Assembly: GCA_012519425.1 (NCBI GenBank)
Contig: JAAYQF010000087.1
Location: 1 to 64,000 of the forward strand
Source of the DNA: Bacteroidales bacterium
GTDB taxonomy: Bacteria > Bacteroidota > Bacteroidia > Bacteroidales > Paludibacteraceae
Direction of reading: 5' to 3'
DNA: 64,000 bases
Below, piece after piece: positions 1-64,000 of the stretch (its first letter is position 1; each line of letters starts with the position of its first letter). Position numbers and translations under genes: made by a program. The notes beneath the pieces were generated by a model. That model was given only the letters and a program-made list of their open reading frames with translations. It was not told the origin of the DNA and searched no databases.

Positions 1-89
1 AGATTGAGGGCGAAGGAGCATACTGAAGTATGTGACTGAGCCCGAATATCGAAAGCAACGCAGCAGTTGGGCACTTATGAGACACCGCC
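1..89 (+). repeat. MITE-like repeat, right-end fragment (copy 1)
   Basis: This stretch nearly matches 59208-59290, the right half of the full element, and the reverse complement of the matching part of 44387-44544. It ends in the terminal motif ATGAGACACCGCC. The core holds the small palindrome CATACTGAAGTATG. The left half lies outside the window, so completeness is unknown. No transposase is encoded. Confidence 0.75.
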
Positions 90-177
90 TTATGCACGTG
101 GAACTTCTACGAAGTTCACATAGCGACTTCGAAAGAGTTGCACACGGATGATGCAGATTGAGCGAATTTACACAGAT

Positions 178-314
178 CGAGCGAAGCGGGCACAGTCTTG
201 ATTTTTTTTGCTTCGTTTTTTTGTATCAAGACAAAAAAATGAAGAAGTATTCGAAGCAGGCATAGTTTTGATTTTTTTGCTTCGTTTTTTGCATCAAGAC
301 AAAAAAATGAAGAA
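178..314 (+). repeat. two tandem copies of the hairpin repeat (repeat B)
   Basis: Two adjacent units (178-246 and 252-314) share a block that begins CGAAGC(A/G)GGCA(C/T)AG. Each ends in a long AT-rich inverted repeat: a TTCGTTTTTTTG-like arm, a short loop containing ATCAAGA, and the arm CAAAAAAATGAAG. Related sequence occurs at 32543-32712 and 58936-59090. The transcript could fold into a terminator-like hairpin on either strand. The spacer 90-177 holds only a short inverted repeat (GAACTTC TAC GAAGTTC at 101-117) and no supported gene. Confidence 0.65.
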
Positions 315-410
315 GAGAAATTCAAGCTAAAAGATAAATACTTTATTATCTGACATTATTTTACTTAATTTGCTTCTTCAAATTTTGTTTAATCTAATAA
401 TTTCAATTTA

Positions 411-2345
411 ATGCTTAAACCTCATATATATTGTTTGTTCATCTTCATCTTGTTTGCTTTAAAAACAGGAGCAGTACCTGCTTATCCTTACCCCGTAACC
501 ATTACGCAGCCTGATGGGACAACACTTACGATACGGTTGTATGGAGATGAGTCCCGAAAAATAAGAACAACTGATGATGGGTATATAATCAAACAAGACA
601 CGAATGGTCTTTACACCTATGCTGTTAGGGATAAGGATGGTTTGATTGTAGCAAGTGATAAGCTTGCTCAGGATTCCGATAAAAGGGAGCAAAAAGATCG
701 GAATTTTCTATCTGACGCATTGAAATATACTGATCTATACAAGGATGTTTCGCAAAGGCCACAAAAAATTAAAGCTGTTCCGTCTGCTCCGTTTTCCTCC
801 GGTTTTCCACGGACAGGGTCGCCACGCTCTTTGGTGATCCTTGTTAACTTTAAGGATGTGAGCTTTGTGACGCCTGGTCCGCAAGATGCGTTTGACCGGC
901 TGTTAAATCAGGAAAATTACAGCGAAAATGGGGGAACCGGTTCTGCGCGTGATTACTTCAGGGCTTCCAGTTACGGACAGTTTAATCCGCAGTTTGATGT
1001 GGTAGGTCCTTTCACCTTGCCTCAAGATATGAGTTATTACGGAGGGAATGATGCATATGGTGATGATAAAAGGCCGGCTTATATGGTTGTAGATGCTTGT
1101 CAGGCCGCTAAAGCTTCGGGAGTGGATTTTTCTATTTATGACACTAACGGAGATGGCTATGTGGATAATGTTTTTATCTATTATGCCGGTTACAATGAAG
1201 CTGAATATGGTCCTGAAAGTTCTATTTGGCCGCACAGATGGGCAGTGCAACCCGGGCAGAATTATCTCAATCTTCCAACCTCTGTTATATTTGACGGAAA
1301 AATTGTGTATGATTATGCCTGTACCTCTGAGTTAAAAGGAAACACAGGTTCAACGATGTGTGGAATAGGTACTTTCTCGCATGAGTTTGGGCATGTTATA
1401 GGAATGCCCGATTATTATCACACCCTTGAAGATAAAAATACCTTGAATAATTGGCATATTATGGATTCAGGGGCCTACCTGAATGGAGGAAAAACGCCGC
1501 CGGCATATTCTGCTTACGACAGATTCTTTCTGGGTTGGCTCACTCCCGGGGAATTAAGAGCTCCCGCCAATAAAGGTCTGTATCCGCTTGTTCAGTCAAT
1601 AAGCGCCATAGAAAATGCTGAAAAACAAGCTTATCTGTTATCTGCAGCCTCGCATAATTTAGATGGAGGGAATCCTGTCCCCAGGGAATTTTACATCATG
1701 GAATATCGTCAAAAAACAGGATGGGATGCTTTTTTACCTGCAGAGGGACTGCTTTTCTGGCATATTGATTATGATCAGACTGCCTGGGAAAATAATGGCC
1801 CAAACAACTATTCCGGAACAACGCAACCCCCCGAAAGTCATATGCGGGTTTATTTGCAACCCCTGGAAGGATATACAACAACTCCGGGGACTGCCTTTAC
1901 TTCCGGATCATTTACCCCGCTAACCTGGTCAGGAAGTGATATCAACAGACCAATCAGTGATATTATCAAAACAACCGACAGCATCAGCTTTGAAGTGATG
2001 GGAGGCGATCCGGATTTATTGCCAAAAATGACTTCCGGCGAGGTGAAACAAAGCTTGGAATTTCCCGCTATTAAGAAAAACACCGCTGTTTATAAGTATT
2101 TAAATATCAAAACCAGTGATTTGAGGGGTGATTTAAGCGTAGCGCTCAGCGGAACGGATGTGGCTTATTTTACGGTTTCTGTAGAGCAATTGGAGCGGGA
2201 TGCCGTGAACAGGTTAGCCGGCAGGGATATTCACATAGGGTATAAACCTTTACAAGCCGGTACTCATAACGCCTTTCTGACCATCTCCGGAGGTGGTTTG
2301 AACCCCGAAGTGATCATCCAACTAAAAGGAACTTGTGTGGAATAG
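411..2345 (+). CDS. secreted M6-family metallopeptidase (immune inhibitor A-like)
   Basis: A predicted secreted zinc endopeptidase of 644 residues. The N-terminal 20-25 residues form a signal peptide. A propeptide-like region follows to about residue 130, then the catalytic domain with the zinc motif H324-E-F-G-H328. A YYAGYNE block and a DTNGDGYVDN segment (calcium-loop-like) are typical of the M6 family. The last 110 residues or so look like a beta-sandwich accessory domain and carry no recognisable type IX sorting signal. The gene stands alone, convergent with proC 14 bp away. The substrate is unknown; secreted M6 enzymes of Bacteroidota usually act on extracellular protein. Confidence 0.85.
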   Translation: MLKPHIYCLFIFILFALKTGAVPAYPYPVTITQPDGTTLTIRLYGDESRKIRTTDDGYIIKQDTNGLYTYAVRDKDGLIVASDKLAQDSDKREQKDRNFLSDALKYTDLYKDVSQRPQKIKAVPSAPFSSGFPRTGSPRSLVILVNFKDVSFVTPGPQDAFDRLLNQENYSENGGTGSARDYFRASSYGQFNPQFDVVGPFTLPQDMSYYGGNDAYGDDKRPAYMVVDACQAAKASGVDFSIYDTNGDGYVDNVFIYYAGYNEAEYGPESSIWPHRWAVQPGQNYLNLPTSVIFDGKIVYDYACTSELKGNTGSTMCGIGTFSHEFGHVIGMPDYYHTLEDKNTLNNWHIMDSGAYLNGGKTPPAYSAYDRFFLGWLTPGELRAPANKGLYPLVQSISAIENAEKQAYLLSAASHNLDGGNPVPREFYIMEYRQKTGWDAFLPAEGLLFWHIDYDQTAWENNGPNNYSGTTQPPESHMRVYLQPLEGYTTTPGTAFTSGSFTPLTWSGSDINRPISDIIKTTDSISFEVMGGDPDLLPKMTSGEVKQSLEFPAIKKNTAVYKYLNIKTSDLRGDLSVALSGTDVAYFTVSVEQLERDAVNRLAGRDIHIGYKPLQAGTHNAFLTISGGGLNPEVIIQLKGTCVE

Positions 2346-2359
2346 GAGGTTATTTTCAA

Positions 2360-3163
2360 CTACTTGATATGGGAGGCTTTTAATCCTTTGATGACTGCAT
2401 TGGTAAATCCGTTTGCCTCCATCTCATTGAGTCCTTTGATGGTGATGCCGCCGGGAGTGGTCACTTTGTCAATCTCAACTTCAGGATGTGAATCCTTGGT
2501 TTCCAGTAATGTAATTGCTCCCCGCAAAGTCTGTACGACAACTTCTTTGGCAAGCCGGGGAGAAACACCCATTTCAACACCACCTTTCATGGCTGCCCGG
2601 ATGTATTGTAGTGCGTACGCAATTCCGCAGGAGGAAAGGGACATCAAAGCATTTAATTGAGATTCGGGAACGAGAAAAACTTTTCCCAACAAACTGAATA
2701 TCGAACTGACAAGCTGTTGCTGTGACTCATTCGCTTGATGGCTTGAAATGATGGAAACACTTTGCTTCATTTCTATGGCAGTATTCGGAATGATCCGGAA
2801 TAACACGGCTAAGTCACCAAAAAATGATGCAAGTGTTTTTAAGTCTATACCGGCAGCAATCGACACGATGATTTGTTTTTGGTAATCGATTTTGTGATTG
2901 ATGACTTTGGCAACTTCTTCAACCAGCCACGGTTTTACTGCCAGGATGATGATATCGGCATCTTTAATTATTACTTCGTTGGAGGTGGCGGTTGTAATAT
3001 TGGGAACTGTAAGTTTTAAGGCATCCAGGGCAAGTTGATTGATGTCACTAACGTGGATGTCAAACGAAAAGGTTTGTTGACTGCTGCCTGCCAGCCCTTT
3101 GATGATGGCAGAACCCATATTGCCTGCTCCGATTACTGCTATTTTAATAGTTGATTGTTGCAT
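2360..3163 (-). CDS. proC: pyrroline-5-carboxylate reductase
   Basis: Catalyses the last step of proline synthesis, the NAD(P)H-dependent reduction of 1-pyrroline-5-carboxylate. At 267 residues it has the normal family length. The N-terminal Rossmann motif GAGNMGSAIIKG is present. The C-terminal half carries the family signature region around TTPGGITIKGLNEME, near residues 235-250. The start codon gives MQQSTIKIAVIGAGNMG, as expected. It follows the DUF5686 gene on the same strand after 86 bp and may be read from it or from its own promoter. Confidence 0.95.
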   Translation of the reverse strand: MQQSTIKIAVIGAGNMGSAIIKGLAGSSQQTFSFDIHVSDINQLALDALKLTVPNITTATSNEVIIKDADIIILAVKPWLVEEVAKVINHKIDYQKQIIVSIAAGIDLKTLASFFGDLAVLFRIIPNTAIEMKQSVSIISSHQANESQQQLVSSIFSLLGKVFLVPESQLNALMSLSSCGIAYALQYIRAAMKGGVEMGVSPRLAKEVVVQTLRGAITLLETKDSHPEVEIDKVTTPGGITIKGLNEMEANGFTNAVIKGLKASHIK

Positions 3164-3249
3164 ATTGCATGTTATTTAATTAACAGGATAGAAGGACAAA
3201 ATTACATGATTTTATCAGATTACCAACTTATAATTTACCTTTTGCAGGA

Positions 3250-5637
3250 CTAAAAATTAAACCTGACGCCTGCCAATATACTCCAGTTACGAACATCCGG
3301 ATTGTTTGTATCGCTCAAACGCCACACAGATTGTACAGAAAATATACGCAAAATATTGGTGAGTCCAATTCCCACTTCCATATAAGGATACTTTAATGTC
3401 CCGGTCTTGTCGCGGAAATCTAAAATTTCTTTATGAATATCCGCTGTACCTCCATACAAAAATTTAAACGAAACCAATTCTCTTAAATTCAAAAGGCGAA
3501 TCAGGGGGATGTGGTTCAGTAAAATGCCGTTGAACATCCATTCATGGTGCATGGAAACATACTTGTCCAATGCAAATTCCATATAATTTATCAGGTTATA
3601 ACCATATCGATTGAAGTAAAAAGATTTACTTCCTTGCGGTATGTACAAAAGGTTGTAGGGCAATTTGCCAATTGTGGCACCGGCATAGATGCTGTAGTCC
3701 CATTCTCCGATGTCGAACCGATACCGGTGGTTGATTGTTGCACCAATCTTTCCGTACGGATATTCTGACTGATTGAAGTTCACTTTCCCTGCTTCTGTAT
3801 GGAAGTATATCACCGGACGATTGCCCCGGATATAAATCCGTGTCAAATGATCTTCAAAGCTTTTTTCATCAAAAGAAAAGCGGGTGATCAATGCTGCCGA
3901 GTGATGTGTCATTGTTGAGAAAGTCACATCATCTTTTATAAAAGGAAGGGCGTCATTTCCAAAATATTGATGTTGGCGAAAAATCAATTTGCTTTCGATG
4001 TCGTTGTTCCAATCATGCGTTAAAGAAAAATGCCATTCTTTTCTTGGATTGATCCTGTCTGAAGAACGCAAACTGAAAAGGGTGTTGGATATATCTTCAT
4101 CACCTGAAAGCAAAGGGTTTTCACGCAACAGGAAATCATAATAATCGTAATTAGTGCGTCTTAAATCATCGGTGTAACCGCCGCTGATCACTGTTTTTTT
4201 ACGAAAAGGCAGTCGGCAGGAAGCAAAAACTGCATATTTGTGTTTTTTATCTCTTAACCCAAAGCCCCAGTATCCGCCAACTTCAATATTTTTCCATAAA
4301 TGTTCATTGGTTCGCAAGGGTATACTGAAACGAAAGCCTTCTATATCGCTGAGGCGTGCAAGCTGATACAGTTTGCCGATATCGATCTTGCCGGCTTGTA
4401 CATATCCCGTCAGTACTCCATCGGCAATCCAGCCGGCAGTTTTCATCAGGGGCAAATCGTTCATTTCAGCCAATTTTATTTCCAGCTCTTCTTTGGTGTA
4501 TGATGACCCTGCAAAATCTGCATCTGTATCCGTCAAACCTTCATGGATTGATACAAGCTCCCTTTTTTCAATATAAATTTCCGGAGAAAGATTGGCGCTG
4601 TCAGCCAGTAATTGATAGGTCATGTTCAACGACACCGTAGTGTTTTCCGGCACCCAGAATCCATTGTCGTCTTGTTGGTAATCTCCGGATAACTTTAAGT
4701 TTTCAATATAGTTAAGGTTGGCACTCCGCGGAAGTTCAGCAACGATTTTAGTCATGGCGCAAGTGGCAGAATCAATCCATAACTCTCCGTTGAATGCAAG
4801 GTTTTTATTGTTTCTGGACCTGTAACGCAGATAGTATTGCTTTCCTGTACCGGCGTTTATGCTGTCGATAAGAAAAAAGCGGTAATATGCGCCGGATGCA
4901 TTGGCAAGCGGACTGATAAAATGTTTCCCGAACAGTATGACGGTGTTGTGATAAAAATTCAAATCGCCGGCTAATCCTCCTGTGAGTTGCTCGAACATCA
5001 AATCGAATTTTTCAGGCGATGCCTTGGATGTTTTTTGAATGGTTTTCGGCGTAGCGTTACCCGTTTTGATCAGTTGTTCATCAGACAGGTAAAGTGGAAA
5101 AGAAATCCTCGCCTCCCGGGCAGAATCCAAATCCTGCAGGTGACTATCGAAATAACGGAGTGTACGGTGTTTTGATTTTTCTCCGGACAACAATATCACT
5201 TGCTGATTTTCAATATAGAAGCTAAAAGGAGCATTGTAAACATCGTTCTTGTATTTGGCTTTTCTGACACGCTCCATGAGGTCCAGGGCAGGGTTCTTTC
5301 CGGGCATTACAAATAACTCCTGCAGCAAATTCATATCTTCCCGCATTTCAACGTATAAACCCGTGGTTTCACCAGGTTTGATCTTAAATTCCCGGGTTTT
5401 GTATCCCATGCAGGAGAACACCAGGGTTGATTCTTGCCCTGTATGTTTGATTACATAAAAACCATCTTCATCACTTACAGTTCCGATATTGCTGTCTTTA
5501 AAATAGATATTGACCGATTGAATGGGAGATTTATCAGCTTTATTGCGCACATTGCCAATCACCAAAGTTTCTTCGGATTTTACAAATCCGGAGATCAACA
5601 AAAACAACAATATAACAAGATTAAGGCGGACTTTCAT
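3250..5637 (-). CDS. DUF5686 / carboxypeptidase-regulatory-like domain outer-membrane protein
   Basis: A 795-residue exported protein with an N-terminal signal peptide (about residues 1-21). Next comes a CarboxypepD_reg-like beta-sandwich (about 25-105, with TVSDEDGFYVI and FSCMGYKT), then a DUF5686 region that ends in beta-barrel-like strands and a C-terminal Phe (GVRFNF). Such proteins are common in Bacteroidota and are thought to be outer-membrane barrels; no biochemical role is established. Its ATG overlaps the xerD stop codon (ATGA), so translation may be coupled. Confidence 0.85.
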   Translation of the reverse strand: MKVRLNLVILLFLLISGFVKSEETLVIGNVRNKADKSPIQSVNIYFKDSNIGTVSDEDGFYVIKHTGQESTLVFSCMGYKTREFKIKPGETTGLYVEMREDMNLLQELFVMPGKNPALDLMERVRKAKYKNDVYNAPFSFYIENQQVILLSGEKSKHRTLRYFDSHLQDLDSAREARISFPLYLSDEQLIKTGNATPKTIQKTSKASPEKFDLMFEQLTGGLAGDLNFYHNTVILFGKHFISPLANASGAYYRFFLIDSINAGTGKQYYLRYRSRNNKNLAFNGELWIDSATCAMTKIVAELPRSANLNYIENLKLSGDYQQDDNGFWVPENTTVSLNMTYQLLADSANLSPEIYIEKRELVSIHEGLTDTDADFAGSSYTKEELEIKLAEMNDLPLMKTAGWIADGVLTGYVQAGKIDIGKLYQLARLSDIEGFRFSIPLRTNEHLWKNIEVGGYWGFGLRDKKHKYAVFASCRLPFRKKTVISGGYTDDLRRTNYDYYDFLLRENPLLSGDEDISNTLFSLRSSDRINPRKEWHFSLTHDWNNDIESKLIFRQHQYFGNDALPFIKDDVTFSTMTHHSAALITRFSFDEKSFEDHLTRIYIRGNRPVIYFHTEAGKVNFNQSEYPYGKIGATINHRYRFDIGEWDYSIYAGATIGKLPYNLLYIPQGSKSFYFNRYGYNLINYMEFALDKYVSMHHEWMFNGILLNHIPLIRLLNLRELVSFKFLYGGTADIHKEILDFRDKTGTLKYPYMEVGIGLTNILRIFSVQSVWRLSDTNNPDVRNWSILAGVRFNF

Positions 5638-6530
5638 TTTTTATTTTTCAGCATCGGATGACATTCGAGTATTGTTCTCTTCAAAAAATGAATATCGATA
5701 TGTGTATATAATTCTGTAGTCGTGATGGATTCATGCCCTAATAGCTGTTGAATGGCGCGCAGATTGGCACCGTTTTCCAACAGATGGGTGGCAAATGAGT
5801 GCCGAAAGGTGTGCGGACTGACCTTTTTTTCTATGCTTGCAAGTCCGGCTAATTCTTTGACAATGGTGAATATCATGGCCCTGGTAAGTTGGGCACCTCT
5901 CCTGTTTAAAAACACAAAATCTTCATGTCCCTTTTTTATGTTCAGGCTGTTTCTGTCAATATTCCACAACTTAAGCTGATGAATTGACTCGGGTGAGAGC
6001 GGTACAAGGCGTTGTCTGCTTCCCTTGCCCTCTACCAACATATAACCGTCTTCCAAATACAGGTTGGAAATCTGAAGATTAATTAATTCGGAAACCCGCA
6101 AGCCTGAACCGTACAACACCTCTATGATAGCTTTGTTCCTTTGTCCTTCAGGCTTGGACAGATCAATGCAACCGATGATCCGGTTGATTTCATCCACCGT
6201 CAACACATCCGGCAGGCGCAAACCGATTTTTGGACTTTCAAGCAATTCCGTCGGGTCATCGTCTCTTTTATTTTTGTAAATCAGGAAATTATAAAATGAT
6301 TTGATGCCCGATATAATCCTTGCCTGTGTGCGTGGATGAACTCCCAAAGAGCTGATTTCTATAACGAAATCTCTTAAATGTTCCGGACCTGCTTTTTCAA
6401 GATCAATATGGGCATCTGAAAGGAAAGTTGACAACTTGGACAAGTCATTGCTGTATGCATCTATCGAATTTTTGGATAGTCCTTTTTCAAATTGCAGGTA
6501 ATACAAATATTCTTCAAGTATGCTCAGCAT
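5634..6530 (-). CDS. xerD: site-specific tyrosine recombinase XerD
   Basis: 298 residues, the usual XerC/D length. There is an N-terminal SAM-like core-binding domain (about 1-90) and a C-terminal catalytic domain with the full tyrosine-recombinase set: R145 (GSGLRVSEL), K169, H240-x-x-R243 (HTFRH), H266 and nucleophile Y275 (ELYTH). This fits chromosome-dimer resolution at dif rather than an integrase of a mobile element, because it sits within housekeeping genes and no att-like repeats or phage genes flank it. I cannot separate XerC from XerD by eye with certainty. Confidence 0.88.
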   Translation of the reverse strand: MLSILEEYLYYLQFEKGLSKNSIDAYSNDLSKLSTFLSDAHIDLEKAGPEHLRDFVIEISSLGVHPRTQARIISGIKSFYNFLIYKNKRDDDPTELLESPKIGLRLPDVLTVDEINRIIGCIDLSKPEGQRNKAIIEVLYGSGLRVSELINLQISNLYLEDGYMLVEGKGSRQRLVPLSPESIHQLKLWNIDRNSLNIKKGHEDFVFLNRRGAQLTRAMIFTIVKELAGLASIEKKVSPHTFRHSFATHLLENGANLRAIQQLLGHESITTTELYTHIDIHFLKRTILECHPMLKNKK

Positions 6531-6571
6531 ATCGTCCAGCTTTAAATTTATACGGATAAACCGGCGTTAAC

Positions 6572-8332
6572 TTACAAATTTCTTTCGGGAGAAGAAAGAT
6601 CGGTACTTGCATCACCACCATCGGCAGCTGTTCTGGTTCGGGGTGCCGGTGGCAAACGTTTAAACACATCGTCTTTCGACAAAGGGCGATGGGTCTCCAA
6701 CCAAAAATAATTCGACAGGTACATAAAATCATCCGTGATCATTTCAATGGGGTGAAATTCACCCGTTGTTGCAGAAGGGAAAACCGTCCTATCCATCTTT
6801 TTATCCTTGAAATGAAAGACCACATAACTGCTTTCGGTGCGATTTGCTCCCAACAATGAATTATCGTGCTCATCCCTGATGAAATAAACGGTTTCTGCAT
6901 TACCGTTGACCTCCAGGCGTTTCAATTCGCTGCTGTCTAAAAATGCTGTGATGTCCTTGCCTGAGATTTGGTTGTAGAATGCAGAGTCCACCTGTTCAAT
7001 GATGATGGCAGCCTGTTCTAAATTGATTTTTTCAACCTCCTGATTTTTAGTGAAAATATGAATGGTCTCGCTCGAAAATTGTTGTTTTTCCTGCCACACA
7101 ACAGGTTCATTGACTAAATGCATGACGGAGTCACGCGATGAATAGACCAACGAATCTGCAATTCCCTGTACATCTTCGCGGTAAAACCTGACATTTCTCC
7201 ATGCTTCAGCTTCGTTGTAAATCGAATCTTTGTAGGTTTTTAAGGTGTCGGCATGTACGTACAAAGTATGCTCTGCCGACCAATCAACTAACAATGCCGA
7301 GTCGGTGGCAATGCCCAATTCATCTTCTTCATTGTAATACACATAATTGCCGAATAGGGATGATTTCTGAATGGAATCATTCAAGAAAGCTTTGCCGAAG
7401 ATTTCACCGTATTTTTTAATTTTATCGTAGAAAATCGTGTCTCCCGTCATGTATTTGCCATCTTCATTTATCAAGTAGGAACGATCCAACAGCATAGACC
7501 TTTCGGTTTCAGTGTTATACCATCCTTTTTGGGTAAAGATGTCGGTTTCATCCTGATAAAGGATATGGGTGTCTCCCACCAGATCAGCAATATGTGTTTT
7601 TGTGTTGTAGATCAAGGTGTCAGCGTCCATTACAAAATTTTCGTTGACCAATTTTACCTGGTTTCTAAAGAGTGCATTTTCCGTTGCCGTGGAATATTGC
7701 CCCCAAACAGAAGTAAGTGTGTTTTCCGGATCAACTATCTTCCCTCCTGTGAAATAGTAAGCCAGTTGTGTGTTTCTGTCGTAGTTCAAACTGTCGGTGG
7801 TCAGCGTAGTATTCCTGTTTACTAATTTCGCCTTGCCTCTGAGTCGCACTAATTTCGTATTCCCATCATAATAAAGCCTATCGCCATAGGCAAACAGGGT
7901 ATCACCCTGAACGATCTTTATATTGCCAAATGCATCGAAAGAGTTGCTTTTTTGGTAAAGATAAGCGCTGTCGCAAGACATAACGGCATCATCATGTCTG
8001 AATTTCACATTTCCGTTCAGGACTTGCACATCCGGTCTTAAATCCTGATCGACACTACCCCTGTCGGCATTTTCAAGGTAAATTAATTTGGCTGTTTTTT
8101 GGTCGAAAGGTGTTTTAATGGGCGCAACCGGTTCTAAAGGCTCTAATTTTTTTGTTTTTGGGGAGACAGATTCCTCTTTTAGTTTTGATTCGGTGGTCAC
8201 TGTTTCAGTGCTCTGTTGTTCTTTTAGTACTTCTTCTCTTAAACTTTTGTGCCGGATTTGAGCAGAGAGATTAAAAAAAGAAAACCACATCGAACCGATA
8301 AGGATGAACAGTATGTAGTTTTTGTGACTCAT
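6572..8332 (-). CDS. OstA/LptA-like LPS transport protein
   Basis: 586 residues with a signal peptide (about 1-24, ending LSAQ), a charged linker (25-75), and then a long run of OstA/LptA-type beta strands. The repeats contain paired phrases such as VLNGNVKFRHDDAVMSCDSAYLY and DTLFAYGDRLYYDGNTK. The family forms a beta-jellyroll bridge that moves LPS across the periplasm. At over 500 residues it is longer than E. coli LptA, as is normal for Bacteroidota OstA-like proteins. It follows surA after 12 bp and is probably in the same transcript. The C-terminal tail is low-complexity and Pro/Ser-rich. Confidence 0.85.
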   Translation of the reverse strand: MSHKNYILFILIGSMWFSFFNLSAQIRHKSLREEVLKEQQSTETVTTESKLKEESVSPKTKKLEPLEPVAPIKTPFDQKTAKLIYLENADRGSVDQDLRPDVQVLNGNVKFRHDDAVMSCDSAYLYQKSNSFDAFGNIKIVQGDTLFAYGDRLYYDGNTKLVRLRGKAKLVNRNTTLTTDSLNYDRNTQLAYYFTGGKIVDPENTLTSVWGQYSTATENALFRNQVKLVNENFVMDADTLIYNTKTHIADLVGDTHILYQDETDIFTQKGWYNTETERSMLLDRSYLINEDGKYMTGDTIFYDKIKKYGEIFGKAFLNDSIQKSSLFGNYVYYNEEDELGIATDSALLVDWSAEHTLYVHADTLKTYKDSIYNEAEAWRNVRFYREDVQGIADSLVYSSRDSVMHLVNEPVVWQEKQQFSSETIHIFTKNQEVEKINLEQAAIIIEQVDSAFYNQISGKDITAFLDSSELKRLEVNGNAETVYFIRDEHDNSLLGANRTESSYVVFHFKDKKMDRTVFPSATTGEFHPIEMITDDFMYLSNYFWLETHRPLSKDDVFKRLPPAPRTRTAADGGDASTDLSSPERNL

Positions 8333-8344
8333 GACGGAAGGGTC

Positions 8345-9709
8345 TCAATGTTTAATCCATCCGGGATATTTAAAATCACAGTTTTGCCAGGCAGGATCTA
8401 TGCTGATGTAAGTCTCTTTTTGTTTCTTTTCTATCCATTTTGTCAGAAATTCTTCCTTTTTCATTTCTTCATAATAGTTTTTCAGCAATTGATAGTCATC
8501 AATCAGGTTGGCTTTATGGGTTTCGACTTTCGACTTTACTTTTACTACAGCAATAACCTCCTTGTTGATATTTCGGTCTACCATAGAAAATGGCTCAGAG
8601 ATTTCACCAACCCGCATGCTGTAAACTGCTCTTGCAACTTCCGGGGGCAATTCCTGGTATTCAAATTTGGAAGTTCCGGTTCGCTGATTGAACATGAGGC
8701 CTGCATTCATCGCTGAGTTTTTGTCCGAAGAAAAATACATCACACCCTGTTCAAATGTCATTTTTTCATTTCGAATGGCATTGGCAACCGAGTCCATTTT
8801 TTGAATCGCTGATTGTTCATCTTCCAATGAAGTTTTCGGACGAATCAGAATGTGCCTGCAGTTAATTCTGTCACCGCGTTTTTCGATTAACTGAATGATG
8901 TGAAATCCAAATTCGGTTTCAACGATCCGTGAAGCCCTTTTGGTATCGGTCAGGTTAAATGCGACATTAGCAAACTCTGGTACAAATTCTCCTTTTCCCC
9001 GAAAGCCAATTTCTCCACCTCTCCTGGCAGATTCAGTGTCTTCGGAGTACAAGCGCGCCAGGGTTGAAAATTCAGTTGTCCCGTTGTTAATCCTTTCCGA
9101 GAATTCCCTTAACCTGTCTTTTACAGCATCGATCTCATCCTGATGAATACGGGGGTGATAACTAATGATTTGCAATTCGACCTGAGTAGGAACGGTAGGA
9201 ATACTATCGGACGATAGGGAAGCATAAAAACGTCTGACATCTGCGGGGGTAGATTTGATATTCTCAACCAATTTATGTTGCATTTGCTGAATAATCGACT
9301 GGTTCCTTACCATAGTACGCATGTCTTCACGCAGTGCAACCACGTTTTTTCCAAAATATTCTTCTAACTTTTCTTTTGAACCAATTTGAGCAATGTAATG
9401 GTTCATCTGCATCTCCACCTGATTCATAACCGCACTTTCATTTGCTTCAATACTGTCTAACTCAGCCTGATGGAGATAAAGTTTTTGAATGGCAATCTGT
9501 TCAGGAATTACGCAATACGGATCTCCTTCAATGGGGACTCTTTCGCGTTGTGCCCAAAGGCGTTGCTCTTCAACTTCAGATTTTAAGATTGCTTCGTCGC
9601 CGACAATCCAGATGACCTCATCAATAATATTATTCAACTGTGCATGGATGTTTGCAAAAGACAAACAGCAAGCAAGCATCATCATCAATATGTTTTTTGT
9701 ACTTATCAT
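8345..9709 (-). CDS. surA: SurA-like periplasmic chaperone / peptidyl-prolyl isomerase
   Basis: 454 residues with a signal peptide (about 1-23, ending IHAQ). A SurA N-terminal chaperone domain follows (INNIIDEVIWIVGDEAILKSEV region), then a parvulin domain (about 170-275) with SARRGGEIGFRGKGEFVPEF and the FHIIQL strand. A second, weaker parvulin-like segment follows. It probably folds outer-membrane proteins in the periplasm. It lies in a run of three chaperone-type genes ahead of the OstA-like gene, with gaps of 18, 27 and 12 bp, which suggests one outer-membrane biogenesis operon. Confidence 0.88.
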   Translation of the reverse strand: MISTKNILMMMLACCLSFANIHAQLNNIIDEVIWIVGDEAILKSEVEEQRLWAQRERVPIEGDPYCVIPEQIAIQKLYLHQAELDSIEANESAVMNQVEMQMNHYIAQIGSKEKLEEYFGKNVVALREDMRTMVRNQSIIQQMQHKLVENIKSTPADVRRFYASLSSDSIPTVPTQVELQIISYHPRIHQDEIDAVKDRLREFSERINNGTTEFSTLARLYSEDTESARRGGEIGFRGKGEFVPEFANVAFNLTDTKRASRIVETEFGFHIIQLIEKRGDRINCRHILIRPKTSLEDEQSAIQKMDSVANAIRNEKMTFEQGVMYFSSDKNSAMNAGLMFNQRTGTSKFEYQELPPEVARAVYSMRVGEISEPFSMVDRNINKEVIAVVKVKSKVETHKANLIDDYQLLKNYYEEMKKEEFLTKWIEKKQKETYISIDPAWQNCDFKYPGWIKH

Positions 9710-9736
9710 ATGTTTCCTGCGACTTTTGGAGAAGAC

Positions 9737-10591
9737 TTATTTTTTGAAAAATGTTACGGTACCGTTTTGTACGGCATCGTTATACAGCTCATCTTCAAAA
9801 TTGGTAATAAATTCTGTTTTAAGTTTATTCATGATAAGATAAGCAATTTTGTCTTTCCCGGTTTCAAAGGGTTCTAATTCACCTATCCTTTTTACCGAAT
9901 CAATTTTCAACATGTATTGTTTCAAGCTGTCGCTTGTTTCAAAGAATTTGTTTGTGCCTAAGCTCTGCATCAGAGATTCTTGTTGAACCGGTATTTGCTT
10001 TAAAACTTCGTTTACGGGTATCCACCGGTCAGCAAAATAGTCATAACTTAATCCATGCTGCAGACTGTATTTTTCAATTAATTCTAAAGATTTTACGTCG
10101 CCTTTCTGAACCCATTTTCTGACGTCAGTCACTTTTGGTGCACCTGCAGGGAGAATCAGCAACATCCCTTTGATCAGGTTTTCCTTCAACAAAAGCTGAT
10201 CGCTGAATTTTTGATAGAAGGCAAACATTTCTTCCTCAGAGGGTTTGGAACGCAACCGTTCCTGAATCAGATTTTGCTGATATTGATGGATGATCAATGA
10301 TTTTTTATAGTCTTCCAAAAGTTTATCGATCTCGGCCTTATCGGTTACGTTGCGTTTGGCATTCTCATACAACAAAACATCAGTAACCCATTTTTTGATA
10401 TAGCTGTCGGCCAACTGAATGCTGTCCGCTGCACTGATGTTAGAAGGGATCACCCCATCCAATTGATCCAGGTAAAAATATTTACCTTCTACCTCCAACA
10501 AAGGCACCCGGCTCTGATCAGGGGTGCGGGTAGCACATCCCATCAAAGAGCCGAATAAAATCATCAGCAAAAAACGCTTGAAAGTATGCAT
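9737..10591 (-). CDS. SurA-N-like periplasmic lipoprotein
   Basis: A 284-residue lipoprotein. The signal peptide ends in the lipobox LMGC with Cys19. Predominantly helical sequence follows, resembling the N-terminal chaperone half of SurA/PpiD proteins (YLDQLDGVIPSN, then long charged helices). I see no parvulin active-site block, so it may be a chaperone without isomerase activity. It sits between two parvulin genes with gaps of 18 and 27 bp, which supports a role in outer-membrane protein folding. The function is inferred from context and length only. Confidence 0.7.
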   Translation of the reverse strand: MHTFKRFLLMILFGSLMGCATRTPDQSRVPLLEVEGKYFYLDQLDGVIPSNISAADSIQLADSYIKKWVTDVLLYENAKRNVTDKAEIDKLLEDYKKSLIIHQYQQNLIQERLRSKPSEEEMFAFYQKFSDQLLLKENLIKGMLLILPAGAPKVTDVRKWVQKGDVKSLELIEKYSLQHGLSYDYFADRWIPVNEVLKQIPVQQESLMQSLGTNKFFETSDSLKQYMLKIDSVKRIGELEPFETGKDKIAYLIMNKLKTEFITNFEDELYNDAVQNGTVTFFKK

Positions 10592-10609
10592 CTAACAGCT
10601 AATTGACAA

Positions 10610-12544
10610 TCAGTTTTTTTGAATCTTTCTGAGTACTTTCTGATTTATTTTAACCGGATATTTATCCCTCAAATGAGCTATCCATTCTTTTTCTAAATAT
10701 TCCTGATAATCTGCTGTGACAAGTCCGCGTACATCCGTATATTCCTCCGGAGTGTCTTTCAGTATTTTACCTGCAACTTTAACAAAGGGGAATTTGTCAT
10801 CCGGCTTAAATTCATCAGTGCCTGCGAAAATATAATGATCGACAAACTTGTTATCCCCTTGCACATACAAGCCTTTTTCAATTTTTACGACCACTACGCT
10901 GTCATTCAGGAGACGAAGTTGTTTGTCGATTGAGTCTTTAGGCTGAGAGGCAATAATGTTTTTTGCAGCCTGAAGAGCTTCTTCAGTTTTGCATTGAATA
11001 ACTCGTCCCTTGAAATGAGGTCTGTCCCAGGTATAATTTTCTTTGTTCTTTTTGAAGAAGGCAGCCAGGCCTGCCGTGTCTCTCGAGGCTTTTTCCCATA
11101 CTTCTTCGTTGCTGACTTCAAACAGCAGGATGCCGTCGTGATATTCATTCATCAGCAGGCGGAAATCATCGTATTTTTTCTCCAATTGAGAGTCTTCATA
11201 AGCCAACAACTCTTTTTCAATAAACTCATTCAATTTTTCATCGATGACAGTCTGGGCAGATAATTTATCAGAAAAGGGGTTTTCTATCAGATACGACAGA
11301 AAATCGTTTTGCTTATAGGTTTTTTTGGCAAAGGAGAACATGGGTTTCTTTAAATCTGAAGCCTCAGCCAGAAAAGCAGAGTCAGCTAACGTTCTGTCTT
11401 GCAGCAGCGTGCAAAAGTCATCTTTGGCGGTGCCTTTGGCAAATTTGAATTTATAGTCTTTTTTCAATTTTTCGATGAAAGCCTTACTACCTGCTTGCGA
11501 CCTTTCGTCCCTTTTTATCAAACGTTCAATTTCGTCTTTTTTATCTTCAAATGGAGGGATCGGCTTGGTGTCAATCAGCTTGATGATGTGCCAGCCGTAA
11601 GCAGATTGTACCGGTTCGCTGATGTCGCCTTTGTTTTCTAAAGCAAATGCTGCTTGTTCAAATTCGGCAACCATCCTGCCCGTTCCAAACCAGGGTAATT
11701 CACCGTTTCTGGCAGCAGAGCCGCGATCATCTGAATTGGCAGAAGCAACTTCTCCAAAATCGGCACCTTCTTTTACCAATTGATACAACGAGTCAATTTG
11801 ATGTTTCGCTTGCTTGTTCAGCTCGTCATCTCCTTGTGAAGTGAACTTCATGATGTGTGAGACCAGTACTTCTCCCGGAGAATTTCTTCTGTCGGTGACT
11901 TTGATTAAGTGGTAGCCAAGTACTGTTCGTACCGGACTTGAGATTGAACCAACCGGTGTGTTGAATGCCATGGTTTCGAAAGGATAGATGGTGCGGAATC
12001 CTGTGATCCATCCGACATAACCGCCGTTGTGGGTTGCTGACTGGTCTTCTGATGCTTCTTTGGCAACTGTGCTGAAGTCTTCATGCTGCAATCTTTTGGA
12101 TATCTCCCGGATCTTATTCCACGCTGCCAGCGTATCTTTCGGGGCAGCATGCTGATCTACACGGATCAGGATGTGGCTGACTTCTACATCTTCCTTTAAT
12201 CTTTCGTAAGCCTCTTTTAAAGCGTCTTCTTCAGCTTTCGTATCGGTCAAATAGGGCCTGGTTAATTGATCACGGTAACCTTTTAACTCGTTAATGAAAG
12301 CTTCTGTGGTATCTATACCCTGAGTTTTAGCTTCTTCAACTTTCAGTTTAAAATTTACAAAAAGATCAACATACTCTTCCAGTGTTTTCTTATCCAATAC
12401 GTTATTAGAGTTGTTCTTGTTGTAGATGTATTCAAACTCTGATTTCGAAACCGGATTACCGTTGATGGTCATTAGTACCGGATCTTTTGCTAACAATGAG
12501 CCGGAAAGTAATAATATAGACAGTGAAACAAAAAGTGTCCTCAT
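10610..12544 (-). CDS. PpiC-type peptidyl-prolyl isomerase with two parvulin domains
   Basis: About 644 residues from the ATG at 12544, where a clear signal peptide begins (MRTLFVSLSILLLSGSLLAK). The frame stays open 19 codons further upstream, but that extension would bury the signal peptide, so I use the internal start. Two parvulin domains follow in tandem (roughly 120-220 and 230-330), each with the GGYVGWI / NGELPWFGTGRMV type core and a YHLIKV / WHIIKLI strand. The C-terminal half is helical and charged. It is probably the first gene of the chaperone-OstA run, 111 bp downstream of guaB. Confidence 0.85.
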   Translation of the reverse strand: MRTLFVSLSILLLSGSLLAKDPVLMTINGNPVSKSEFEYIYNKNNSNNVLDKKTLEEYVDLFVNFKLKVEEAKTQGIDTTEAFINELKGYRDQLTRPYLTDTKAEEDALKEAYERLKEDVEVSHILIRVDQHAAPKDTLAAWNKIREISKRLQHEDFSTVAKEASEDQSATHNGGYVGWITGFRTIYPFETMAFNTPVGSISSPVRTVLGYHLIKVTDRRNSPGEVLVSHIMKFTSQGDDELNKQAKHQIDSLYQLVKEGADFGEVASANSDDRGSAARNGELPWFGTGRMVAEFEQAAFALENKGDISEPVQSAYGWHIIKLIDTKPIPPFEDKKDEIERLIKRDERSQAGSKAFIEKLKKDYKFKFAKGTAKDDFCTLLQDRTLADSAFLAEASDLKKPMFSFAKKTYKQNDFLSYLIENPFSDKLSAQTVIDEKLNEFIEKELLAYEDSQLEKKYDDFRLLMNEYHDGILLFEVSNEEVWEKASRDTAGLAAFFKKNKENYTWDRPHFKGRVIQCKTEEALQAAKNIIASQPKDSIDKQLRLLNDSVVVVKIEKGLYVQGDNKFVDHYIFAGTDEFKPDDKFPFVKVAGKILKDTPEEYTDVRGLVTADYQEYLEKEWIAHLRDKYPVKINQKVLRKIQKN

Positions 12545-12655
12545 AGAAACATTACTTGAACAAATGATTAATAATATTTTTTCGTTTACGAACGTAAACA
12601 ATCTAACGCAAACTGATTATATATGTTGTAAAATGATTGATTTTTTTAAGGTTTT

Positions 12656-14149
<1,494 letters not shown>

Positions 14150-14159
14150 TCAATTTTAC

Positions 14160-14229
14160 GGTGTCTCATAAATTGCCAACTGTTAAGGCACCTTGCTGTT
14201 TTTAGTTGAATATTTGTTTTGAGACAGCC
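14160..14229 (-). repeat. internally deleted MITE copy in the guaB leader
   Basis: About 70 bp bounded by the two terminal motifs of the MITE-like family: GGTGTCTCATAAA on the left and TTTGAGACAGCC on the right. Read on the minus strand it matches the left part of 59129-59290 (GGCTGTCTCA, then a TTCAA block, then AAGGTG) and jumps to the right end. It lies between the guaB promoter and the guaB start, so it would be transcribed as leader RNA, and its ends can pair. Confidence 0.6.
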
Positions 14230-14257
14230 GTCTGTTACTATGAAAAAATATTGCATG

Positions 14258-14265
14258 CAAATGTA
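14258..14265 (-). promoter_or_regulatory. guaB promoter, -7 element
   Basis: On the minus strand this reads TACATTTG, matching the Bacteroidota primary-sigma -7 consensus TAnnTTTG. No clear TTG is seen at the -33 position. It would give a leader of about 120 nt before guaB that includes the deleted MITE copy. Confidence 0.4.
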
Positions 14266-14300
14266 TAAATTTTTTGTGAATTTGTAAAATGGTGTAAACA

Positions 14301-16553
14301 TCATCCCTGAATCTGGATCCTTTGCGTAGAATTTACTTCTTTTATTTTGTTGATGTTTTTACGCAGGCTTTCAATTTCTTGTTTGTCGCGGACACTAATA
14401 TGGAAAATTCCTACGAAAATACCCGCTTTTGTTTCGACATCAATTTTACTGATGTCAACTCCGTGTTGTTCAGAAATAACCCGTAAAATTTCCATCAAAA
14501 CACCTTTTTTGTCAATACCTCTAACTTCTAATATTTCGTTAAAAACCAAGCCCTTGTGGAAGGCCCATTTGACTGAAATGATGTTTTTTCCAAAGTTGGA
14601 TTTTAATTTGGCTGCAACAGAACATTGTCGTTTGTGCACAATGACAATTTCATTTTCATCTACGTAGCCCAACACATCATCTCCCGGAATAGGTTTACAG
14701 CATTCAGCGAATTTATAAGTTTTATCAACATTTTCCTCCGACAGCTTGAAGGTTTTTTCCCGGTTGACACGCATTGCAGGGACTAATTCAACAGGTTCTT
14801 CTTTTTGCTTGTCACTGGTAAAAGGGATTTTGATGAGTTTGGTAAATACATTTTGTGATTTAGGCTTAAATATAATTTTGGGAATGTCTTCCAAATTCAG
14901 ATTCCCTCTGGCAGCCTGTATGTATAATGCATTGCGTGTGCTGATTTTGTAATGATTCAGGATTTTGACATAATTGGAGTTTTCTGGCGGCAGGTTGATG
15001 GCTGCTAATGCCGCTTCGATTTTTTTCTGTCCGGCGGCAATTTCAGCCTTTTCTTCACGCCTGAATATCGCCCTTAATTTGGCTTTGGCTTTAGCAGTTG
15101 TGACATAATCAATCCACTCGGGTTTCGGAACTTGCTTTTTCGATGTGATGATTTCAACCTGATCGCCGCTTTGCAGGGTATGACTCAACGGCACTAATTT
15201 GTTGTTTACCTTGGCACCTATACATTGTTCACCTATGTCGGAGTGAATGGCGAAAGCAAAATCAAGGGCAGTAGAACCTTGCGGAATAGTTTTGATATCA
15301 CCCTTTGGGGTAAAGACAAATATTTCGGACGCAAACAGGTTTAACTTAAACGTATCAATGAATTCAATGGCATTTGGTTCCGGATTTTCCAACAGTTCCT
15401 TGATGGTTTTCATCCATTTGTCCAATTCTGTCTCGTCATTATTACCGGTTTTATATTTCCAGTGAGCGGCTAATCCCTTTTCAGCAATGTCGTTCATCCT
15501 TTCGCTCCTGATTTGAATTTCTACCCATCTGCCGCCGGGTGCCATTACCGTAAGGTGTAAAGCCTCGTAGCCATTGGCTTTCGGATTGCTCACCCAGTCA
15601 CGAATACGCTGCGGATGTGGCTTGTATATCTCTGTGATGGCAGAGTATAGCATCCAGCATTGATCTTTTTCGGTCATGCCCTCCCTGGGAGTAAAAACTA
15701 TCCTTAGTGCTAAGATGTCGTACACATCCTCAAAAGGAATATTGTGGGTGTTCATCTTTTTCCAGACAGAATATACAGTCTTTATCCTGGCTTTATAGCG
15801 GAAAATCCATCCTTGTTTTTCAAGCTTTTCGCTGATGGGAGCCGTAAACTTTTCATAGAAATGATTCCGGGCAACCTCATCTTCTGCTAGTCTTTTTTCG
15901 ATTTTAGCATAAATTTCAGGATGGTCGTATTTGAAGCTGAGGTTCTCAAGCTCATTTTTGATCCGGAATAATCCCAAACGATGGGCGAGGGGCGCATAAA
16001 TATATTGCGTTTCACCGGCGATCTGGTATTGCTTCGCAGGGGGCATGGAGCCTAATGTACGCATATTGTGAAGTCGATCGGCTATTTTGATAAGAATAAC
16101 ACGGATGTCCTCCGACATGGTCAGGATTAATTTTCTGAAATTTTCAGCTTGTGCAGATACTTGTTCTGCAAAGACACCACCTGATATTTTTGTCAAACCT
16201 TCTACTATCAGCGCTATCTTTGTTCCAAAGAGATTCTCAATATCTTCCACCGTATAGTCTGTATCCTCTACCACATCGTGCAAAAGCGCTGCACAGATGG
16301 AGGTTGACCCCATGCCTATTTCGCTTGAAACAATACGGGCTACCGCTAACGGATGCATGATGTAAGGTTCACCGGAGCGGCGGCGAATGCCTTTATGCGC
16401 ATTCTTGGCAAAGTTGAATGCTTTCGTAATGATCTCTACTTTTTTGCGGTGTGAGGAATTGAGATAATCATTCAACAAGGCATCAAATTCTTGTTGAATC
16501 ATTTCTTCTTCTTGTTTAATACTATATTTGACTGTTTGTGAGGACATATGCAT
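14301..16553 (-). CDS. bifunctional (p)ppGpp synthetase/hydrolase, RelA/SpoT family
   Basis: Makes and degrades the stringent-response alarmone. The order is: HD hydrolase domain (about 40-190, with LLHDVVEDT and ADRLHNMRTLGS), synthetase domain (about 240-370, with RIRDWVSNPKANGYEALH), TGS (about 415-475, IFVFTPKGDIKTIPQGSTALDFAFAIH), a helical region, and a C-terminal ACT domain. The intact HD motif argues for a SpoT/Rel-type enzyme with hydrolase activity. The open frame begins at a TTG (16556); the ATG at 16553 or 16547 is preferred. It lies 12 bp after the alanine dehydrogenase gene. Confidence 0.95.
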   Translation of the reverse strand: MHMSSQTVKYSIKQEEEMIQQEFDALLNDYLNSSHRKKVEIITKAFNFAKNAHKGIRRRSGEPYIMHPLAVARIVSSEIGMGSTSICAALLHDVVEDTDYTVEDIENLFGTKIALIVEGLTKISGGVFAEQVSAQAENFRKLILTMSEDIRVILIKIADRLHNMRTLGSMPPAKQYQIAGETQYIYAPLAHRLGLFRIKNELENLSFKYDHPEIYAKIEKRLAEDEVARNHFYEKFTAPISEKLEKQGWIFRYKARIKTVYSVWKKMNTHNIPFEDVYDILALRIVFTPREGMTEKDQCWMLYSAITEIYKPHPQRIRDWVSNPKANGYEALHLTVMAPGGRWVEIQIRSERMNDIAEKGLAAHWKYKTGNNDETELDKWMKTIKELLENPEPNAIEFIDTFKLNLFASEIFVFTPKGDIKTIPQGSTALDFAFAIHSDIGEQCIGAKVNNKLVPLSHTLQSGDQVEIITSKKQVPKPEWIDYVTTAKAKAKLRAIFRREEKAEIAAGQKKIEAALAAINLPPENSNYVKILNHYKISTRNALYIQAARGNLNLEDIPKIIFKPKSQNVFTKLIKIPFTSDKQKEEPVELVPAMRVNREKTFKLSEENVDKTYKFAECCKPIPGDDVLGYVDENEIVIVHKRQCSVAAKLKSNFGKNIISVKWAFHKGLVFNEILEVRGIDKKGVLMEILRVISEQHGVDISKIDVETKAGIFVGIFHISVRDKQEIESLRKNINKIKEVNSTQRIQIQG

Positions 16554-16565
16554 CAACAGAAAAAA

Positions 16566-17768
16566 TTAATAGCCCGTTAAAAACAACCCGATGTCATCAG
16601 CCTTCAATCCAAAAAAGGACGCTATCAAGCGATTGACTAAAATACCGTCGTACACATATACACCGTTTCTGAATCCGGAACTTTCAAGGACAGCTTGTTT
16701 TACATTGCCTGAGTTTCCGATTTTCATAAGCATGGGCGCAAAGATATTGCTCAACGCCATGGAACTGGTGCGTGCTACCCTGGCAGAGATATTAGGCACG
16801 CAATAATGAATAACACCATATTTTTCGAATGTCGGGTCATCGATGGTTCTGCAGGTTGAGGTTTCAAAACATCCGCCCTGATCTACACTCAAATCGATGA
16901 TGATGGCTCCGGGCTTCATGGTTTTAACCAATTCTTCTGCCACCATAAACGGCTCAGAATCGTTGATGTACCTCAAATTACCGATAACGGCATCTGCGGT
17001 AGTCAACGCTTTAAATAATACCGAAGGATGAATGACTGATGTGAAAACTTGCTGTCCAAGATAATGCTGTATCTTCCTTAATTTATTGACGTCATGGTCG
17101 AATATTTTGACTTGCGCACCTAATGCCAAAGCATTGCGTGCTGCCACCGAACCGGCTAATCCGGCACCCAGGATCAATATTTCAGTAGGCGATATGCCGG
17201 CTATGCCACCTAATAAAATCCCTTTCCCACCTGCAGCGTTACTCATCAGCTCAGAAGCTACGGCTATGGCTGTGCTTCCCTCTATTTCCGAAATTGTGTT
17301 CACAACCGGAAATGCCTTCTGACTGTCCTTGATCAGTTCGTAAGCAATGGCGTTTAATTTTTTCGACATCATCAGCCTGATGCTTTCTGCCGACAAGTAG
17401 GAAAGTTGCAGCATGGAAAAAATAGATTTTCCGTTTTTCATCAGCGCAAGTTCGTCTAAGGTAGGAGGTGTGATCTTTAATACGATATCGGCACCAAAAA
17501 CTTCAGCTTTATTGTCAACGATAATCGCACCGGCTTCACTGTATTGTAGGTCGGTGTACGACATTGGTAGTCCGGCTCCGCGCTCCACCAATACTATATG
17601 TCCCTCTTCTACAACGATGGAGACTCCTTCCGGTGTCAGAGCTAACCTGGTTTCAATTTTGGGATTTTCACAAGGTAATCCGATTGAAAGGCGCGGTTGG
17701 CGCTCGATTTCCCGCAAGAGAGCCTCTTCAGGGAATAGCATCTTTTTGATATGTGGGTCCTGCCTCAT
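16566..17768 (-). CDS. ald: alanine dehydrogenase (AlaDh/PNT family)
   Basis: Probably converts L-alanine to pyruvate and ammonia with NAD+. The AlaDh/PNT N-terminal domain (IGLPCENPKIETRLALTPEG; VEEGHIVLVERGAG) is followed by the Rossmann domain (EILILGAGLAGSVAARNALALGAQV) and the C-terminal DLSVDQGGCFETS segment. The frame is open for 25 more codons upstream. A promoter at 17793-17823 lies inside that extension, so I choose the ATG at 17768 (about 400 residues). It is followed at once by the RelA/SpoT gene and is probably co-transcribed. Confidence 0.88.
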   Translation of the reverse strand: MRQDPHIKKMLFPEEALLREIERQPRLSIGLPCENPKIETRLALTPEGVSIVVEEGHIVLVERGAGLPMSYTDLQYSEAGAIIVDNKAEVFGADIVLKITPPTLDELALMKNGKSIFSMLQLSYLSAESIRLMMSKKLNAIAYELIKDSQKAFPVVNTISEIEGSTAIAVASELMSNAAGGKGILLGGIAGISPTEILILGAGLAGSVAARNALALGAQVKIFDHDVNKLRKIQHYLGQQVFTSVIHPSVLFKALTTADAVIGNLRYINDSEPFMVAEELVKTMKPGAIIIDLSVDQGGCFETSTCRTIDDPTFEKYGVIHYCVPNISARVARTSSMALSNIFAPMLMKIGNSGNVKQAVLESSGFRNGVYVYDGILVNRLIASFFGLKADDIGLFLTGY

Positions 17769-17792
17769 GGGGTTGTAATTTTTAATGGAGTA

Positions 17793-17823
17793 CAAAACTA
17801 AGTGCAATTGTTGAGAATTGCAA
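17793..17823 (-). promoter_or_regulatory. promoter for alanine dehydrogenase and probably relA/spoT
   Basis: On the minus strand, TTG at 17823-17821 and TAGTTTTG at 17800-17793 match the Bacteroidota -33 TTG and -7 TAnnTTTG elements with 20 nt between them. The predicted transcript begins near 17786, about 18 nt before the ATG at 17768. This decides the start codon of the gene. Confidence 0.5.
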
Positions 17824-17916
17824 GAGGAAGGATGTTTTAGCATTTAAAAATTTCAATATACTTTTGTTCGCTGTAAAACGAATCAGGAGTTGTGATCGCA
17901 GTTATTGTATTGAATA

Positions 17917-19197
17917 ATGAAAATCTCAGAGTATATAATGCCGCATATTGGTATTTATCTTCAAAATAAATCTGATTTTTTATCTCTTGCAGATAATATT
18001 TTCAGCAATCTTTTGCTGAAAGATCTGGTTGATTTAGAAGGTAAGAGAGGGGAGATGTTTTCAAAGATGACCATTGATAAATTCATTGACAGAGAATTAA
18101 AGCATGATCATTTTGTTGTCCGTTCTGACAACAACAATCCTCTGCATAAGATGTCGAGCGGTCAGCAAAGGAAATCTTTGCTACAATATTTGATTAGCCA
18201 AAAACCGGATTTCCTGGTATTGGATGATATCTTTGCAAGTGTTGACAAAGAAACGCGTGTCCACATCATTGAACAATTATCTCTTATTGCAGACGAAACT
18301 CTTTTTATCCAAATATTTTATCGAAAAACAGATATACTGGATTTTATTCATACGGTGGTAATACCGGATGAGTCCGGTAAGGTTCAGTCAGTCGTAGGGA
18401 AAGAAGATTTTATCCAAAAACATCAAACTGATAATATTCGGCCGCAGTCATTTGAATTACCTTATTGCTTAAGTAATTTAGAACCGATGGCAAATCCACT
18501 GATCAGCCTTAATAATGTTTCTTTGAGTTATGGAGAAAAAAAAGTGCTGAATGGCATTTCCTGGATAATTCGTCAGGGTGAATTCTGGCAATTGACCGGT
18601 CCTGTTGGTTCAGGGAAAAGCTCCCTTTTGAGCATGATTGTCGGTGACAATCCCAAGGGATACGGACAAGATATCACGCTATTCGGACTTAAAAAGGGAA
18701 GTGGAGAAAGCATCTGGGATATTAAGAAGCACATCGGTTATTTTACGCCTTCCATGCTGGCGCAGTTCAAACGAAATGAAAGCGTGGAGCATATGATTGT
18801 TTCCGGCATGCTTGATTCAGTTGGCTTGTATGTCAAACCCACTGACTTGCAAACACAGACCGCTCGCAAATGGTTAAATTTACTGGGTGATTCTTACCGC
18901 GACAGAAAATTTATGCAATTGTCGTACGGACAGCAACGCATTGTGATGGTAGTGCGGGCATTGGTTAAACAACCACCTTTGTTAATTTTAGATGAACCAA
19001 CGACAGGCCTGGATGATGAAAATGCGGCCTTATTCATCAGCATGATCCGTGCAATTGCCAATACCCGCCGGGTAGCCGTTATTTATGTGTCTCACAGGGA
19101 AGAACCGGGATTGAACCCGCAGTACGTATATACACTTATACCCGATGATACGAACGGGTCGAAGGGTGTGACACAGGTGCCGCAAACAGAAAAATAA
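17917..19197 (+). CDS. double ABC ATPase, ModF-like, with N-terminal half lacking Walker A
   Basis: 426 residues holding two ABC nucleotide-binding halves. The N-terminal half has a signature (SSGQQ, 80-84) and Walker B (FLVLDD, 99-104) but no P-loop and little of the usual first 70 residues. The C-terminal half is complete: Walker A GPVGSGKSS (228-236), signature LSYGQQR, Walker B LLILDEP and an H-loop His (VSHREE). No permease gene is adjacent. The layout resembles ModF/PhrA ATPases, whose role is poorly defined. It is transcribed divergently from ald and lies upstream of pnp by 97 bp. Confidence 0.8.
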   Translation: MKISEYIMPHIGIYLQNKSDFLSLADNIFSNLLLKDLVDLEGKRGEMFSKMTIDKFIDRELKHDHFVVRSDNNNPLHKMSSGQQRKSLLQYLISQKPDFLVLDDIFASVDKETRVHIIEQLSLIADETLFIQIFYRKTDILDFIHTVVIPDESGKVQSVVGKEDFIQKHQTDNIRPQSFELPYCLSNLEPMANPLISLNNVSLSYGEKKVLNGISWIIRQGEFWQLTGPVGSGKSSLLSMIVGDNPKGYGQDITLFGLKKGSGESIWDIKKHIGYFTPSMLAQFKRNESVEHMIVSGMLDSVGLYVKPTDLQTQTARKWLNLLGDSYRDRKFMQLSYGQQRIVMVVRALVKQPPLLILDEPTTGLDDENAALFISMIRAIANTRRVAVIYVSHREEPGLNPQYVYTLIPDDTNGSKGVTQVPQTEK

Positions 19198-19243
19198 TTG
19201 AAAAACCTTATATCACAATGGATTAAAATCCATTTTTAAATCG

Positions 19244-19251
19244 TACCTTTG
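19244..19251 (+). promoter_or_regulatory. pnp promoter, -7 element
   Basis: TACCTTTG matches TAnnTTTG and lies 43 bp upstream of the pnp ATG, in an AT-rich spacer. A -33 TTG is not evident. Confidence 0.4.
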
Positions 19252-19294
19252 CGCCCGATATTTAGAAGTATTAAAAAATAAACGTGTAATTTTT

Positions 19295-21427
19295 ATGAAT
19301 GTAATTACAAAAACCATCACAATGGGTGATGGAAGAGAGATTACCATTGAGACCGGAAAGTTGGCCAAACAGGCTGATGGTTCCGTGATGGTACGTATGG
19401 GTGATACCATGTTGTTGGCTACGGTTTGTGCTGCTAAGGAAGCACTTCCGGGAACGGATTTTATGCCGCTCTCAGTCGAGTATAAAGAAAAATTTGCTGC
19501 CTTTGGTCGCTTCCCCGGTGGTTTTCTTCGCAGGGAAGGTCGTCCTTCAGATTATGAGATCCTGGTTTCGCGCCTGGTCGATCGTGCACTTCGTCCGCTT
19601 TTCCCGGATGATTTTCATGCTGAGACTTTTGTGAATGTAATGTTGGTTTCTGCCGATGGCAAAGATATGCCTGATGCTTTAGCCGGTTTGGCTGCTTCAG
19701 CTGCTTTGGCCGTATCGGATGTACCTTTCAACGGGCCGATTTCTGAAGTCCGTGTTGCCAGAGTTGAAGGTAAGTTTGTCGTAAATCCTACCTTCGAGCA
19801 ATTGGAAAATGCCGACATGGACATCATTGTCGCTGCTACTCTGGATAATATCATGATGGTAGAAGGCGAAATGAAAGAAGTGAGCGAAGAGGAGTTGTTA
19901 GAAGCAATGAAGATTGCACATGAAGCCATCAAGGTTCATTGTAAGGTTCAATTAGAGCTGATGGAAGCCGTAGGTAAAACTCAAAAGCGTGAGTATGATC
20001 ATGAGGAAAAAGATGAGGAATTAGAAAAAGACATTCGCGAAAAGACTTACGATAAGGTATATGCTTTGGCAACTGCTTGCAATGCTGATAAACACTCACG
20101 TGTTGAAAATTTTGAAGCTGTAAAAGCCGAATACATTGAAACACTTGATCCTGAAGTGGCTGAAGAGAAAAAAGATTTGATCAATAAGTATTATCACGCG
20201 GTTGAAAAAGAAGCGATGCGTCGTTCTATTTTGGATGAAGGTAAACGCTTAGATGGTCGTAAAACTACAGAGATTCGCCCAATTTGGTCGGAAATTGATT
20301 GTTTGCCGGGAGCACACGGTTCCGCTATCTTTACCCGCGGTGAAACGCAGTCGTTGACCACTGTTACCCTGGGCACCAAGCAGGATGAAAAAATCATTGA
20401 CGAGGCTTTGAATCAGGGAAAAGAAAGATTTTTACTGCACTATAACTTTCCACCTTTTTCAACCGGAGAAGCTCGCCCGTCCAGAGGCGTTAGCCGCCGC
20501 GAGGTAGGTCATGGTAATCTGGCTTTCCGTGCATTGAAGACTATGATTCCTGAAGATTATCCTTATGTAATACGTGTTGTTTCCGACATTTTGGAATCTA
20601 ACGGATCATCTTCTATGGCAACAGTTTGTGCCGGTACTTTAGCTCTGATGGATGCCGGTGTTCAAATTAAAAAACCGGTTTCGGGCATTGCCATGGGATT
20701 GATTTCTGAAAACAAAGGAAAGAATTTCGCAGTGTTGTCTGATATTTTGGGTGATGAAGATCACCTGGGTGATATGGATTTCAAAGTAACGGGCACCGAG
20801 GATGGTATTACTGCAACCCAAATGGACATCAAGGTAGATGGTTTGTCATATGAAATTCTTGAAAAGGCTTTAAAACAAGCCAAGGAAGGACGTATGTACA
20901 TCCTTAAAAAAATGAAAGAGACCATTGTGGAGCCACGCGAAGATTTGAAGCCACATGCTCCGCGCATTGTGGTAATGTTCATTCCGAAAGAAATGATTGG
21001 CGCCATCATTGGTCCCGGTGGAAAAATTATTCAAGCCATGCAGGTTGAAACCGGTGCGATTATTTCCATTGAAGAAATTGGTGATCAGGGACGTGTTGAA
21101 ATTGCTGCTAATAATAAAGCCGCTATCGATGCTGCCGTTAGAAAGATCAAAGGTATTGTGGCTACGCCGGAAGTGGGAGAGACCTACGAAGCCAAAGTAA
21201 AATCCATCATGCCTTATGGTTGCTTTGTGGAGTTTTTACCTGGTAAGGAAGGTCTGCTACACATATCTGAAATTGACTGGAAGCGCATCGAAAGTATGGA
21301 AACTTCGGGACTCAAGGAAAACGACATCATCGAAGTCAAACTCCTGGATATTGATGCCCGGACAGGTAAATTCAAACTGTCACGCAAGGCATTATTGCCT
21401 CGCCCACCGAGAGAAGAGAAGAAATAA
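19295..21427 (+). CDS. pnp: polyribonucleotide nucleotidyltransferase (PNPase)
   Basis: A phosphorolytic 3'-5' exoribonuclease of 710 residues. Two RNase PH domains are present: the first begins near residue 10 ([12 protein letters not shown]), the second near 310 ([12 protein letters not shown]). The [10 protein letters not shown]-type loop is seen as [13 protein letters not shown] domain follows (about 560-615, [15 protein letters not shown]) and a C-terminal S1 domain (about 625-700, [20 protein letters not shown]). All parts are intact. Two hairpins follow the stop codon, so the gene is probably monocistronic. Confidence 0.97.
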
Positions 21428-21433
21428 AATCCT

Positions 21434-21468
21434 CCCCGACGACCTCTTTAAAGAAAAGGTGTTCGGGG
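21434..21468 (+). terminator. hairpin downstream of pnp
   Basis: A CCCCGA arm at 21434-21439 pairs with TCGGGG at 21463-21468, extended inward by ACCT/AGGT. There is no T-run directly after it, so it may be an RNA-processing or 3'-protecting hairpin, with the real terminator further on at 21485-21522. Confidence 0.5.
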
Positions 21469-21484
21469 ATGCAGGAAATCTTAG

Positions 21485-21522
21485 AAAAACCCTCGGTTAT
21501 GTTATGTAGCTGAGGGTTTTTT
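21485..21522 (+). terminator. Rho-independent terminator of pnp
   Basis: AAAAACCCTCGG pairs with the CTGAGGGTTTTT arm at 21510-21521, followed by T residues. Because both flanks are A/T runs, it may also work in the opposite direction. Confidence 0.75.
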
Positions 21523-21568
21523 AGAAGATTTTCAATGTCTGCCCCAAGGAGAATTCATTGAAAATGCT

Positions 21569-21576
21569 TAATTTTG
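21569..21576 (+). promoter_or_regulatory. dacB promoter, -7 element
   Basis: TAATTTTG matches TAnnTTTG and lies 22 bp before the dacB ATG. A -33 TTG at the right spacing is not clear. Confidence 0.35.
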
Positions 21577-21598
21577 CGGGAAATTTAATTTTCCCCTG

Positions 21599-23044
21599 AT
21601 GAATAAGATGTTTAGATTCCTTTTAATGACGGGGCTTCTGACAGGAAGCCTTTCTGTTTTTGCAAATGACCCTATTGATAAATTTATCAATGAGCCGTCG
21701 ATGCAAAATGCCAATATCAGCATATTGGTCAAAGACCTAAAAACAGGCAAGGAACTATATCAGCAAAGACCCAATCACGCTACCATTCCGGCATCTACCA
21801 TGAAAGTCCTGACTACGGCGACTGCCCTGGAGTTGATGGGAGCCAACTATCAATATAAAACTGTACTTGCTCATGATGGTAGCATAGATCACCAATCAGG
21901 TGTATTGAACGGCAACTTATACATCATCGGAAACGGTGATCCTACATTAGGCTCTTTAAGAATGGGAGACAGGCAATTCTTATCAAAATGGGCCGGTGCT
22001 ATAAAAGCGGCAGGTATCGCTAAGATCAATGGAAGTATCATTGCCGATGAAAGTAGGTTCGATAATGAGGGTTCTAACCCTAAATGGACCTGGGACGATA
22101 TCGGAAACTATTATGCACCGGGTATTTATGCCATTGCCTACCGCGACAACACTTTAAACGTTACCTTTAAATCAGGAGCAGTTGGTACCACGCCTGAAAT
22201 CATTAATATCAATCCTAAGATTGAAGATTTGACGATAGAAAATAATTTGATGAGCAGCAGGATTACTTTCGATAGCGCCTATTTTTACGGTACCTCAAAA
22301 AGTAAAAACCGCTCGGTACGTGGTGAGATTCCGGCCAATAGTCCGGGGTTTGTCGTAAAAGCTGAGTTGCCGGAACCCGGGTTGGTGCTCGTCCAGGATT
22401 TCCAGCTGGAGTTGGAACAACAGGGGGTTGAAGTTACAAAACAACCTTTTACCATTCCTGTTGCAAATTATACTTTCCCTGCCAAAAACACTGCACGGAA
22501 AATCATCTATACCCATTATTCAGAGCCCTTAAGTAAAATCGTTGAGGAAATAAACCAGCAAAGCAATAATTTTTACGCCGAACAGGTATTCAAATCTTTG
22601 AGCTTGTTCCGTTATGGCTTGGGAACGAATCGTCACTCCATAAGTATGATCCGCAACTTTTGGAAATCAAAAGGATTGGATGTCAATCAATTATTTCAAT
22701 CGGATGGTTCAGGCTTAAGTCCGACCAATGCTGTGTCTGCCAGTTTTTTAACATCGGTTATGGAGTATATGTACCAAAAAAGTAAAAATAAAGAGGTGTT
22801 TTTCAAAAGTTTATCTATTGCCGGGAAAACAGGTACTTTAGCCGGTGTACTCAAAAATACTCCATTATCCGGAAAAGTTTATGCGAAAAGTGGGACCATC
22901 GCACGGGTCAGGGCATATACCGGGTACATCATAGATGATGATCGGGAATGGGTGTTTACTATCATGGTGAATAATTATAATGGAAATTCCTGGCAGGCAC
23001 TGCGTAAAATTGAAAATTTATTGGTTGAACTTTATAGGGAATGA
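21599..23044 (+). CDS. dacB: D-alanyl-D-alanine carboxypeptidase/endopeptidase (peptidase S13, PBP4 type)
   Basis: A periplasmic low-molecular-weight penicillin-binding protein of 481 residues that trims or cleaves peptidoglycan cross-links. The signal peptide covers about 1-22 (ending VFAN). The three active-site motifs are present: S66-T-M-K69, the SNN of QQSNNFYAEQ, and KTG in GKTGTLAGV. The S13-type insertion domain lies between the first two. It has its own promoter-like sequence, and the next gene also has one, so it is likely monocistronic. Confidence 0.93.
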   Translation: MNKMFRFLLMTGLLTGSLSVFANDPIDKFINEPSMQNANISILVKDLKTGKELYQQRPNHATIPASTMKVLTTATALELMGANYQYKTVLAHDGSIDHQSGVLNGNLYIIGNGDPTLGSLRMGDRQFLSKWAGAIKAAGIAKINGSIIADESRFDNEGSNPKWTWDDIGNYYAPGIYAIAYRDNTLNVTFKSGAVGTTPEIININPKIEDLTIENNLMSSRITFDSAYFYGTSKSKNRSVRGEIPANSPGFVVKAELPEPGLVLVQDFQLELEQQGVEVTKQPFTIPVANYTFPAKNTARKIIYTHYSEPLSKIVEEINQQSNNFYAEQVFKSLSLFRYGLGTNRHSISMIRNFWKSKGLDVNQLFQSDGSGLSPTNAVSASFLTSVMEYMYQKSKNKEVFFKSLSIAGKTGTLAGVLKNTPLSGKVYAKSGTIARVRAYTGYIIDDDREWVFTIMVNNYNGNSWQALRKIENLLVELYRE

Positions 23045-23096
23045 ACAATAAAATTATAAAATTCCATATTTCTGTGCCCGGAAAGAAAAAAAAGTA

Positions 23097-23104
23097 TATC
23101 TTTG
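23097..23104 (+). promoter_or_regulatory. promoter of the phenol-lyase-like gene, -7 element
   Basis: TATCTTTG is an exact TAnnTTTG match. It predicts a transcript start near 23111 and an unusually long leader of about 146 nt before the ATG at 23257. Confidence 0.5.
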
Positions 23105-23122
23105 CAGTCCAAATTCTTTGAA

Positions 23123-23175
23123 GGCGGCGTCTTATAAGTTCCGGGTTCCGGGGTGCGAAGTTTTGAGACACCGTC
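23123..23175 (+). repeat. mini-MITE remnant in the phenol-lyase leader
   Basis: The arms GGCGGCGTCTTATAA (23123-23137) and TTTTGAGACACCGTC (23161-23175) resemble the terminal repeats of the MITE-like family and can pair over 12-13 of 15 positions. Between them lies a G-rich heptad-type stretch (GTTCCGG twice, then GGTGCG). Confidence 0.5.
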
Positions 23176-23183
23176 AGTACAGG

Positions 23184-23214
23184 GTGTTTGTGATGCAGAC
23201 ACTCTTTCTTTTTT
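23184..23214 (+). promoter_or_regulatory. attenuator-like hairpin in the phenol-lyase leader
   Basis: GTGTTTG (23184-23190), a 5-nt loop and CAGACAC (23196-23202) form a 7-bp stem with one G-U pair. It is followed by a T-rich run (23203-23214), as in an intrinsic terminator, yet it lies upstream of the coding start. ACACC at 23168-23172 could instead pair with GGTGT at 23183-23187 and prevent it. A tiny reading frame, MQTLFLF (23193-23216), overlaps it. Pairing was judged by eye only. Confidence 0.4.
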
Positions 23215-23256
23215 GAGAAGCACCAAATTTTAAATACATATTACGTTATAATAGAT

Positions 23257-24705
23257 ATGCAAGAGATTAAATTTTACAGCGGAGAAAAGTTACCACTTGA
23301 GCAACACAAAGCACGTATCGTTCAAAAAATATATTTAGCACCCATCGACAGAAGGTTGGAAGCACTTTATGAAGGAGGCTTTAATACTTTCCAATTGAAC
23401 ACCAAGGATGTGTTTTTGGATATGTTGACTGACTCAGGTACCAATGCTATGAGTGACAATCAGCTGGCTGCTATGATGCATGCTGATGATGCTTATGCCG
23501 GTTCTCAAAGTTTTATCAGGTTGCAAAAAGCTGTTGAAGATGTGTTGGGTAAAAAATATTTATTGCCTGTGCATCAAGGACGTGCAGCCGAAAACTTGAT
23601 TAGTGTGGCTTATGTTAAAAAGGGAAGTTTGGTTCCAATGAACTATCACTTCACAACAGCCATGGCACATATCACTGACAAAGGCGGACAGATTGCAGAA
23701 TTGCTGTATGACGAAGCCTATGTTGTAAATTCCAGTCATCCCTTTAAAGGGAATATGAATATCGAAAAATTGGAAGAAGTGATCATTCAAAAAGGAGCGA
23801 AAAACATACCCTTCATCCGGATGGAAGCCTCTACTAATTTAATTGGCGGTCAGCCTTTCTCCATGCAAAACCTGCGTGACGTTCGTGCTATCGCTGATAA
23901 ATATCAGATCAGATTGGTTCTTGACTGCAGTTTGTTGGGAGAAAATGCTTTTTTGATTCTTGAAAGGGAAGAGGAATTCAAAGATTCCGACATGGGAACA
24001 GTTATTAAGGCCATGACTGATCTGGCTGATTTGTGCTATTTTTCTGCACGAAAACTCAGCTCCTCAAGAGGTGGCGGTATTGCGACTAATAGCATTGAAA
24101 TCTACCGTGAATTAGAAGCTTTGGTACCTCTTTATGAAGGGTTTTTAACCTATGGAGGCATGTCTGTTCGCGAGATAGAAGCTATGGCTGTGGGCCTATA
24201 TGAAACATTGGACGATAGTATTATTCGTCAAAGCCCGTCTTTCATCAAATATTTAGTAGAAGAATTAGATAAGAAAGGTATTCCGGTTATCAAGCCGGCG
24301 GGTGTTTTGGGCGCACATTTAGATGCCATGCAAATCTGTTCACACATACCACAATCTCAGTATCCTGCGGGTTCTTTGGCCGCCGCTTTATTTTTGGCTT
24401 CAGGTGTACGCGGTATGGAACGCGGTTCTATGTCCAATCAGCGTGACGAATATGGTAATGAAACCTTTGCTGATATGGAGTTGGTGCGTTTGGCCATTCC
24501 TCGTCGTGTATTTACCCTTTCTCAAATCAAATATGTGGAAGACAGGGTTACCTGGTTGTACGATAACCGTGAGCTCATCGGTGGTTTGAAATTTAACTAC
24601 GAGCCGCCTGTACTGCGCTTCTTTATGGGTAAATTGGAGCCTGTAAATGATTGGCCTCAAAAATTACTTGCCAAGTTTAAAGAAGATTTTGGTGATAGCT
24701 TATAA
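23257..24705 (+). CDS. PLP-dependent beta-eliminating lyase, tyrosine phenol-lyase-like (divergent)
   Basis: 482 residues, the length of tyrosine phenol-lyase/tryptophanase. The C-terminal region (MERG at 387-390; ELVRLAIPRRVFT, with R411; EPPVLRFF) is closer to tyrosine phenol-lyase than to tryptophanase as I recall them, including the Arg of MERG that binds the phenol. The PLP lysine is K266 in SARK and the pyridine-binding Asp is D223. The Arg normally three residues after that Asp is Leu226, and the SGKKD-type motif is SARKL. The enzyme may therefore act on another amino acid. The family releases pyruvate and ammonia. A leader hairpin may regulate it and a strong terminator follows. Confidence 0.75.
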   Translation: MQEIKFYSGEKLPLEQHKARIVQKIYLAPIDRRLEALYEGGFNTFQLNTKDVFLDMLTDSGTNAMSDNQLAAMMHADDAYAGSQSFIRLQKAVEDVLGKKYLLPVHQGRAAENLISVAYVKKGSLVPMNYHFTTAMAHITDKGGQIAELLYDEAYVVNSSHPFKGNMNIEKLEEVIIQKGAKNIPFIRMEASTNLIGGQPFSMQNLRDVRAIADKYQIRLVLDCSLLGENAFLILEREEEFKDSDMGTVIKAMTDLADLCYFSARKLSSSRGGGIATNSIEIYRELEALVPLYEGFLTYGGMSVREIEAMAVGLYETLDDSIIRQSPSFIKYLVEELDKKGIPVIKPAGVLGAHLDAMQICSHIPQSQYPAGSLAAALFLASGVRGMERGSMSNQRDEYGNETFADMELVRLAIPRRVFTLSQIKYVEDRVTWLYDNRELIGGLKFNYEPPVLRFFMGKLEPVNDWPQKLLAKFKEDFGDSL

Positions 24706-24719
24706 GATGAAATAAAGCC

Positions 24720-24813
24720 GGGACTGTCTCAAAAACAACTATTTAACTTCGAAGTACGTGGTTGAGCCCGAATATCGGAGGTAACAAAGCAGTTGGGCAG
24801 TTCTAAGATATCT
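24720..24813 (+). repeat. degraded MITE copy downstream of the phenol-lyase gene
   Basis: Begins with GGGACTGTCTCAAAA (left end) and continues with GAGCCCGAATATCGGAGGTAACAAAGCAGTTGGGCA-like core sequence split over mutated stretches. The middle is deleted and the right terminal motif is damaged. The remaining spacer to zupT holds a terminator and a promoter but no gene. Confidence 0.55.
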
Positions 24814-24830
24814 ACGAATTAATTTATGAT

Positions 24831-24871
24831 TTGACGATTTGCTATAGTACATGGCAAATCGTCAGTTTTTT
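24831..24871 (+). terminator. Rho-independent terminator after the phenol-lyase gene
   Basis: TTGACGATTTGC (24831-24842) pairs with GCAAATCGTCAG (24854-24865) around an 11-nt loop, followed by six T residues. Confidence 0.85.
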
Positions 24872-24974
24872 ATCAGAAACACGTTTATAAAGATATTTAG
24901 TTATTTATATCATCAAAATCTATAAGTGCCTATTTCTTCTACCCTTTAGCTGTTTTTTCTTAAACTATTTTTTC

Positions 24975-24982
24975 TACCTTTG
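24975..24982 (+). promoter_or_regulatory. zupT promoter, -7 element
   Basis: TACCTTTG matches TAnnTTTG, 22 bp before the zupT ATG, in a very AT-rich region. Confidence 0.4.
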
Positions 24983-25004
24983 TGTTTGAATTTTTTAAAC
25001 GCAT

Positions 25005-25808
25005 ATGGAATCCAATGTTCTTTTTGCCTTTGGTTTGACGCTCTTTGCCGGTTTAGCAACCGGTATAGGCAGCTTTATTGGTTTGTTGTCTAAAAAATTC
25101 AATCCGAAGTTTTTGGCCGGATCGCTTGGTTTTTCAGCCGGTGTGATGATATATGTGTCCCTGGTAGAGATTTTTTTCGAGGCAAAAAAAGCATTGATGT
25201 TGGAGTACGGTGATAAACTTGGATATGCTTATACAACCATCGCTTTTTTTGCAGGTATCGCTTTTATTGCCATCATTGACAGGATGATACCATCCATGGA
25301 TAACCCACACGAAATCAAAAAGACTAAAAATTACGATAGCCTGGCTGTAAATAATAAAAAATTGATGCGAATGGGTCTTTTTTCGGCTTTCGCCATTGCC
25401 GTTCACAACTTTCCGGAGGGTTTGGCAACCTTCATGGCTGGTATGACCAACCCGACTTTAGGAATTAGTATTGCTGTTGCCATTGCCATTCACAATATTC
25501 CCGAAGGTTTGGCCGTTTCTGTACCAATATATTATGCTACGGGAAGCAAGAAAAAGGCCTTTGTTCTTTCCTTTCTTTCTGGTCTGTCCGAACCAGTCGG
25601 CGCTATCATTGGTTATTTCTTTCTGAGATGGTTCTTTACTGAATCGGTCCTTGGTTTTATCTTTGCTGCGGTGGCGGGTATCATGGTGTTCATTTCTCTG
25701 GATGAATTATTGCCTACTGCTGAAGAATACGGTGAACACCATGTGGCAATCTACGGTTTGATAGCTGGTATGGCTGTGATGGCATTGAGTTTAGTGCTGA
25801 TGGCTTGA
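25005..25808 (+). CDS. zupT: ZIP-family metal transporter ZupT
   Basis: An inner-membrane protein of 267 residues with about eight transmembrane helices. It imports zinc and possibly other divalent metals. The two family metal-site motifs are present in the central helices: HNFPEGLATF and HNIPEGLAVS. The length equals that of other ZupT proteins. The next gene begins 6-15 bp later on the same strand, so the two are probably co-transcribed. No Zur-type operator is recognisable. Confidence 0.93.
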   Translation: MESNVLFAFGLTLFAGLATGIGSFIGLLSKKFNPKFLAGSLGFSAGVMIYVSLVEIFFEAKKALMLEYGDKLGYAYTTIAFFAGIAFIAIIDRMIPSMDNPHEIKKTKNYDSLAVNNKKLMRMGLFSAFAIAVHNFPEGLATFMAGMTNPTLGISIAVAIAIHNIPEGLAVSVPIYYATGSKKKAFVLSFLSGLSEPVGAIIGYFFLRWFFTESVLGFIFAAVAGIMVFISLDELLPTAEEYGEHHVAIYGLIAGMAVMALSLVLMA

Positions 25809-25823
25809 GTTTAATTGTTTGCA

Positions 25824-26756
25824 ATGCAAAAAGTTCCCAATACATTAGGTTTGATTGAGTTAAGGAATATCCCTTTGCAGGAGATTATTCCTTATATTCA
25901 TTGGTCGTATTTGTTTATGGCCTGGCGTATTCCCGGTAAATATGAAGGGATAGCAGAGGCGGTTCTTTCTCCGGAGAATGAAAAGGACTGGTTAAAAAAT
26001 CTTTCTAAAGAGAATAGAGCCAAGGCAGAAGAGGCATTGAAACTTTATAAAGATGCATTGGATATGTTGGAGAAGTTTGAAAACCAACAAGTCCTGCAAA
26101 TTAATGCTAATGTCGGATTTTATCAAACTTATACTGAAGGAGATGATATTATCATTGACTCCGGAAATGAAAAAATTCACCTCCCAACTTTGCGGCAACA
26201 AAAGGCATCTTCTGAGGGATATTGCTATGCTTTGGCTGACTTTATCAATCCCGCCGGAGATTATATAGGCGTATTTGCCAATACGGTGCTGGGTGTGGAA
26301 ACTTTTGCCGCAAAATATGAAAAAGAAGGGGATGTTTACAAGGCATTGTTAGTCAAAATGTTGGCGGATAGGTTGGCGGAAGGCACAGCAGAATGGTTGC
26401 ATTATAAAATCCGTACGCAATATTGGGGCTATGCGCCCGATGAACCCGAAGATATCAAAGAGATGTTCAAGGTGCATTATCAGGGCATTCGTCCGGCGGT
26501 GGGTTATCCTTCCTTGCCCGACCAGTCAGTAATTTTCGATTTAGATCCGCTGATCCAATTTAATGAGATGGGTATACAGTTGACGGAACATGGTGCTATG
26601 TCGCCTAATGCTTCTGTATGCGGACTTATTTTGTCACACCCGCAATCCAGGTATTTTGTAGTGGGTAAAATTGATGAAGAACAACTCCTTGATTATGCAC
26701 GCCGCCGCAACAAGTCACCGGAAGAAATGCGGAAATGGCTTTCGGCTAACCTTTAA
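25824..26756 (+). CDS. stand-alone MetH activation domain (cobalamin-dependent methionine synthase reactivation)
   Basis: About 310 residues that align along their whole length with the C-terminal S-adenosylmethionine-binding activation domain of MetH. Recognisable blocks are [58 protein letters not shown] and [19 protein letters not shown]. In E. coli this domain reductively remethylates the oxidised cofactor of MetH; here it is a separate protein, so the catalytic modules must be elsewhere in the genome. A TTG at 25815 is an alternative start. It follows zupT closely. Confidence 0.9.
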
Positions 26757-26771
26757 TTGCTGCATTTTTTG

Positions 26772-26779
26772 TACATTTG
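26772..26779 (+). promoter_or_regulatory. trmD promoter, -7 element
   Basis: TACATTTG matches TAnnTTTG. It lies just after the stop codon of the MetH-domain gene and 20 bp before the trmD ATG, so trmD probably has its own transcript and a very short leader. Confidence 0.5.
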
Positions 26780-26799
26780 CTTCTTTAAAAACAAGCGAC

Positions 26800-27471
26800 A
26801 TGCGTATTGATATCATTGCTGCCGTTCCTGAATTATTGCACAGTCCGTTGAATTTTTCTATCCTGAAAAGGGCACAGGAGAAAAAACTGGTAGAGATTGT
26901 GGTGCATAACCTGAGGGATTATGCGGTGGACAAGCACAAGCGCATTGATGATTATGCTTACGGTTTTGGAGCAGGCATGGTATTGATGATCGAACCTGTA
27001 GATCGCATCATCAGCAAGCTGAAATCGGAGCGTACCTATGATGAAATCATCTACACCTCTCCCGATGGTGAAAAGTTCAGTCAACCTTTGGCCAATCAGT
27101 TATCAATGAGAGAAAACCTGATCATTTTGTGCGGGCATTACAAGGGCATAGACCACAGGATCAGGGAGCATTTGATTACCAGGGAAATCAGCATAGGAGA
27201 TTTTGTGCTGACCGGTGGTGAGATTCCGGCAGCTATGATGGCTGATGCCATTGTGCGGTTGCTTCCCGGTGTTCTTTCCGATGAGACTTCCGCTCTTTCC
27301 GATTCTTTTCAGGATAATCTGTTGTCAGCACCGGTTTATACCCGCCCTGCAGATTATAAAGGCTGGAAAGTTCCGGACATCCTGCTCTCCGGTCACCAGG
27401 CCAATGTAGAAGCCTGGGAGCATGAGCAAGCAGTAGAGCGAACAAAAAGATTGAGACCGGATTTATTGTAA
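26800..27471 (+). CDS. trmD: tRNA (guanine-N1-)-methyltransferase TrmD
   Basis: Methylates G37 of tRNAs using S-adenosylmethionine, which protects reading frame. The start [13 protein letters not shown] is the conserved N-terminus, giving 223 residues. The frame is open for 43 codons upstream, but these overlap the preceding gene and the promoter and are not conserved in kind. The knotted SAM site is seen in [15 protein letters not shown] and [27 protein letters not shown]. The C-terminal part ([18 protein letters not shown]) is intact. Confidence 0.96.
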
Positions 27472-27487
27472 AAATTGGCGGTGTCTT

Positions 27488-27517
27488 TTGATATTCCAAA
27501 AAATAATACTATCTTTG
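27488..27517 (+). promoter_or_regulatory. initiator-tRNA promoter
   Basis: TTG at 27488-27490 and TATCTTTG at 27510-27517 match the Bacteroidota -33/-7 pattern with 19 nt between them. The tRNA begins 11 nt further on. Confidence 0.6.
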
Positions 27518-27528
27518 CAATCCATTAT

Positions 27529-27600
<72 letters not shown>

Positions 27601-27611
27601 CTAAGAAGCAG

Positions 27612-27641
27612 AAGGCTGTTGGATATTTCCGGCAGCCTTTG
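27612..27641 (+). terminator. terminator after the initiator tRNA
   Basis: AAGGCTG (27612-27618) pairs with CAGCCTT (27633-27639), followed by a short T-rich end. It also sits at the 3' end of gtrA on the other strand. Confidence 0.65.
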
Positions 27642-28127
27642 TTATTTGAAAGTGAATTTCTTTTGTGATACGTAACTTACACATACAGCAACGGTGGTGA
27701 TCAGCATTTTGGAGGGTGTCGGAAACCATCCGAAACCATCTACAAACAACTTCAACCCGAAGTAATTGATCAGTAGATTCAGCACGACTACCAGGGCATA
27801 ACGTACAATTTGTTTTTTCCCTGCTAAGTGGGAAGTAGTGAAAGTGACATATTTCTGTAGTAAAAAACCGGATAAAAAACTGATGGGGAAAGTAAGCGCC
27901 AAAGCCGCAATATGTGAACTTAGGGTTACAAAACCCAAATGCAGCATTTCTTTCTGGAGCACAAAGTGAAAGAAACAGAAGAACAGTACCCAGTCAAACA
28001 GCAAATTAGCTGCACCGGTAACACCGTATCTAAAAAACTCGATGGGCATGATTTTTTTAAAAGGAGGGTAGAAGAAATCAACAAATTTACGAATTGCATC
28101 TCCTGTCTTTTGTAAAAACTTACGCAT
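27642..28127 (-). CDS. GtrA-family membrane protein
   Basis: 161 residues with four predicted transmembrane helices. The family core is visible: EFFRYGVTGAANLLFDWVLFF near residues 30-50 and the last helix ending VCVSYVSQKKFTFK, close to the common W-x-x-x-R-x-F/FxF ending of GtrA proteins. GtrA proteins are thought to help flip lipid-linked sugars for cell-surface glycan modification. No glycosyltransferase is adjacent, so the substrate is unknown. It is convergent with the tRNA and divergent from rsmA. Confidence 0.8.
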   Translation of the reverse strand: MRKFLQKTGDAIRKFVDFFYPPFKKIMPIEFFRYGVTGAANLLFDWVLFFCFFHFVLQKEMLHLGFVTLSSHIAALALTFPISFLSGFLLQKYVTFTTSHLAGKKQIVRYALVVVLNLLINYFGLKLFVDGFGWFPTPSKMLITTVAVCVSYVSQKKFTFK

Positions 28128-28293
28128 GCTGATGGTGTTTGTTCAAATTTATTTACTTTTGTATGTTATGACATCCGTAACTGGAAACGGCAAAGATAGT
28201 GTATTATCTGTGTTTTTTCCAAAATTAAGTACCGGAAATTTTCGGTAAATTTCTCTGCTTAAATTGAATTTATTTTCTGAACTCGAAGCTAAT

Positions 28294-29082
28294 ATGGGTT
28301 ACGTAAAAGCGAAAAAATACCTGGGACAGCATTTTTTAAAAGACATGCAAATTGCACAACGCATAGTTGACAGTCTGCAAGTTACATCACCAACACTTGT
28401 GTTGGAAGTCGGTCCCGGAACGGGAGTGCTGACCCAGTTCCTTTTACGGAATCCCTTGGTTGAACTTACTGCCATTGAAATTGACAGTGAATCCGTTGTT
28501 TTTTTAGAAAAACATCATCCACAACTAAAGTTGGTTGAGGCAGACTTCTTAAAGATTGACCTACGTAAATATTTTGGTCAGGATACATTCAATCTCATCG
28601 GGAATTTTCCTTACAATATTTCTTCGCAGATATTTTTCAAGGTGTTGGAGTATCGTGATCAAATACCATTGGTTGTTGGTATGGTCCAGAAGGAAGTGGC
28701 TGAGCGTATAGCAGCTAAGTCCGGCAACAAAACATACGGTATTCTGTCTGTGCTTTTGCAGGCTTTTTATCATATTGAATATTTGTTTACCGTTTCTGAA
28801 CATGTGTTTGATCCGCCACCAAAAGTAAAATCAGCAGTTATTCGTTTGTCTCGCAATGAAGTTCGCCAACTGGGTTGCGATGAGAAACTTTTTAAAACGG
28901 TGGTTAAAACAGCCTTCAATCAACGTCGAAAAATGCTGAGAAATTCTCTTAAACCTCTTGTTGGTCCGGAATCACCCCTGTACGCAGATCCTTTATTCAA
29001 CAAGAGACCCGAACAGTTGGATGTTCAAGGCTTTATAGAGCTGACCAATAGGATTGAGTCGGCAATGGATATGAATGGTTAA
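28294..29082 (+). CDS. rsmA: 16S rRNA dimethyladenosine transferase (KsgA)
   Basis: Dimethylates two adjacent adenosines near the 3' end of 16S rRNA during small-subunit maturation. The SAM-binding site is [12 protein letters not shown], and the catalytic motif is [10 protein letters not shown]. The start [17 protein letters not shown] is the conserved N-terminus, 262 residues in all; an in-frame TTG ten codons upstream is less likely. The C-terminal helical domain ([13 protein letters not shown]) is intact. A MITE end follows the stop codon. Confidence 0.95.
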
Positions 29083-29113
29083 ATTATGTGCAACTTCATA
29101 ATACAACAATATT

Positions 29114-29145
29114 TATGGGCGGTGTCTCAAAGTAAATATTTGACA
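29114..29145 (+). repeat. MITE end fragment upstream of rpoN
   Basis: GGCGGTGTCTCAAAGTAAAT and the following bases resemble the terminal part of the MITE family. Only one end is present. It runs directly into the rpoN promoter, whose -33 TTG lies within or at the edge of the fragment. Confidence 0.45.
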
Positions 29146-29168
29146 TTCCTCATTTTTCATTAACTTTG
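29140..29168 (+). promoter_or_regulatory. rpoN promoter
   Basis: TTG at 29140-29142 and TAACTTTG at 29161-29168, 18 nt apart, match the Bacteroidota -33/-7 pattern. The ATG is 29 bp downstream of the -7 element. Confidence 0.5.
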
Positions 29169-29197
29169 CGGCATTAATCCGAACGAATAAAGCTGGT

Positions 29198-30667
29198 ATG
29201 TTACGGCAAACTTTAGAACAAAAATTACAACAAAGGCTTTCTCCTGCACAGATACAGGTGATTAAAATGCTTGAAATTCCAACATTGGAGATGGAGGAGC
29301 GCATCCGTCAGGAGTTGGAAGAAAATCCGGCTTTGGAGGAGGGCAGGGAGGAAGCAGACAGGGAAGATAATTTCGAAGAGGATAATTATGAAGAGAATGA
29401 TTTGAATGATGATGCCGGCAATGATGAGATAGATTTGGAGGAGTACATGAGTGATGATGATATTCCGGATTATAGATTAAGGACGAATAACGTATCTAAA
29501 GACGATAAGAGAGAGGATATACCCTTTTCCATCGGCACAACATTTCATGATTACCTGAGAGAGCAATTGGGCTTGCAGAAGCTGACCGAACGTGAGCGTC
29601 AACTCGGTGAGTATGTAATCGGCAATATTGATGACGGAGGCTATTTGAGTCGCCCTGTTGAATCGATGGTTGACGATATTGTTTTTTATGCCGGGATAGT
29701 TACTACTGAAGAAGAGGTCTCGAAAGTTGTTGCTGTGATACAACAATTCGATCCTGCGGGTGTGGGAGCTTTCACTTTGCAGGAATGTCTGAGGCTTCAA
29801 TTAGAAAGAAAGGGTGGTAATCAGACAGTCGCTCTTGCGCTTGAGGTTGTCAATAATTATTTTGAGGAATTTTCCAGGAAACATTACGAAAAGATCCAAA
29901 AGGCTTTGGATGTTGATGAGGACAAGCTGCGGGATGTTATTGCAGAGATCACCCGACTGAATCCCAAGCCGGGAAACGCCTGGGGTGGTGATTTGATGGA
30001 AAAGTCCATGTCGGTCATCGTGCCCGATTTTATACTGGAGCGTGAAGATGATAAATTTGTGGTACACCTGAATAACAGCAACATTCCTGAACTGAGGGTT
30101 AATCGAACCTATAATGAGTTGTTCCGCACATATCAAAATAACAAATCAGCACGCGACGACAAGAAGTTCAAAGATGCGGTGATGTTTGCCAAGCAGAAAG
30201 TTGATTCGGCACGATGGTTTATAGATGCCATCAAACAGAGACAGGAAACGTTGTTAACCACCATGCAGGCTATAGTCAGCTACCAATATGAATTTTTCCT
30301 GGAAGGTGATGACATATATCTGAAGCCCATGATTTTGAAAGATATTGCTGATATAACAGGATATGATATTTCCACCATTTCAAGGGTTAGTAACAGCAAG
30401 TATGTGCAAACTGAATTTGGCGTTTATCCAATCAAATACTTCTTTTCTGAATCTATGACTACCGATTCCGGAGAAGAAGTGTCCACCCGGGAAATTAAAA
30501 AAATCTTACAAGAGTGTGTTGATCAGGAAGACAAATCAAAACCATTAAATGACGAGGCATTGGCAGCATTGTTAAAAACCAAAGGTTACAATATTGCCCG
30601 CAGAACAGTTGCCAAATACCGCGAACAGTTGAATATACCGGTTTCACGCTTGCGTAAAGAACTGTAG
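29198..30667 (+). CDS. rpoN: RNA polymerase sigma-54 factor
   Basis: 489 residues. The N-terminal glutamine-rich region I (LEQKLQQRLSPAQIQVIKMLEIPTLEMEERIRQELEENP in outline) contacts activators, followed by an acidic region II (about 50-90). The core-binding domain and a helix-turn-helix (DISTISRVSNSKYVQTEFG) come next, then the C-terminal RpoN box (ARRTVAKYREQLNIP) that reads the -24 element. All regions are intact. It needs an enhancer-binding ATPase, and none is encoded in the window. Confidence 0.97.
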   Translation: MLRQTLEQKLQQRLSPAQIQVIKMLEIPTLEMEERIRQELEENPALEEGREEADREDNFEEDNYEENDLNDDAGNDEIDLEEYMSDDDIPDYRLRTNNVSKDDKREDIPFSIGTTFHDYLREQLGLQKLTERERQLGEYVIGNIDDGGYLSRPVESMVDDIVFYAGIVTTEEEVSKVVAVIQQFDPAGVGAFTLQECLRLQLERKGGNQTVALALEVVNNYFEEFSRKHYEKIQKALDVDEDKLRDVIAEITRLNPKPGNAWGGDLMEKSMSVIVPDFILEREDDKFVVHLNNSNIPELRVNRTYNELFRTYQNNKSARDDKKFKDAVMFAKQKVDSARWFIDAIKQRQETLLTTMQAIVSYQYEFFLEGDDIYLKPMILKDIADITGYDISTISRVSNSKYVQTEFGVYPIKYFFSESMTTDSGEEVSTREIKKILQECVDQEDKSKPLNDEALAALLKTKGYNIARRTVAKYREQLNIPVSRLRKEL

Positions 30668-30715
30668 TATTTTGTTTGATTTACATTAAAGCACACGATA
30701 ACCCAATAGCATTCG

Positions 30716-31333
30716 ATGAAACTTTTTCATAATATTATCTCTTTTATTTTTCAGCCTTTGTTGATGCCCACTTTGGGTATTTCAATTTTTCTTTTTTCTA
30801 TCGGAAAGCCCGTTTTTACGAATCCTTCGACCTGGCTGGCCATTGGCAGCACCTTTGTGTTTACCGCATTGCTGCCGGCTATTCCTATTCTGATGTTTAT
30901 GCGAAGGGGCTACATCAAAGACCTTTATATTTCTGAAAGAGAGCAGCGAACACTCCCTTATTTATTTGCTTTGCTCGCTTATTCTTTTTGGACGGTCTTT
31001 TTGCTGCGGGTATTGCAGATGCCGCTTTTCATCGTTGCCATGGCGATAGGAGCAACAGCTTCTATCGTTATCATTACCTTGATAAATTTCAGGTGGAAAA
31101 TCAGCGCACATCTTTCGGGTGTAGGCGGTTTGGCGGGAGGTATTTTCAGCTATTGTTACGTGATGGGGATGAACCCCGTTTGGTTGTTGATATTAACACT
31201 CGTTGCCGTTGGGTTGACAGCGCTTTCACGCCTGGAACTGAAAGCCCACACGCCTTCCCAAACCTTAGCCGGATTTGTAGTGGGATTTTTAATGGTGTTT
31301 GTTCCGGGAGTCGTAGTAGGTATGAAATTCTAA
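30716..31333 (+). CDS. PAP2-like integral membrane protein
   Basis: 205 residues with about six transmembrane helices. Scattered parts of the PAP2/lipid-phosphatase signature can be placed: EREQRTLP near 75-81, SAHLSG with H132, and SR-x5-H with R172 and H178. The catalytic triad Asp that normally follows four residues after the last His is Gln182. It may be a divergent or inactive undecaprenyl- or lipid-phosphate phosphatase. It starts 48 bp after rpoN and ends 27 bp before prfB. Confidence 0.6.
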   Translation: MKLFHNIISFIFQPLLMPTLGISIFLFSIGKPVFTNPSTWLAIGSTFVFTALLPAIPILMFMRRGYIKDLYISEREQRTLPYLFALLAYSFWTVFLLRVLQMPLFIVAMAIGATASIVIITLINFRWKISAHLSGVGGLAGGIFSYCYVMGMNPVWLLILTLVAVGLTALSRLELKAHTPSQTLAGFVVGFLMVFVPGVVVGMKF

Positions 31334-31360
31334 CTAATAACTTAATTAACATTTATATAA

Positions 31361-32474
31361 ATGATTACACAAGACCAACTTAAAGACCTGTTGGAGCGCC
31401 GGGATGCGCTGAGGAGGTTTCTTTGACATTGATGTCAAAAGAGCACAGATAAAAGAAGAAGAACTGGTCACGCATGCACCCGACTTTTGGGATGATGCCA
31501 AGGCTGCCGAGGCTCAAATGCGTAAAATCAATGAACTTCGCAATTGGGTTGAGGGATACGATGAGGTAGCAAAAGCAGTGGAAGAGCTTCAGCTCGCTTT
31601 TGATTTCTTTAAAGAGGAAGTCATGACTGAAGAGGAACTGGATGGAGCTTACGAACATGCACTGAAATTAGTTGAAACTTTGGAAATGAAAAATATGCTT
31701 TCCAAAGAAGAAGATAAAATGGGTGCTATCTTGAAAATTGTTGCCGGTGCGGGAGGTACCGAAGCTCAGGATTGGGCAGAGATGCTTTTTCGAATGTACC
31801 AGCGTTGGGTGGAGCGGCAAGGATATAAATTAGAAGTGACCAACTATTTAGATGGTGATGAAGCCGGAATCAAATCGGTTACTGCACAAATACAGGGTGA
31901 AATGGCATACGGTTACCTGAAGTCGGAAAACGGCGTACATCGTTTAGTGCGCGTTTCTCCTTTCAATGCACAGGGCAAGCGCATGACTTCTTTTACCTCT
32001 GTTTTCGTAACCCCTTTAGTAGATGACTCCATAGAGATAGAAATTAATCCGGCGAACCTTTCCTGGGACACTTTCCGCTCAAGCGGGGCAGGTGGACAAA
32101 ACGTCAACAAGGTTGAAACCGGCGTACGCCTGCATTATAAATTTAGAAACCCTGTGACTGATCAGCCCGATGAAATTGTAATTGAAAACACCGAAGGTCG
32201 TTCGCAGTCCGGTAATAAAGACAATGCCATGCGTATGCTCAAATCGCAGCTTTACGAATTGGAATTGGAAAAGCGTCGCGAGGAAACAGCCAAGATAGAA
32301 GCAGGTAAGCGGAAAATTGAGTGGGGCTCTCAAATTCGCAGTTATGTGTTTGATGACCGCCGCGTGAAAGACCACCGCACCAACTACCAAACATCCAATG
32401 TAAATGCTGTGATGGATGGTGATTTGGATGCTTTTATCAAAGCTTATTTAATGGAATTTGGGGGAGAGGAGTAG
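31361..32474 (+). CDS. prfB: peptide chain release factor 2, with programmed +1 frameshift
   Basis: Reads UGA and UAA stop codons. The zero frame runs from the ATG at 31361 for 21 codons and meets an in-frame TGA at 31424-31426 in the context AGGAGGTTTCTTTGAC. This is the classic slippery CTT-TGA-C with an upstream Shine-Dalgarno-like AGGAGG. Moving to +1 at 31425 restores the conserved LDID / THAPDFWDDAKAAE region and a full-length protein of about 370 residues. The SPF tripeptide (VSPFNAQG) and GGQ motif (GAGGQNVNKVETG) are present. Low RF2 favours the shift, giving autoregulation. Confidence 0.96.
31413..31427 (+). promoter_or_regulatory. RF2 frameshift signal
   Basis: An AGGAGG stimulator lies a few bases before CTT TGA C. 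The ribosome slips from CTT onto TTT and continues with GAC at 31425. This is the standard autoregulatory site of prfB and also explains why the longest single-frame reading begins only at 31518. Confidence 0.93.
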
Positions 32475-32542
32475 TTCCCTTCCATTATGTACTTTTGGTG
32501 GTGCGACTAACCTTGTTCAGTGAGAACACTTGACCTTGCCTG

Positions 32543-32712
32543 GTGAGCCGAAAAATAAGTGAGAACAGCGTTAAAAATCGTCCTTGTTTGAGTAACGAAG
32601 TTGCGAGTTTGGACGATTTAGCTGTTTGAACGCTAATTTTTCGAGCGAAGCAGGCACAGTCTTGACTTTTTTTTGCTTCATTTTTTTGTGTCAAGACAAA
32701 AAAATGAAGAGA
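32543..32712 (+). repeat. repeat B, complete copy with terminal hairpin
   Basis: A 170-bp block highly similar to 58936-59090 (shared TGAGCCGAAAAATAAGTGAG, then CGTCCTTGTTTGAG, then TTTGGACGATTTAGCTGTTTGA). It ends in a perfect 13-bp inverted repeat, CTTCATTTTTTTG / CAAAAAAATGAAG (32676-32688 and 32697-32709). It lies between the convergent prfB and pepD genes and could terminate both. Confidence 0.75.
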
Positions 32713-32733
32713 GGTGACGAAAGTCTCCGGATT

Positions 32734-34194
32734 CTATTGTTTTTTTGGAATATTAGTTAAAGTAGCCAATAAAAATTCCCAAAACTTCTTCACTGAAGGA
32801 ATATTCACTTTCTCGTCCGGAGAGTGCGGATAACGTATGGTCGGACCAAAAGAAATCATGTCCATCTCCGGATAATGGATGCCTAAAATACCACATTCCA
32901 GTCCTGCATGTATAAACATAATCTCAGGCGTTTTTCCAAATTTCTTTTCATACACACCGGTCATTTTTTTTAGAATGGGTGATTGCAGATTGGGCTGCCA
33001 TCCGGGATAATCGTTATCAAATTCTACATGGGCACCTGCCAGCGAAAAAACACTCTCTATCATGGATGCCAACTCTAACTTACGTGATTCCACGGAGCTT
33101 CGTATCAAGCATTTGCACTCTATTTTTTTGCCGTCGGACACAACCACGGCCAGGTTGTTGGAAGTCTCCACAGTAGAAGGCATCTCTGGCATCATGCGAT
33201 AAACGCCGTTCGGACAAGCAGTTACGGCATTGATTAAATCATCCTGAACTTCTTCGGGCATCAATCCGGAAGGAAGATCTGTTTTTTCAGCTTTGAAAGA
33301 GATGTTTGCCTCCACGCCTTTATATTCGGCTATGAATAAATTTTCATAACCAGCAACTAATTCAAGTACTTCGTCTTTTGCGTCTGCTGGCAGGGTGATA
33401 ACAGCAAAAGCTTCCCGGGGGATGGCATTGCGCAAAGAACCACCGGCAACTGAAGCCAACCGGACTTCATAATCACTGACCGCTTCTTTCAGAAAACGGA
33501 ACATCAGTTTGTTGGCATTGGCGCGTTGCAGATGAATATCTACTCCTGAATGTCCGCCATTCAAGCCTGTCAAAGCAATTTTCAGGGCTATATCCCCTTC
33601 GGGGATTTCAACTTCCTGATACCTGAACAGGATATTGGCATCCAATCCGCCGGCGCAACCTACGTACAATTCGCCTTCATCTTCAGAATCCGTATTGATT
33701 AAAATATCTCCCTGCAGGAAGTTGGGTTGCAAGCCGAAAGCACCGTACATGCCCGTTTCTTCATCCACCGTAATAAGCATTTCAATGGCAGGATGCGGAA
33801 TGTCCTTTGATTCGAGCACAGCCATGGCCGCAGCAACACCTATTCCATTATCAGCCCCTAAGGTGGTGTTTTGTGCGCGTACCCATTCGCCGTCTATTAT
33901 GGTTTCGATGGGGTCGGTTTTAAAGTCATGTTTGACGCCTGTGTTTTTTTGCGGAACCATATCCATATGTGCTTGTAAAATAACCGCCTTACGGTCTTCC
34001 ATGCCCGGTGTGGCGGGCTTTCTAACCAAAACATTTCCTGTTTCATCTTGCAAAGTTTCCAATCCTAAAGATTTTCCAAACTCAACCAAAAAATTCCCTA
34101 TGGGTTCCTTTAGTCCGGACGGTCTGGGAATGCGTGTGAGACTATAAAAATGTTTCCACAAAGCTTGAGGTGCTAGATTTCTGATATCGTTCAT
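32734..34194 (-). CDS. pepD: aminoacyl-histidine dipeptidase (peptidase M20C)
   Basis: A cytosolic dinuclear-zinc dipeptidase of 486 residues, typical PepD length. The metal and catalytic motifs are in order: QAHMDMVPQ (His ligand and Asp), LGADNGIGVAAAMA (bridging Asp), TVDEETGMYGA (catalytic Glu pair) and GGHSGVDI. The C-terminal IHAGLECGILG segment carries a further ligand region. A promoter-like TAGCTTTG (minus strand, 34234-34227) lies 33 bp upstream. The gene stands alone. Confidence 0.94.
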   Translation of the reverse strand: MNDIRNLAPQALWKHFYSLTRIPRPSGLKEPIGNFLVEFGKSLGLETLQDETGNVLVRKPATPGMEDRKAVILQAHMDMVPQKNTGVKHDFKTDPIETIIDGEWVRAQNTTLGADNGIGVAAAMAVLESKDIPHPAIEMLITVDEETGMYGAFGLQPNFLQGDILINTDSEDEGELYVGCAGGLDANILFRYQEVEIPEGDIALKIALTGLNGGHSGVDIHLQRANANKLMFRFLKEAVSDYEVRLASVAGGSLRNAIPREAFAVITLPADAKDEVLELVAGYENLFIAEYKGVEANISFKAEKTDLPSGLMPEEVQDDLINAVTACPNGVYRMMPEMPSTVETSNNLAVVVSDGKKIECKCLIRSSVESRKLELASMIESVFSLAGAHVEFDNDYPGWQPNLQSPILKKMTGVYEKKFGKTPEIMFIHAGLECGILGIHYPEMDMISFGPTIRYPHSPDEKVNIPSVKKFWEFLLATLTNIPKKQ

Positions 34195-34326
34195 GATGTA
34201 TGGTATTTTAAAATAAAAACTGATGACAAAGCTATAAAAAATCTTCGTCTTTTTGAAGGGTGATTTCCATTAAGTTGATTTTTTCATGCGCTTATAACTT
34301 GTTTTTAATCTGTCAAAATTAATTGT

Positions 34327-34334
34327 TACCTTTG
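34327..34334 (+). promoter_or_regulatory. promoter of the Cat1-type CoA-transferase gene, -7 element
   Basis: TACCTTTG matches TAnnTTTG and predicts a leader of about 90 nt before the ATG at 34430. I see no clear regulatory fold in it. Confidence 0.4.
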
Positions 34335-34429
34335 CACACTGAAATTAAGAACGAACGAAAGTGCAAATAAATGACTAATTTTCAATCTCATATGGTTGGT
34401 CGTTTTGCATGTAAACAACTATAAATTTT

Positions 34430-35926
34430 ATGTCAAGATACAAAATTGTAACTGCAGATGAAGCTGCAGCTTATGTAAATCACGGTGATGCTGTAGGTTT
34501 TAGCGGATTCACACCTGCAGGATCTCCCAAAGCGGTTCCTCCCGCTATTGCCCGTCGCGCCGAAGCTTTCCATGCGGCAGGCAAAGAGTTTAAAATTGGT
34601 GTTTATACCGGTGCCTCTACCGGTGATTCATTGGACGGGGCTCTGGCAAGAGCCAATGCTGTATTGTTCCGTACTCCCTATCAGTCTAACAGGGATATGC
34701 GCGGGGCTTTAAACACTGATCATGTAGCATATTTTGATATGCACTTGTCATCCATCGCACCTCATTTGCGATTTGGATTTATGCCCAAGCCGCGTATTGC
34801 CGTTATCGAAGCTTGTGATCTAACCGATGACGGAGAGATTGTGTTGACAACAGGTGTGGGTATTTCTCCAACGATTGCCAATTTAGCAGACCATATTATT
34901 ATAGAGTTAAATAGCAAACATCCGAAAGCCTTGCGGGGATTTCATGATATTTTTGAACCCATCGGTCCGCCGAATCGTCCTCCTTTGACATTGATGAAGC
35001 CTTCCGACAGAATGGGTGTCCCTGTTATCAAGGTTGATCCTAAAAAGATATTATGCGTGGTTGAAACACATTTGGATGATGAGGTGGGTGGTTTTAGTCC
35101 TACTGATGAAGTTACTGATAGAATTGGGAGGAATGTGGTGAATTTCCTGGCCGGAGAAATTAAATCAGGCAGGATACCCGAAGAATTTTTACCCATACAA
35201 TCGGGTGTTGGAAATGTTGCTAACGCTGTGATGGCATCCCTGGGAGACAATCCTGATATCCCGACTTTTCAAATGTACACTGAAGTAATTCAGGATGCGG
35301 TAATAGAATTGATCCGCAAGGGAAAAGTCAGCTTTGCCAGCGGTTGTTCTTTGACCATTACCACGCCGGTATTGCAGAGCGTGTATGAAGAACTTGAATT
35401 CTTCCGTGATAAGTTGATTTTGCGTCCGCAGGAGATGTCAAACAGTCCGGAGTTAGTCCGCCGCCTGGGATTGATTACCATCAATACAGCCTTAGAAGCA
35501 GATATTTTCGGTAATGTAAACAGCACTCACGTGATGGGAGCCAAGATGATGAATGGTATTGGCGGGTCTGCCGATTTTACGCGCAGTGCTTATATCTCTA
35601 TATTTACAACGCCTTCAACAGCCAAGGGAGGAAATATCTCAGCCATTGTTCCACTGGTAACACATGTTGACCAGAACGAACACTCGGTGAATGTGTTGAT
35701 TACGGAACATGGAGTAGCTGATTTGCGTGGCAAACGACCCGTCGATCGTGCTAAATGCATCATAGAAAACTGCGTTGATCCGTCGTATCGCCAGATCTTG
35801 CGTGATTACCTGGCATTATCGGGTCCGTCTCATACACCTCAAAATTTAAAAGCCTGTTTCGGAATGCACATTACCTTCCAGGAAACAGGGAATATGTTGA
35901 ATACGGATTGGGCTAAGTTTAAGTAA
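34430..35926 (+). CDS. acetyl-CoA hydrolase/transferase family protein (succinate/acetate CoA-transferase, Cat1/ScpC type)
   Basis: 498 residues covering both halves of the class I CoA-transferase fold. The catalytic Glu is expected in the MYTEVIQD segment, and the SGVGNVANAVM loop precedes it. The C-terminal half has the GGSADFTRSAYIS and LITEHGVADLRG motifs of succinyl-CoA:acetate CoA-transferases. In fermentative Bacteroidota such enzymes move CoA between succinate, acetate and propionate. It has its own promoter and is separated from the following cluster by tRNA-Val and a terminator. Confidence 0.88.
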   Translation: MSRYKIVTADEAAAYVNHGDAVGFSGFTPAGSPKAVPPAIARRAEAFHAAGKEFKIGVYTGASTGDSLDGALARANAVLFRTPYQSNRDMRGALNTDHVAYFDMHLSSIAPHLRFGFMPKPRIAVIEACDLTDDGEIVLTTGVGISPTIANLADHIIIELNSKHPKALRGFHDIFEPIGPPNRPPLTLMKPSDRMGVPVIKVDPKKILCVVETHLDDEVGGFSPTDEVTDRIGRNVVNFLAGEIKSGRIPEEFLPIQSGVGNVANAVMASLGDNPDIPTFQMYTEVIQDAVIELIRKGKVSFASGCSLTITTPVLQSVYEELEFFRDKLILRPQEMSNSPELVRRLGLITINTALEADIFGNVNSTHVMGAKMMNGIGGSADFTRSAYISIFTTPSTAKGGNISAIVPLVTHVDQNEHSVNVLITEHGVADLRGKRPVDRAKCIIENCVDPSYRQILRDYLALSGPSHTPQNLKACFGMHITFQETGNMLNTDWAKFK

Positions 35927-35970
35927 ACAGCGTAATAGTATCTGCAGAATAAAAAATATTACACATATTT

Positions 35971-35999
35971 TTGCAGAATAAAAATTAATACTATCTTTG
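35971..35999 (+). promoter_or_regulatory. tRNA-Val promoter
   Basis: TTG at 35971-35973 and TATCTTTG at 35992-35999, 18 nt apart, match the Bacteroidota -33/-7 pattern. The tRNA starts 41 nt downstream. The motif TGCAGAATAAAAA is directly repeated just upstream. Confidence 0.6.
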
Positions 36000-36039
36000 C
36001 AGCGCTTTTGAAGAAAAGCGAAGGGATTAAGTTCCAAAC

Positions 36040-36114
36040 GGGCGTTTAGCTCAGCTGGTTCAGAGCATCTGCCTTACAAGCAGAGGGTCGGCGGTTCGAA
36101 TCCGTCAACGCCCA
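36040..36114 (+). tRNA. tRNA-Val (anticodon TAC)
   Basis: A 75-nt cloverleaf with acceptor arms GGGCGTT/AACGCCC and discriminator A. The D-arm is TTAGCTCAGCTGG. The anticodon loop CTTACAA sits between TCTGC and GCAGA, giving anticodon TAC. The T-loop is TTCGAAT. CCA is not encoded. Confidence 0.96.
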
Positions 36115-36126
36115 CAATTAATAATC

Positions 36127-36163
36127 AGGCACTTATCAATTTATTTTGGTAGGTGCTTTTTTA
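36127..36163 (+). terminator. terminator after tRNA-Val
   Basis: A GGCACTTATC arm and a GGTAGGTGC arm (one G-T pair) surround an AT-rich loop and are followed by six T residues. The rest of the spacer to 36286 is AT-rich and I see nothing in it. Confidence 0.7.
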
Positions 36164-36286
36164 TTGACCTTGGTAAGTCAGGTCTATGATAGTTTTATTT
36201 TATTCAAATCATTGATATTTAGTAAAATATGTTGTTTTAAACAAAAAATATTTCCAATAGTCAACCCATTCTTATTATAATAAACT

Positions 36287-36317
36287 TTTGAAACTCTTTT
36301 CTTAATTCATAGCTTTG
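36287..36317 (+). promoter_or_regulatory. promoter of the thiolase-KAS-hydrolase cluster
   Basis: TTTG at 36287-36290 and TAGCTTTG at 36310-36317, 19 nt apart, form a good match to the Bacteroidota -33/-7 elements. The leader would be only about 11 nt, ending at the thiolase ATG (36335). The next TAnnTTTG element I noted in the cluster is at 43793. Confidence 0.55.
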
Positions 36318-36334
36318 ACAAAAAAAGTTGTATC

Positions 36335-37525
36335 ATGGGAAAAGAAGTAGTAATTGTTTCGGCAGCAAGGACTCCAATAGGCAATTTTAATGGAGCTTTA
36401 TCCGGTTTTTCTGCCGTAGATTTGGGTGTAATTGCCGCACAAGCAGCTATCCAACGGGCAGGAATTGACCCGAAAGAAATTAGCGAAACCCTTGTTGGGA
36501 ATATTTTATCGGCAGGACTTGGACAGAATGTTGCTCGTCAGATTGCCGTAAAATCAGGTGTGTCCATTAATAGTCCCGCTATGACTATCAACTTAGTTTG
36601 TGGTTCCGGTCTCCGTGCCGTTTCACTAGCTTCACAAATGATCCAAATTGGTGACTCGGATGTGGTGCTTGCGGGAGGAACGGAAAGTATGACCAACGCG
36701 CCTTACCTGCTCACCAAAGCACGTGGTGGCTATCGTATGGGACATGCAGAGCTGATCGACAGTATGATAAAAGATGGTCTGACCGATATTTTCAATGATT
36801 ATCACATGGGGATAACGGCTGAAAATATCGCTGAACGGTGGAATATTACCCGCAAAGAGCAGGATGAGTTTGCTGTAACAAGTCAGAACAGATGTGAAGC
36901 GGCCCAAAAAGCAGGAAAGTTCTCAGATGAAATCGTTCCTGTTTCCATTCCGCAACGTAAGGGTGATCCGATTGTATTCGATACCGATGAGTTTCCACGC
37001 CATGGAGCCACCATAGAACAACTGGAAAAACTACGGCCTGCATTTAAAAAAGACGGAACTGTAACGGCGGGAAATGCTTCGGGTATAAATGATGGGGCAG
37101 CGATGTTGGTGGTTATGTCTGCCGAAAAAGCCAAAGCATTGGGATTAAAACCATTAGTTCGAATTAAATCACATGCTACTGTGGCTCTGGAACCGGAAAT
37201 TATGGGTTACGGACCGGCACCTGCTACCAAAAAAGCACTTGCTAATGCCGGAATGTCCGTTTCAGATATTGAATTGATAGAAGCCAATGAAGCATTTGCA
37301 TCTCAATCCATTGCCGTAATGCGTGATTTAAATTTGAATCCCGACATTGTCAACGTTAATGGAGGCGCAATTGCCCTCGGACACCCGGTTGGTGCTTCCG
37401 GAGCACGCATTCTCACCACTCTGATTTATGAAATGAAACGTAGAAATGCTGCAACCGGTCTGGCTACGCTATGTATCGGCGGTGGACAAGGAACAGCATT
37501 GATTGTAGAAAATGTAAATTCCTAA
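36335..37525 (+). CDS. acetyl-CoA C-acetyltransferase (thiolase II)
   Basis: 396 residues with the complete thiolase active site: nucleophile C89 (NLVCGSG), H350 ([16 protein letters not shown]) and C380 (LCIGGGQG). The length and motifs match biosynthetic or ketolytic acetoacetyl-CoA thiolases (AtoB/PhaA), which interconvert acetoacetyl-CoA and two acetyl-CoA. It is the first gene of a co-directional cluster with an SDR, a symporter and a CoA transferase. That setting suggests the cleavage direction, with acetyl-CoA as end product. Confidence 0.92.
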
Positions 37526-37634
37526 TATTTTGGATGGAAATATAAATCAGTTATAAAAATCAAATATACATCATTAATTTTTTGCCTTATAGAAATCCCT
37601 TAGTGGTGGGCAAGTCAATATTATTTTATTAATC

Positions 37635-38375
37635 ATGAAACTTAAAAACAAAATTGCGATTGTTACCGGCGGTGCTGACGGAATTGGAAAAGCGACTGCC
37701 GTTCGTTTTGCGCAAGAAGGCGCAGTGGTTGTAATCTGGGACCTTAATGAAGAAAAAGGGAATGAAACTGTAAAACTTATTAAAAATGCAGGTGGTAAAG
37801 CGGCTTTTGCAAAAGTGAACACTGCTGTTTACGCAGAAGTGGAAGCAGCCACAAAACAAGTTGTTGACCAATTCGGAACATTGGATATCATTATCAATAA
37901 TGCAGGAATTACCCGCGACAGCACCATTAAAAAAATGACTCCTGAAACCTGGCAACAGGTGATTGATGTGAACCTTACGGGTGTTTTCAATTGTTGTAAA
38001 TGTGCATCAGAGGTGATGGTAGAAAAGGGATGGGGAAGAATCATCAATGCTTCGTCTGTGGTAGCACTTTACGGCAACTTTGGACAAACAAACTATGTGG
38101 CTACCAAAGCCGGATTGATAGGAATGACCAAAACTCTGGCTCGTGAACTCGGTCGTAAAGGGGTAACTGTAAATGCTGTTGCGCCCGGATTTATCGCTAC
38201 CGAAATGGTTAAAAAAATGCCTGCCGAAGTACTGAAATCAATGGAAGATAAAGTGCCATTGAAACGCCTTGGTCAGCCGGAAGAAATTGCGGCAGCTTAT
38301 CTTTTCCTTGCAAGTGACGATGCAAACTACATCAATGGAACTGTTTTGAGTGTTGACGGTGGAATGACTGTTTAA
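37635..38375 (+). CDS. SDR oxidoreductase (3-hydroxyacyl/3-hydroxyacid dehydrogenase or 3-oxoacyl reductase)
   Basis: 246 residues, a classical short-chain dehydrogenase. It has the cofactor motif TGGADGIG (11-18), NNAG (88-91), and the tetrad N113, S141, Y154 and K158. Overall it resembles FabG/PhaB. The acidic residue D36 at the end of the second strand (IWDLN) is a pattern usually linked to NAD(H) rather than NADP(H). That would suit an oxidative role on a 3-hydroxy acid or its CoA ester. It lies 109 bp after the thiolase and 11 bp before the symporter. Confidence 0.82.
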   Translation: MKLKNKIAIVTGGADGIGKATAVRFAQEGAVVVIWDLNEEKGNETVKLIKNAGGKAAFAKVNTAVYAEVEAATKQVVDQFGTLDIIINNAGITRDSTIKKMTPETWQQVIDVNLTGVFNCCKCASEVMVEKGWGRIINASSVVALYGNFGQTNYVATKAGLIGMTKTLARELGRKGVTVNAVAPGFIATEMVKKMPAEVLKSMEDKVPLKRLGQPEEIAAAYLFLASDDANYINGTVLSVDGGMTV

Positions 38376-38386
38376 AATTAAGGTCT

Positions 38387-39937
38387 ATGGCAACATCAGC
38401 ACAAGTTATTGGAGCATCCATACTTTTTGCGGTTTATGTGGTGTTCGTACTCTACTTTGTAATCAAAGGTGCGCGTGGTACGAAAAATATCAATGACTAC
38501 GCAGTCGGGAGTTTTACGTTTTCGCCTGTTTACGTGGCTTTGTCGTTGGCTGCTGCCATGACAAGCGCTGCTACTTTCGTGATAAACCCCGGATTGATAG
38601 CTACTTATGGTTTGAGTGCCTATATTTCGTACGGATTAGTGTTCCCGTTTGCATCATTGGCATCGCTGGTTATTCTGACCAAAAGTTTTAGAAAATACGG
38701 TCAATCTGTAAATGCACTAACCTTGTCGAGTTGGGTTGGAAACAAGTATAACAGTAAAGGTTACGCATTATTTGTTGCCTTCCTTACAGTTTTGCTGTTG
38801 ACATTTATTGTGTTGATTTTAGTTGCTTTGGTAAAGGTAGCCGCACAAGCATTGAACGCCAATCAGATTGTGGTTCTTGCTGTTGTGGTTGTCTTTACAT
38901 TTGGGTATATGATGTTTGGCGGTGCTAACTCCATGGTGTATACCAACGTGATTCAGGCTTCGCTGATGATTCTGGTAGCACTTATTTTAATTGGTTCAGG
39001 CTTTCAGTTTTTTAAAGATGGATTTTTCGGTTTCTTTGAAAAGTTAAAGATAATTGACCCGCAATTGGTGAAATTCCCGAACGAACAAAGTCCGCTCTTC
39101 CGTGATTTCTTTGAAATAGTTATTGCACAATTAGTTGTAGGAGCAGCTGTGGTAGCCCAGCCACACATCATTACCAAATCTTTGTTGTTGAAAAAAGAAA
39201 GCGATGTAAATAAATTCCTAACTGTTTCGGTTATTGTTCAATTTTTGTTTTATTCGGTGGTATTTGTAGGACTGTTTGCACGTTTGCTTTTTCCTGATCT
39301 AACATTGAATGGAGAGCACATCAATGTTGATAGTGTTATATCCAATTATGTAATTACTGTTTTCTCGGGTGGAGTAGGTTCATTGTTGGTTGGACTTTTG
39401 GTAATTCTTGGCTTGATCAGTGCCGGTTTTTCAACTATTGAAGGACTAATTCAATCATTAAGCACCACAATAACCACGGATATTATCAAACCGCTTTTTG
39501 GAAAATCGATAAAAAACGAAAATAGTTATATTACTATCAATCGGGTAGTAATAGCCGTAATGGCAGTGGTAGCTTTTCTGATGTCGAGAGAGCAGATCGT
39601 CAATCCCAACGTGAGCGTAGCTATTTTTGCTCAAAACGGAACATATTCCTATTTCTCGATATTGATTGTACCGTTGGTGTTTGGAATTTTCCTGAAAAAC
39701 GCGAAAATGAAGTCAGCACTTTCAGGCTCAATAACTGCTCTTGTGGTCTATTTTATTGTGTATTACCTGCTACCTCATCTTTATAAGTCAGGTGTAGCCA
39801 GCTTTGGTTTTGCCAACCGTTATTTCGGTGATCAAGTGCAAAATCCGGGCATTGCAGCCGCTATCGCTATATTAGCAGCATTTGCAGTGGGACTCAGTGT
39901 TCATTTTCTCAGCAGAAATAAAGAGAAAGTACAGTGA
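38387..39937 (+). CDS. sodium:solute symporter (SSS family)
   Basis: An inner-membrane protein of 516 residues with about 13 transmembrane segments. The SSS pattern is clear: an early AAAMTSAATFVINPGL helix (sodium-site region) and the GLISAGFSTIEGLIQSLSTTITTDI helix and loop. It looks closer to monocarboxylate or short organic-acid carriers than to sugar carriers, but the substrate cannot be read from sequence. It starts 11 bp after the SDR and precedes a CoA transferase, which fits uptake of an acid that is then activated with CoA. Confidence 0.88.
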   Translation: MATSAQVIGASILFAVYVVFVLYFVIKGARGTKNINDYAVGSFTFSPVYVALSLAAAMTSAATFVINPGLIATYGLSAYISYGLVFPFASLASLVILTKSFRKYGQSVNALTLSSWVGNKYNSKGYALFVAFLTVLLLTFIVLILVALVKVAAQALNANQIVVLAVVVVFTFGYMMFGGANSMVYTNVIQASLMILVALILIGSGFQFFKDGFFGFFEKLKIIDPQLVKFPNEQSPLFRDFFEIVIAQLVVGAAVVAQPHIITKSLLLKKESDVNKFLTVSVIVQFLFYSVVFVGLFARLLFPDLTLNGEHINVDSVISNYVITVFSGGVGSLLVGLLVILGLISAGFSTIEGLIQSLSTTITTDIIKPLFGKSIKNENSYITINRVVIAVMAVVAFLMSREQIVNPNVSVAIFAQNGTYSYFSILIVPLVFGIFLKNAKMKSALSGSITALVVYFIVYYLLPHLYKSGVASFGFANRYFGDQVQNPGIAAAIAILAAFAVGLSVHFLSRNKEKVQ

Positions 39938-39972
39938 GTATGAAGCACATAAAAGAACATTGTAACTACCCA

Positions 39973-40005
39973 ATCGCAAATCTAAAATTGTAAATCTAAA
40001 ATTTG
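39973..40005 (+). repeat. heptanucleotide-period repeat, A/T-rich tract
   Basis: Successive units read ATCGCAA, ATCTAAA, ATTGTAA, ATCTAAA, ATTTG: a 7-nt period with variable units. The same unit family recurs at 41390-41424. It fills most of the spacer between the symporter and the CoA transferase. Confidence 0.65.
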
Positions 40006-40013
40006 AATATATT

Positions 40014-41324
40014 ATGGCCAAATTCAAAGAAATTTATCAAAGTAAATTAATTCCATTGGAAAAAATGCCCGATCTGCTCCAAAGTGATACAGATGTGATT
40101 GTAGCGCAGTGTGCATCTGAACCACAAGGATGTATGTCGGTATTTCATTTGGCAAAAGAGCGTGTGAGAGATGTGAAAGTATTTTCTGTTCTTACTTTGA
40201 AACCCTATGAATTCTATATGAAACCGGAAATGAAAGGACATTTTGAACTTTGCAGTTGGTTTCATGCACCCGGTTCGCGCAAGGCATTGAAGGAAAAAAC
40301 AGGAACCGTTACTTATGTTCCAAATATGCTCCACCGTGCCGCATCTGACAGGATGAAAGTGCGTCGTCCGCATATGTTTGTGGGCACCTGTACACCGCCC
40401 GATGAGAAAGGGTTTGTTTCGCTTTCGCTGGGAATAACGTATGAGAAAGATATTCTGGAAGCAGCGGAAATAACTGTATTGGAAGTTAACGACAAACTGC
40501 CGAGAACATTTGGTGATACGCACGTACACGTTTCGCAGGTAGATTATTTTGTGGAATATTCTCAAAACCCGCCTACAATACCGGAACCTCAGCCGGATGA
40601 AGTAGCAATGAAAATAGGGAAACATATCGCTGACCTAATAGAAGACGGTTCTACTATTCAACTGGGAATTGGTGAAATTCCAAATGCTGCTGCGCTGATG
40701 TTGAGAGACAAGAAAGATCTGGGTGTTCATACTGAAATGATGGTAGACAGTATGATGGAACTGTATGATATGGGTGTTATCACCAATCAAAAAAAGAGCA
40801 TACATAAGGGAAAGTTTATCTGCACGTTTGCTATGGGAAGTGATAGACTTTATCAGTGGCTAGACAATAATCCGGCAGTAGAATTCTTGCGTGGTGCCTA
40901 TGTGAATGATCCGTGTCTGATTCGTCAAAATTCGAAAATGGTTTCCATCAATACTTGTATGGCGATTGATTTTACCGGTCAGGTGGCAAGTGAAGGTGTC
41001 GGCACACGACAATATTCCGGAACCGGTGGGCAGAGTGATACCGCTGTTGGAGCTATTGATGGTCTGGATGGAAAAGGAAAATCCATTATTGCCTGCCGTT
41101 CGACTGCCAAGGGCGGAACAATTTCTACCATTGTTCCTGTGCTGGCTCCCGGAACGGGAGTTACGCTTCATCGAAGTGATACAGATTACATTGTAACCGA
41201 ATACGGAAGTGTAAGATTGACCGGTCGTACCGTTCGTGAACGTACCGAACTACTGATTTCTATTGCTCATCCGGATTTCAGAGAAGAGTTGAGAAAGCAG
41301 GCAGAAGAGATTGGGTATTTGTAA
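40014..41324 (+). CDS. CoA-transferase of the acetyl-CoA hydrolase / 4-hydroxybutyrate CoA-transferase family
   Basis: 436 residues with the two-domain class I CoA-transferase fold. Features are FVGTCTPPDEKGFVSLSLG in the N-terminal half, IQLGIGEIPNAAALML before the catalytic region, and HTEMMVDS, where the Glu is the expected nucleophile. The C-terminal block VTEYGSVRLTGRTVRER is present. The family moves CoA from acetyl-CoA to hydroxy or keto acids such as 4-hydroxybutyrate, butyrate or acetoacetate. It differs clearly from the Cat1-type protein at 34430, so the two probably use different acids. Heptad repeats flank it on both sides. Confidence 0.85.
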   Translation: MAKFKEIYQSKLIPLEKMPDLLQSDTDVIVAQCASEPQGCMSVFHLAKERVRDVKVFSVLTLKPYEFYMKPEMKGHFELCSWFHAPGSRKALKEKTGTVTYVPNMLHRAASDRMKVRRPHMFVGTCTPPDEKGFVSLSLGITYEKDILEAAEITVLEVNDKLPRTFGDTHVHVSQVDYFVEYSQNPPTIPEPQPDEVAMKIGKHIADLIEDGSTIQLGIGEIPNAAALMLRDKKDLGVHTEMMVDSMMELYDMGVITNQKKSIHKGKFICTFAMGSDRLYQWLDNNPAVEFLRGAYVNDPCLIRQNSKMVSINTCMAIDFTGQVASEGVGTRQYSGTGGQSDTAVGAIDGLDGKGKSIIACRSTAKGGTISTIVPVLAPGTGVTLHRSDTDYIVTEYGSVRLTGRTVRERTELLISIAHPDFREELRKQAEEIGYL

Positions 41325-41325
41325 T

Positions 41326-41424
41326 GCCGGATGTCGGATGACCGATGTAGGATGTCCGATGATGAGTGACTGATGTGAAGGAAATAATTAAATTGTAAAT
41401 TGTAAATCTAAAATTGTAAATTAA
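41326..41424 (+). repeat. heptanucleotide-period repeats, two unit types
   Basis: Directly after the stop codon come units such as CGGATGT, CGGATGA, CCGATGT, AGGATGT, CCGATGA, TGAGTGA, CTGATGT (41329-41379). Next is an A/T-rich tract with ATTGTAA, ATTGTAA, ATCTAAA, ATTGTAA (about 41390-41424). The period is 7 nt in both although the sequences differ. They fill the whole 102-bp spacer to the next gene. Confidence 0.7.
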
Positions 41425-41426
41425 AT

Positions 41427-42437
41427 ATGGTGTTACCAATAAAAATAGTTGCTACCGGACTCTATGCCCCGGGTGAACCAATAGGAAATGAAGAATTGAA
41501 GCAGTTGGCAGGGATTGAGTTTAATCATGAAAAAATTGAAGAAAAAATCGGGATCAAGCAACGTCACATTGCCCATCTTAGAAATCTGCAGGAAACTACG
41601 GCAGATTTTGTGACCAAATCAGCAGAAGATGCCTTGAAAAATGGCGGCTTATCAGCCGACGACATCAGTCTGTTTGTCGTGGCAACCGATACTCCCGAAT
41701 ACGTTACTCCTGCAACAGCTATTATTCAGCAAGGGCGATTACAGAAGGGTGAAAAATGGAGTATGTCTTTTGATGTTTCAGCATCATGTGCAAGCTTCAC
41801 AATGGCTTTTGATGCGGCTTCCCGGATTCTTGCAAACAATCCGAAAATTAAATATGCACTTGTAACCGGAGTGTATAATATGCCTGCATTTATCCGTCCG
41901 GGTGATAAGTTCTCTTATCCGCTTTTTGCCGATGGAGCAGCTTCTTTTATTCTTTCAAAAGATGATACCGGCAAATCTGCTTATATTGGCAATCAAATGT
42001 TGACCGACGGAACTCAGTTTGATTATATTGGTATCTATGCAGGTGGTTCTAAAATGCCGGTAACCAAAGAAGTTTTAGAAGAAGAAAAAAACGGTCTTCT
42101 AAGTCTTAAGCCCATGCCGGGCGACCGAAATGTACGGCTTTGGCCTATGGTAGTAGAGAAACTTCTTACCGAATACAGTGTGAAAGCTGACGAGATTGAT
42201 CATTATATTTTTACACAAATCAATCGCTCAGTGATCATACAAGTAATGGAAGCCATCAATCAGCCTATAGAAAAGGCAATGATGATAATGGACAAATACG
42301 GCTATACAGGCTCTGGTTGTGTGCCAATGGCACTACACGAAGGAGTTAAATCGGGCAAGATCAAGCGTGGAGACAAAGTGCTTTTCATGGCATCAGGTGC
42401 AGGTTTGTCTGTGGGGAGTAATTTGGTGGTTTATTAG
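41427..42437 (+). CDS. KAS III-like protein with Cys but without the His/Asn of the triad
   Basis: 336 residues with the thiolase-fold architecture of 3-oxoacyl-ACP synthase III. The nucleophile C121 is in place (DVSASCASF). The position of the FabH His (PHQAN) reads FTQIN with T263, and that of the Asn (YGNTSAAS) reads YGYTGSGC with Y293. Without these, ordinary malonyl decarboxylation is unlikely; acyl transfer or a non-decarboxylating reaction is more plausible. It is paired with a second, differently altered KAS III-like gene downstream and lies after a CoA transferase. The C-terminal glycine-rich GAGLSVGSN loop is intact. Substrate unknown. Confidence 0.78.
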   Translation: MVLPIKIVATGLYAPGEPIGNEELKQLAGIEFNHEKIEEKIGIKQRHIAHLRNLQETTADFVTKSAEDALKNGGLSADDISLFVVATDTPEYVTPATAIIQQGRLQKGEKWSMSFDVSASCASFTMAFDAASRILANNPKIKYALVTGVYNMPAFIRPGDKFSYPLFADGAASFILSKDDTGKSAYIGNQMLTDGTQFDYIGIYAGGSKMPVTKEVLEEEKNGLLSLKPMPGDRNVRLWPMVVEKLLTEYSVKADEIDHYIFTQINRSVIIQVMEAINQPIEKAMMIMDKYGYTGSGCVPMALHEGVKSGKIKRGDKVLFMASGAGLSVGSNLVVY

Positions 42438-42637
42438 TAGTTAGTAGTTAGTAGTTGGTAGTTGGTAGATAGTAGATAGGAAGTTAAAGAAGTTAAAGAA
42501 GTTAGGGAAGTTACGAGTTCCGGGGTCTAATTCATTCTTCGTTCATCACTCTTTGTTTGTCTTTGTTCTTTGTTCCTTGCTCTTTGCTCCTTGTTCTTCA
42601 CTTTTCGTTCTTAGTTCTTTTAGTAAATTGTAAATAA
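42431..42637 (+). repeat. long heptanucleotide-period repeat filling a 206-bp spacer
   Basis: Beginning at the stop codon, units run TAGTAGT, TAGTAGT, TGGTAGT, TGGTAGA, TAGTAGA. A stretch of GAAGTTAAA-type units (period nearer 9) follows, then a pyrimidine-rich series such as TCTTTGT, TCTTTGT, TCCTTGC, TCTTTGC, TCCTTGT. The tract ends at TAAATTGTAAAT, the A/T-rich unit seen in other tracts. Part of it matches the reverse complement of 59424-59538. Confidence 0.75.
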
Positions 42638-42643
42638 AAAGAT

Positions 42644-43657
42644 ATGGTAAACGTAGGAATAGTTGGAACCGGAATTTATATGCCGGATACAAAAATGTCT
42701 GCTAAACAGATTTCAGAAGCTACAAAAGGCGTATGGAGTGAAGCAGCGGTAATAGAAAAATTGGGAATTGTAGAAAAAACAATTGCCGGTCCTGATGATG
42801 GCACGCAAGAAATGGGTGTACGTGCTGCGTTGGATTGTTTGAAAAACACGGATGTCGATCCAATGGAGATAGACCTGATCCTCTGTATTGGTGAAGAATG
42901 GAAAGAATATCCGCTCACCACATCAGGGATTTATATCCAGGAAAAAATCGGAGCCAATAATGCCTGGGCAATTGACATTCAGCAACGTTGCGGAACAACG
43001 GTAGCAGCCATGAAAATAGCCAAAGATATGATGATAGCCGACGAGAAGATGAAAACAATTATGATTGTAGGCGGTTATAGAAACGGAGATTTTATCGATT
43101 TTGAAGACAGTGCTGTTTCGTTTATGTTTAATCTGGGAGCCGGTGCCGGAGCGATGATCTTGAAACGCAATTACGGGAAAAACTTGGTTTTAGGCACGCA
43201 CATCATCACAGATGGAACAATGGCGCGCGATGCAGGTGTGCTTTATGGTGGAACGAAAAACCCGATTACAGCAGAAAACGCTCACCTGGCTTATAAATCG
43301 CTGAAAGTCTTTAATGTAGAGCACATGAAAGACCGGTTAAATGAAGTTTCAATGAAAAACTGGTTTCATTGCATTGATAAGGCATTCGAGAAATCGGGAA
43401 TTCAGAAAAGTGAACTCGGTTTCCTTTGTTGTCTCCATTTTAAGCGCAGTATGTTTGGCTATATGCTGACTGAACTTGGATTGACCTGGGAGCAGAGCAT
43501 TTATCTCGAAAATTACGGACACATTGGTCAAATAGATCAAATTCTGTTACTCCATTTAGCACAGGAACGCAATTTATTGAAACCCGGAACGGTAGTTTCC
43601 ATGATAGCAGCCGGAATAGGATATGCCTGGGGAGCTAATGTTATCCGATGGGGATAA
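42644..43657 (+). CDS. KAS III-like protein with altered triad (Cys-His-His)
   Basis: 337 residues, KAS III/thiolase fold. C116 (IDIQQRCGTTVAAM) sits at the nucleophile position. H265 (CLHFKRSM) takes the place of the FabH His. The Asn position of YGNTSAAS is H293 in NYGHIGQID. It shares only distant similarity with the neighbour at 41427. Two adjacent, complementary variants (one Cys-only, one Cys-His-His) suggest they may work together as a heteromeric enzyme, but nothing in the sequence proves that. The surrounding genes point to CoA-ester chemistry. Confidence 0.75.
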   Translation: MVNVGIVGTGIYMPDTKMSAKQISEATKGVWSEAAVIEKLGIVEKTIAGPDDGTQEMGVRAALDCLKNTDVDPMEIDLILCIGEEWKEYPLTTSGIYIQEKIGANNAWAIDIQQRCGTTVAAMKIAKDMMIADEKMKTIMIVGGYRNGDFIDFEDSAVSFMFNLGAGAGAMILKRNYGKNLVLGTHIITDGTMARDAGVLYGGTKNPITAENAHLAYKSLKVFNVEHMKDRLNEVSMKNWFHCIDKAFEKSGIQKSELGFLCCLHFKRSMFGYMLTELGLTWEQSIYLENYGHIGQIDQILLLHLAQERNLLKPGTVVSMIAAGIGYAWGANVIRWG

Positions 43658-43710
43658 GGATTAGTCGGACGTATATTTTTTGTTTTTAATTAATTGTATA
43701 TCAATGCTAT

Positions 43711-43725
43711 ATGTTATGATAACAT
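43711..43725. promoter_or_regulatory. perfect 15-nt palindrome upstream of the lipocalin-like gene
   Basis: ATGTTAT-G-ATAACAT is a perfect inverted repeat in an AT-rich spacer, 68 bp upstream of a promoter-like element. It could be an operator for a dimeric regulator; no such regulator is recognised nearby. Confidence 0.35.
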
Positions 43726-43792
43726 GAATACCATATGAAAGTCAACCCTATTATTTTTAATATGCTTTTTTTTTCAATCACTAATTATTGTC

Positions 43793-43800
43793 TAATTTTG
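43793..43800 (+). promoter_or_regulatory. promoter of the lipocalin-like gene, -7 element
   Basis: TAATTTTG matches TAnnTTTG, 32 bp before the ATG at 43833. No convincing -33 TTG is seen. Confidence 0.35.
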
Positions 43801-43832
43801 TATTAAATATTAATTATTAATTTTTTGAAATT

Positions 43833-44333
43833 ATGAAAAAACTATTTTTTATTTTAATTGCAGTAGCAACTGTGTTTTCTGCATGTGAAAAAAGTGAGGT
43901 AGAAGATGTTTACAATCCGGCAGAAGACGGAATTGTAGGGAATTGGTTGTCAGCAGGTACTGACGTATCTCCATTGTTGACAACATATTTTGCGGTGGAC
44001 AGTATCACAGCTGACTTTAAAAGTAATAATACATATGCTGTGACATCTTATGCCAAAGGTGTACCAACCAATTATGTAGGTACTTTCGTTCAGACAAAGT
44101 CCGGAACAGGAGCTATCTGGACAATCAAATTGAATCAATCTACTCCAACAGCTGTAACCAGCGATGGCATTTTTGAAATAACCAAAGTTGGAGAAGATTA
44201 CACCATGAAGTATGAAGTTGTTCAGACAGAACCAGACATAGGTGCAACGCCTCCAACCGCAAGTGCAGGTTTTGGAAGTAGTAGCGGTGGTGCTTTGGGA
44301 CAGACTAACGTTCAGAAATTTGTAAAAAGGTAA
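43833..44333 (+). CDS. lipocalin-like lipoprotein
   Basis: A 166-residue lipoprotein. The signal peptide ends FSAC with Cys17, followed by acidic residues (EKSEVED) of the kind linked to surface export in Bacteroidota lipoproteins. The mature part opens with GIVGNWLSAGTD, the G-x-W strand typical of lipocalin-like domains in this phylum, and then alternates short beta strands. The C-terminal 30 residues are Gly/Ser/Ala-rich. It may bind a hydrophobic or ester substrate for the locus, but that is an inference from its position. Confidence 0.65.
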   Translation: MKKLFFILIAVATVFSACEKSEVEDVYNPAEDGIVGNWLSAGTDVSPLLTTYFAVDSITADFKSNNTYAVTSYAKGVPTNYVGTFVQTKSGTGAIWTIKLNQSTPTAVTSDGIFEITKVGEDYTMKYEVVQTEPDIGATPPTASAGFGSSSGGALGQTNVQKFVKR

Positions 44334-44386
44334 GATTGTGTTGTTTGTTCAAAAAGGTCAGGAAAAATAAAGGTTTTACCCTGACG

Positions 44387-44544
44387 ACGGTGTTTCATAA
44401 GCGCCCAACTGCTGCGTTACTTTCGATATTCGGGCTCAGTCACATACTTCAGTATGCTCCTTCACCCTCAATCTCAGCGCCTTGCATTTGGACTCTTCTG
44501 AAACACCTTATTTTTTGCTTGAATATTTACTTTTGAGATAGTCC
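44387..44544 (-). repeat. MITE-like element, near full-length copy (inverted)
   Basis: About 158 bp. Its reverse complement matches 59129-59290 almost throughout, starting GGACTATCTCAAAAGTAAAT and ending TTATGAAACACCGTC. Imperfect terminal inverted repeats (GGnCTGTCTCA type against GGTGTCTCATAA type) bound it and no open reading frame of note is inside. It lies between the lipoprotein and barrel genes and lengthens that spacer to 269 bp. A target-site duplication is not obvious. Confidence 0.8.
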
Positions 44545-44602
44545 GAAATAAGTTATCTAAGTTATCATTATTTCGTGTTTTTTAAATGAAAAATATTATA
44601 AA

Positions 44603-46186
44603 ATGAAGAAAATATCATTGCTTCTTTTTTCAGTTCTTATTTCTTTTTCTATTTTGGCACAATTGCCAACCAATCAGTATTTTACAAAAGAAATACCTGA
44701 AAAAGCAAATAAAGAATTTCAGTTTCTTGGTTTTTTTATTAATCAGGCGGTTACATCCAATATTTATCCTGAGAATGACTTCCTGAAAGGTCAGACGGTG
44801 GGACGTTTATTTGGAGGAAACACTACTACTACGTCCAACGAGCGAATGAGTGCTTATGTGGAGCAACGCCTTATCCCGTTTTTCATTTACAAACCAAATC
44901 TTTTCAACGGCAAGGCAATATTGAGAGCGGCATTCGAACTTGACTGGACGTGGGGTGATGTGGCTTACGGTGTGGGCGGTAACTTTGGTGGAGGTTTTTC
45001 GGCAGACCAGGTCAACCTGCAAACACAAAACCTGGAAGTGGAGCTTAATCCCGCAAAAGGTTATTATATCAACCTGGGCTTACAACGGATTTTCGATACT
45101 CCTTACAATCCTTATACTACATTATTTGATAAAATGACGCAGACGGGTTATCGGCTGGCGTACTTTGGGACAGACGGTGTTGGAGTTTCATTTCGCAAAG
45201 ACTGGGATTTTTCACGAATAAAGGCAGGTTATTATAAATTGTATGAAAACTACGTTCATCTGATTGACGATGTAACATTGATGGAATTGAACGGTGAAAA
45301 AGATGTGAGTCGTGCCTGGAAAGTAGGAGGTTCAGCATATTATCTGCGTGACCGTGGAAATGGTGCAGGCGGTGTTTCCATTCTCGGACAAGGATTCAAT
45401 AGCCTTCTGGCAAGCCACAACGGAACATTCCGCTTCAACTATGGTGCAGCACCTTATCGTGCTGACGTGGCATGGATAGGAACATTTTTCAGTAGAAATG
45501 CTGACACCTGGCTCGACCCGTGGACTGTAAGCGGGTTTGTGAACGTGAACCTGGGTAAAGCAGACACATTGCAAGTATTAACTGATAAATATACCAAAGC
45601 GACAGATATTTTCGGTTTTGCAGCGAACGGACGTGTTTCGTATCGTTACGGACAAACTCCTAATGACAACGTATCATTGGATCTGCTTTATACATCCGGC
45701 GATGCCAACGCATTGAAAGATGGGAAATACAGTGGTGTGATCACAGGAAATCAATGGGGAGCACCGGGTGCAATTTTTATTAGCTCGGGTTCTTATTTGC
45801 TGATGCCTCACGGCAATGTGGTAAACCGCTTTACACCGGCTGTAATGGATATTTCCAATATGGGATATGGATTGACTTATGCTAATTTAAGCGCATCAAA
45901 AGGCTTTATTCCCAACAAATTAAATGCAAAAACAGGAGTTTCTGCCGGAATAAGTAATGTTCAACCATCCGGTGGAGGAGCATTTATCGGCGCAGAAGTG
46001 AATGGAAATATTCAGTATAATTTCGGACCATACATGAGCCTGGAACTGCATGGAGCATACCTTTTACTGGGAAATTTTTACGACAGCAAGCAAGCTGCCT
46101 ATGGAAGTCCTGTGAATGGCGGAATTGATGGTCGGCCGGTAAATCCATGGACAGCATTTTTGGTTTTCAAATGGTTGATGTTCTAA
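44603..46186 (+). CDS. outer-membrane beta-barrel protein, family not recognised
   Basis: 527 residues with a signal peptide (1-19, ending ILAQ). The mature chain is rich in alternating amphipathic strands (AILRAAFELDWTWGD, KAGYYKLYENYV, GRVSYRYGQ, VSLDLLYTSG) and ends in an aromatic residue (FLVFKWLMF), as outer-membrane barrels do. It has no TonB box, plug domain or SusC features, so it is more like a porin or passive channel. It is followed 23 bp later by a lipoprotein hydrolase, probably in one transcript, which suggests it admits the products or substrate of that enzyme. Confidence 0.72.
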   Translation: MKKISLLLFSVLISFSILAQLPTNQYFTKEIPEKANKEFQFLGFFINQAVTSNIYPENDFLKGQTVGRLFGGNTTTTSNERMSAYVEQRLIPFFIYKPNLFNGKAILRAAFELDWTWGDVAYGVGGNFGGGFSADQVNLQTQNLEVELNPAKGYYINLGLQRIFDTPYNPYTTLFDKMTQTGYRLAYFGTDGVGVSFRKDWDFSRIKAGYYKLYENYVHLIDDVTLMELNGEKDVSRAWKVGGSAYYLRDRGNGAGGVSILGQGFNSLLASHNGTFRFNYGAAPYRADVAWIGTFFSRNADTWLDPWTVSGFVNVNLGKADTLQVLTDKYTKATDIFGFAANGRVSYRYGQTPNDNVSLDLLYTSGDANALKDGKYSGVITGNQWGAPGAIFISSGSYLLMPHGNVVNRFTPAVMDISNMGYGLTYANLSASKGFIPNKLNAKTGVSAGISNVQPSGGGAFIGAEVNGNIQYNFGPYMSLELHGAYLLLGNFYDSKQAAYGSPVNGGIDGRPVNPWTAFLVFKWLMF

Positions 46187-46209
46187 AATAGGGAAAGGAG
46201 AGACAAAGT

Positions 46210-47169
46210 ATGAAAATTAAATTATTAAGCATAATCATTATGGCTATTGGTTTTGGAGCGTGCAGCACGCCTTATTCTGCTCTTAAAGATATTAGTTCCT
46301 TTGACGAGCTGGACTACAAATATCCGGTAAAAAAAGTTTATTTGCCTGAAAGTGAATTTACCATTGCATATACTGATGAAGGGAAAGGTGATAATACCAT
46401 CATTCTTATTCACGGTTTGGGTAGCTATCTTCGTGCCTGGGAGAAAAACATAGGTGAATTAAGCAAAACAAACCGTGTAATAGCCATAGACCTTCCGGGC
46501 TACGGAAAATCAAGCAAGGAACCTCACAGTGGTATGATGACTTTTTATGCGGGAATTGTGAATGAACTTGTTAAAGAGTTGAAATTGAATAAAGTGGTTA
46601 TTGCCGGTCACTCTATGGGCGGACAAATAGGCATGACAACTTATCTGCAATATCCTCAAATTGTAAAAGGACTTGTATTGGTGGCTCCTGCTGGTTTTGA
46701 ACGTTTTACGAAAGGACAAAAACAATGGTTCCGCGACGTGATGACTGTTGACGGGGTGCGACTTACCACTCCCGAAGCCATTCAAAATAACCTGGCAAGT
46801 AACTTTTACCGCGTACCGAAAGATGCTGACTTCATGATTTCTGAACGAATGCAAATGCGATCAGCAGATGAATTTATCCCCTATTGTTATGCAGTGGTAC
46901 AGTCTGTTTACGGAATGGTGGGTGAGCCTGTGATTGACTATCTGCAAGATATCAAAGTACCGACACTGATATTTTTCGGAGAAAAGGACAACCTTATCCC
47001 GAATCGTTATTTAAATCCGGGACCTACGGTGGATATTGCCAACTACGGGGCATCCAAAATTCCAAATAGTAAACTGGTAATGATTCCAAAAACGGGACAT
47101 TTCCTGATGTTTGAAAAACCTGAAATATTTAACAGAGAGACAATAGATTTCTTAAAGGGGCTGAAATAG
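46210..47169 (+). CDS. alpha/beta-hydrolase lipoprotein (putative esterase)
   Basis: 319 residues. The signal peptide ends GFGAC with Cys18, so it is a predicted lipoprotein facing the periplasm or cell surface. The alpha/beta-hydrolase core is complete: oxyanion HG (LIHGLGSYLRAW), nucleophile S135 (GHSMGG), D260 (FGEKDNLIP) and H297 (KTGHFLMFEKP). The cap region lies at about 165-235. Esterase or lactonase activity is likely. A strong terminator follows directly, so this is the last gene of the cluster that begins at 36335 or 43833. Confidence 0.82.
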   Translation: MKIKLLSIIIMAIGFGACSTPYSALKDISSFDELDYKYPVKKVYLPESEFTIAYTDEGKGDNTIILIHGLGSYLRAWEKNIGELSKTNRVIAIDLPGYGKSSKEPHSGMMTFYAGIVNELVKELKLNKVVIAGHSMGGQIGMTTYLQYPQIVKGLVLVAPAGFERFTKGQKQWFRDVMTVDGVRLTTPEAIQNNLASNFYRVPKDADFMISERMQMRSADEFIPYCYAVVQSVYGMVGEPVIDYLQDIKVPTLIFFGEKDNLIPNRYLNPGPTVDIANYGASKIPNSKLVMIPKTGHFLMFEKPEIFNRETIDFLKGLK

Positions 47170-47192
47170 CAGGTTGGTTAATAATTGATGTG

Positions 47193-47225
47193 AAAAGCGT
47201 GTCATTTTTTTGACACGCTTTTTTT
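47193..47225 (+). terminator. strong Rho-independent terminator closing the cluster
   Basis: AAAAGCGTGTCA and TGACACGCTTTT pair perfectly around a T-rich loop, followed by more T residues. It separates the hydrolase gene from the unidentified gene at 47256. Confidence 0.9.
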
Positions 47226-47255
47226 ATATCTTTATAGCCTCGAAAATAATGTAAA

Positions 47256-48680
47256 ATGCGTCCCAAACTTTCAATATTTACTGATTTTGCCAATACACTT
47301 TTTCCGCATGAATTAGAGTATCTGATGGCTGTACAAAATTTTTCCAAACCATTGAATCTAAAAATATTGGAACAAATTTACTCCAATAATACATCAAGTG
47401 GGAAACAACGGGAACCGTTTGATGAGAGTATTGATAAACGCACGTATTCCTACCTGAAAAAATGGATAACAGAAACCTTACTTAAAATTGATGTTGATTA
47501 CTTTTTTGATTGGCTGATTGAGACTGAGAAAAAGATCTTGACTGACGTGATTGTCCCTTCGGATGAAGCGGTGATTTTAAGCAACATGAATAAGATGCAC
47601 CCCACGAACTATAATTACATCCGATTTTACGAACTCTTACAATATTACCGTGATTACTTGATGGTACGGAGCCGTACAAAACACAATAAGGTGGTGACCG
47701 GTTTTCTGGAAGTTCATCATGAACAATATTTCAAACTGAAAAATCTGAATATTGAGCTTGATAATGTTACGGCAAGAATTGTAAAAAAAATAGAGTTCCA
47801 TCCGGAAGAAAAAGGATATATCGAAAATTTTCTTTGGGAAATATTTTTTGATGAAACTTTGGACGGATATACGCGATATCGGGCGGTAGTAAGGCTTACC
47901 ATTCATTATTACAACAATAGGGAGTTTGAAAAGCAAGCTATTGTATATCAGCACCTTGATAATTTTCTAAAAACGCCTGTATTCTACTCAAAACGTATTC
48001 TGTCAAACTATTACGCCAATCGTACCATGATGCATTCCAAACTTAATGAATTGGAAGAAGCGGAAAAATACGGTTACCTTTCCATACAAAACAAGAACAG
48101 TGACTACCTGTTTTATCTCATAAATTTGTGCGGAGTATTGTTGAAACAGGAAAAAAATAGTGAAGCTTTGAAGTTAATGCGTAAATCTATTCCTGAGTTG
48201 AAAAACACAAACAATAATTATTATAAAATTGGTTTTGCATCATTTTACATACTTACTTTCATTGCCAACAAACAAATTGAAAAAGCGGTGCATTTTGCTT
48301 CTCAATATTTTCAAACTTACCGGAAAGAAATATTTGAGCATCGTTGGCATTTGTACTTTACAACTTACCTGTTCGCACTAATTAATGCCGAAAAATACGA
48401 TAAAGTAATTTCAATCTGCAAGCGCTACAATCTCTTGCTCAGAGAAAAACAACGTGTTGACCTGCCTGATTATTTGCCTATCATAGAAAACTATTACTAC
48501 CTTTCTGAGTATATGGAGGGAAAAATAGATCAGGACAAATTAATTTCATCAATTGTTAAATCTGTAAAACCACTGATGAAAAGCACTTATCGTTCACGGC
48601 GAATGTCGGACATGATTGATGAGTTGGGAGAATTTCTACATGATGAAATGATGAAGGTGAAGGCGGAATTATTGAGGTAA
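47256..48680 (+). CDS. unidentified helical (TPR-like) protein
   Basis: 474 residues, no signal peptide and no transmembrane helix, so probably cytoplasmic. The sequence is almost wholly helical, rich in Tyr, Lys, Glu and Asn, with repeated paired-helix units in the second half such as LNELEEAEKYGYLSIQNK and KNSEALKLMRKSIPEL that look like degenerate tetratricopeptide repeats. I see no catalytic motif or helix-turn-helix. It is isolated between a terminator and a palindrome and may be a scaffold or a sensor/regulator for a neighbouring locus, but there is no direct evidence. Confidence 0.65.
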   Translation: MRPKLSIFTDFANTLFPHELEYLMAVQNFSKPLNLKILEQIYSNNTSSGKQREPFDESIDKRTYSYLKKWITETLLKIDVDYFFDWLIETEKKILTDVIVPSDEAVILSNMNKMHPTNYNYIRFYELLQYYRDYLMVRSRTKHNKVVTGFLEVHHEQYFKLKNLNIELDNVTARIVKKIEFHPEEKGYIENFLWEIFFDETLDGYTRYRAVVRLTIHYYNNREFEKQAIVYQHLDNFLKTPVFYSKRILSNYYANRTMMHSKLNELEEAEKYGYLSIQNKNSDYLFYLINLCGVLLKQEKNSEALKLMRKSIPELKNTNNNYYKIGFASFYILTFIANKQIEKAVHFASQYFQTYRKEIFEHRWHLYFTTYLFALINAEKYDKVISICKRYNLLLREKQRVDLPDYLPIIENYYYLSEYMEGKIDQDKLISSIVKSVKPLMKSTYRSRRMSDMIDELGEFLHDEMMKVKAELLR

Positions 48681-48758
48681 ATAGGAGAAAGGCATTGTCA
48701 AATTGTTCAATATATCCCCCGAATACATTTCTATCCTGCATAAGGGCAAAAAAAATGA

Positions 48759-48785
48759 AAATTAGGGGAAAATTTCCCCTAATTT
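48759..48785. repeat. 27-nt perfect palindrome between the helical protein and gltX
   Basis: AATTAGGGGAAA-A-TTTCCCCTAATT forms a perfect inverted repeat. Two further TTTAATTTCCTCTAATTT-like direct repeats follow it. It could act as a terminator for the upstream gene (T-rich after the stem) or as a protein site. The rest of the 264-bp spacer is AT-rich without a gene. Confidence 0.6.
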
Positions 48786-48915
48786 CCTTTAATTTCCTCT
48801 AATTTTTAAGTTATTCATAAACAAATGGCTATAGTTAAAGACAATTGTTGAGTTTTTGCGTACTCATACCCTCACATCGACCCCACTCACGTTTAATTTT
48901 TCCCAATCTTTTGCT

Positions 48916-48923
48916 TATTTTTG
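48916..48923 (+). promoter_or_regulatory. gltX promoter, -7 element
   Basis: TATTTTTG matches TAnnTTTG and lies 21 bp before the gltX ATG. Confidence 0.4.
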
Positions 48924-48944
48924 TGGCTATTAAAATTTAATTGA

Positions 48945-50462
48945 ATGGGAAAAGTAAGAGTAAGGTTTGCGCCGAGTCCGACCGGACCGCTACACATTGG
49001 CGGCGTAAGGACGGCATTGTACAATTATTTGTTTGCCAAAAAACACGGTGGCGATTTTTTGTTGCGCATTGAAGATACCGATTCAACCCGTTTTGTACCC
49101 GGGGCTGAGGAGTATATTGTAGAGGCTTTGCAATGGCTTGGAATTCAGGTGGACGAAGGCATTGGGGTTGACTCAACAGGGCCGCATGCCCCCTACCGCC
49201 AAAGTGAGCGTAAGGTTATTTACAAGCAATATGTAGATCAATTGTTGCAAGCAGGATTGGCTTATATAGCTTTTGATACGCCTGCCGAACTGGAAGCAAA
49301 AAGAACCGAAATCTCCAACTTTCAATATGATGCGTCCACGCGGATGCAGATGAATAACTCACTCACACTTTCTGCAGACGAGGTGCAAAAACGTATTGAT
49401 AGTGAAACCCAGTACGTTGTGCGCATCAAAATTGAGCCACACCAGGAGATTGAGGTCGATGATTTGGTGCGCGGAAAAGTAGTGATCAATTCATCGGTTC
49501 TTGATGATAAGGTTTTGTATAAATCAGCAGATGGTTTGCCCACCTATCACATGGCCAATGTGGTAGATGATTATCTCATGGAAATTTCACATGTCATTCG
49601 CGGTGAGGAATGGTTGCCCTCCTCGCCTTTGCATGTTTTATTATACCGCTATTTAGGATGGTCGGATAAGATGCCGCAATTTGCACATTTACCTTTGTTA
49701 CTAAAGCCCGATGGCAATGGCAAATTGAGCAAGCGCGATGGCGATAGATTGGGTTTCCCGGTTTTTCCCTTAGACTGGAAAGATGAAAAAACAGGAACCA
49801 TATCTTCGGGCTACAGAGAAGCCGGCTATTTTCCTGAAGCCTTGGTGAATTTCCTGGCTTTGTTGGGATGGAATCCGGGTACGGAGCAGGAGATTTTTAC
49901 CATGGATGAATTGATTGATTTGTTTTCTTTGGAGCGTGTGAGTAAAAGCGGAGCCAAATTCGATTATGAAAAAGGGAAATGGTTCAATCATCAATATGTC
50001 CAATTAAAGTCTGTGGAAGAAATCGCTGATTTATTTTATCCGGTGTTGGTTGAACACAATATTAGTGCAGACAAGCAAAAGGTAAAAAAAGTGGTGCAAA
50101 TGGTACGAGAAAGGGTGAATTTCGTACATGAATTGTGGGAGCAGGCTTCTTTCTTTTTTGTAGCACCAACTGCATATGCTGAAGCTGCTATCAAAAAACG
50201 CTGGAAGACTCAATCTGCTGGGCAGATGCAGGAATTAGTGTCAGTATTAGAGACTATAAATGATTTCTCATCAGAAAACACAGAAGAGATTGTAAAAGCG
50301 TGGATAGCGTCCAAAGAGTATGGCATGGGAGCAGTCATGAATGCTTTCCGCATCTGTCTGGTCGGCGACTCTAAAGGTCCGCATCTTTTTGATATAACCG
50401 GGATTATTGGCAAGGAAGAAACGATCAAGAGATTAAAAAGGGCAGTGAAGGTTCTGGGGTAG
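48945..50462 (+). CDS. gltX: glutamyl-tRNA synthetase
   Basis: Charges tRNA-Glu with glutamate. It is 505 residues long. The class I HIGH motif appears as HIGG in [25 protein letters not shown], and the KMSKS loop as [11 protein letters not shown]. The glutamate-specific RIEDTDSTR segment and the C-terminal anticodon-binding helical region are intact. A G-rich heptad-like stretch (GGGTTCC, GAGGTGC, GTGGCCG) follows the stop codon immediately, before the glycosyltransferase gene. Confidence 0.97.
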
Positions 50463-50528
50463 CGGGTTCCGAGGTGCGTGGCCGTAATTTTTTAGGTTTT
50501 GCCTAACGGTACATATGGTTTATTAAAT

Positions 50529-51848
50529 ATGAAAAAAGTACTGATTATCACATATTATTGGGTGCCATCGGGTGGTTCGGGTGTGCAGCGTTGGGTGAAA
50601 TTTGTGAAGTACTTTCGCGACTTTGGCTGGGAACCCATTATTTTTGCCCCTGAAAATGCTGATTATCCGGTAATTGATGATAGTTTCAAAACGGATGTAC
50701 CTGAAAATATAACTGTTGTTCGTCACCCGATTTTTGAACCTTACAAACTCTATCGTCGCTTTACAGGCAAAAAAAATAAGGTCATTCAAACCGGATTTGT
50801 ATCTGACACGCACCGAAAATCACGGAAGGAACGTTTGTCAGGCTGGCTTCGTGGTAATTTATTCATACCTGATCCGCGCATATGCTGGGTACGCAGTTCC
50901 CGAAAATTTTTAAAACGCTACTTGCGCAACAATCCGGTTGATTTGATCATTACGACCGGTCCGCCCCATTCGGTACATCTGATAGGTCGCAGCCTGAAAA
51001 AGATTTTCACTAATTTGCCGTGGATAGCTGATTTCAGGGACCCCTGGACTTCAGTTTATTATTACAAAGATTTGCAAACCGGTAAAATTGCCGATGCATT
51101 GCATCACCGGATGGAAAAATCCATCATTGAAAAGGCTGATATGGTCCTGGTTGTTTCAAATCGTATGAAACAAGAATATCAGTCGTTTAAACACCGGAGC
51201 ATAGAGGTAATTCCTAATGGATTTGATGAAGAGGATTTTCAAGAAACAGAAACTTCAGACGACACAGATCCTCATTTCGTAATCACACATACGGGCTTGT
51301 TGACGGCCGGGCAAAATCCCAACATACTCTGGAAAATTTTGCGTGAATTATCTAAGGAATACACCGAATTCAAGCAAGATTTAAAAATCCGGTTGGTTGG
51401 TAATGCGGATGCTTCCGTTTTAGAAAGCATTCGATTGAATTCGCTTCAGGATAATGTGGAGATAATTCCTTACGTGCCCCATAGTGAAGCCATACAGTTT
51501 CAGCAAAAATCGACGATTTTGTTGCTTTGTTTGATAGAAAATCCGGACACAAAATGCATAGTGACCGGCAAATTGTTTGAATACATGCAATCCGGACGCC
51601 CTATTGTTTCCATTGGATACCCGGATGGCGATGCTGCTAAAATCATAGCGCAAACCCGAACGGGAGATACCTTCGGTTTTTACGATGGGCAGTTACTGAA
51701 AAAGAGAATCCTCACTCACTACCAAGCTCATCAAGCGGGCACCTTGAATTTAGAAGCCGACAAGAAAACCATAGCACAGTATTCCCGAAAAAATTTAACG
51801 AAAAAACTGAGCCGGTTGATGGATCAATTTTTTACTTTTACCCAATAG
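50529..51848 (+). CDS. glycosyltransferase family 4-like protein
   Basis: About 439 residues from the ATG at 50529 (MKKVLIITYYWVPSGGSGVQRW); a TTG ten codons upstream is less likely. The N-terminal GT-B half has the G-G-x-G-V-Q-R-W donor/acceptor loop and PPHSVHLIG. The C-terminal half has VSNRMKQEY, VIPNGFDEEDF and HTGLLTAGQNP, with the expected Glu-rich sugar-nucleotide region near KLFEYMQSGRPIVSIGYPDGDA. The acceptor is unknown. No other glycan genes adjoin it, and its 3' end overlaps the convergent gene by 25 bp. Confidence 0.85.
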   Translation: MKKVLIITYYWVPSGGSGVQRWVKFVKYFRDFGWEPIIFAPENADYPVIDDSFKTDVPENITVVRHPIFEPYKLYRRFTGKKNKVIQTGFVSDTHRKSRKERLSGWLRGNLFIPDPRICWVRSSRKFLKRYLRNNPVDLIITTGPPHSVHLIGRSLKKIFTNLPWIADFRDPWTSVYYYKDLQTGKIADALHHRMEKSIIEKADMVLVVSNRMKQEYQSFKHRSIEVIPNGFDEEDFQETETSDDTDPHFVITHTGLLTAGQNPNILWKILRELSKEYTEFKQDLKIRLVGNADASVLESIRLNSLQDNVEIIPYVPHSEAIQFQQKSTILLLCLIENPDTKCIVTGKLFEYMQSGRPIVSIGYPDGDAAKIIAQTRTGDTFGFYDGQLLKKRILTHYQAHQAGTLNLEADKKTIAQYSRKNLTKKLSRLMDQFFTFTQ

Positions 51849-52585
51849 GGTAAATGATCCGACAATTTTACCAGGTAATCTTTTGGAAAATCAGTAGTGC
51901 CCCTGTCGATGATGGTGGGTGCTTCTGATTGGTTGGGACAAACCAGTATTAAATCAAGTTGTCTGTCAGGATTGTTGCTTCTGAAAGTGTACTGTGTAGG
52001 GTCGCTGAGCAAGATGAAGTTATTGGCCTTGAACTTCAAAATAGCGGAATCTTCAGGTGTGACATTCAGGTCCCCGGCTAAGTAAACGGGTTTGGATACG
52101 GATTGTGCAAAAGATATAATGGTTTCTACCATCCTGTCTCTGTCCCGTTCGTCCAGACTGAAGTGGGTGGAGATAAAATAGAATGTCTTAAATTCCGCAA
52201 CCATAAAAGCCCTTGCTTCTTTATCCTTTGAATCTTTCAAAGCTTTGAGTTCATAAGATGTAATGACGGGTTTCCCTAAACGGGAATTCCACAACATGCC
52301 TATGCCGTAAAATGGCAAAATATTATATCTTCTGCCTTTTAGACCGGTAGCTAAACTCAGTTGAAATAAATTGATGATACCCCTGACTTCCTGCAAAGAA
52401 ACAACGTCCGGATTGCAAGATGCGATAACTTTGGCAAATTCGGGGATACGACTGTTTTGTGTGTTTGATTCAAAATCACGATACAGGTTGTAGGTCATGA
52501 CAGTAAGCGTGCCGTCTGACTGCTGAGCGTGAATGTGGGGAAAACCAAGGAGAAAAATCAGGCCTATTAAGTAGATTCGTTTCAT
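51824..52585 (-). CDS. secreted endonuclease/exonuclease/phosphatase-fold protein
   Basis: About 253 residues. From the ATG at 52585 a signal peptide begins (MKRIYLIGLIFLLGFPHIHAQ); an ATG four codons upstream (52597) is possible. The DNase I-like fold motifs are in order: MTYNLYRDF, VVSLQEVRG (catalytic Glu), STHFSLDERDRDRM, LAGDLNVTPED, and the C-terminal LSDHLPYWV (catalytic Asp-His). It could cleave extracellular DNA, RNA, phosphoinositides or sphingomyelin; the sequence does not tell which. It overlaps the convergent glycosyltransferase gene by 25 bp. Confidence 0.82.
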   Translation of the reverse strand: MKRIYLIGLIFLLGFPHIHAQQSDGTLTVMTYNLYRDFESNTQNSRIPEFAKVIASCNPDVVSLQEVRGIINLFQLSLATGLKGRRYNILPFYGIGMLWNSRLGKPVITSYELKALKDSKDKEARAFMVAEFKTFYFISTHFSLDERDRDRMVETIISFAQSVSKPVYLAGDLNVTPEDSAILKFKANNFILLSDPTQYTFRSNNPDRQLDLILVCPNQSEAPTIIDRGTTDFPKDYLVKLSDHLPYWVKVKN

Positions 52586-52697
52586 AATGATTGTCATTTG
52601 TTTTTTGTTGGTTTTACGTCGAATTATTCACTAATATCCCACAAAGAAAATAAAAAACATTGACAAAACAATTGTGACAGAAAACCCAGGTTGAAAT

Positions 52698-52725
52698 TTG
52701 TCATTCGTTTCACGAAATATTTTTG
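52698..52725 (+). promoter_or_regulatory. fumarase promoter
   Basis: TTG at 52698-52700 and TATTTTTG at 52718-52725, 17 nt apart, fit the Bacteroidota -33/-7 pattern, 34 bp before the ATG. Confidence 0.5.
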
Positions 52726-52759
52726 TAAATTCGCCCCGAATTAAAAGTAAAATATCATC

Positions 52760-54382
52760 ATGGAATTTAAGTATCAAGATCCATTTGAAATGGGGAAAGA
52801 CAAAACTGAGTATTATTTGCTGACCAAAGATTATGTGAGCACGACTGAGTTTGAAGGCAAGGAAGTGTTGAAGGTGGAGCCGGAGGGCTTGACTTTATTG
52901 GCAAAGACCGCCATGCGGGACTGCAACTTCCTGTTGCGCACCGAACATCAGCAACAAGTTGCGAAAATTTTAGATGACCCGGAAGCCAGCGAAAATGATA
53001 AATATGTGGCTGTTACCATGCTGCGTAATGCAGAAATTGCTGCAAAAGGAGTATTGCCCTTCTGTCAGGATACCGGAACCGCTACTGTTTATGCCAGGAA
53101 AGGCCATTTGGTTTATACCGATGGAACGGATGAAAAAGTTTTGTCTAAAGGGATTTATCAGACTTATACGCAGGAGAATTTGCGATATTCGCAGAATGCT
53201 GCCTTGAATATGTATGATGAGGTAAATACCAAAACCAATTTGCCGGCCCAAATTGATTTGATGGCAGGCACAGGTCGCGAGTACGAGTTTTTATTCATTG
53301 CTAAGGGAGGTGGTTCTGCCAATAAATCTTATTTGTTTCAGGAGACCAAAGCCATTTTAAATCCTGAATCTCTGGAGAAATTCCTGACTGAAAAGATGCA
53401 GACTTTGGGCACGGCTGCTTGTCCGCCTTACCACCTGGCATTTGTAATCGGTGGCACTTCTGCGGATGCTTGCATGAAGACTGTCAAGTTGGCTTCTACC
53501 AAATATTATGATAATTTGCCTACCACAGGCAATGAATTGGGACGTGCTTTCCGTGATGTGGAAATGGAAGAAAAGATATTAAAAGCCACGCAAAAATATG
53601 GGATGGGTGCGCAGTTTGGCGGTAAGTATTATGCACACGATGTGCGTGTGGTACGTCTGTCTCGCCACGGTGCTTCCGTATTTGTGGGGATGGCAGTATC
53701 CTGTTCAGCCGACCGTAATATCAAAGCTAAAATCAACAAAGAAGGTATTTGGGTAGAGAAGCTGGAAGATAATCCCGGTAAATACATCCCGGAAGCATAC
53801 CGCCAGAGCGGTGAAGGTGATGCCGTACAAATTGACTTGAACCGTCCGATGCCGGAGATTCTCTCAACCTTATCAAAATATCCGGTAGCAACAAGATTGT
53901 CACTCAACGGCACCATAGTCGTGGGCCGCGATATTGCCCATGCCAAGTTGAAGGAATTGTTGGACGCAGGTAAAGAGTTGCCCCAATACATAAAAGATCA
54001 TCCGATTTATTATGCCGGTCCGGCTAAAACTCCGAAAGGCATGCCGTCCGGTTCTTTCGGTCCGACTACCGCAGGGCGCATGGACTCTTATGTAGGCTTG
54101 TTCCAGTCACATGGTGGCAGCATGGTTATGATTGCCAAAGGAAACCGAAGTGATCAGGTAACGGAATCCTGCAAAAAGCATGGTGGCTTCTACTTAGGTT
54201 CTATCGGTGGTCCGGCTGCTATCCTGGCCGAGCAAAACATCAAAAAAGTGGAATGTCTCGATTATCCTGAGTTGGGTATGGAAGCAATCTGGAAGATAGA
54301 GGTGGAAAATTTCCCTGCCTTTATTTTGGTGGATGACAAGGGGAATGATTTTTTCAAACAGATAAAGATTGCGACCCATTAA
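52760..54382 (+). CDS. class I fumarate hydratase (Fe-S)
   Basis: 540 residues, the single-chain FumA/FumB type. It interconverts fumarate and malate with an oxygen-sensitive [4Fe-4S] cluster. The three cluster cysteines are placed in [19 protein letters not shown] and [11 protein letters not shown]. The C-terminal beta half begins near residue 340 and is intact ([29 protein letters not shown]). In fermentative Bacteroidota it works in the reductive branch to succinate. It has its own promoter and a strong bidirectional terminator. Confidence 0.95.
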
Positions 54383-54412
54383 GATGGAATGCTTTTAAAA
54401 TAATAATTCAAT

Positions 54413-54450
54413 AAAAATCCCCGGCATAAAACGTATGACCGGGGATTTTT
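54413..54450. terminator. bidirectional terminator between fumarase and aspC
   Basis: AAAAATCCCCGG (54413-54424) and CCGGGGATTTTT (54439-54450) pair perfectly around a 14-nt loop. A/T runs on both outer sides let it serve both convergent genes. Confidence 0.9.
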
Positions 54451-54481
54451 AATAACTGTGTTATTTGTCTAACAATGTCAT

Positions 54482-55675
54482 TTACTTCAATTTCCCCAAA
54501 GCATCCTTAATCCGTGCAAATGCCTTTTTCAAGTTTTCTTCGGAAGTGGCATATGACATACGGATGCAGGTAGGAGCGCCGAAAGCTCCTCCGCCAACAC
54601 AGGCAACATGACCAACTTCCAACAAGTACATGGCTAAATCACCGGAATTTTCAATTTTTCTGTCGTCGTAAGACTTGCCGATATAGGCTGCAGCATCGGG
54701 GAAAATATAGAATGCACCTTGTGGTTCGCTGACTTTAAACCCCGGAATTTCTGCTGTTAACTCCATAACCAGTTTTTTGCGGCGGGTAAAGGCTTCGCGG
54801 ACTTTTACCACAAAACCTGCATCGTCGATATAGGCTGCTTCGGCTGCTTTTTGTGCTACGGAACAGGGACCTGAAGTATATTGTCCCTGCAGTTTATTGC
54901 AAGCTGCTGCTATCCATTTCGGCGCTGCTATCCAACCAATTCTCCAGCCGGTCATGGCATAGCATTTTGATACGCCGTTGACAACAATAACCCTGTCTCT
55001 GATATTTTCAAATTGGGCAATGCTCTCGTGTGAACCTACATAATTGATATGCTCATAAATTTCATCTGATAAAACATAAATATTTGGATATTTAGCCAAT
55101 ACATCAGCCAATGCTTTGAGTTCATCCCTGGAATATACGCTGCCGGTAGGATTGGAGGGGGAGCATAAAATAAGGACTTTTGTTTGGGGAGTGATGGCGG
55201 CTTCAAGTTGCGCCGGTGTTATTTTAAAATCCTGCTCAATGCCTGCTGAAACAATCACCGATTTACCATCCGCAATGGTTACCATTTCTGGATAACTTAC
55301 CCAATAGGGAGCAGGGATGATCACTTCATCACCCTTGCCGACCAAGGCTAACAAAACGTTGCAAACCGACTGTTTGGCTCCGTTGGAGCAGACGATTTGG
55401 TCAGGCTTATACTCCAGATTGTTTTCCTTTTTTAATTTATTGCAGATGGCTTCCCGCAAGGACAGATATCCCGGAACAGGAGAATAAAAAGAATAGTTTT
55501 CGTCGATGGCTTTTTTTGCAGCATCTTTAACGTGGTCGGGCGTGTTGAAGTCAGTTTCTCCCACACTGAGGTTGATCACGTCAATACCCCGGGCTTTCAA
55601 TTCATTGCTTTTTTGAGACATCGCAAGTGTCTCCGATGGAGAAAGCGCAGCCAAACGTGCAGATACACGGTTCAT
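54482..55675 (-). CDS. aspC: class I aminotransferase (aspartate aminotransferase type)
   Basis: A PLP-dependent transaminase of 397 residues, subgroup Ib-like. The N-terminal VNRVSARLAALSPSETLAMSQ-type helix, INLSVGETDFNTPDHV, NGAKQSVCNVLLAL, PAPYWVSYPEM and SNPTGSVYSRDEL are typical. The PLP lysine is in NGVSKCYAMTGWRIGW, and the substrate-carboxylate Arg is in CIRMSYATSEE. It probably transfers amino groups between aspartate and 2-oxoglutarate, and may also accept prephenate or aromatic acids. It is transcribed alone. Confidence 0.9.
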   Translation of the reverse strand: MNRVSARLAALSPSETLAMSQKSNELKARGIDVINLSVGETDFNTPDHVKDAAKKAIDENYSFYSPVPGYLSLREAICNKLKKENNLEYKPDQIVCSNGAKQSVCNVLLALVGKGDEVIIPAPYWVSYPEMVTIADGKSVIVSAGIEQDFKITPAQLEAAITPQTKVLILCSPSNPTGSVYSRDELKALADVLAKYPNIYVLSDEIYEHINYVGSHESIAQFENIRDRVIVVNGVSKCYAMTGWRIGWIAAPKWIAAACNKLQGQYTSGPCSVAQKAAEAAYIDDAGFVVKVREAFTRRKKLVMELTAEIPGFKVSEPQGAFYIFPDAAAYIGKSYDDRKIENSGDLAMYLLEVGHVACVGGGAFGAPTCIRMSYATSEENLKKAFARIKDALGKLK

Positions 55676-55798
55676 ATTATCAATATTATTATAAATGTTT
55701 AAAAATCGGCGACAAATTTACACGTTTTTATTGAATAATCTCGCAAAGAGGCAAATAATATTGATGATTGATAATAATAAGTTGAATGTTGGTGCTGT

Positions 55799-57013
55799 TT
55801 ATTTCTTGGTCCCTGTGGGAATCATGCTCATGGCACATCTGAAACCTACATCATTGGCTGATTGGTATCTATCAAGATATCTGCGGGAAGCAGGATGTAA
55901 CCAATAGATCGGATCTTTCCAGGAGCCGCCTTTATATACACGGCTGTCGGCAGATTTATGATATTCCGGCAGAAAAGTATCCAATACATCCACGCTGTCA
56001 ATTCTGTTTAGGTTGCCCCGGGTTATGTATTGGTCAAAAACCCACTCGTTTACGTTCCCTGCCATATTGTATAGGCCGAAATCGTTGGGGGCAAAAGAGC
56101 CGACAGGAACCGTGCGCGAAAAGACATTCGAATGGATGTCAGCGCCCGTTTTATTATAATGGGCTTTTTGTTGCTGCTGTTGTTGCTGATTGAGTTTACC
56201 CTGATATTTCGCTGCCCAGGGATAGGCTCTGATTTTACCTTCCGCATCGGTGCTTTTACGTGCGTAGGCTGCAAACTCCCACTCATCTTCTGAAGGTAAA
56301 CGAAAATCGGGGAACATACCGGCGTAAGTTTTAGCTAAATTGTCTTGTTGTCCGGTAAAATACTTTTTAGAAGTAAACACCGCTTCTTCTACCGTCTCCA
56401 GGCTTGTCATCCGGGCGATGGCATCAAAGTCGGGTGCTTGTATAGCACCTGCCCGTATCAGACGTATTTCGTTGGCGCGGTCGCTTCTCCACGCACAATA
56501 AGCGGTTGCTTGTTCCCAGCTGACACAAACGATGGGATATTCATTGAATGAGGGATGAGTAAAATAATTCATCAGAAATGGTTCATTGTCACCCAATCCC
56601 TTTGTCCAGGCATTGATATCCGGCTTGGCGGCTTCTATTTTTTCGGGAGCTACCTGTGCATACACGGAAGTAAGCCAGTTTTGATATTCACGCCAGTCAA
56701 TGTTTCTGACTTCAAATTGATCCATGTAAAAGCTGTTGACGGTGAGCGTTCTACGTGTATTAAGTTCGTTTGGACGAATTCTGCGATTAACGGTTTCATA
56801 TTCATCCGCATCATCCACGGTAAAACTCCAACCCGGAATTTCTACCATCCCCGGAGGAGTCTGGGAAGAAAAACTTCCGGCGGAGCGGAAAGCATTTTTT
56901 TCTTTATAGTCGTAGGGCCATCCTGTAGTTGAGCTGGTGATGCTTCTGCTGTTACATGAAGAAAATGTAACTACCATGAATAAGATGGAAATACCGAATA
57001 AGTTGCGTAACAT
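55799..57013 (-). CDS. GldJ/GldK-type SUMF1-domain lipoprotein (type IX secretion / gliding family)
   Basis: A 404-residue lipoprotein. The signal peptide ends FSSC with Cys20, followed by SSTTGWPYDYKEKNAF, the T-G-W opening seen in GldJ/GldK proteins. The formylglycine-generating-enzyme (SUMF1) fold spans about 55-395: SFYMDQFEVRNIDWREY, CVSWEQATAYCAWRS, LPSEDEWEFAA, GLYNMAGNVNEWVFD, VYKGGSWKDPIYWLHPASRR and VGFRCAM. In type IX secretion, GldK homologues form the periplasmic ring with GldN, and GldJ stabilises them. No gldLMN genes follow, so this is probably a GldJ-like or paralogous member. A Gln-rich run (QQQQQQQ) lies near residue 285. Confidence 0.78.
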   Translation of the reverse strand: MLRNLFGISILFMVVTFSSCNSRSITSSTTGWPYDYKEKNAFRSAGSFSSQTPPGMVEIPGWSFTVDDADEYETVNRRIRPNELNTRRTLTVNSFYMDQFEVRNIDWREYQNWLTSVYAQVAPEKIEAAKPDINAWTKGLGDNEPFLMNYFTHPSFNEYPIVCVSWEQATAYCAWRSDRANEIRLIRAGAIQAPDFDAIARMTSLETVEEAVFTSKKYFTGQQDNLAKTYAGMFPDFRLPSEDEWEFAAYARKSTDAEGKIRAYPWAAKYQGKLNQQQQQQQKAHYNKTGADIHSNVFSRTVPVGSFAPNDFGLYNMAGNVNEWVFDQYITRGNLNRIDSVDVLDTFLPEYHKSADSRVYKGGSWKDPIYWLHPASRRYLDRYQSANDVGFRCAMSMIPTGTKK

Positions 57014-57129
57014 AGAGGTGAAGTGTTTAAATTTATGTCTAAATAAACGGTTATAAAGCGTATTTCGTATAATATTTTCTTAAATTTGCAGAGATTTGTT
57101 CAAAATATCCGACTTGTAACGAAATTGAC

Positions 57130-57249
57130 ATGGCTGAAAACATCATTTTGAATTATGGCGATGAAGCTATTTCGATTGTCAACAACAACTACATAACGGG
57201 TATTTTAAAATTAATTGTTTTTCTATGGAAGATTCGAACTTATTTCTAA
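57130..57249 (+). CDS. possible small protein upstream of folP (39 residues)
   Basis: A short reading frame (MAENIILNYGDEAIS..., one possible membrane segment around ITGILKLIVFLWKI) begins 41 bp after a promoter-like TAAATTTG at 57081-57088 and overlaps folP by 25 bp in another frame. It could be a leader peptide or a translational coupler for folP, or chance. I recognise no family. Confidence 0.3.
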   Translation: MAENIILNYGDEAISIVNNNYITGILKLIVFLWKIRTYF

Positions 57250-58088
57250 ACTTAAAAGGTAAATTGTACGATTTGCGTACCCCCATCGTGATGGGAATTG
57301 TCAATGTGACGCCCGACTCTTTTTTTTCGCTCAGCAGGTTTAAATCGGACCTGGTTTTATTGCAAAGGATAGAAAATTTTTTATCTGAAGGAGCAACTAT
57401 CATAGATATAGGAGGTTGTTCGACACGTCCGGGATCTGACCAGGTGTCGATGGATGATGAAATGAGGCTTATATCCGAAACCCTGGAAGTTGTTTGTAAA
57501 AAATTTCCCGAAGCCGTAATTTCTATAGATACTTACCGTTCGCCGGTAGCCAGAATGGCAGTTCAGCGGTATGGAGTAGCGATGATTAACGACATCAGTG
57601 GAGGGAATATTGACCTGCAAATGTTTGAAACCGTTGCATCCTTGAAGGTGGCTTATGTATTGATGCACATGAGGGGAACGCCCAAAGACATGCAGGAATA
57701 TACTGATTATCAGGACATGGTTGCAGAAATTATGCAATATCTGTCTAAAAAGATAGCACAGTTGCGCTTGCTGGGAGTGCATGATGTAGTGATTGATCCG
57801 GGATTTGGGTTTTCTAAAACTTTGGAACAAAACTACGAATTGATGAGAAAGCTCGATTATTTCAAGATGATCGATGCGCCCATGTTGGTAGGCATATCCA
57901 GAAAGTCAATGATTTATAAGCTGTTGGATGTTGTTCCGGAACAGGCATTGAACGGCACAACGGCTTTGAACATGCTGGCATTGATGGGAGGGGCTTCCAT
58001 CCTGCGCGTGCATGACGTAAAAGAGGCCATGGAGGCGATCAGGATATTTCAGGCTTACAAAACAGCAGGGACCGCAAACTACAAATAA
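57225..58088 (+). CDS. folP: dihydropteroate synthase
   Basis: Joins p-aminobenzoate to the pterin diphosphate in folate synthesis; the target of sulfonamides. It is 287 residues long. The signature regions are GIVNVTPDSFF, IIDIGGCSTRPGSD, ISIDTYRSPVARMA, MINDISGG, YVLMHMRG and DPGFGFSKT. The C-terminal LRVHDVKEAMEA closes the barrel. It is followed 9 bp later by the diadenylate cyclase gene, an arrangement I recognise from other Bacteroidota. Confidence 0.96.
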   Translation: MEDSNLFLNLKGKLYDLRTPIVMGIVNVTPDSFFSLSRFKSDLVLLQRIENFLSEGATIIDIGGCSTRPGSDQVSMDDEMRLISETLEVVCKKFPEAVISIDTYRSPVARMAVQRYGVAMINDISGGNIDLQMFETVASLKVAYVLMHMRGTPKDMQEYTDYQDMVAEIMQYLSKKIAQLRLLGVHDVVIDPGFGFSKTLEQNYELMRKLDYFKMIDAPMLVGISRKSMIYKLLDVVPEQALNGTTALNMLALMGGASILRVHDVKEAMEAIRIFQAYKTAGTANYK

Positions 58089-58097
58089 AGTAATGTC

Positions 58098-58877
58098 ATG
58101 GACTTTCAAATGGGAATTAAAGATATAATCGACATAGTTCTTGTAGCGATTTTGCTGTATCAACTTTTTATATTGCTGAAAAAATCCGGTGCACTGAGTG
58201 TCTTTCTGGGTATCATCAGCTTCTTGATCATCTGGTATCTTGTGTCCAAGGTATTTAAGATGGAATTGATGGGCGGAATCTTTGACAGGGTGGTTAGTGT
58301 AGGTGCCTTTGCCTTGATTGTGCTCTTTCAGGAAGAAATACGCAAATTTTTTGCGCGTCTGGGGTCCAGAAGGCAATGGGCTTTTCATAAATTTTTGAAG
58401 AAAGTTTTTGGAAATGGAAAGAGTGATAATGAAAAAACAGACTATAATATTGTGCAGATTGTGTTGGCTTGTCGCAATATGTCCAAAATGTCCACCGGTG
58501 CACTTATCATCCTTGCCCGTAAGAGTAGCTTGGAGACGCAAATACAATCAGGAGAGCTTATCAATGCAACCATTAACTCACGCCTGATAGAAAATATATT
58601 CTTCAAGAACAGTCCGCTTCATGATGGTGCAATGATCATCCGTGATAACAGGATAGTTGCTGTCTCTTGCATCATACCTGTCTCCAAAAATCAAAGTATA
58701 CCCAAACGCCTTGGCTTGAGGCACCGTTCAGCCTTGGGAATCACCGAACAGACAGATGCCATTGCAATTGTTGTTTCCGAAGAGTCCGGCAAAATATCTT
58801 ACGCAATCAATGGTGAATTAACGCTCAATGTGAAACCGGAAGAGCTGGAAATGTTTTTGTCAAGCGCGATGATATAG
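58098..58877 (+). CDS. cdaA: diadenylate cyclase CdaA (c-di-AMP synthase)
   Basis: Makes the second messenger c-di-AMP from two ATP. 259 residues: three N-terminal transmembrane helices (about 8-85) and then the DisA_N cyclase domain. Both catalytic motifs are present: DGA in SPLHDGAMIIRDNRIV and RHR in LGLRHRSALGITEQTDA. The length matches the membrane-bound CdaA class. Its 9-bp spacing from folP suggests an operon. A G-rich heptad-like tract (GGGTCGC, GGGTTCC) begins just after the stop codon. Confidence 0.93.
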   Translation: MDFQMGIKDIIDIVLVAILLYQLFILLKKSGALSVFLGIISFLIIWYLVSKVFKMELMGGIFDRVVSVGAFALIVLFQEEIRKFFARLGSRRQWAFHKFLKKVFGNGKSDNEKTDYNIVQIVLACRNMSKMSTGALIILARKSSLETQIQSGELINATINSRLIENIFFKNSPLHDGAMIIRDNRIVAVSCIIPVSKNQSIPKRLGLRHRSALGITEQTDAIAIVVSEESGKISYAINGELTLNVKPEELEMFLSSAMI

Positions 58878-58935
58878 GGGTACAGGGTCGCGGGTTCCGT
58901 GGTCGCGGGGTTAAAACGCTGTAGGGTACAAATCG

Positions 58936-59090
58936 ACCTTGACCGATGAGCCGAAAAATAAGTGAGAACAGCGCTTAAAATCGTCCTTGTTTGAGCAACG
59001 AAGTTGCAGGTTTGGACGATTTAGCTGTTTGAGCGCTAATTTTTCAAGCGAAGCAGGCATAGTCTTGACTTTTTTTGCTTCGTTTTTTTG
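58936..59090 (+). repeat. repeat B, copy without the terminal hairpin arm
   Basis: Matches 32543-32712 from TTGACC through CGAAGCAGGCATAGTCTTGACT and TTTTTGCTTCGTTTTTTTG, but then changes to unrelated sequence, so the CAAAAAAATGAAG arm is missing. It again lies between convergent genes (cdaA and fba). The 665-bp spacer 58878-59542 holds four repeats or terminators and no gene. Confidence 0.7.
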
Positions 59091-59128
59091 TAGGGATATT
59101 CGTTAAATTCAAATTTAAAAAATATGTT

Positions 59129-59290
59129 GGGGCTGTCTCAGAAGTAAATGTTCAAGCAAAAATTGTAAGGTGTCTTAGAAGTGTCTAAATGCAAGGCACT
59201 GAGATTGAGGGCGAAGGAGCATACTGAAGTATGTGACTGAGCCCGAATATCGAAAGTAACGCAGCAGTTGGGCACTTATGAGACACCGCC
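59129..59290 (+). repeat. MITE-like element, near full-length reference copy
   Basis: About 162 bp starting GGGGCTGTCTCAGAAG and ending TTATGAGACACCGCC; the ends are imperfect inverted repeats. The centre has a CATACTGAAGTATG hairpin. It is co-linear with the reverse complement of 44387-44544, and its right half equals 1-89. AATAT occurs on both sides, a few bases from the left end, but I cannot confirm a target duplication. No transposase gene is inside. Confidence 0.8.
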
Positions 59291-59375
59291 AATATATATT
59301 CTTGCCGTATCTTCAGTAGTTGACTACCCCCGTTTTGAGCCAAAATTTGTAAACACGAGGTAATATCCAAAAACA

Positions 59376-59416
59376 AAAAAGCCAACTATCTCAAAATGAT
59401 TTAGTTGGCTTAATCT
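59376..59416 (-). terminator. terminator downstream of fba
   Basis: AAGCCAACTA (59379-59388) pairs with TAGTTGGCTT (59402-59411) around a 13-nt loop. On the minus strand the stem is followed by a T-run (the A-run at 59371-59380 read in reverse), suiting termination of fba. Confidence 0.7.
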
Positions 59417-59423
59417 TATTAAT

Positions 59424-59538
59424 TAACGAACATCCCTAACTTCTTTAACTTCTTTAACTTCCTGACTACTAACTACTATCTACCAGCTACTTAACTTCAA
59501 TAATCAGTTCTTAGTTTTTCGTTCTTCGCTTTTCGTTA
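59424..59538 (-). repeat. heptanucleotide-period repeat downstream of fba
   Basis: Contains units such as TACTAAC, TACTATC, TACCAGC, a series of TTCTTTAAC units (period 9), and TTCTTAG/TTTTCG-type units. Its reverse complement matches much of the tract at 42431-42637 in the same order. It runs up to within a few bases of the fba stop codon. Confidence 0.7.
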
Positions 59539-59542
59539 ATTT

Positions 59543-60535
59543 TTACGCTTTCCCTGCACTACCCAACACATGTTTAGTTTTGTGCATGTACAGTTTCTTT
59601 AACTCTTCGCGGGCAGGACCTAAGTACTTGCGCGGGTCAAATTCAGCAGGATTGTTGGCGAGCACTTCGCGTACAGCGGCTGTCATTGCTAGTCTACCAT
59701 CAGAGTCAATGTTAATTTTACACACAGCCGATTGAGCGGCGTGGCGTAATTGGTCTTCCGGAATACCGATGGAATCCTTCAAATTACCACCATATTTATT
59801 AATTGTCTTAACGTATTCCTGCGGAACTGAAGAAGAACCGTGTAAAACGATGGGGAATCCCGGAATTCGTTTTTCGATTTCTTCCAGGATGTCGAAACGC
59901 AGTGGAGGCGGAACAAGTACGCCATTTTCGTCGCGGGTACATTGCTCAGGAGTGAATTTGTTGGCTCCGTGTGAAGTTCCGATGGAGATGGCCAAAGAAT
60001 CAACCCCGGTCCGGGTAACAAAGTCAACTACTTCTTCCGGACGAGTATAGGTGTGGTGTTCAGCAACTACATCGTCTTCAACACCCGCCAAAATACCCAA
60101 TTCGCCTTCTACTGTCACATCGTGTTTATGTGCATATTCAACCACCTTTTTAGTCAAGGCAACATTTTCTTCATAAGGAAGATGTGAACCGTCAATCATA
60201 ACTGAAGAAAATCCCATGTCAATACAGTCTTTGCAAAGTTCAAAGCTGTTACCGTGGTCTAAGTGCAACACGATAGGGATGGCATATCCCAATTCTTTGG
60301 CATATTCAACTGCTCCTTGTGCCATGTAGCGTAACAAGGTTTGGTTGGCATACTTACGGGCACCGCTCGATACTTGTAAAATAACCGGCGATCTGGTTTC
60401 TACACAGGCTGCAACAATTGCCTGTAACTGTTCCATGTTGTTGAAATTAAAAGCAGGAATGGCATATTTACCTTCGAAGGCTTTTTTGAATAATTCTCTG
60501 CTGTTAACTAAACCAAGTTCTTTGTAACTTACCAT
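59543..60535 (-). CDS. fba: class II fructose-bisphosphate aldolase
   Basis: A zinc-dependent glycolytic aldolase of 330 residues. The metal ligands and active-site segments are visible: VLHLDHGNSFELCKDCIDMGFSSVMIDGSHLPYEENV (His and Asp), VEGELGILAGVEDDV, SIGTSHGANKF, VLHGSSSVPQEY and KINIDSDGRLAMTA. A promoter-like TATTTTTG (minus strand, 60582-60575) lies 40 bp upstream of the ATG. It is transcribed alone, ends in heptad repeats and is followed by a terminator. Confidence 0.95.
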   Translation of the reverse strand: MVSYKELGLVNSRELFKKAFEGKYAIPAFNFNNMEQLQAIVAACVETRSPVILQVSSGARKYANQTLLRYMAQGAVEYAKELGYAIPIVLHLDHGNSFELCKDCIDMGFSSVMIDGSHLPYEENVALTKKVVEYAHKHDVTVEGELGILAGVEDDVVAEHHTYTRPEEVVDFVTRTGVDSLAISIGTSHGANKFTPEQCTRDENGVLVPPPLRFDILEEIEKRIPGFPIVLHGSSSVPQEYVKTINKYGGNLKDSIGIPEDQLRHAAQSAVCKINIDSDGRLAMTAAVREVLANNPAEFDPRKYLGPAREELKKLYMHKTKHVLGSAGKA

Positions 60536-60574
60536 ATATTTATTTTTTAATTGATTGATTAATTAATTCGACCA

Positions 60575-60582
60575 CAAAAATA
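60575..60582 (-). promoter_or_regulatory. fba promoter, -7 element
   Basis: On the minus strand this reads TATTTTTG, a TAnnTTTG match 40 bp from the fba start. The rest of the 307-bp spacer to secDF is AT-rich and holds only the secDF promoter. Confidence 0.35.
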
Positions 60583-60789
60583 ATCATTATTTATTTAATT
60601 CGGCTCTTATAAGTTGTTGATTGTTCATAAAAAATGCTTGTATCCGTTACTTTAATAAATCTGTGTGTATGAATTTTGCGTTAAAATTTATCAAAACACC
60701 TGGATTTTCCAAAAGGACAAACAGACCTGTACTTTCAGTCAAAACAACTTATTATCACTACAATCAATGTAGGAATCAAAAAAATATAT

Positions 60790-60797
60790 TATATTTG
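60790..60797 (+). promoter_or_regulatory. secDF promoter, -7 element
   Basis: TATATTTG matches TAnnTTTG, 45 bp upstream of the secDF ATG. Confidence 0.45.
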
Positions 60798-60842
60798 CGG
60801 CTCGAAAAAATATATAGTTTTAATTAAAATACAAGAAATTCC

Positions 60843-63842
60843 ATGCAAAATAAAGGTCTCGTTAGATTTTTACTGATTGTGCTGGCTTTGGTCAGTATGT
60901 TTTATCTTTCATTTTCCATCGTAACAGGTGTCTATGGTAAAAGAGCCAAAGAATATGCGGGTGGAGATATCATGAAAGAATATCAATATCTTGATTCCAT
61001 TTCCGCTGAAAAAGTATATTTGGGTTATACTTTGAAAGAATGTCGGGAAAAAGAAATCAATTTGGGTCTTGACCTGAAGGGAGGGATGAACGTAACTTTG
61101 GAGGTAGCAGTTGTCGATATTCTGAAAGCTTTATCAGGCCATAACAACAGTCCTGATTTTGTTCAAGCCTTGCAAATGGCATCAGAGCGACAAAAGACAA
61201 GTAGTCAGATTGATTATTTAGATCTTTTCGTAACAGCTTTCAAAGAAATTAATCCTCAGGGACAGCTGGCTTCTATCTTCAGCACCATGGATTTGAAAGA
61301 TAAAATCTCCTTAAAATCTACCAATGATGAGGTGGTTGCCGTTTTGAGAAGCGAAATTGACGATGCCATCAACAACTCATTTAATGTATTGCGCTCCCGT
61401 ATCGACCGATTCGGTGTTGTGCAGCCAAATATTCAACGTGACAGAAATAATGTAGGACGTATCCTGGTCGAGCTACCGGGTGTAAAAGAACCGGAACGTG
61501 TGCGTAAACTGTTGCAAGGTTCGGCTAATCTTGAGTTCTGGGAAACTTATGATCTTGCTGAAATCGCAACAAATTTGATAGAGGTGGATAGGGTGTTGGC
61601 AAGCAAACGTCTGGAAGAAAGTCCGGAGCAAGAAGTTGCAGCCACTGTTGAAGCAGAAGAGGCGGTAGAACAAGCTGCTCCCATGAGTGAACAAGACAGT
61701 CTGCTCGCTGCATTGAAGCAAGATACGGAAAAATCTGTGGAAGCCGCAATAGATGAGGAACAATTAAAAAAGGAACATCCTCTGTTTGCCGTGTTGCAAG
61801 TCCCCGGCATAGAAACCGGCCAGTTTGGAAGGGGTCCGGTTGTAGGTTATGCACACTACAAAGACACTTCCACCATCAACAGTTACTTTACAGAAAGATA
61901 TGTGAAGGAATTGTTGCCTCCTAACTTAGGTTTGTTCTGGACAGTAAAAGCCATCGATGAGCGCGAAAGCATCTATCAGTTGATTGCCATCAAAACCAAT
62001 CGTGACAATCGTGCTCCTTTGGGCGGTGAAGTAGTTACCGATGCCCGTGCTGATTTTAGCGAGATGTCTGCTTATGCCAATGTGTCTATGAGCATGAATA
62101 ACGAAGGAGCTAAGGTATGGGCGAGGATGACTAAAGAAAACATTGGAAAATCCATTGCCATTGTGTTGGATGGTTACGTATATTCATACCCTACTGTGAA
62201 TACGGAAATTACAGGCGGACAGTCTCAGATTACCGGTAACTTTACGGTTGAAGAGGCAAAAGACCTTGCCAACGTGCTGAAGTCGGGTAAGATGCTTGCC
62301 CCTGCCCGCATTGTGCACGAAGACGTAGTGGGTCCTTCTTTGGGTCAGGAAGCCATCAACCGGGGTTTGATTTCTTTTGTGATCGCTTTTTTCATAGTGA
62401 TGCTGTACATGATTTTCTATTACGGCCTTATTCCCGGTTTGATTGCAGACTTAGCACTGATTGCCAATATTTTCTTCCTTTTGGGAATATTAGCTTCCTT
62501 CTCTGCGGTGTTGACCTTGCCCGGTATTGCGGGTATTGTGCTGACCATGGGTATGGCAGTTGATGCGAACGTATTGATCTATGAACGAGCCAGGGAAGAG
62601 ATGTCTGCCGGAAAATCGATGAAGCGGGCCATTAACGATGGATTCAAAGGAGCCATTTCAGCTATTATAGATGCTAACCTGACAACCTTGATCACCGGTA
62701 TTGTGTTGTCCGTGTTTGGTACCGGACCTATCAGGGGTTTTGCCAATACTTTGATCATCGGTATCATCACTTCATTTATCTCGGCAGTATTCTTAACCCG
62801 CCTGATGTTGGATGCATATGCCAATAGCAAGAATGCTAAAGAATTGCCTTTTACGACAAAAATAACTGCTAGTTGGTTCCAGAATACTAACATTGATTTT
62901 GTTGGGAAAAGAAAATATGCTTACATCTTTTCAGGTATATTGATCCTCATCTCTGTTGTTTCTTTTGCAACCAGGGGATTTAGCCTGGGCATCGATTTCA
63001 GTGGGGGTAGAAATTATGTAGTGAGCTTCAAGGAGTCCGTGAAAACCCAGGATGTCCGCGATTTATTGTCAGATGCGTTTGACGGAGAACAGGTTCAGGT
63101 GATTACCATTGGATCGGATAATAAAGTGAGAATCTCTACAAAATATAAGATTGATGAAACGGCGGACGAGATTAACGATGAAATTGAATTGCGTCTGTAT
63201 GAGAATTTACAACCATTGTTGGGTGATGATGTTTCACTGGAAGAATTTTCCGAATCCTATATTTTAAGCTCGGAAAAAGTAGGTCCCACGATTGCAGATG
63301 ATATCAAGCGTGCGGCCGTGTGGGCGGTTTCTTTTGCCATTATTGCCATCGGTTTGTATATTCTGTTACGCTTCCGTTATGTTAATTATTCTGTAGGGGC
63401 CACCGCGGTATTGACTCATGATGCTCTGCTGACCCTGGGAATTTTCTCCTTGTTCTATGGAATTTTACCATTTTCCTTGGAGATTGACCAGTCATTTATT
63501 GCTGCTGTACTGACGGTAGTTGGGTATTCGGTGAACAGTACGGTGGTGATATTCGACCGTATCCGTGAAAACACAAAGCTATACCCGAAACGCGATAAAA
63601 AAACGGTTATTAATGACTCTATCAATGTGACGTTGAGCCGTAACTTCAGTACCTTTATGAGTACCGTAGTAGTATTGTTCATCATATTTGTATTTGGAGG
63701 TGAAACCATTAGAGGCTTTATTTTCGCGATGATGTTCGGTATCGTAATGGGAACTTATTCATCCATCTTCCTCGCCTCTCCGATAGCTTACGAATTTTAT
63801 AAAAGGAAAGAAGCAAAAGAAGCATTAAAAGCGAAGAAATAA
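60843..63842 (+). CDS. secDF: fused protein translocase subunit SecDF
   Basis: 999 residues: SecD in the first 640 or so, SecF in the rest, together 12 predicted transmembrane helices. It uses the proton-motive force to help Sec-dependent export and is the usual fused form in Bacteroidota. SecD motifs are LGLDLKGGMNVTLEV, VLRSRIDRFGVVQPNIQ and MAVDANVLIYERAREE. SecF motifs are GFSLGIDFSGGRNYVVSF and GYSVNSTVVIFDRIRE. An acidic Glu/Ala-rich insert (about 260-310) in the first periplasmic region is not part of the conserved core. Confidence 0.96.
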   Translation: MQNKGLVRFLLIVLALVSMFYLSFSIVTGVYGKRAKEYAGGDIMKEYQYLDSISAEKVYLGYTLKECREKEINLGLDLKGGMNVTLEVAVVDILKALSGHNNSPDFVQALQMASERQKTSSQIDYLDLFVTAFKEINPQGQLASIFSTMDLKDKISLKSTNDEVVAVLRSEIDDAINNSFNVLRSRIDRFGVVQPNIQRDRNNVGRILVELPGVKEPERVRKLLQGSANLEFWETYDLAEIATNLIEVDRVLASKRLEESPEQEVAATVEAEEAVEQAAPMSEQDSLLAALKQDTEKSVEAAIDEEQLKKEHPLFAVLQVPGIETGQFGRGPVVGYAHYKDTSTINSYFTERYVKELLPPNLGLFWTVKAIDERESIYQLIAIKTNRDNRAPLGGEVVTDARADFSEMSAYANVSMSMNNEGAKVWARMTKENIGKSIAIVLDGYVYSYPTVNTEITGGQSQITGNFTVEEAKDLANVLKSGKMLAPARIVHEDVVGPSLGQEAINRGLISFVIAFFIVMLYMIFYYGLIPGLIADLALIANIFFLLGILASFSAVLTLPGIAGIVLTMGMAVDANVLIYERAREEMSAGKSMKRAINDGFKGAISAIIDANLTTLITGIVLSVFGTGPIRGFANTLIIGIITSFISAVFLTRLMLDAYANSKNAKELPFTTKITASWFQNTNIDFVGKRKYAYIFSGILILISVVSFATRGFSLGIDFSGGRNYVVSFKESVKTQDVRDLLSDAFDGEQVQVITIGSDNKVRISTKYKIDETADEINDEIELRLYENLQPLLGDDVSLEEFSESYILSSEKVGPTIADDIKRAAVWAVSFAIIAIGLYILLRFRYVNYSVGATAVLTHDALLTLGIFSLFYGILPFSLEIDQSFIAAVLTVVGYSVNSTVVIFDRIRENTKLYPKRDKKTVINDSINVTLSRNFSTFMSTVVVLFIIFVFGGETIRGFIFAMMFGIVMGTYSSIFLASPIAYEFYKRKEAKEALKAKK

Positions 63843-63869
63843 ATTTCAGGTGATTCGATAAGAATAGTA

Positions 63870-63904
63870 AAGACCGATGTGCAGATCGTATATCGGTCTT
63901 TTAT
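63870..63904 (+). terminator. secDF terminator
   Basis: AAAGACCGAT (63870-63879) pairs with ATCGGTCTTT around a loop, followed by T residues. Confidence 0.85.
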
Positions 63905-63975
63905 TATGTGGTTTTTTACCTTTTGCGTGCCTACATCTGCCATTTTTTCTTAATTTTACGCCCATAAAAGGAAAG

Positions 63976-64000
63976 ATGAAATTTTTATTTGTTGTTTATG
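63976..64000 (+). CDS. start of a gene cut by the window edge
   Basis: An ATG followed by MKFLFVVY lies 71 bp after the secDF terminator at the very end of the window. GGAAAG just before the ATG could be a weak ribosome-binding site. Eight residues are too few to assign a product. Confidence 0.35.

Follow-up and report, generated by a model that had tools for sequence, protein, structure and literature searches.

Intergenic spacers of the uncultured Bacteroidota bacterium studied here hold arrays of short tandem words which, judged from their sequences, form a family of dispersed, mosaic composite elements, as indicated by a fixed word order and by copies that can be aligned at many loci. We regard them as probably near-neutral, lineage-specific and fast-evolving heptad minisatellite-like elements, which would grow in 7-nt steps and be copied between spacers by recombination. 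The window analysed, i.e. the whole stretch of 64,000 nt, belongs to a metagenome-type assembly of 2.39 Mb in 142 contigs (94.7 % complete), whose relatives in the genome collection are Bacteroidales and Paludibacter-like metagenome-assembled genomes. The spacers studied separate genes encoding a sodium:solute symporter, a CoA-transferase and two beta-ketoacyl-ACP synthase III (KAS III) enzymes. Genome-wide tests were carried out on 1.12 Mb of the 2.39 Mb genome, taken as stretches, in which a hexamer model served for gene calling and gave a coding fraction of 0.876 (masked N runs included); genome-wide rates are approximate, because some contigs in this sample were chosen for holding matches.

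In the window, the arrays of the KAS III region all lie on the plus strand. Heptads of AAATCTA/AAATTGT (39978–40006) stand directly 5' of the CoA-transferase start, GATGnnn heptads of the CGGATGT type (41324–41376) directly 3' of its stop, and TAAATTG leader heptads (41389–41425) before the first KAS III gene. Both leaders differ from those of relatives by whole units: the CoA-transferase leader is longer by 14 nt (2 units) than the orthologous leader in G506 (L020), and the first KAS III leader by 21 nt (3 units) than that of G507 (L022). The GATGnnn array is not present in the orthologous loci L020, L022 and L025, and L024 has other GATG/GGATGTT words.

The segment 42437–42643 is a single multi-part composite. 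It begins with TTAGTAG heptads (module A, 42434–42479) that overlap the KAS III stop codon, followed by GAAGTTAAA nonads (module B, 42480–42513), the usual neighbour of A in composites, by a short module C (GAGTTCCGGGGTC, 42514–42527), by module E (TTCGTTCATC, 42534–42550) and by the pyrimidine heptads TTTGTTC/TTTGCTC/CTTGTTC of module H (42551–42620) with E-type words at the end, giving the order A B C E H E; the conserved leader AAATTGTAAAT follows module H. A second composite copy (59424–59538, minus strand) lies downstream of the gene for class II fructose-bisphosphate aldolase (59543–60535, minus strand). It contains B nonads and A heptads on the minus strand and TTCGTTC words on the plus strand, and is a rearranged copy, its A/B part (59429–59496) matching 42446–42512 at 88 % on the opposite strand. 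Short C-type words are found on the plus strand after the stop codons of gltX (stop at 50462; GGGTTCC and GAGGTGC, 50463–50484) and cdaA (GGGTCGC, GGGTTCC and GTGGTCGC, 58877–58912). All the tracts named by the sequence-only reading of this DNA were found, i.e. the heptads, the 9-nt stretch, the reverse tract and the G-rich words after gltX and cdaA. Rfam covariance models gave no match in 39000–60000.

Other non-coding features of the window were recorded. Near its left edge (182–315), a 68-nt unit is present in two imperfect copies, with a related stretch near 59050. A terminator-like hairpin, GCCAACTA...TAGTTGGC, is located near a T run at 59366–59411 (minus strand), and similar sequences occur in other spacers. 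Distinct from the heptad composites, a dispersed non-coding element of about 157 nt, MITE-like and with near-inverted ends (GGTGTTTCA...TGAAACACC), is found at 44388–44544 and 59127–59288 and at about 20 further places in the window genome and in the same-genus G499, its copies being mostly 86–93 % identical.

Across the genome, dispersal occurs in ordered blocks. A vocabulary of about ten words recurs in about 45 spacers, with order and relative orientation fixed: the heptad TTAGTAG (A), the 9-nt GAAGTTAAA (B), GTTCCGGGGT (C), AGCTTTTGG (D), TTCGTTC (E), the 8-nt ATTCAACA (F), ACATTAA (G), TTTGTTC (H), the linker CCACAAAAGGCACAAAAG (I) and AATCACC (J). The order runs A, B, then C/D/E or I/J, then F/G/H. 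Pattern scoring returned 44 clusters of at least three modules with nearly one order and relative orientation; A stood before H in 57 cases and after it in 3, B before H in 67 vs 4, and C before E in 27 vs 0. Copies show a mean identity of about 91 % over alignments of up to 310 nt, non-periodic linkers such as AAACCACAAAAGGCACAAAAGAAATTTCACC are shared between loci, and some loci have exact non-periodic 45-mers in common. Copies lying within 10 kb resemble one another more closely than distant copies do (p = 0.009). The claim that units are unrelated between tracts was therefore abandoned, since the same vocabulary recurs from locus to locus. In the same-genus G455, the linker CCACAAAAGGCACAAAAG occurs 35 times, often as inverted pairs about 90–170 bp apart which (e.g. 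L108 and L110, same place) look as if they were the ends of a hairpin-like element.

Seven is the favoured step of these arrays and is preferred independently of sequence. It is a step and not an inherited word, because period 7 leads the counts of distinct words both here and in relatives. With words counted as distinct when more than two mismatches apart, the window genome has 6 of period 7, 3 of period 8, 1 of period 9 and none of periods 10–12, and the relatives have 7, 2, 0 and 1, respectively; this clustering is severe for units of 5 and 6 nt, of which there are few tracts. The dominant units of the window genome are TTAGTAG, TTTGTTC, GTTCCGG and AAACATT. Within the 1.12 Mb (masked bases excluded), autocorrelation identity of the spacers peaked at lags 7, 14 and 21, with values of 0.328, 0.317 and 0.309, and had a median of 0.291. 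The lag-7 excess was absent from coding DNA (0.254), so that the check proposed by the sequence-only reading, peaks confined to spacers, gave the expected result. In the same sample, TRF identified 134 intergenic tracts of period 7, 14, 21 or 28 and 37 of period 9; spacers simulated with a third-order Markov model contained no tracts of period 7 or 9, and those of periods 14 and 21 summed to about 0.4.

Arrays grow locally in 7-nt steps. Exact tandem duplications of 7 nt numbered 137 vs 12 expected, those of 8 nt 30 vs 3 and those of 9 nt 32 vs 1, and duplications of 6 nt (50 vs 42) and 5 nt (135 vs 128) were near expectation; in spacers devoid of any detected tract, 7-nt duplications were still in excess (22 vs 9.2). 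Gap lengths between element copies peaked at 7 (55), followed by 8 (38), with a second peak at 14 (25), and in orthologous spacers overall a modest excess was found at 7 (28) vs 21 at 6 and 17 at 8. As in heptanucleotide tandem repeats, the 7-nt period is above chance and mainly intergenic, and copy number changes by whole units. The step had been described as constant; 7 is indeed preferred but not absolute, because 8-nt and 9-nt words belong to the same elements. A copying mechanism that counts length, also suggested from the sequence, agrees with a sequence-independent step and with leaders longer by 14 and 21 nt, but nothing supports its tie to helical pitch.

Comparison with relatives revealed a fast turnover of words. 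Orthologous spacers in four sister genomes contain different words or none, the genes around the first KAS III gene being 86–93 % identical in DNA. The KAS–KAS spacer measures 206 nt in the window genome and 116, 44, 213 and 227 nt in the sisters, three of which have GATG/GGATGTT and TCTAACA-type words and one of which has no array. TTAGTAG pairs number 229 in the window genome and 1, 2, 11 and 0 in the four sisters. The idea of a free sequence under a fixed period consequently holds across sisters, where words differ and the step is mostly 7, but not within the genome, where a recurring vocabulary keeps its order and orientation. Lag-7 identity was raised, with other words, in G506, G507, G508, G455 and G496, and not in G509; the genome-scale comparison of empty sites comprised only 36 syntenic spacer pairs and 3 tract spacers.

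At the scale of the phylum the trait is patchy, because TTAGTAG arrays occur in 12 of 395 sampled Bacteroidota genomes (window genome included) and no general lag-7 excess was seen in a 20-genome sample (0.8 SD in aggregate, one clear positive). The positions that vary within words are 5 and 7 in the window genome but 4 and 6 in other Bacteroidota. As the variable positions differ between species, there is no shared conserved core, and a recognition motif made of a conserved 4-nt core and 3 variable nt was thus rejected. TTAGTAG heptad arrays were also seen in viral contigs of IMG/VR (13 stretches, L171–L183). Separately, the operon at 38387–43657 is 86–93 % identical in DNA to L020, L022, L024 and L025, other sampled genes of the same genomes being only about 65–74 % identical, and one of its gene ends is 98 % identical to G509; horizontal transfer of this operon with breakpoints in spacers is possible on these identities.

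Element position appears to be set by tolerance: elements lie in any spacer type but keep clear of the sequence immediately 5' of start codons. Their incidence was 14.4 % in co-directional, 11.2 % in divergent and 13.8 % in convergent spacers, and start codons were not favoured (median gap 69 nt). Because incidence is alike across spacer types and start codons are avoided, the elements appear to be near-neutral, tolerated material, and they are probably non-functional filler. At face value, 23 of the 76 tracts overlap or touch stop codons vs 7.3 expected. This closeness exists for the most part because elements avoid the 40–80 nt before start codons; once this zone is treated as forbidden, stop-codon targeting is weak or absent, and the link to stop codons that the sequence-only reading had drawn from the tracts at 41324 and 42437 mostly disappears. 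A link with the replication strand was likewise discarded, GC skew showing no association with elements. Some elements reach into the ends of genes and seem to lengthen reading frames, as at C132:517–3678 and C138:28983–30299. Since predicted genes end inside arrays (these two and C53:125870–126640), array words may encode altered C-termini of these genes.

In 24 of 33 co-directional spacers (24:9), the composite is oriented opposite to transcription, a bias that a purely neutral model does not predict. Compared with shuffles, composites are less structured (median z about +1) and other spacers more structured (−1.8); this low structure could simply follow from the repetition of non-complementary words, or could be due to selection. 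Direction bias and lack of structure both favour functional RNA or DNA elements, in which each array would offer multiple binding sites to a protein that covers 7 nt, of the cold-shock, S1 or another single-strand-binding type, on mRNA in intercistronic and 3' regions, the period being selected and the words drifting. The step is indeed kept while words change, and such a role has been proposed for TAACTGA arrays (MacGregor 2015, PMC4679880). However, incidence is similar in divergent and convergent spacers, which lack 3' ends and 5' ends, respectively, both orientations occur, arrays are missing from orthologous spacers despite the high identity of the genes, and no core positions are conserved across species. 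We therefore consider a functional role of this kind rather unlikely.

Homologous copies dispersed in intergenic DNA could also derive from a non-autonomous mobile element of MITE or REP type with internal tandem repeats and a transposase acting in trans; BrickBuilt, from the same order, is a precedent for such an architecture (PMC4596501). This explanation is improbable. Transposition is disfavoured because neither inverted ends nor target duplications nor a Y1 transposase were found: inverted and direct matches between composite flanks, which terminal inverted repeats and target-site duplications would raise, were at chance level, and PF01797 (Y1 transposase, RAYT) had no match in the 94.7 %-complete genome. 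Moreover, composites have no common sharp ends, and partial ones are truncated at either side. Reverse transcriptase was not found in the genome either, the enzyme screens being those for Y1 transposase and reverse transcriptase. REP/RAYT spread and reverse-transcriptase spread were rejected on these grounds, as was loss of MutS as a cause, two MutS-family genes being present.

Purely independent slippage from locus to locus, in which arrays are never copied from one place to another and the same words recur because they slip easily, finds a basis in the 12 genomes with TTAGTAG arrays and in the in-situ growth of leaders. For composites it is contradicted by unrelated words in fixed order, by shared linkers and by the long alignments, and we judge it very unlikely as a general explanation; for isolated single-word arrays it may hold. 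An artefact of assembly or binning in a short-read metagenome genome is scarcely credible, for although the assembly is of metagenome type with 142 contigs and tracts lie at 4 of 65 contig ends vs about 1.8 expected, tracts are also found inside contigs between different unique genes, and similar arrays, made of other words, occur in relatives assembled independently as well as in distant Bacteroidota genomes with a listed completeness of 99–100 %.

The near-neutral heptad elements that we favour could arise as follows. Short local sequences of spacers would be duplicated in tandem, by a step of 7 nt in strong preference to 8 or 9 nt, and the resulting arrays would change in length by whole units, a pattern that slippage or unequal recombination, which we suggest as the molecular cause, would produce. 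Neighbouring arrays of different words would then be joined into fixed-order composites. These would be copied between spacers through recombination or template switching instead of a transposase; here the copying is observed and its route is putative. Finally, tolerance would decide where elements persist, so that function is not required for the pattern. More tentatively, and with less confidence than doubt, we suggest that some Bacteroidota possess an uncharacterised replication or repair process with a duplication step of about 7 nt whatever the sequence, together with copying of ordered blocks without a mobile-element enzyme, which would give species-specific, rapidly replaced 'dialects' of words.

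Although the sequence-only reading knew of no described heptad family in this phylum, TAACTGA arrays have been reported in five Bacteroidetes, Paludibacter included, where in some species they occur alongside other heptamers, and where the corresponding spacers of relatives lack them (MacGregor 2015, PMC4679880). The arrays described here resemble them as intergenic 7-nt direct repeats of Bacteroidetes, absent from matching spacers of close relatives and sometimes interspersed with other heptamers. TAACTGA repeats have one dominant word, lie mostly just upstream of start codons in Beggiatoaceae and were not reported as ordered composites (PMC4679880); the window genome, in contrast, has many words and block-dispersed elements, start codons are not favoured, the unit is not TAACTGA and arrays are not placed within a few nt upstream of start codons. 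Heptad repeats of bacteria with a predominance of period 7, for which slippage tied to polymerase contact length was proposed, were described by Mrazek in 2007, as cited in PMC4679880 and PMC4692102. As presented in these citing papers, those long simple sequence repeats share a favoured period of 7 and an intergenic location with our arrays, but are mainly from other phyla and made of one word, whereas ours are degenerate, word-mixed and joined with 8- and 9-nt words. The GGGAATC / GGGGA(C/T)T heptads of Xanthomonas and Nostoc (PMC4692102) are similarly genome-wide and intergenic, with length and sequence varying between close species; they consist of a single G-quadruplex-forming word, while words of the window genome are mostly not G-rich. 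BrickBuilt, the MITE of Porphyromonas gingivalis (PMC4596501), is likewise a dispersed intergenic element of Bacteroidales with tandem repeats inside and full and partial copies, but has a 23-nt repeat, a leader, a tail and terminal inverted repeats, and inverted ends were not found in our composites. Tandem heptanucleotides of the cyanobacterium Calothrix are mentioned in PMC4692102.

A limited literature search brought up no description of ordered composites in which many heptad words are copied as blocks. Several different tandem heptanucleotides coexist in one Calothrix genome, as in the window genome, a likeness of description with a member of another phylum; we know of no fixed-order composites there. 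Heptad repeats are thus known, including in Bacteroidetes, and ordered composites appear to be new.

In practice, elements of this kind can interrupt assemblies and cause gene callers to err at 3' ends. Two points stand out for their biology. One is the dispersal of ordered composites, with neither inverted ends nor a mobilising enzyme detected. The other concerns the step itself: an excess of heptads in the spacers of bacteria has been on record since 2007 with no established cause, and a lineage that starts new words at a step of about 7 makes this cause, be it the contact length of the polymerase, limits of repair or selection on spacing, directly testable.
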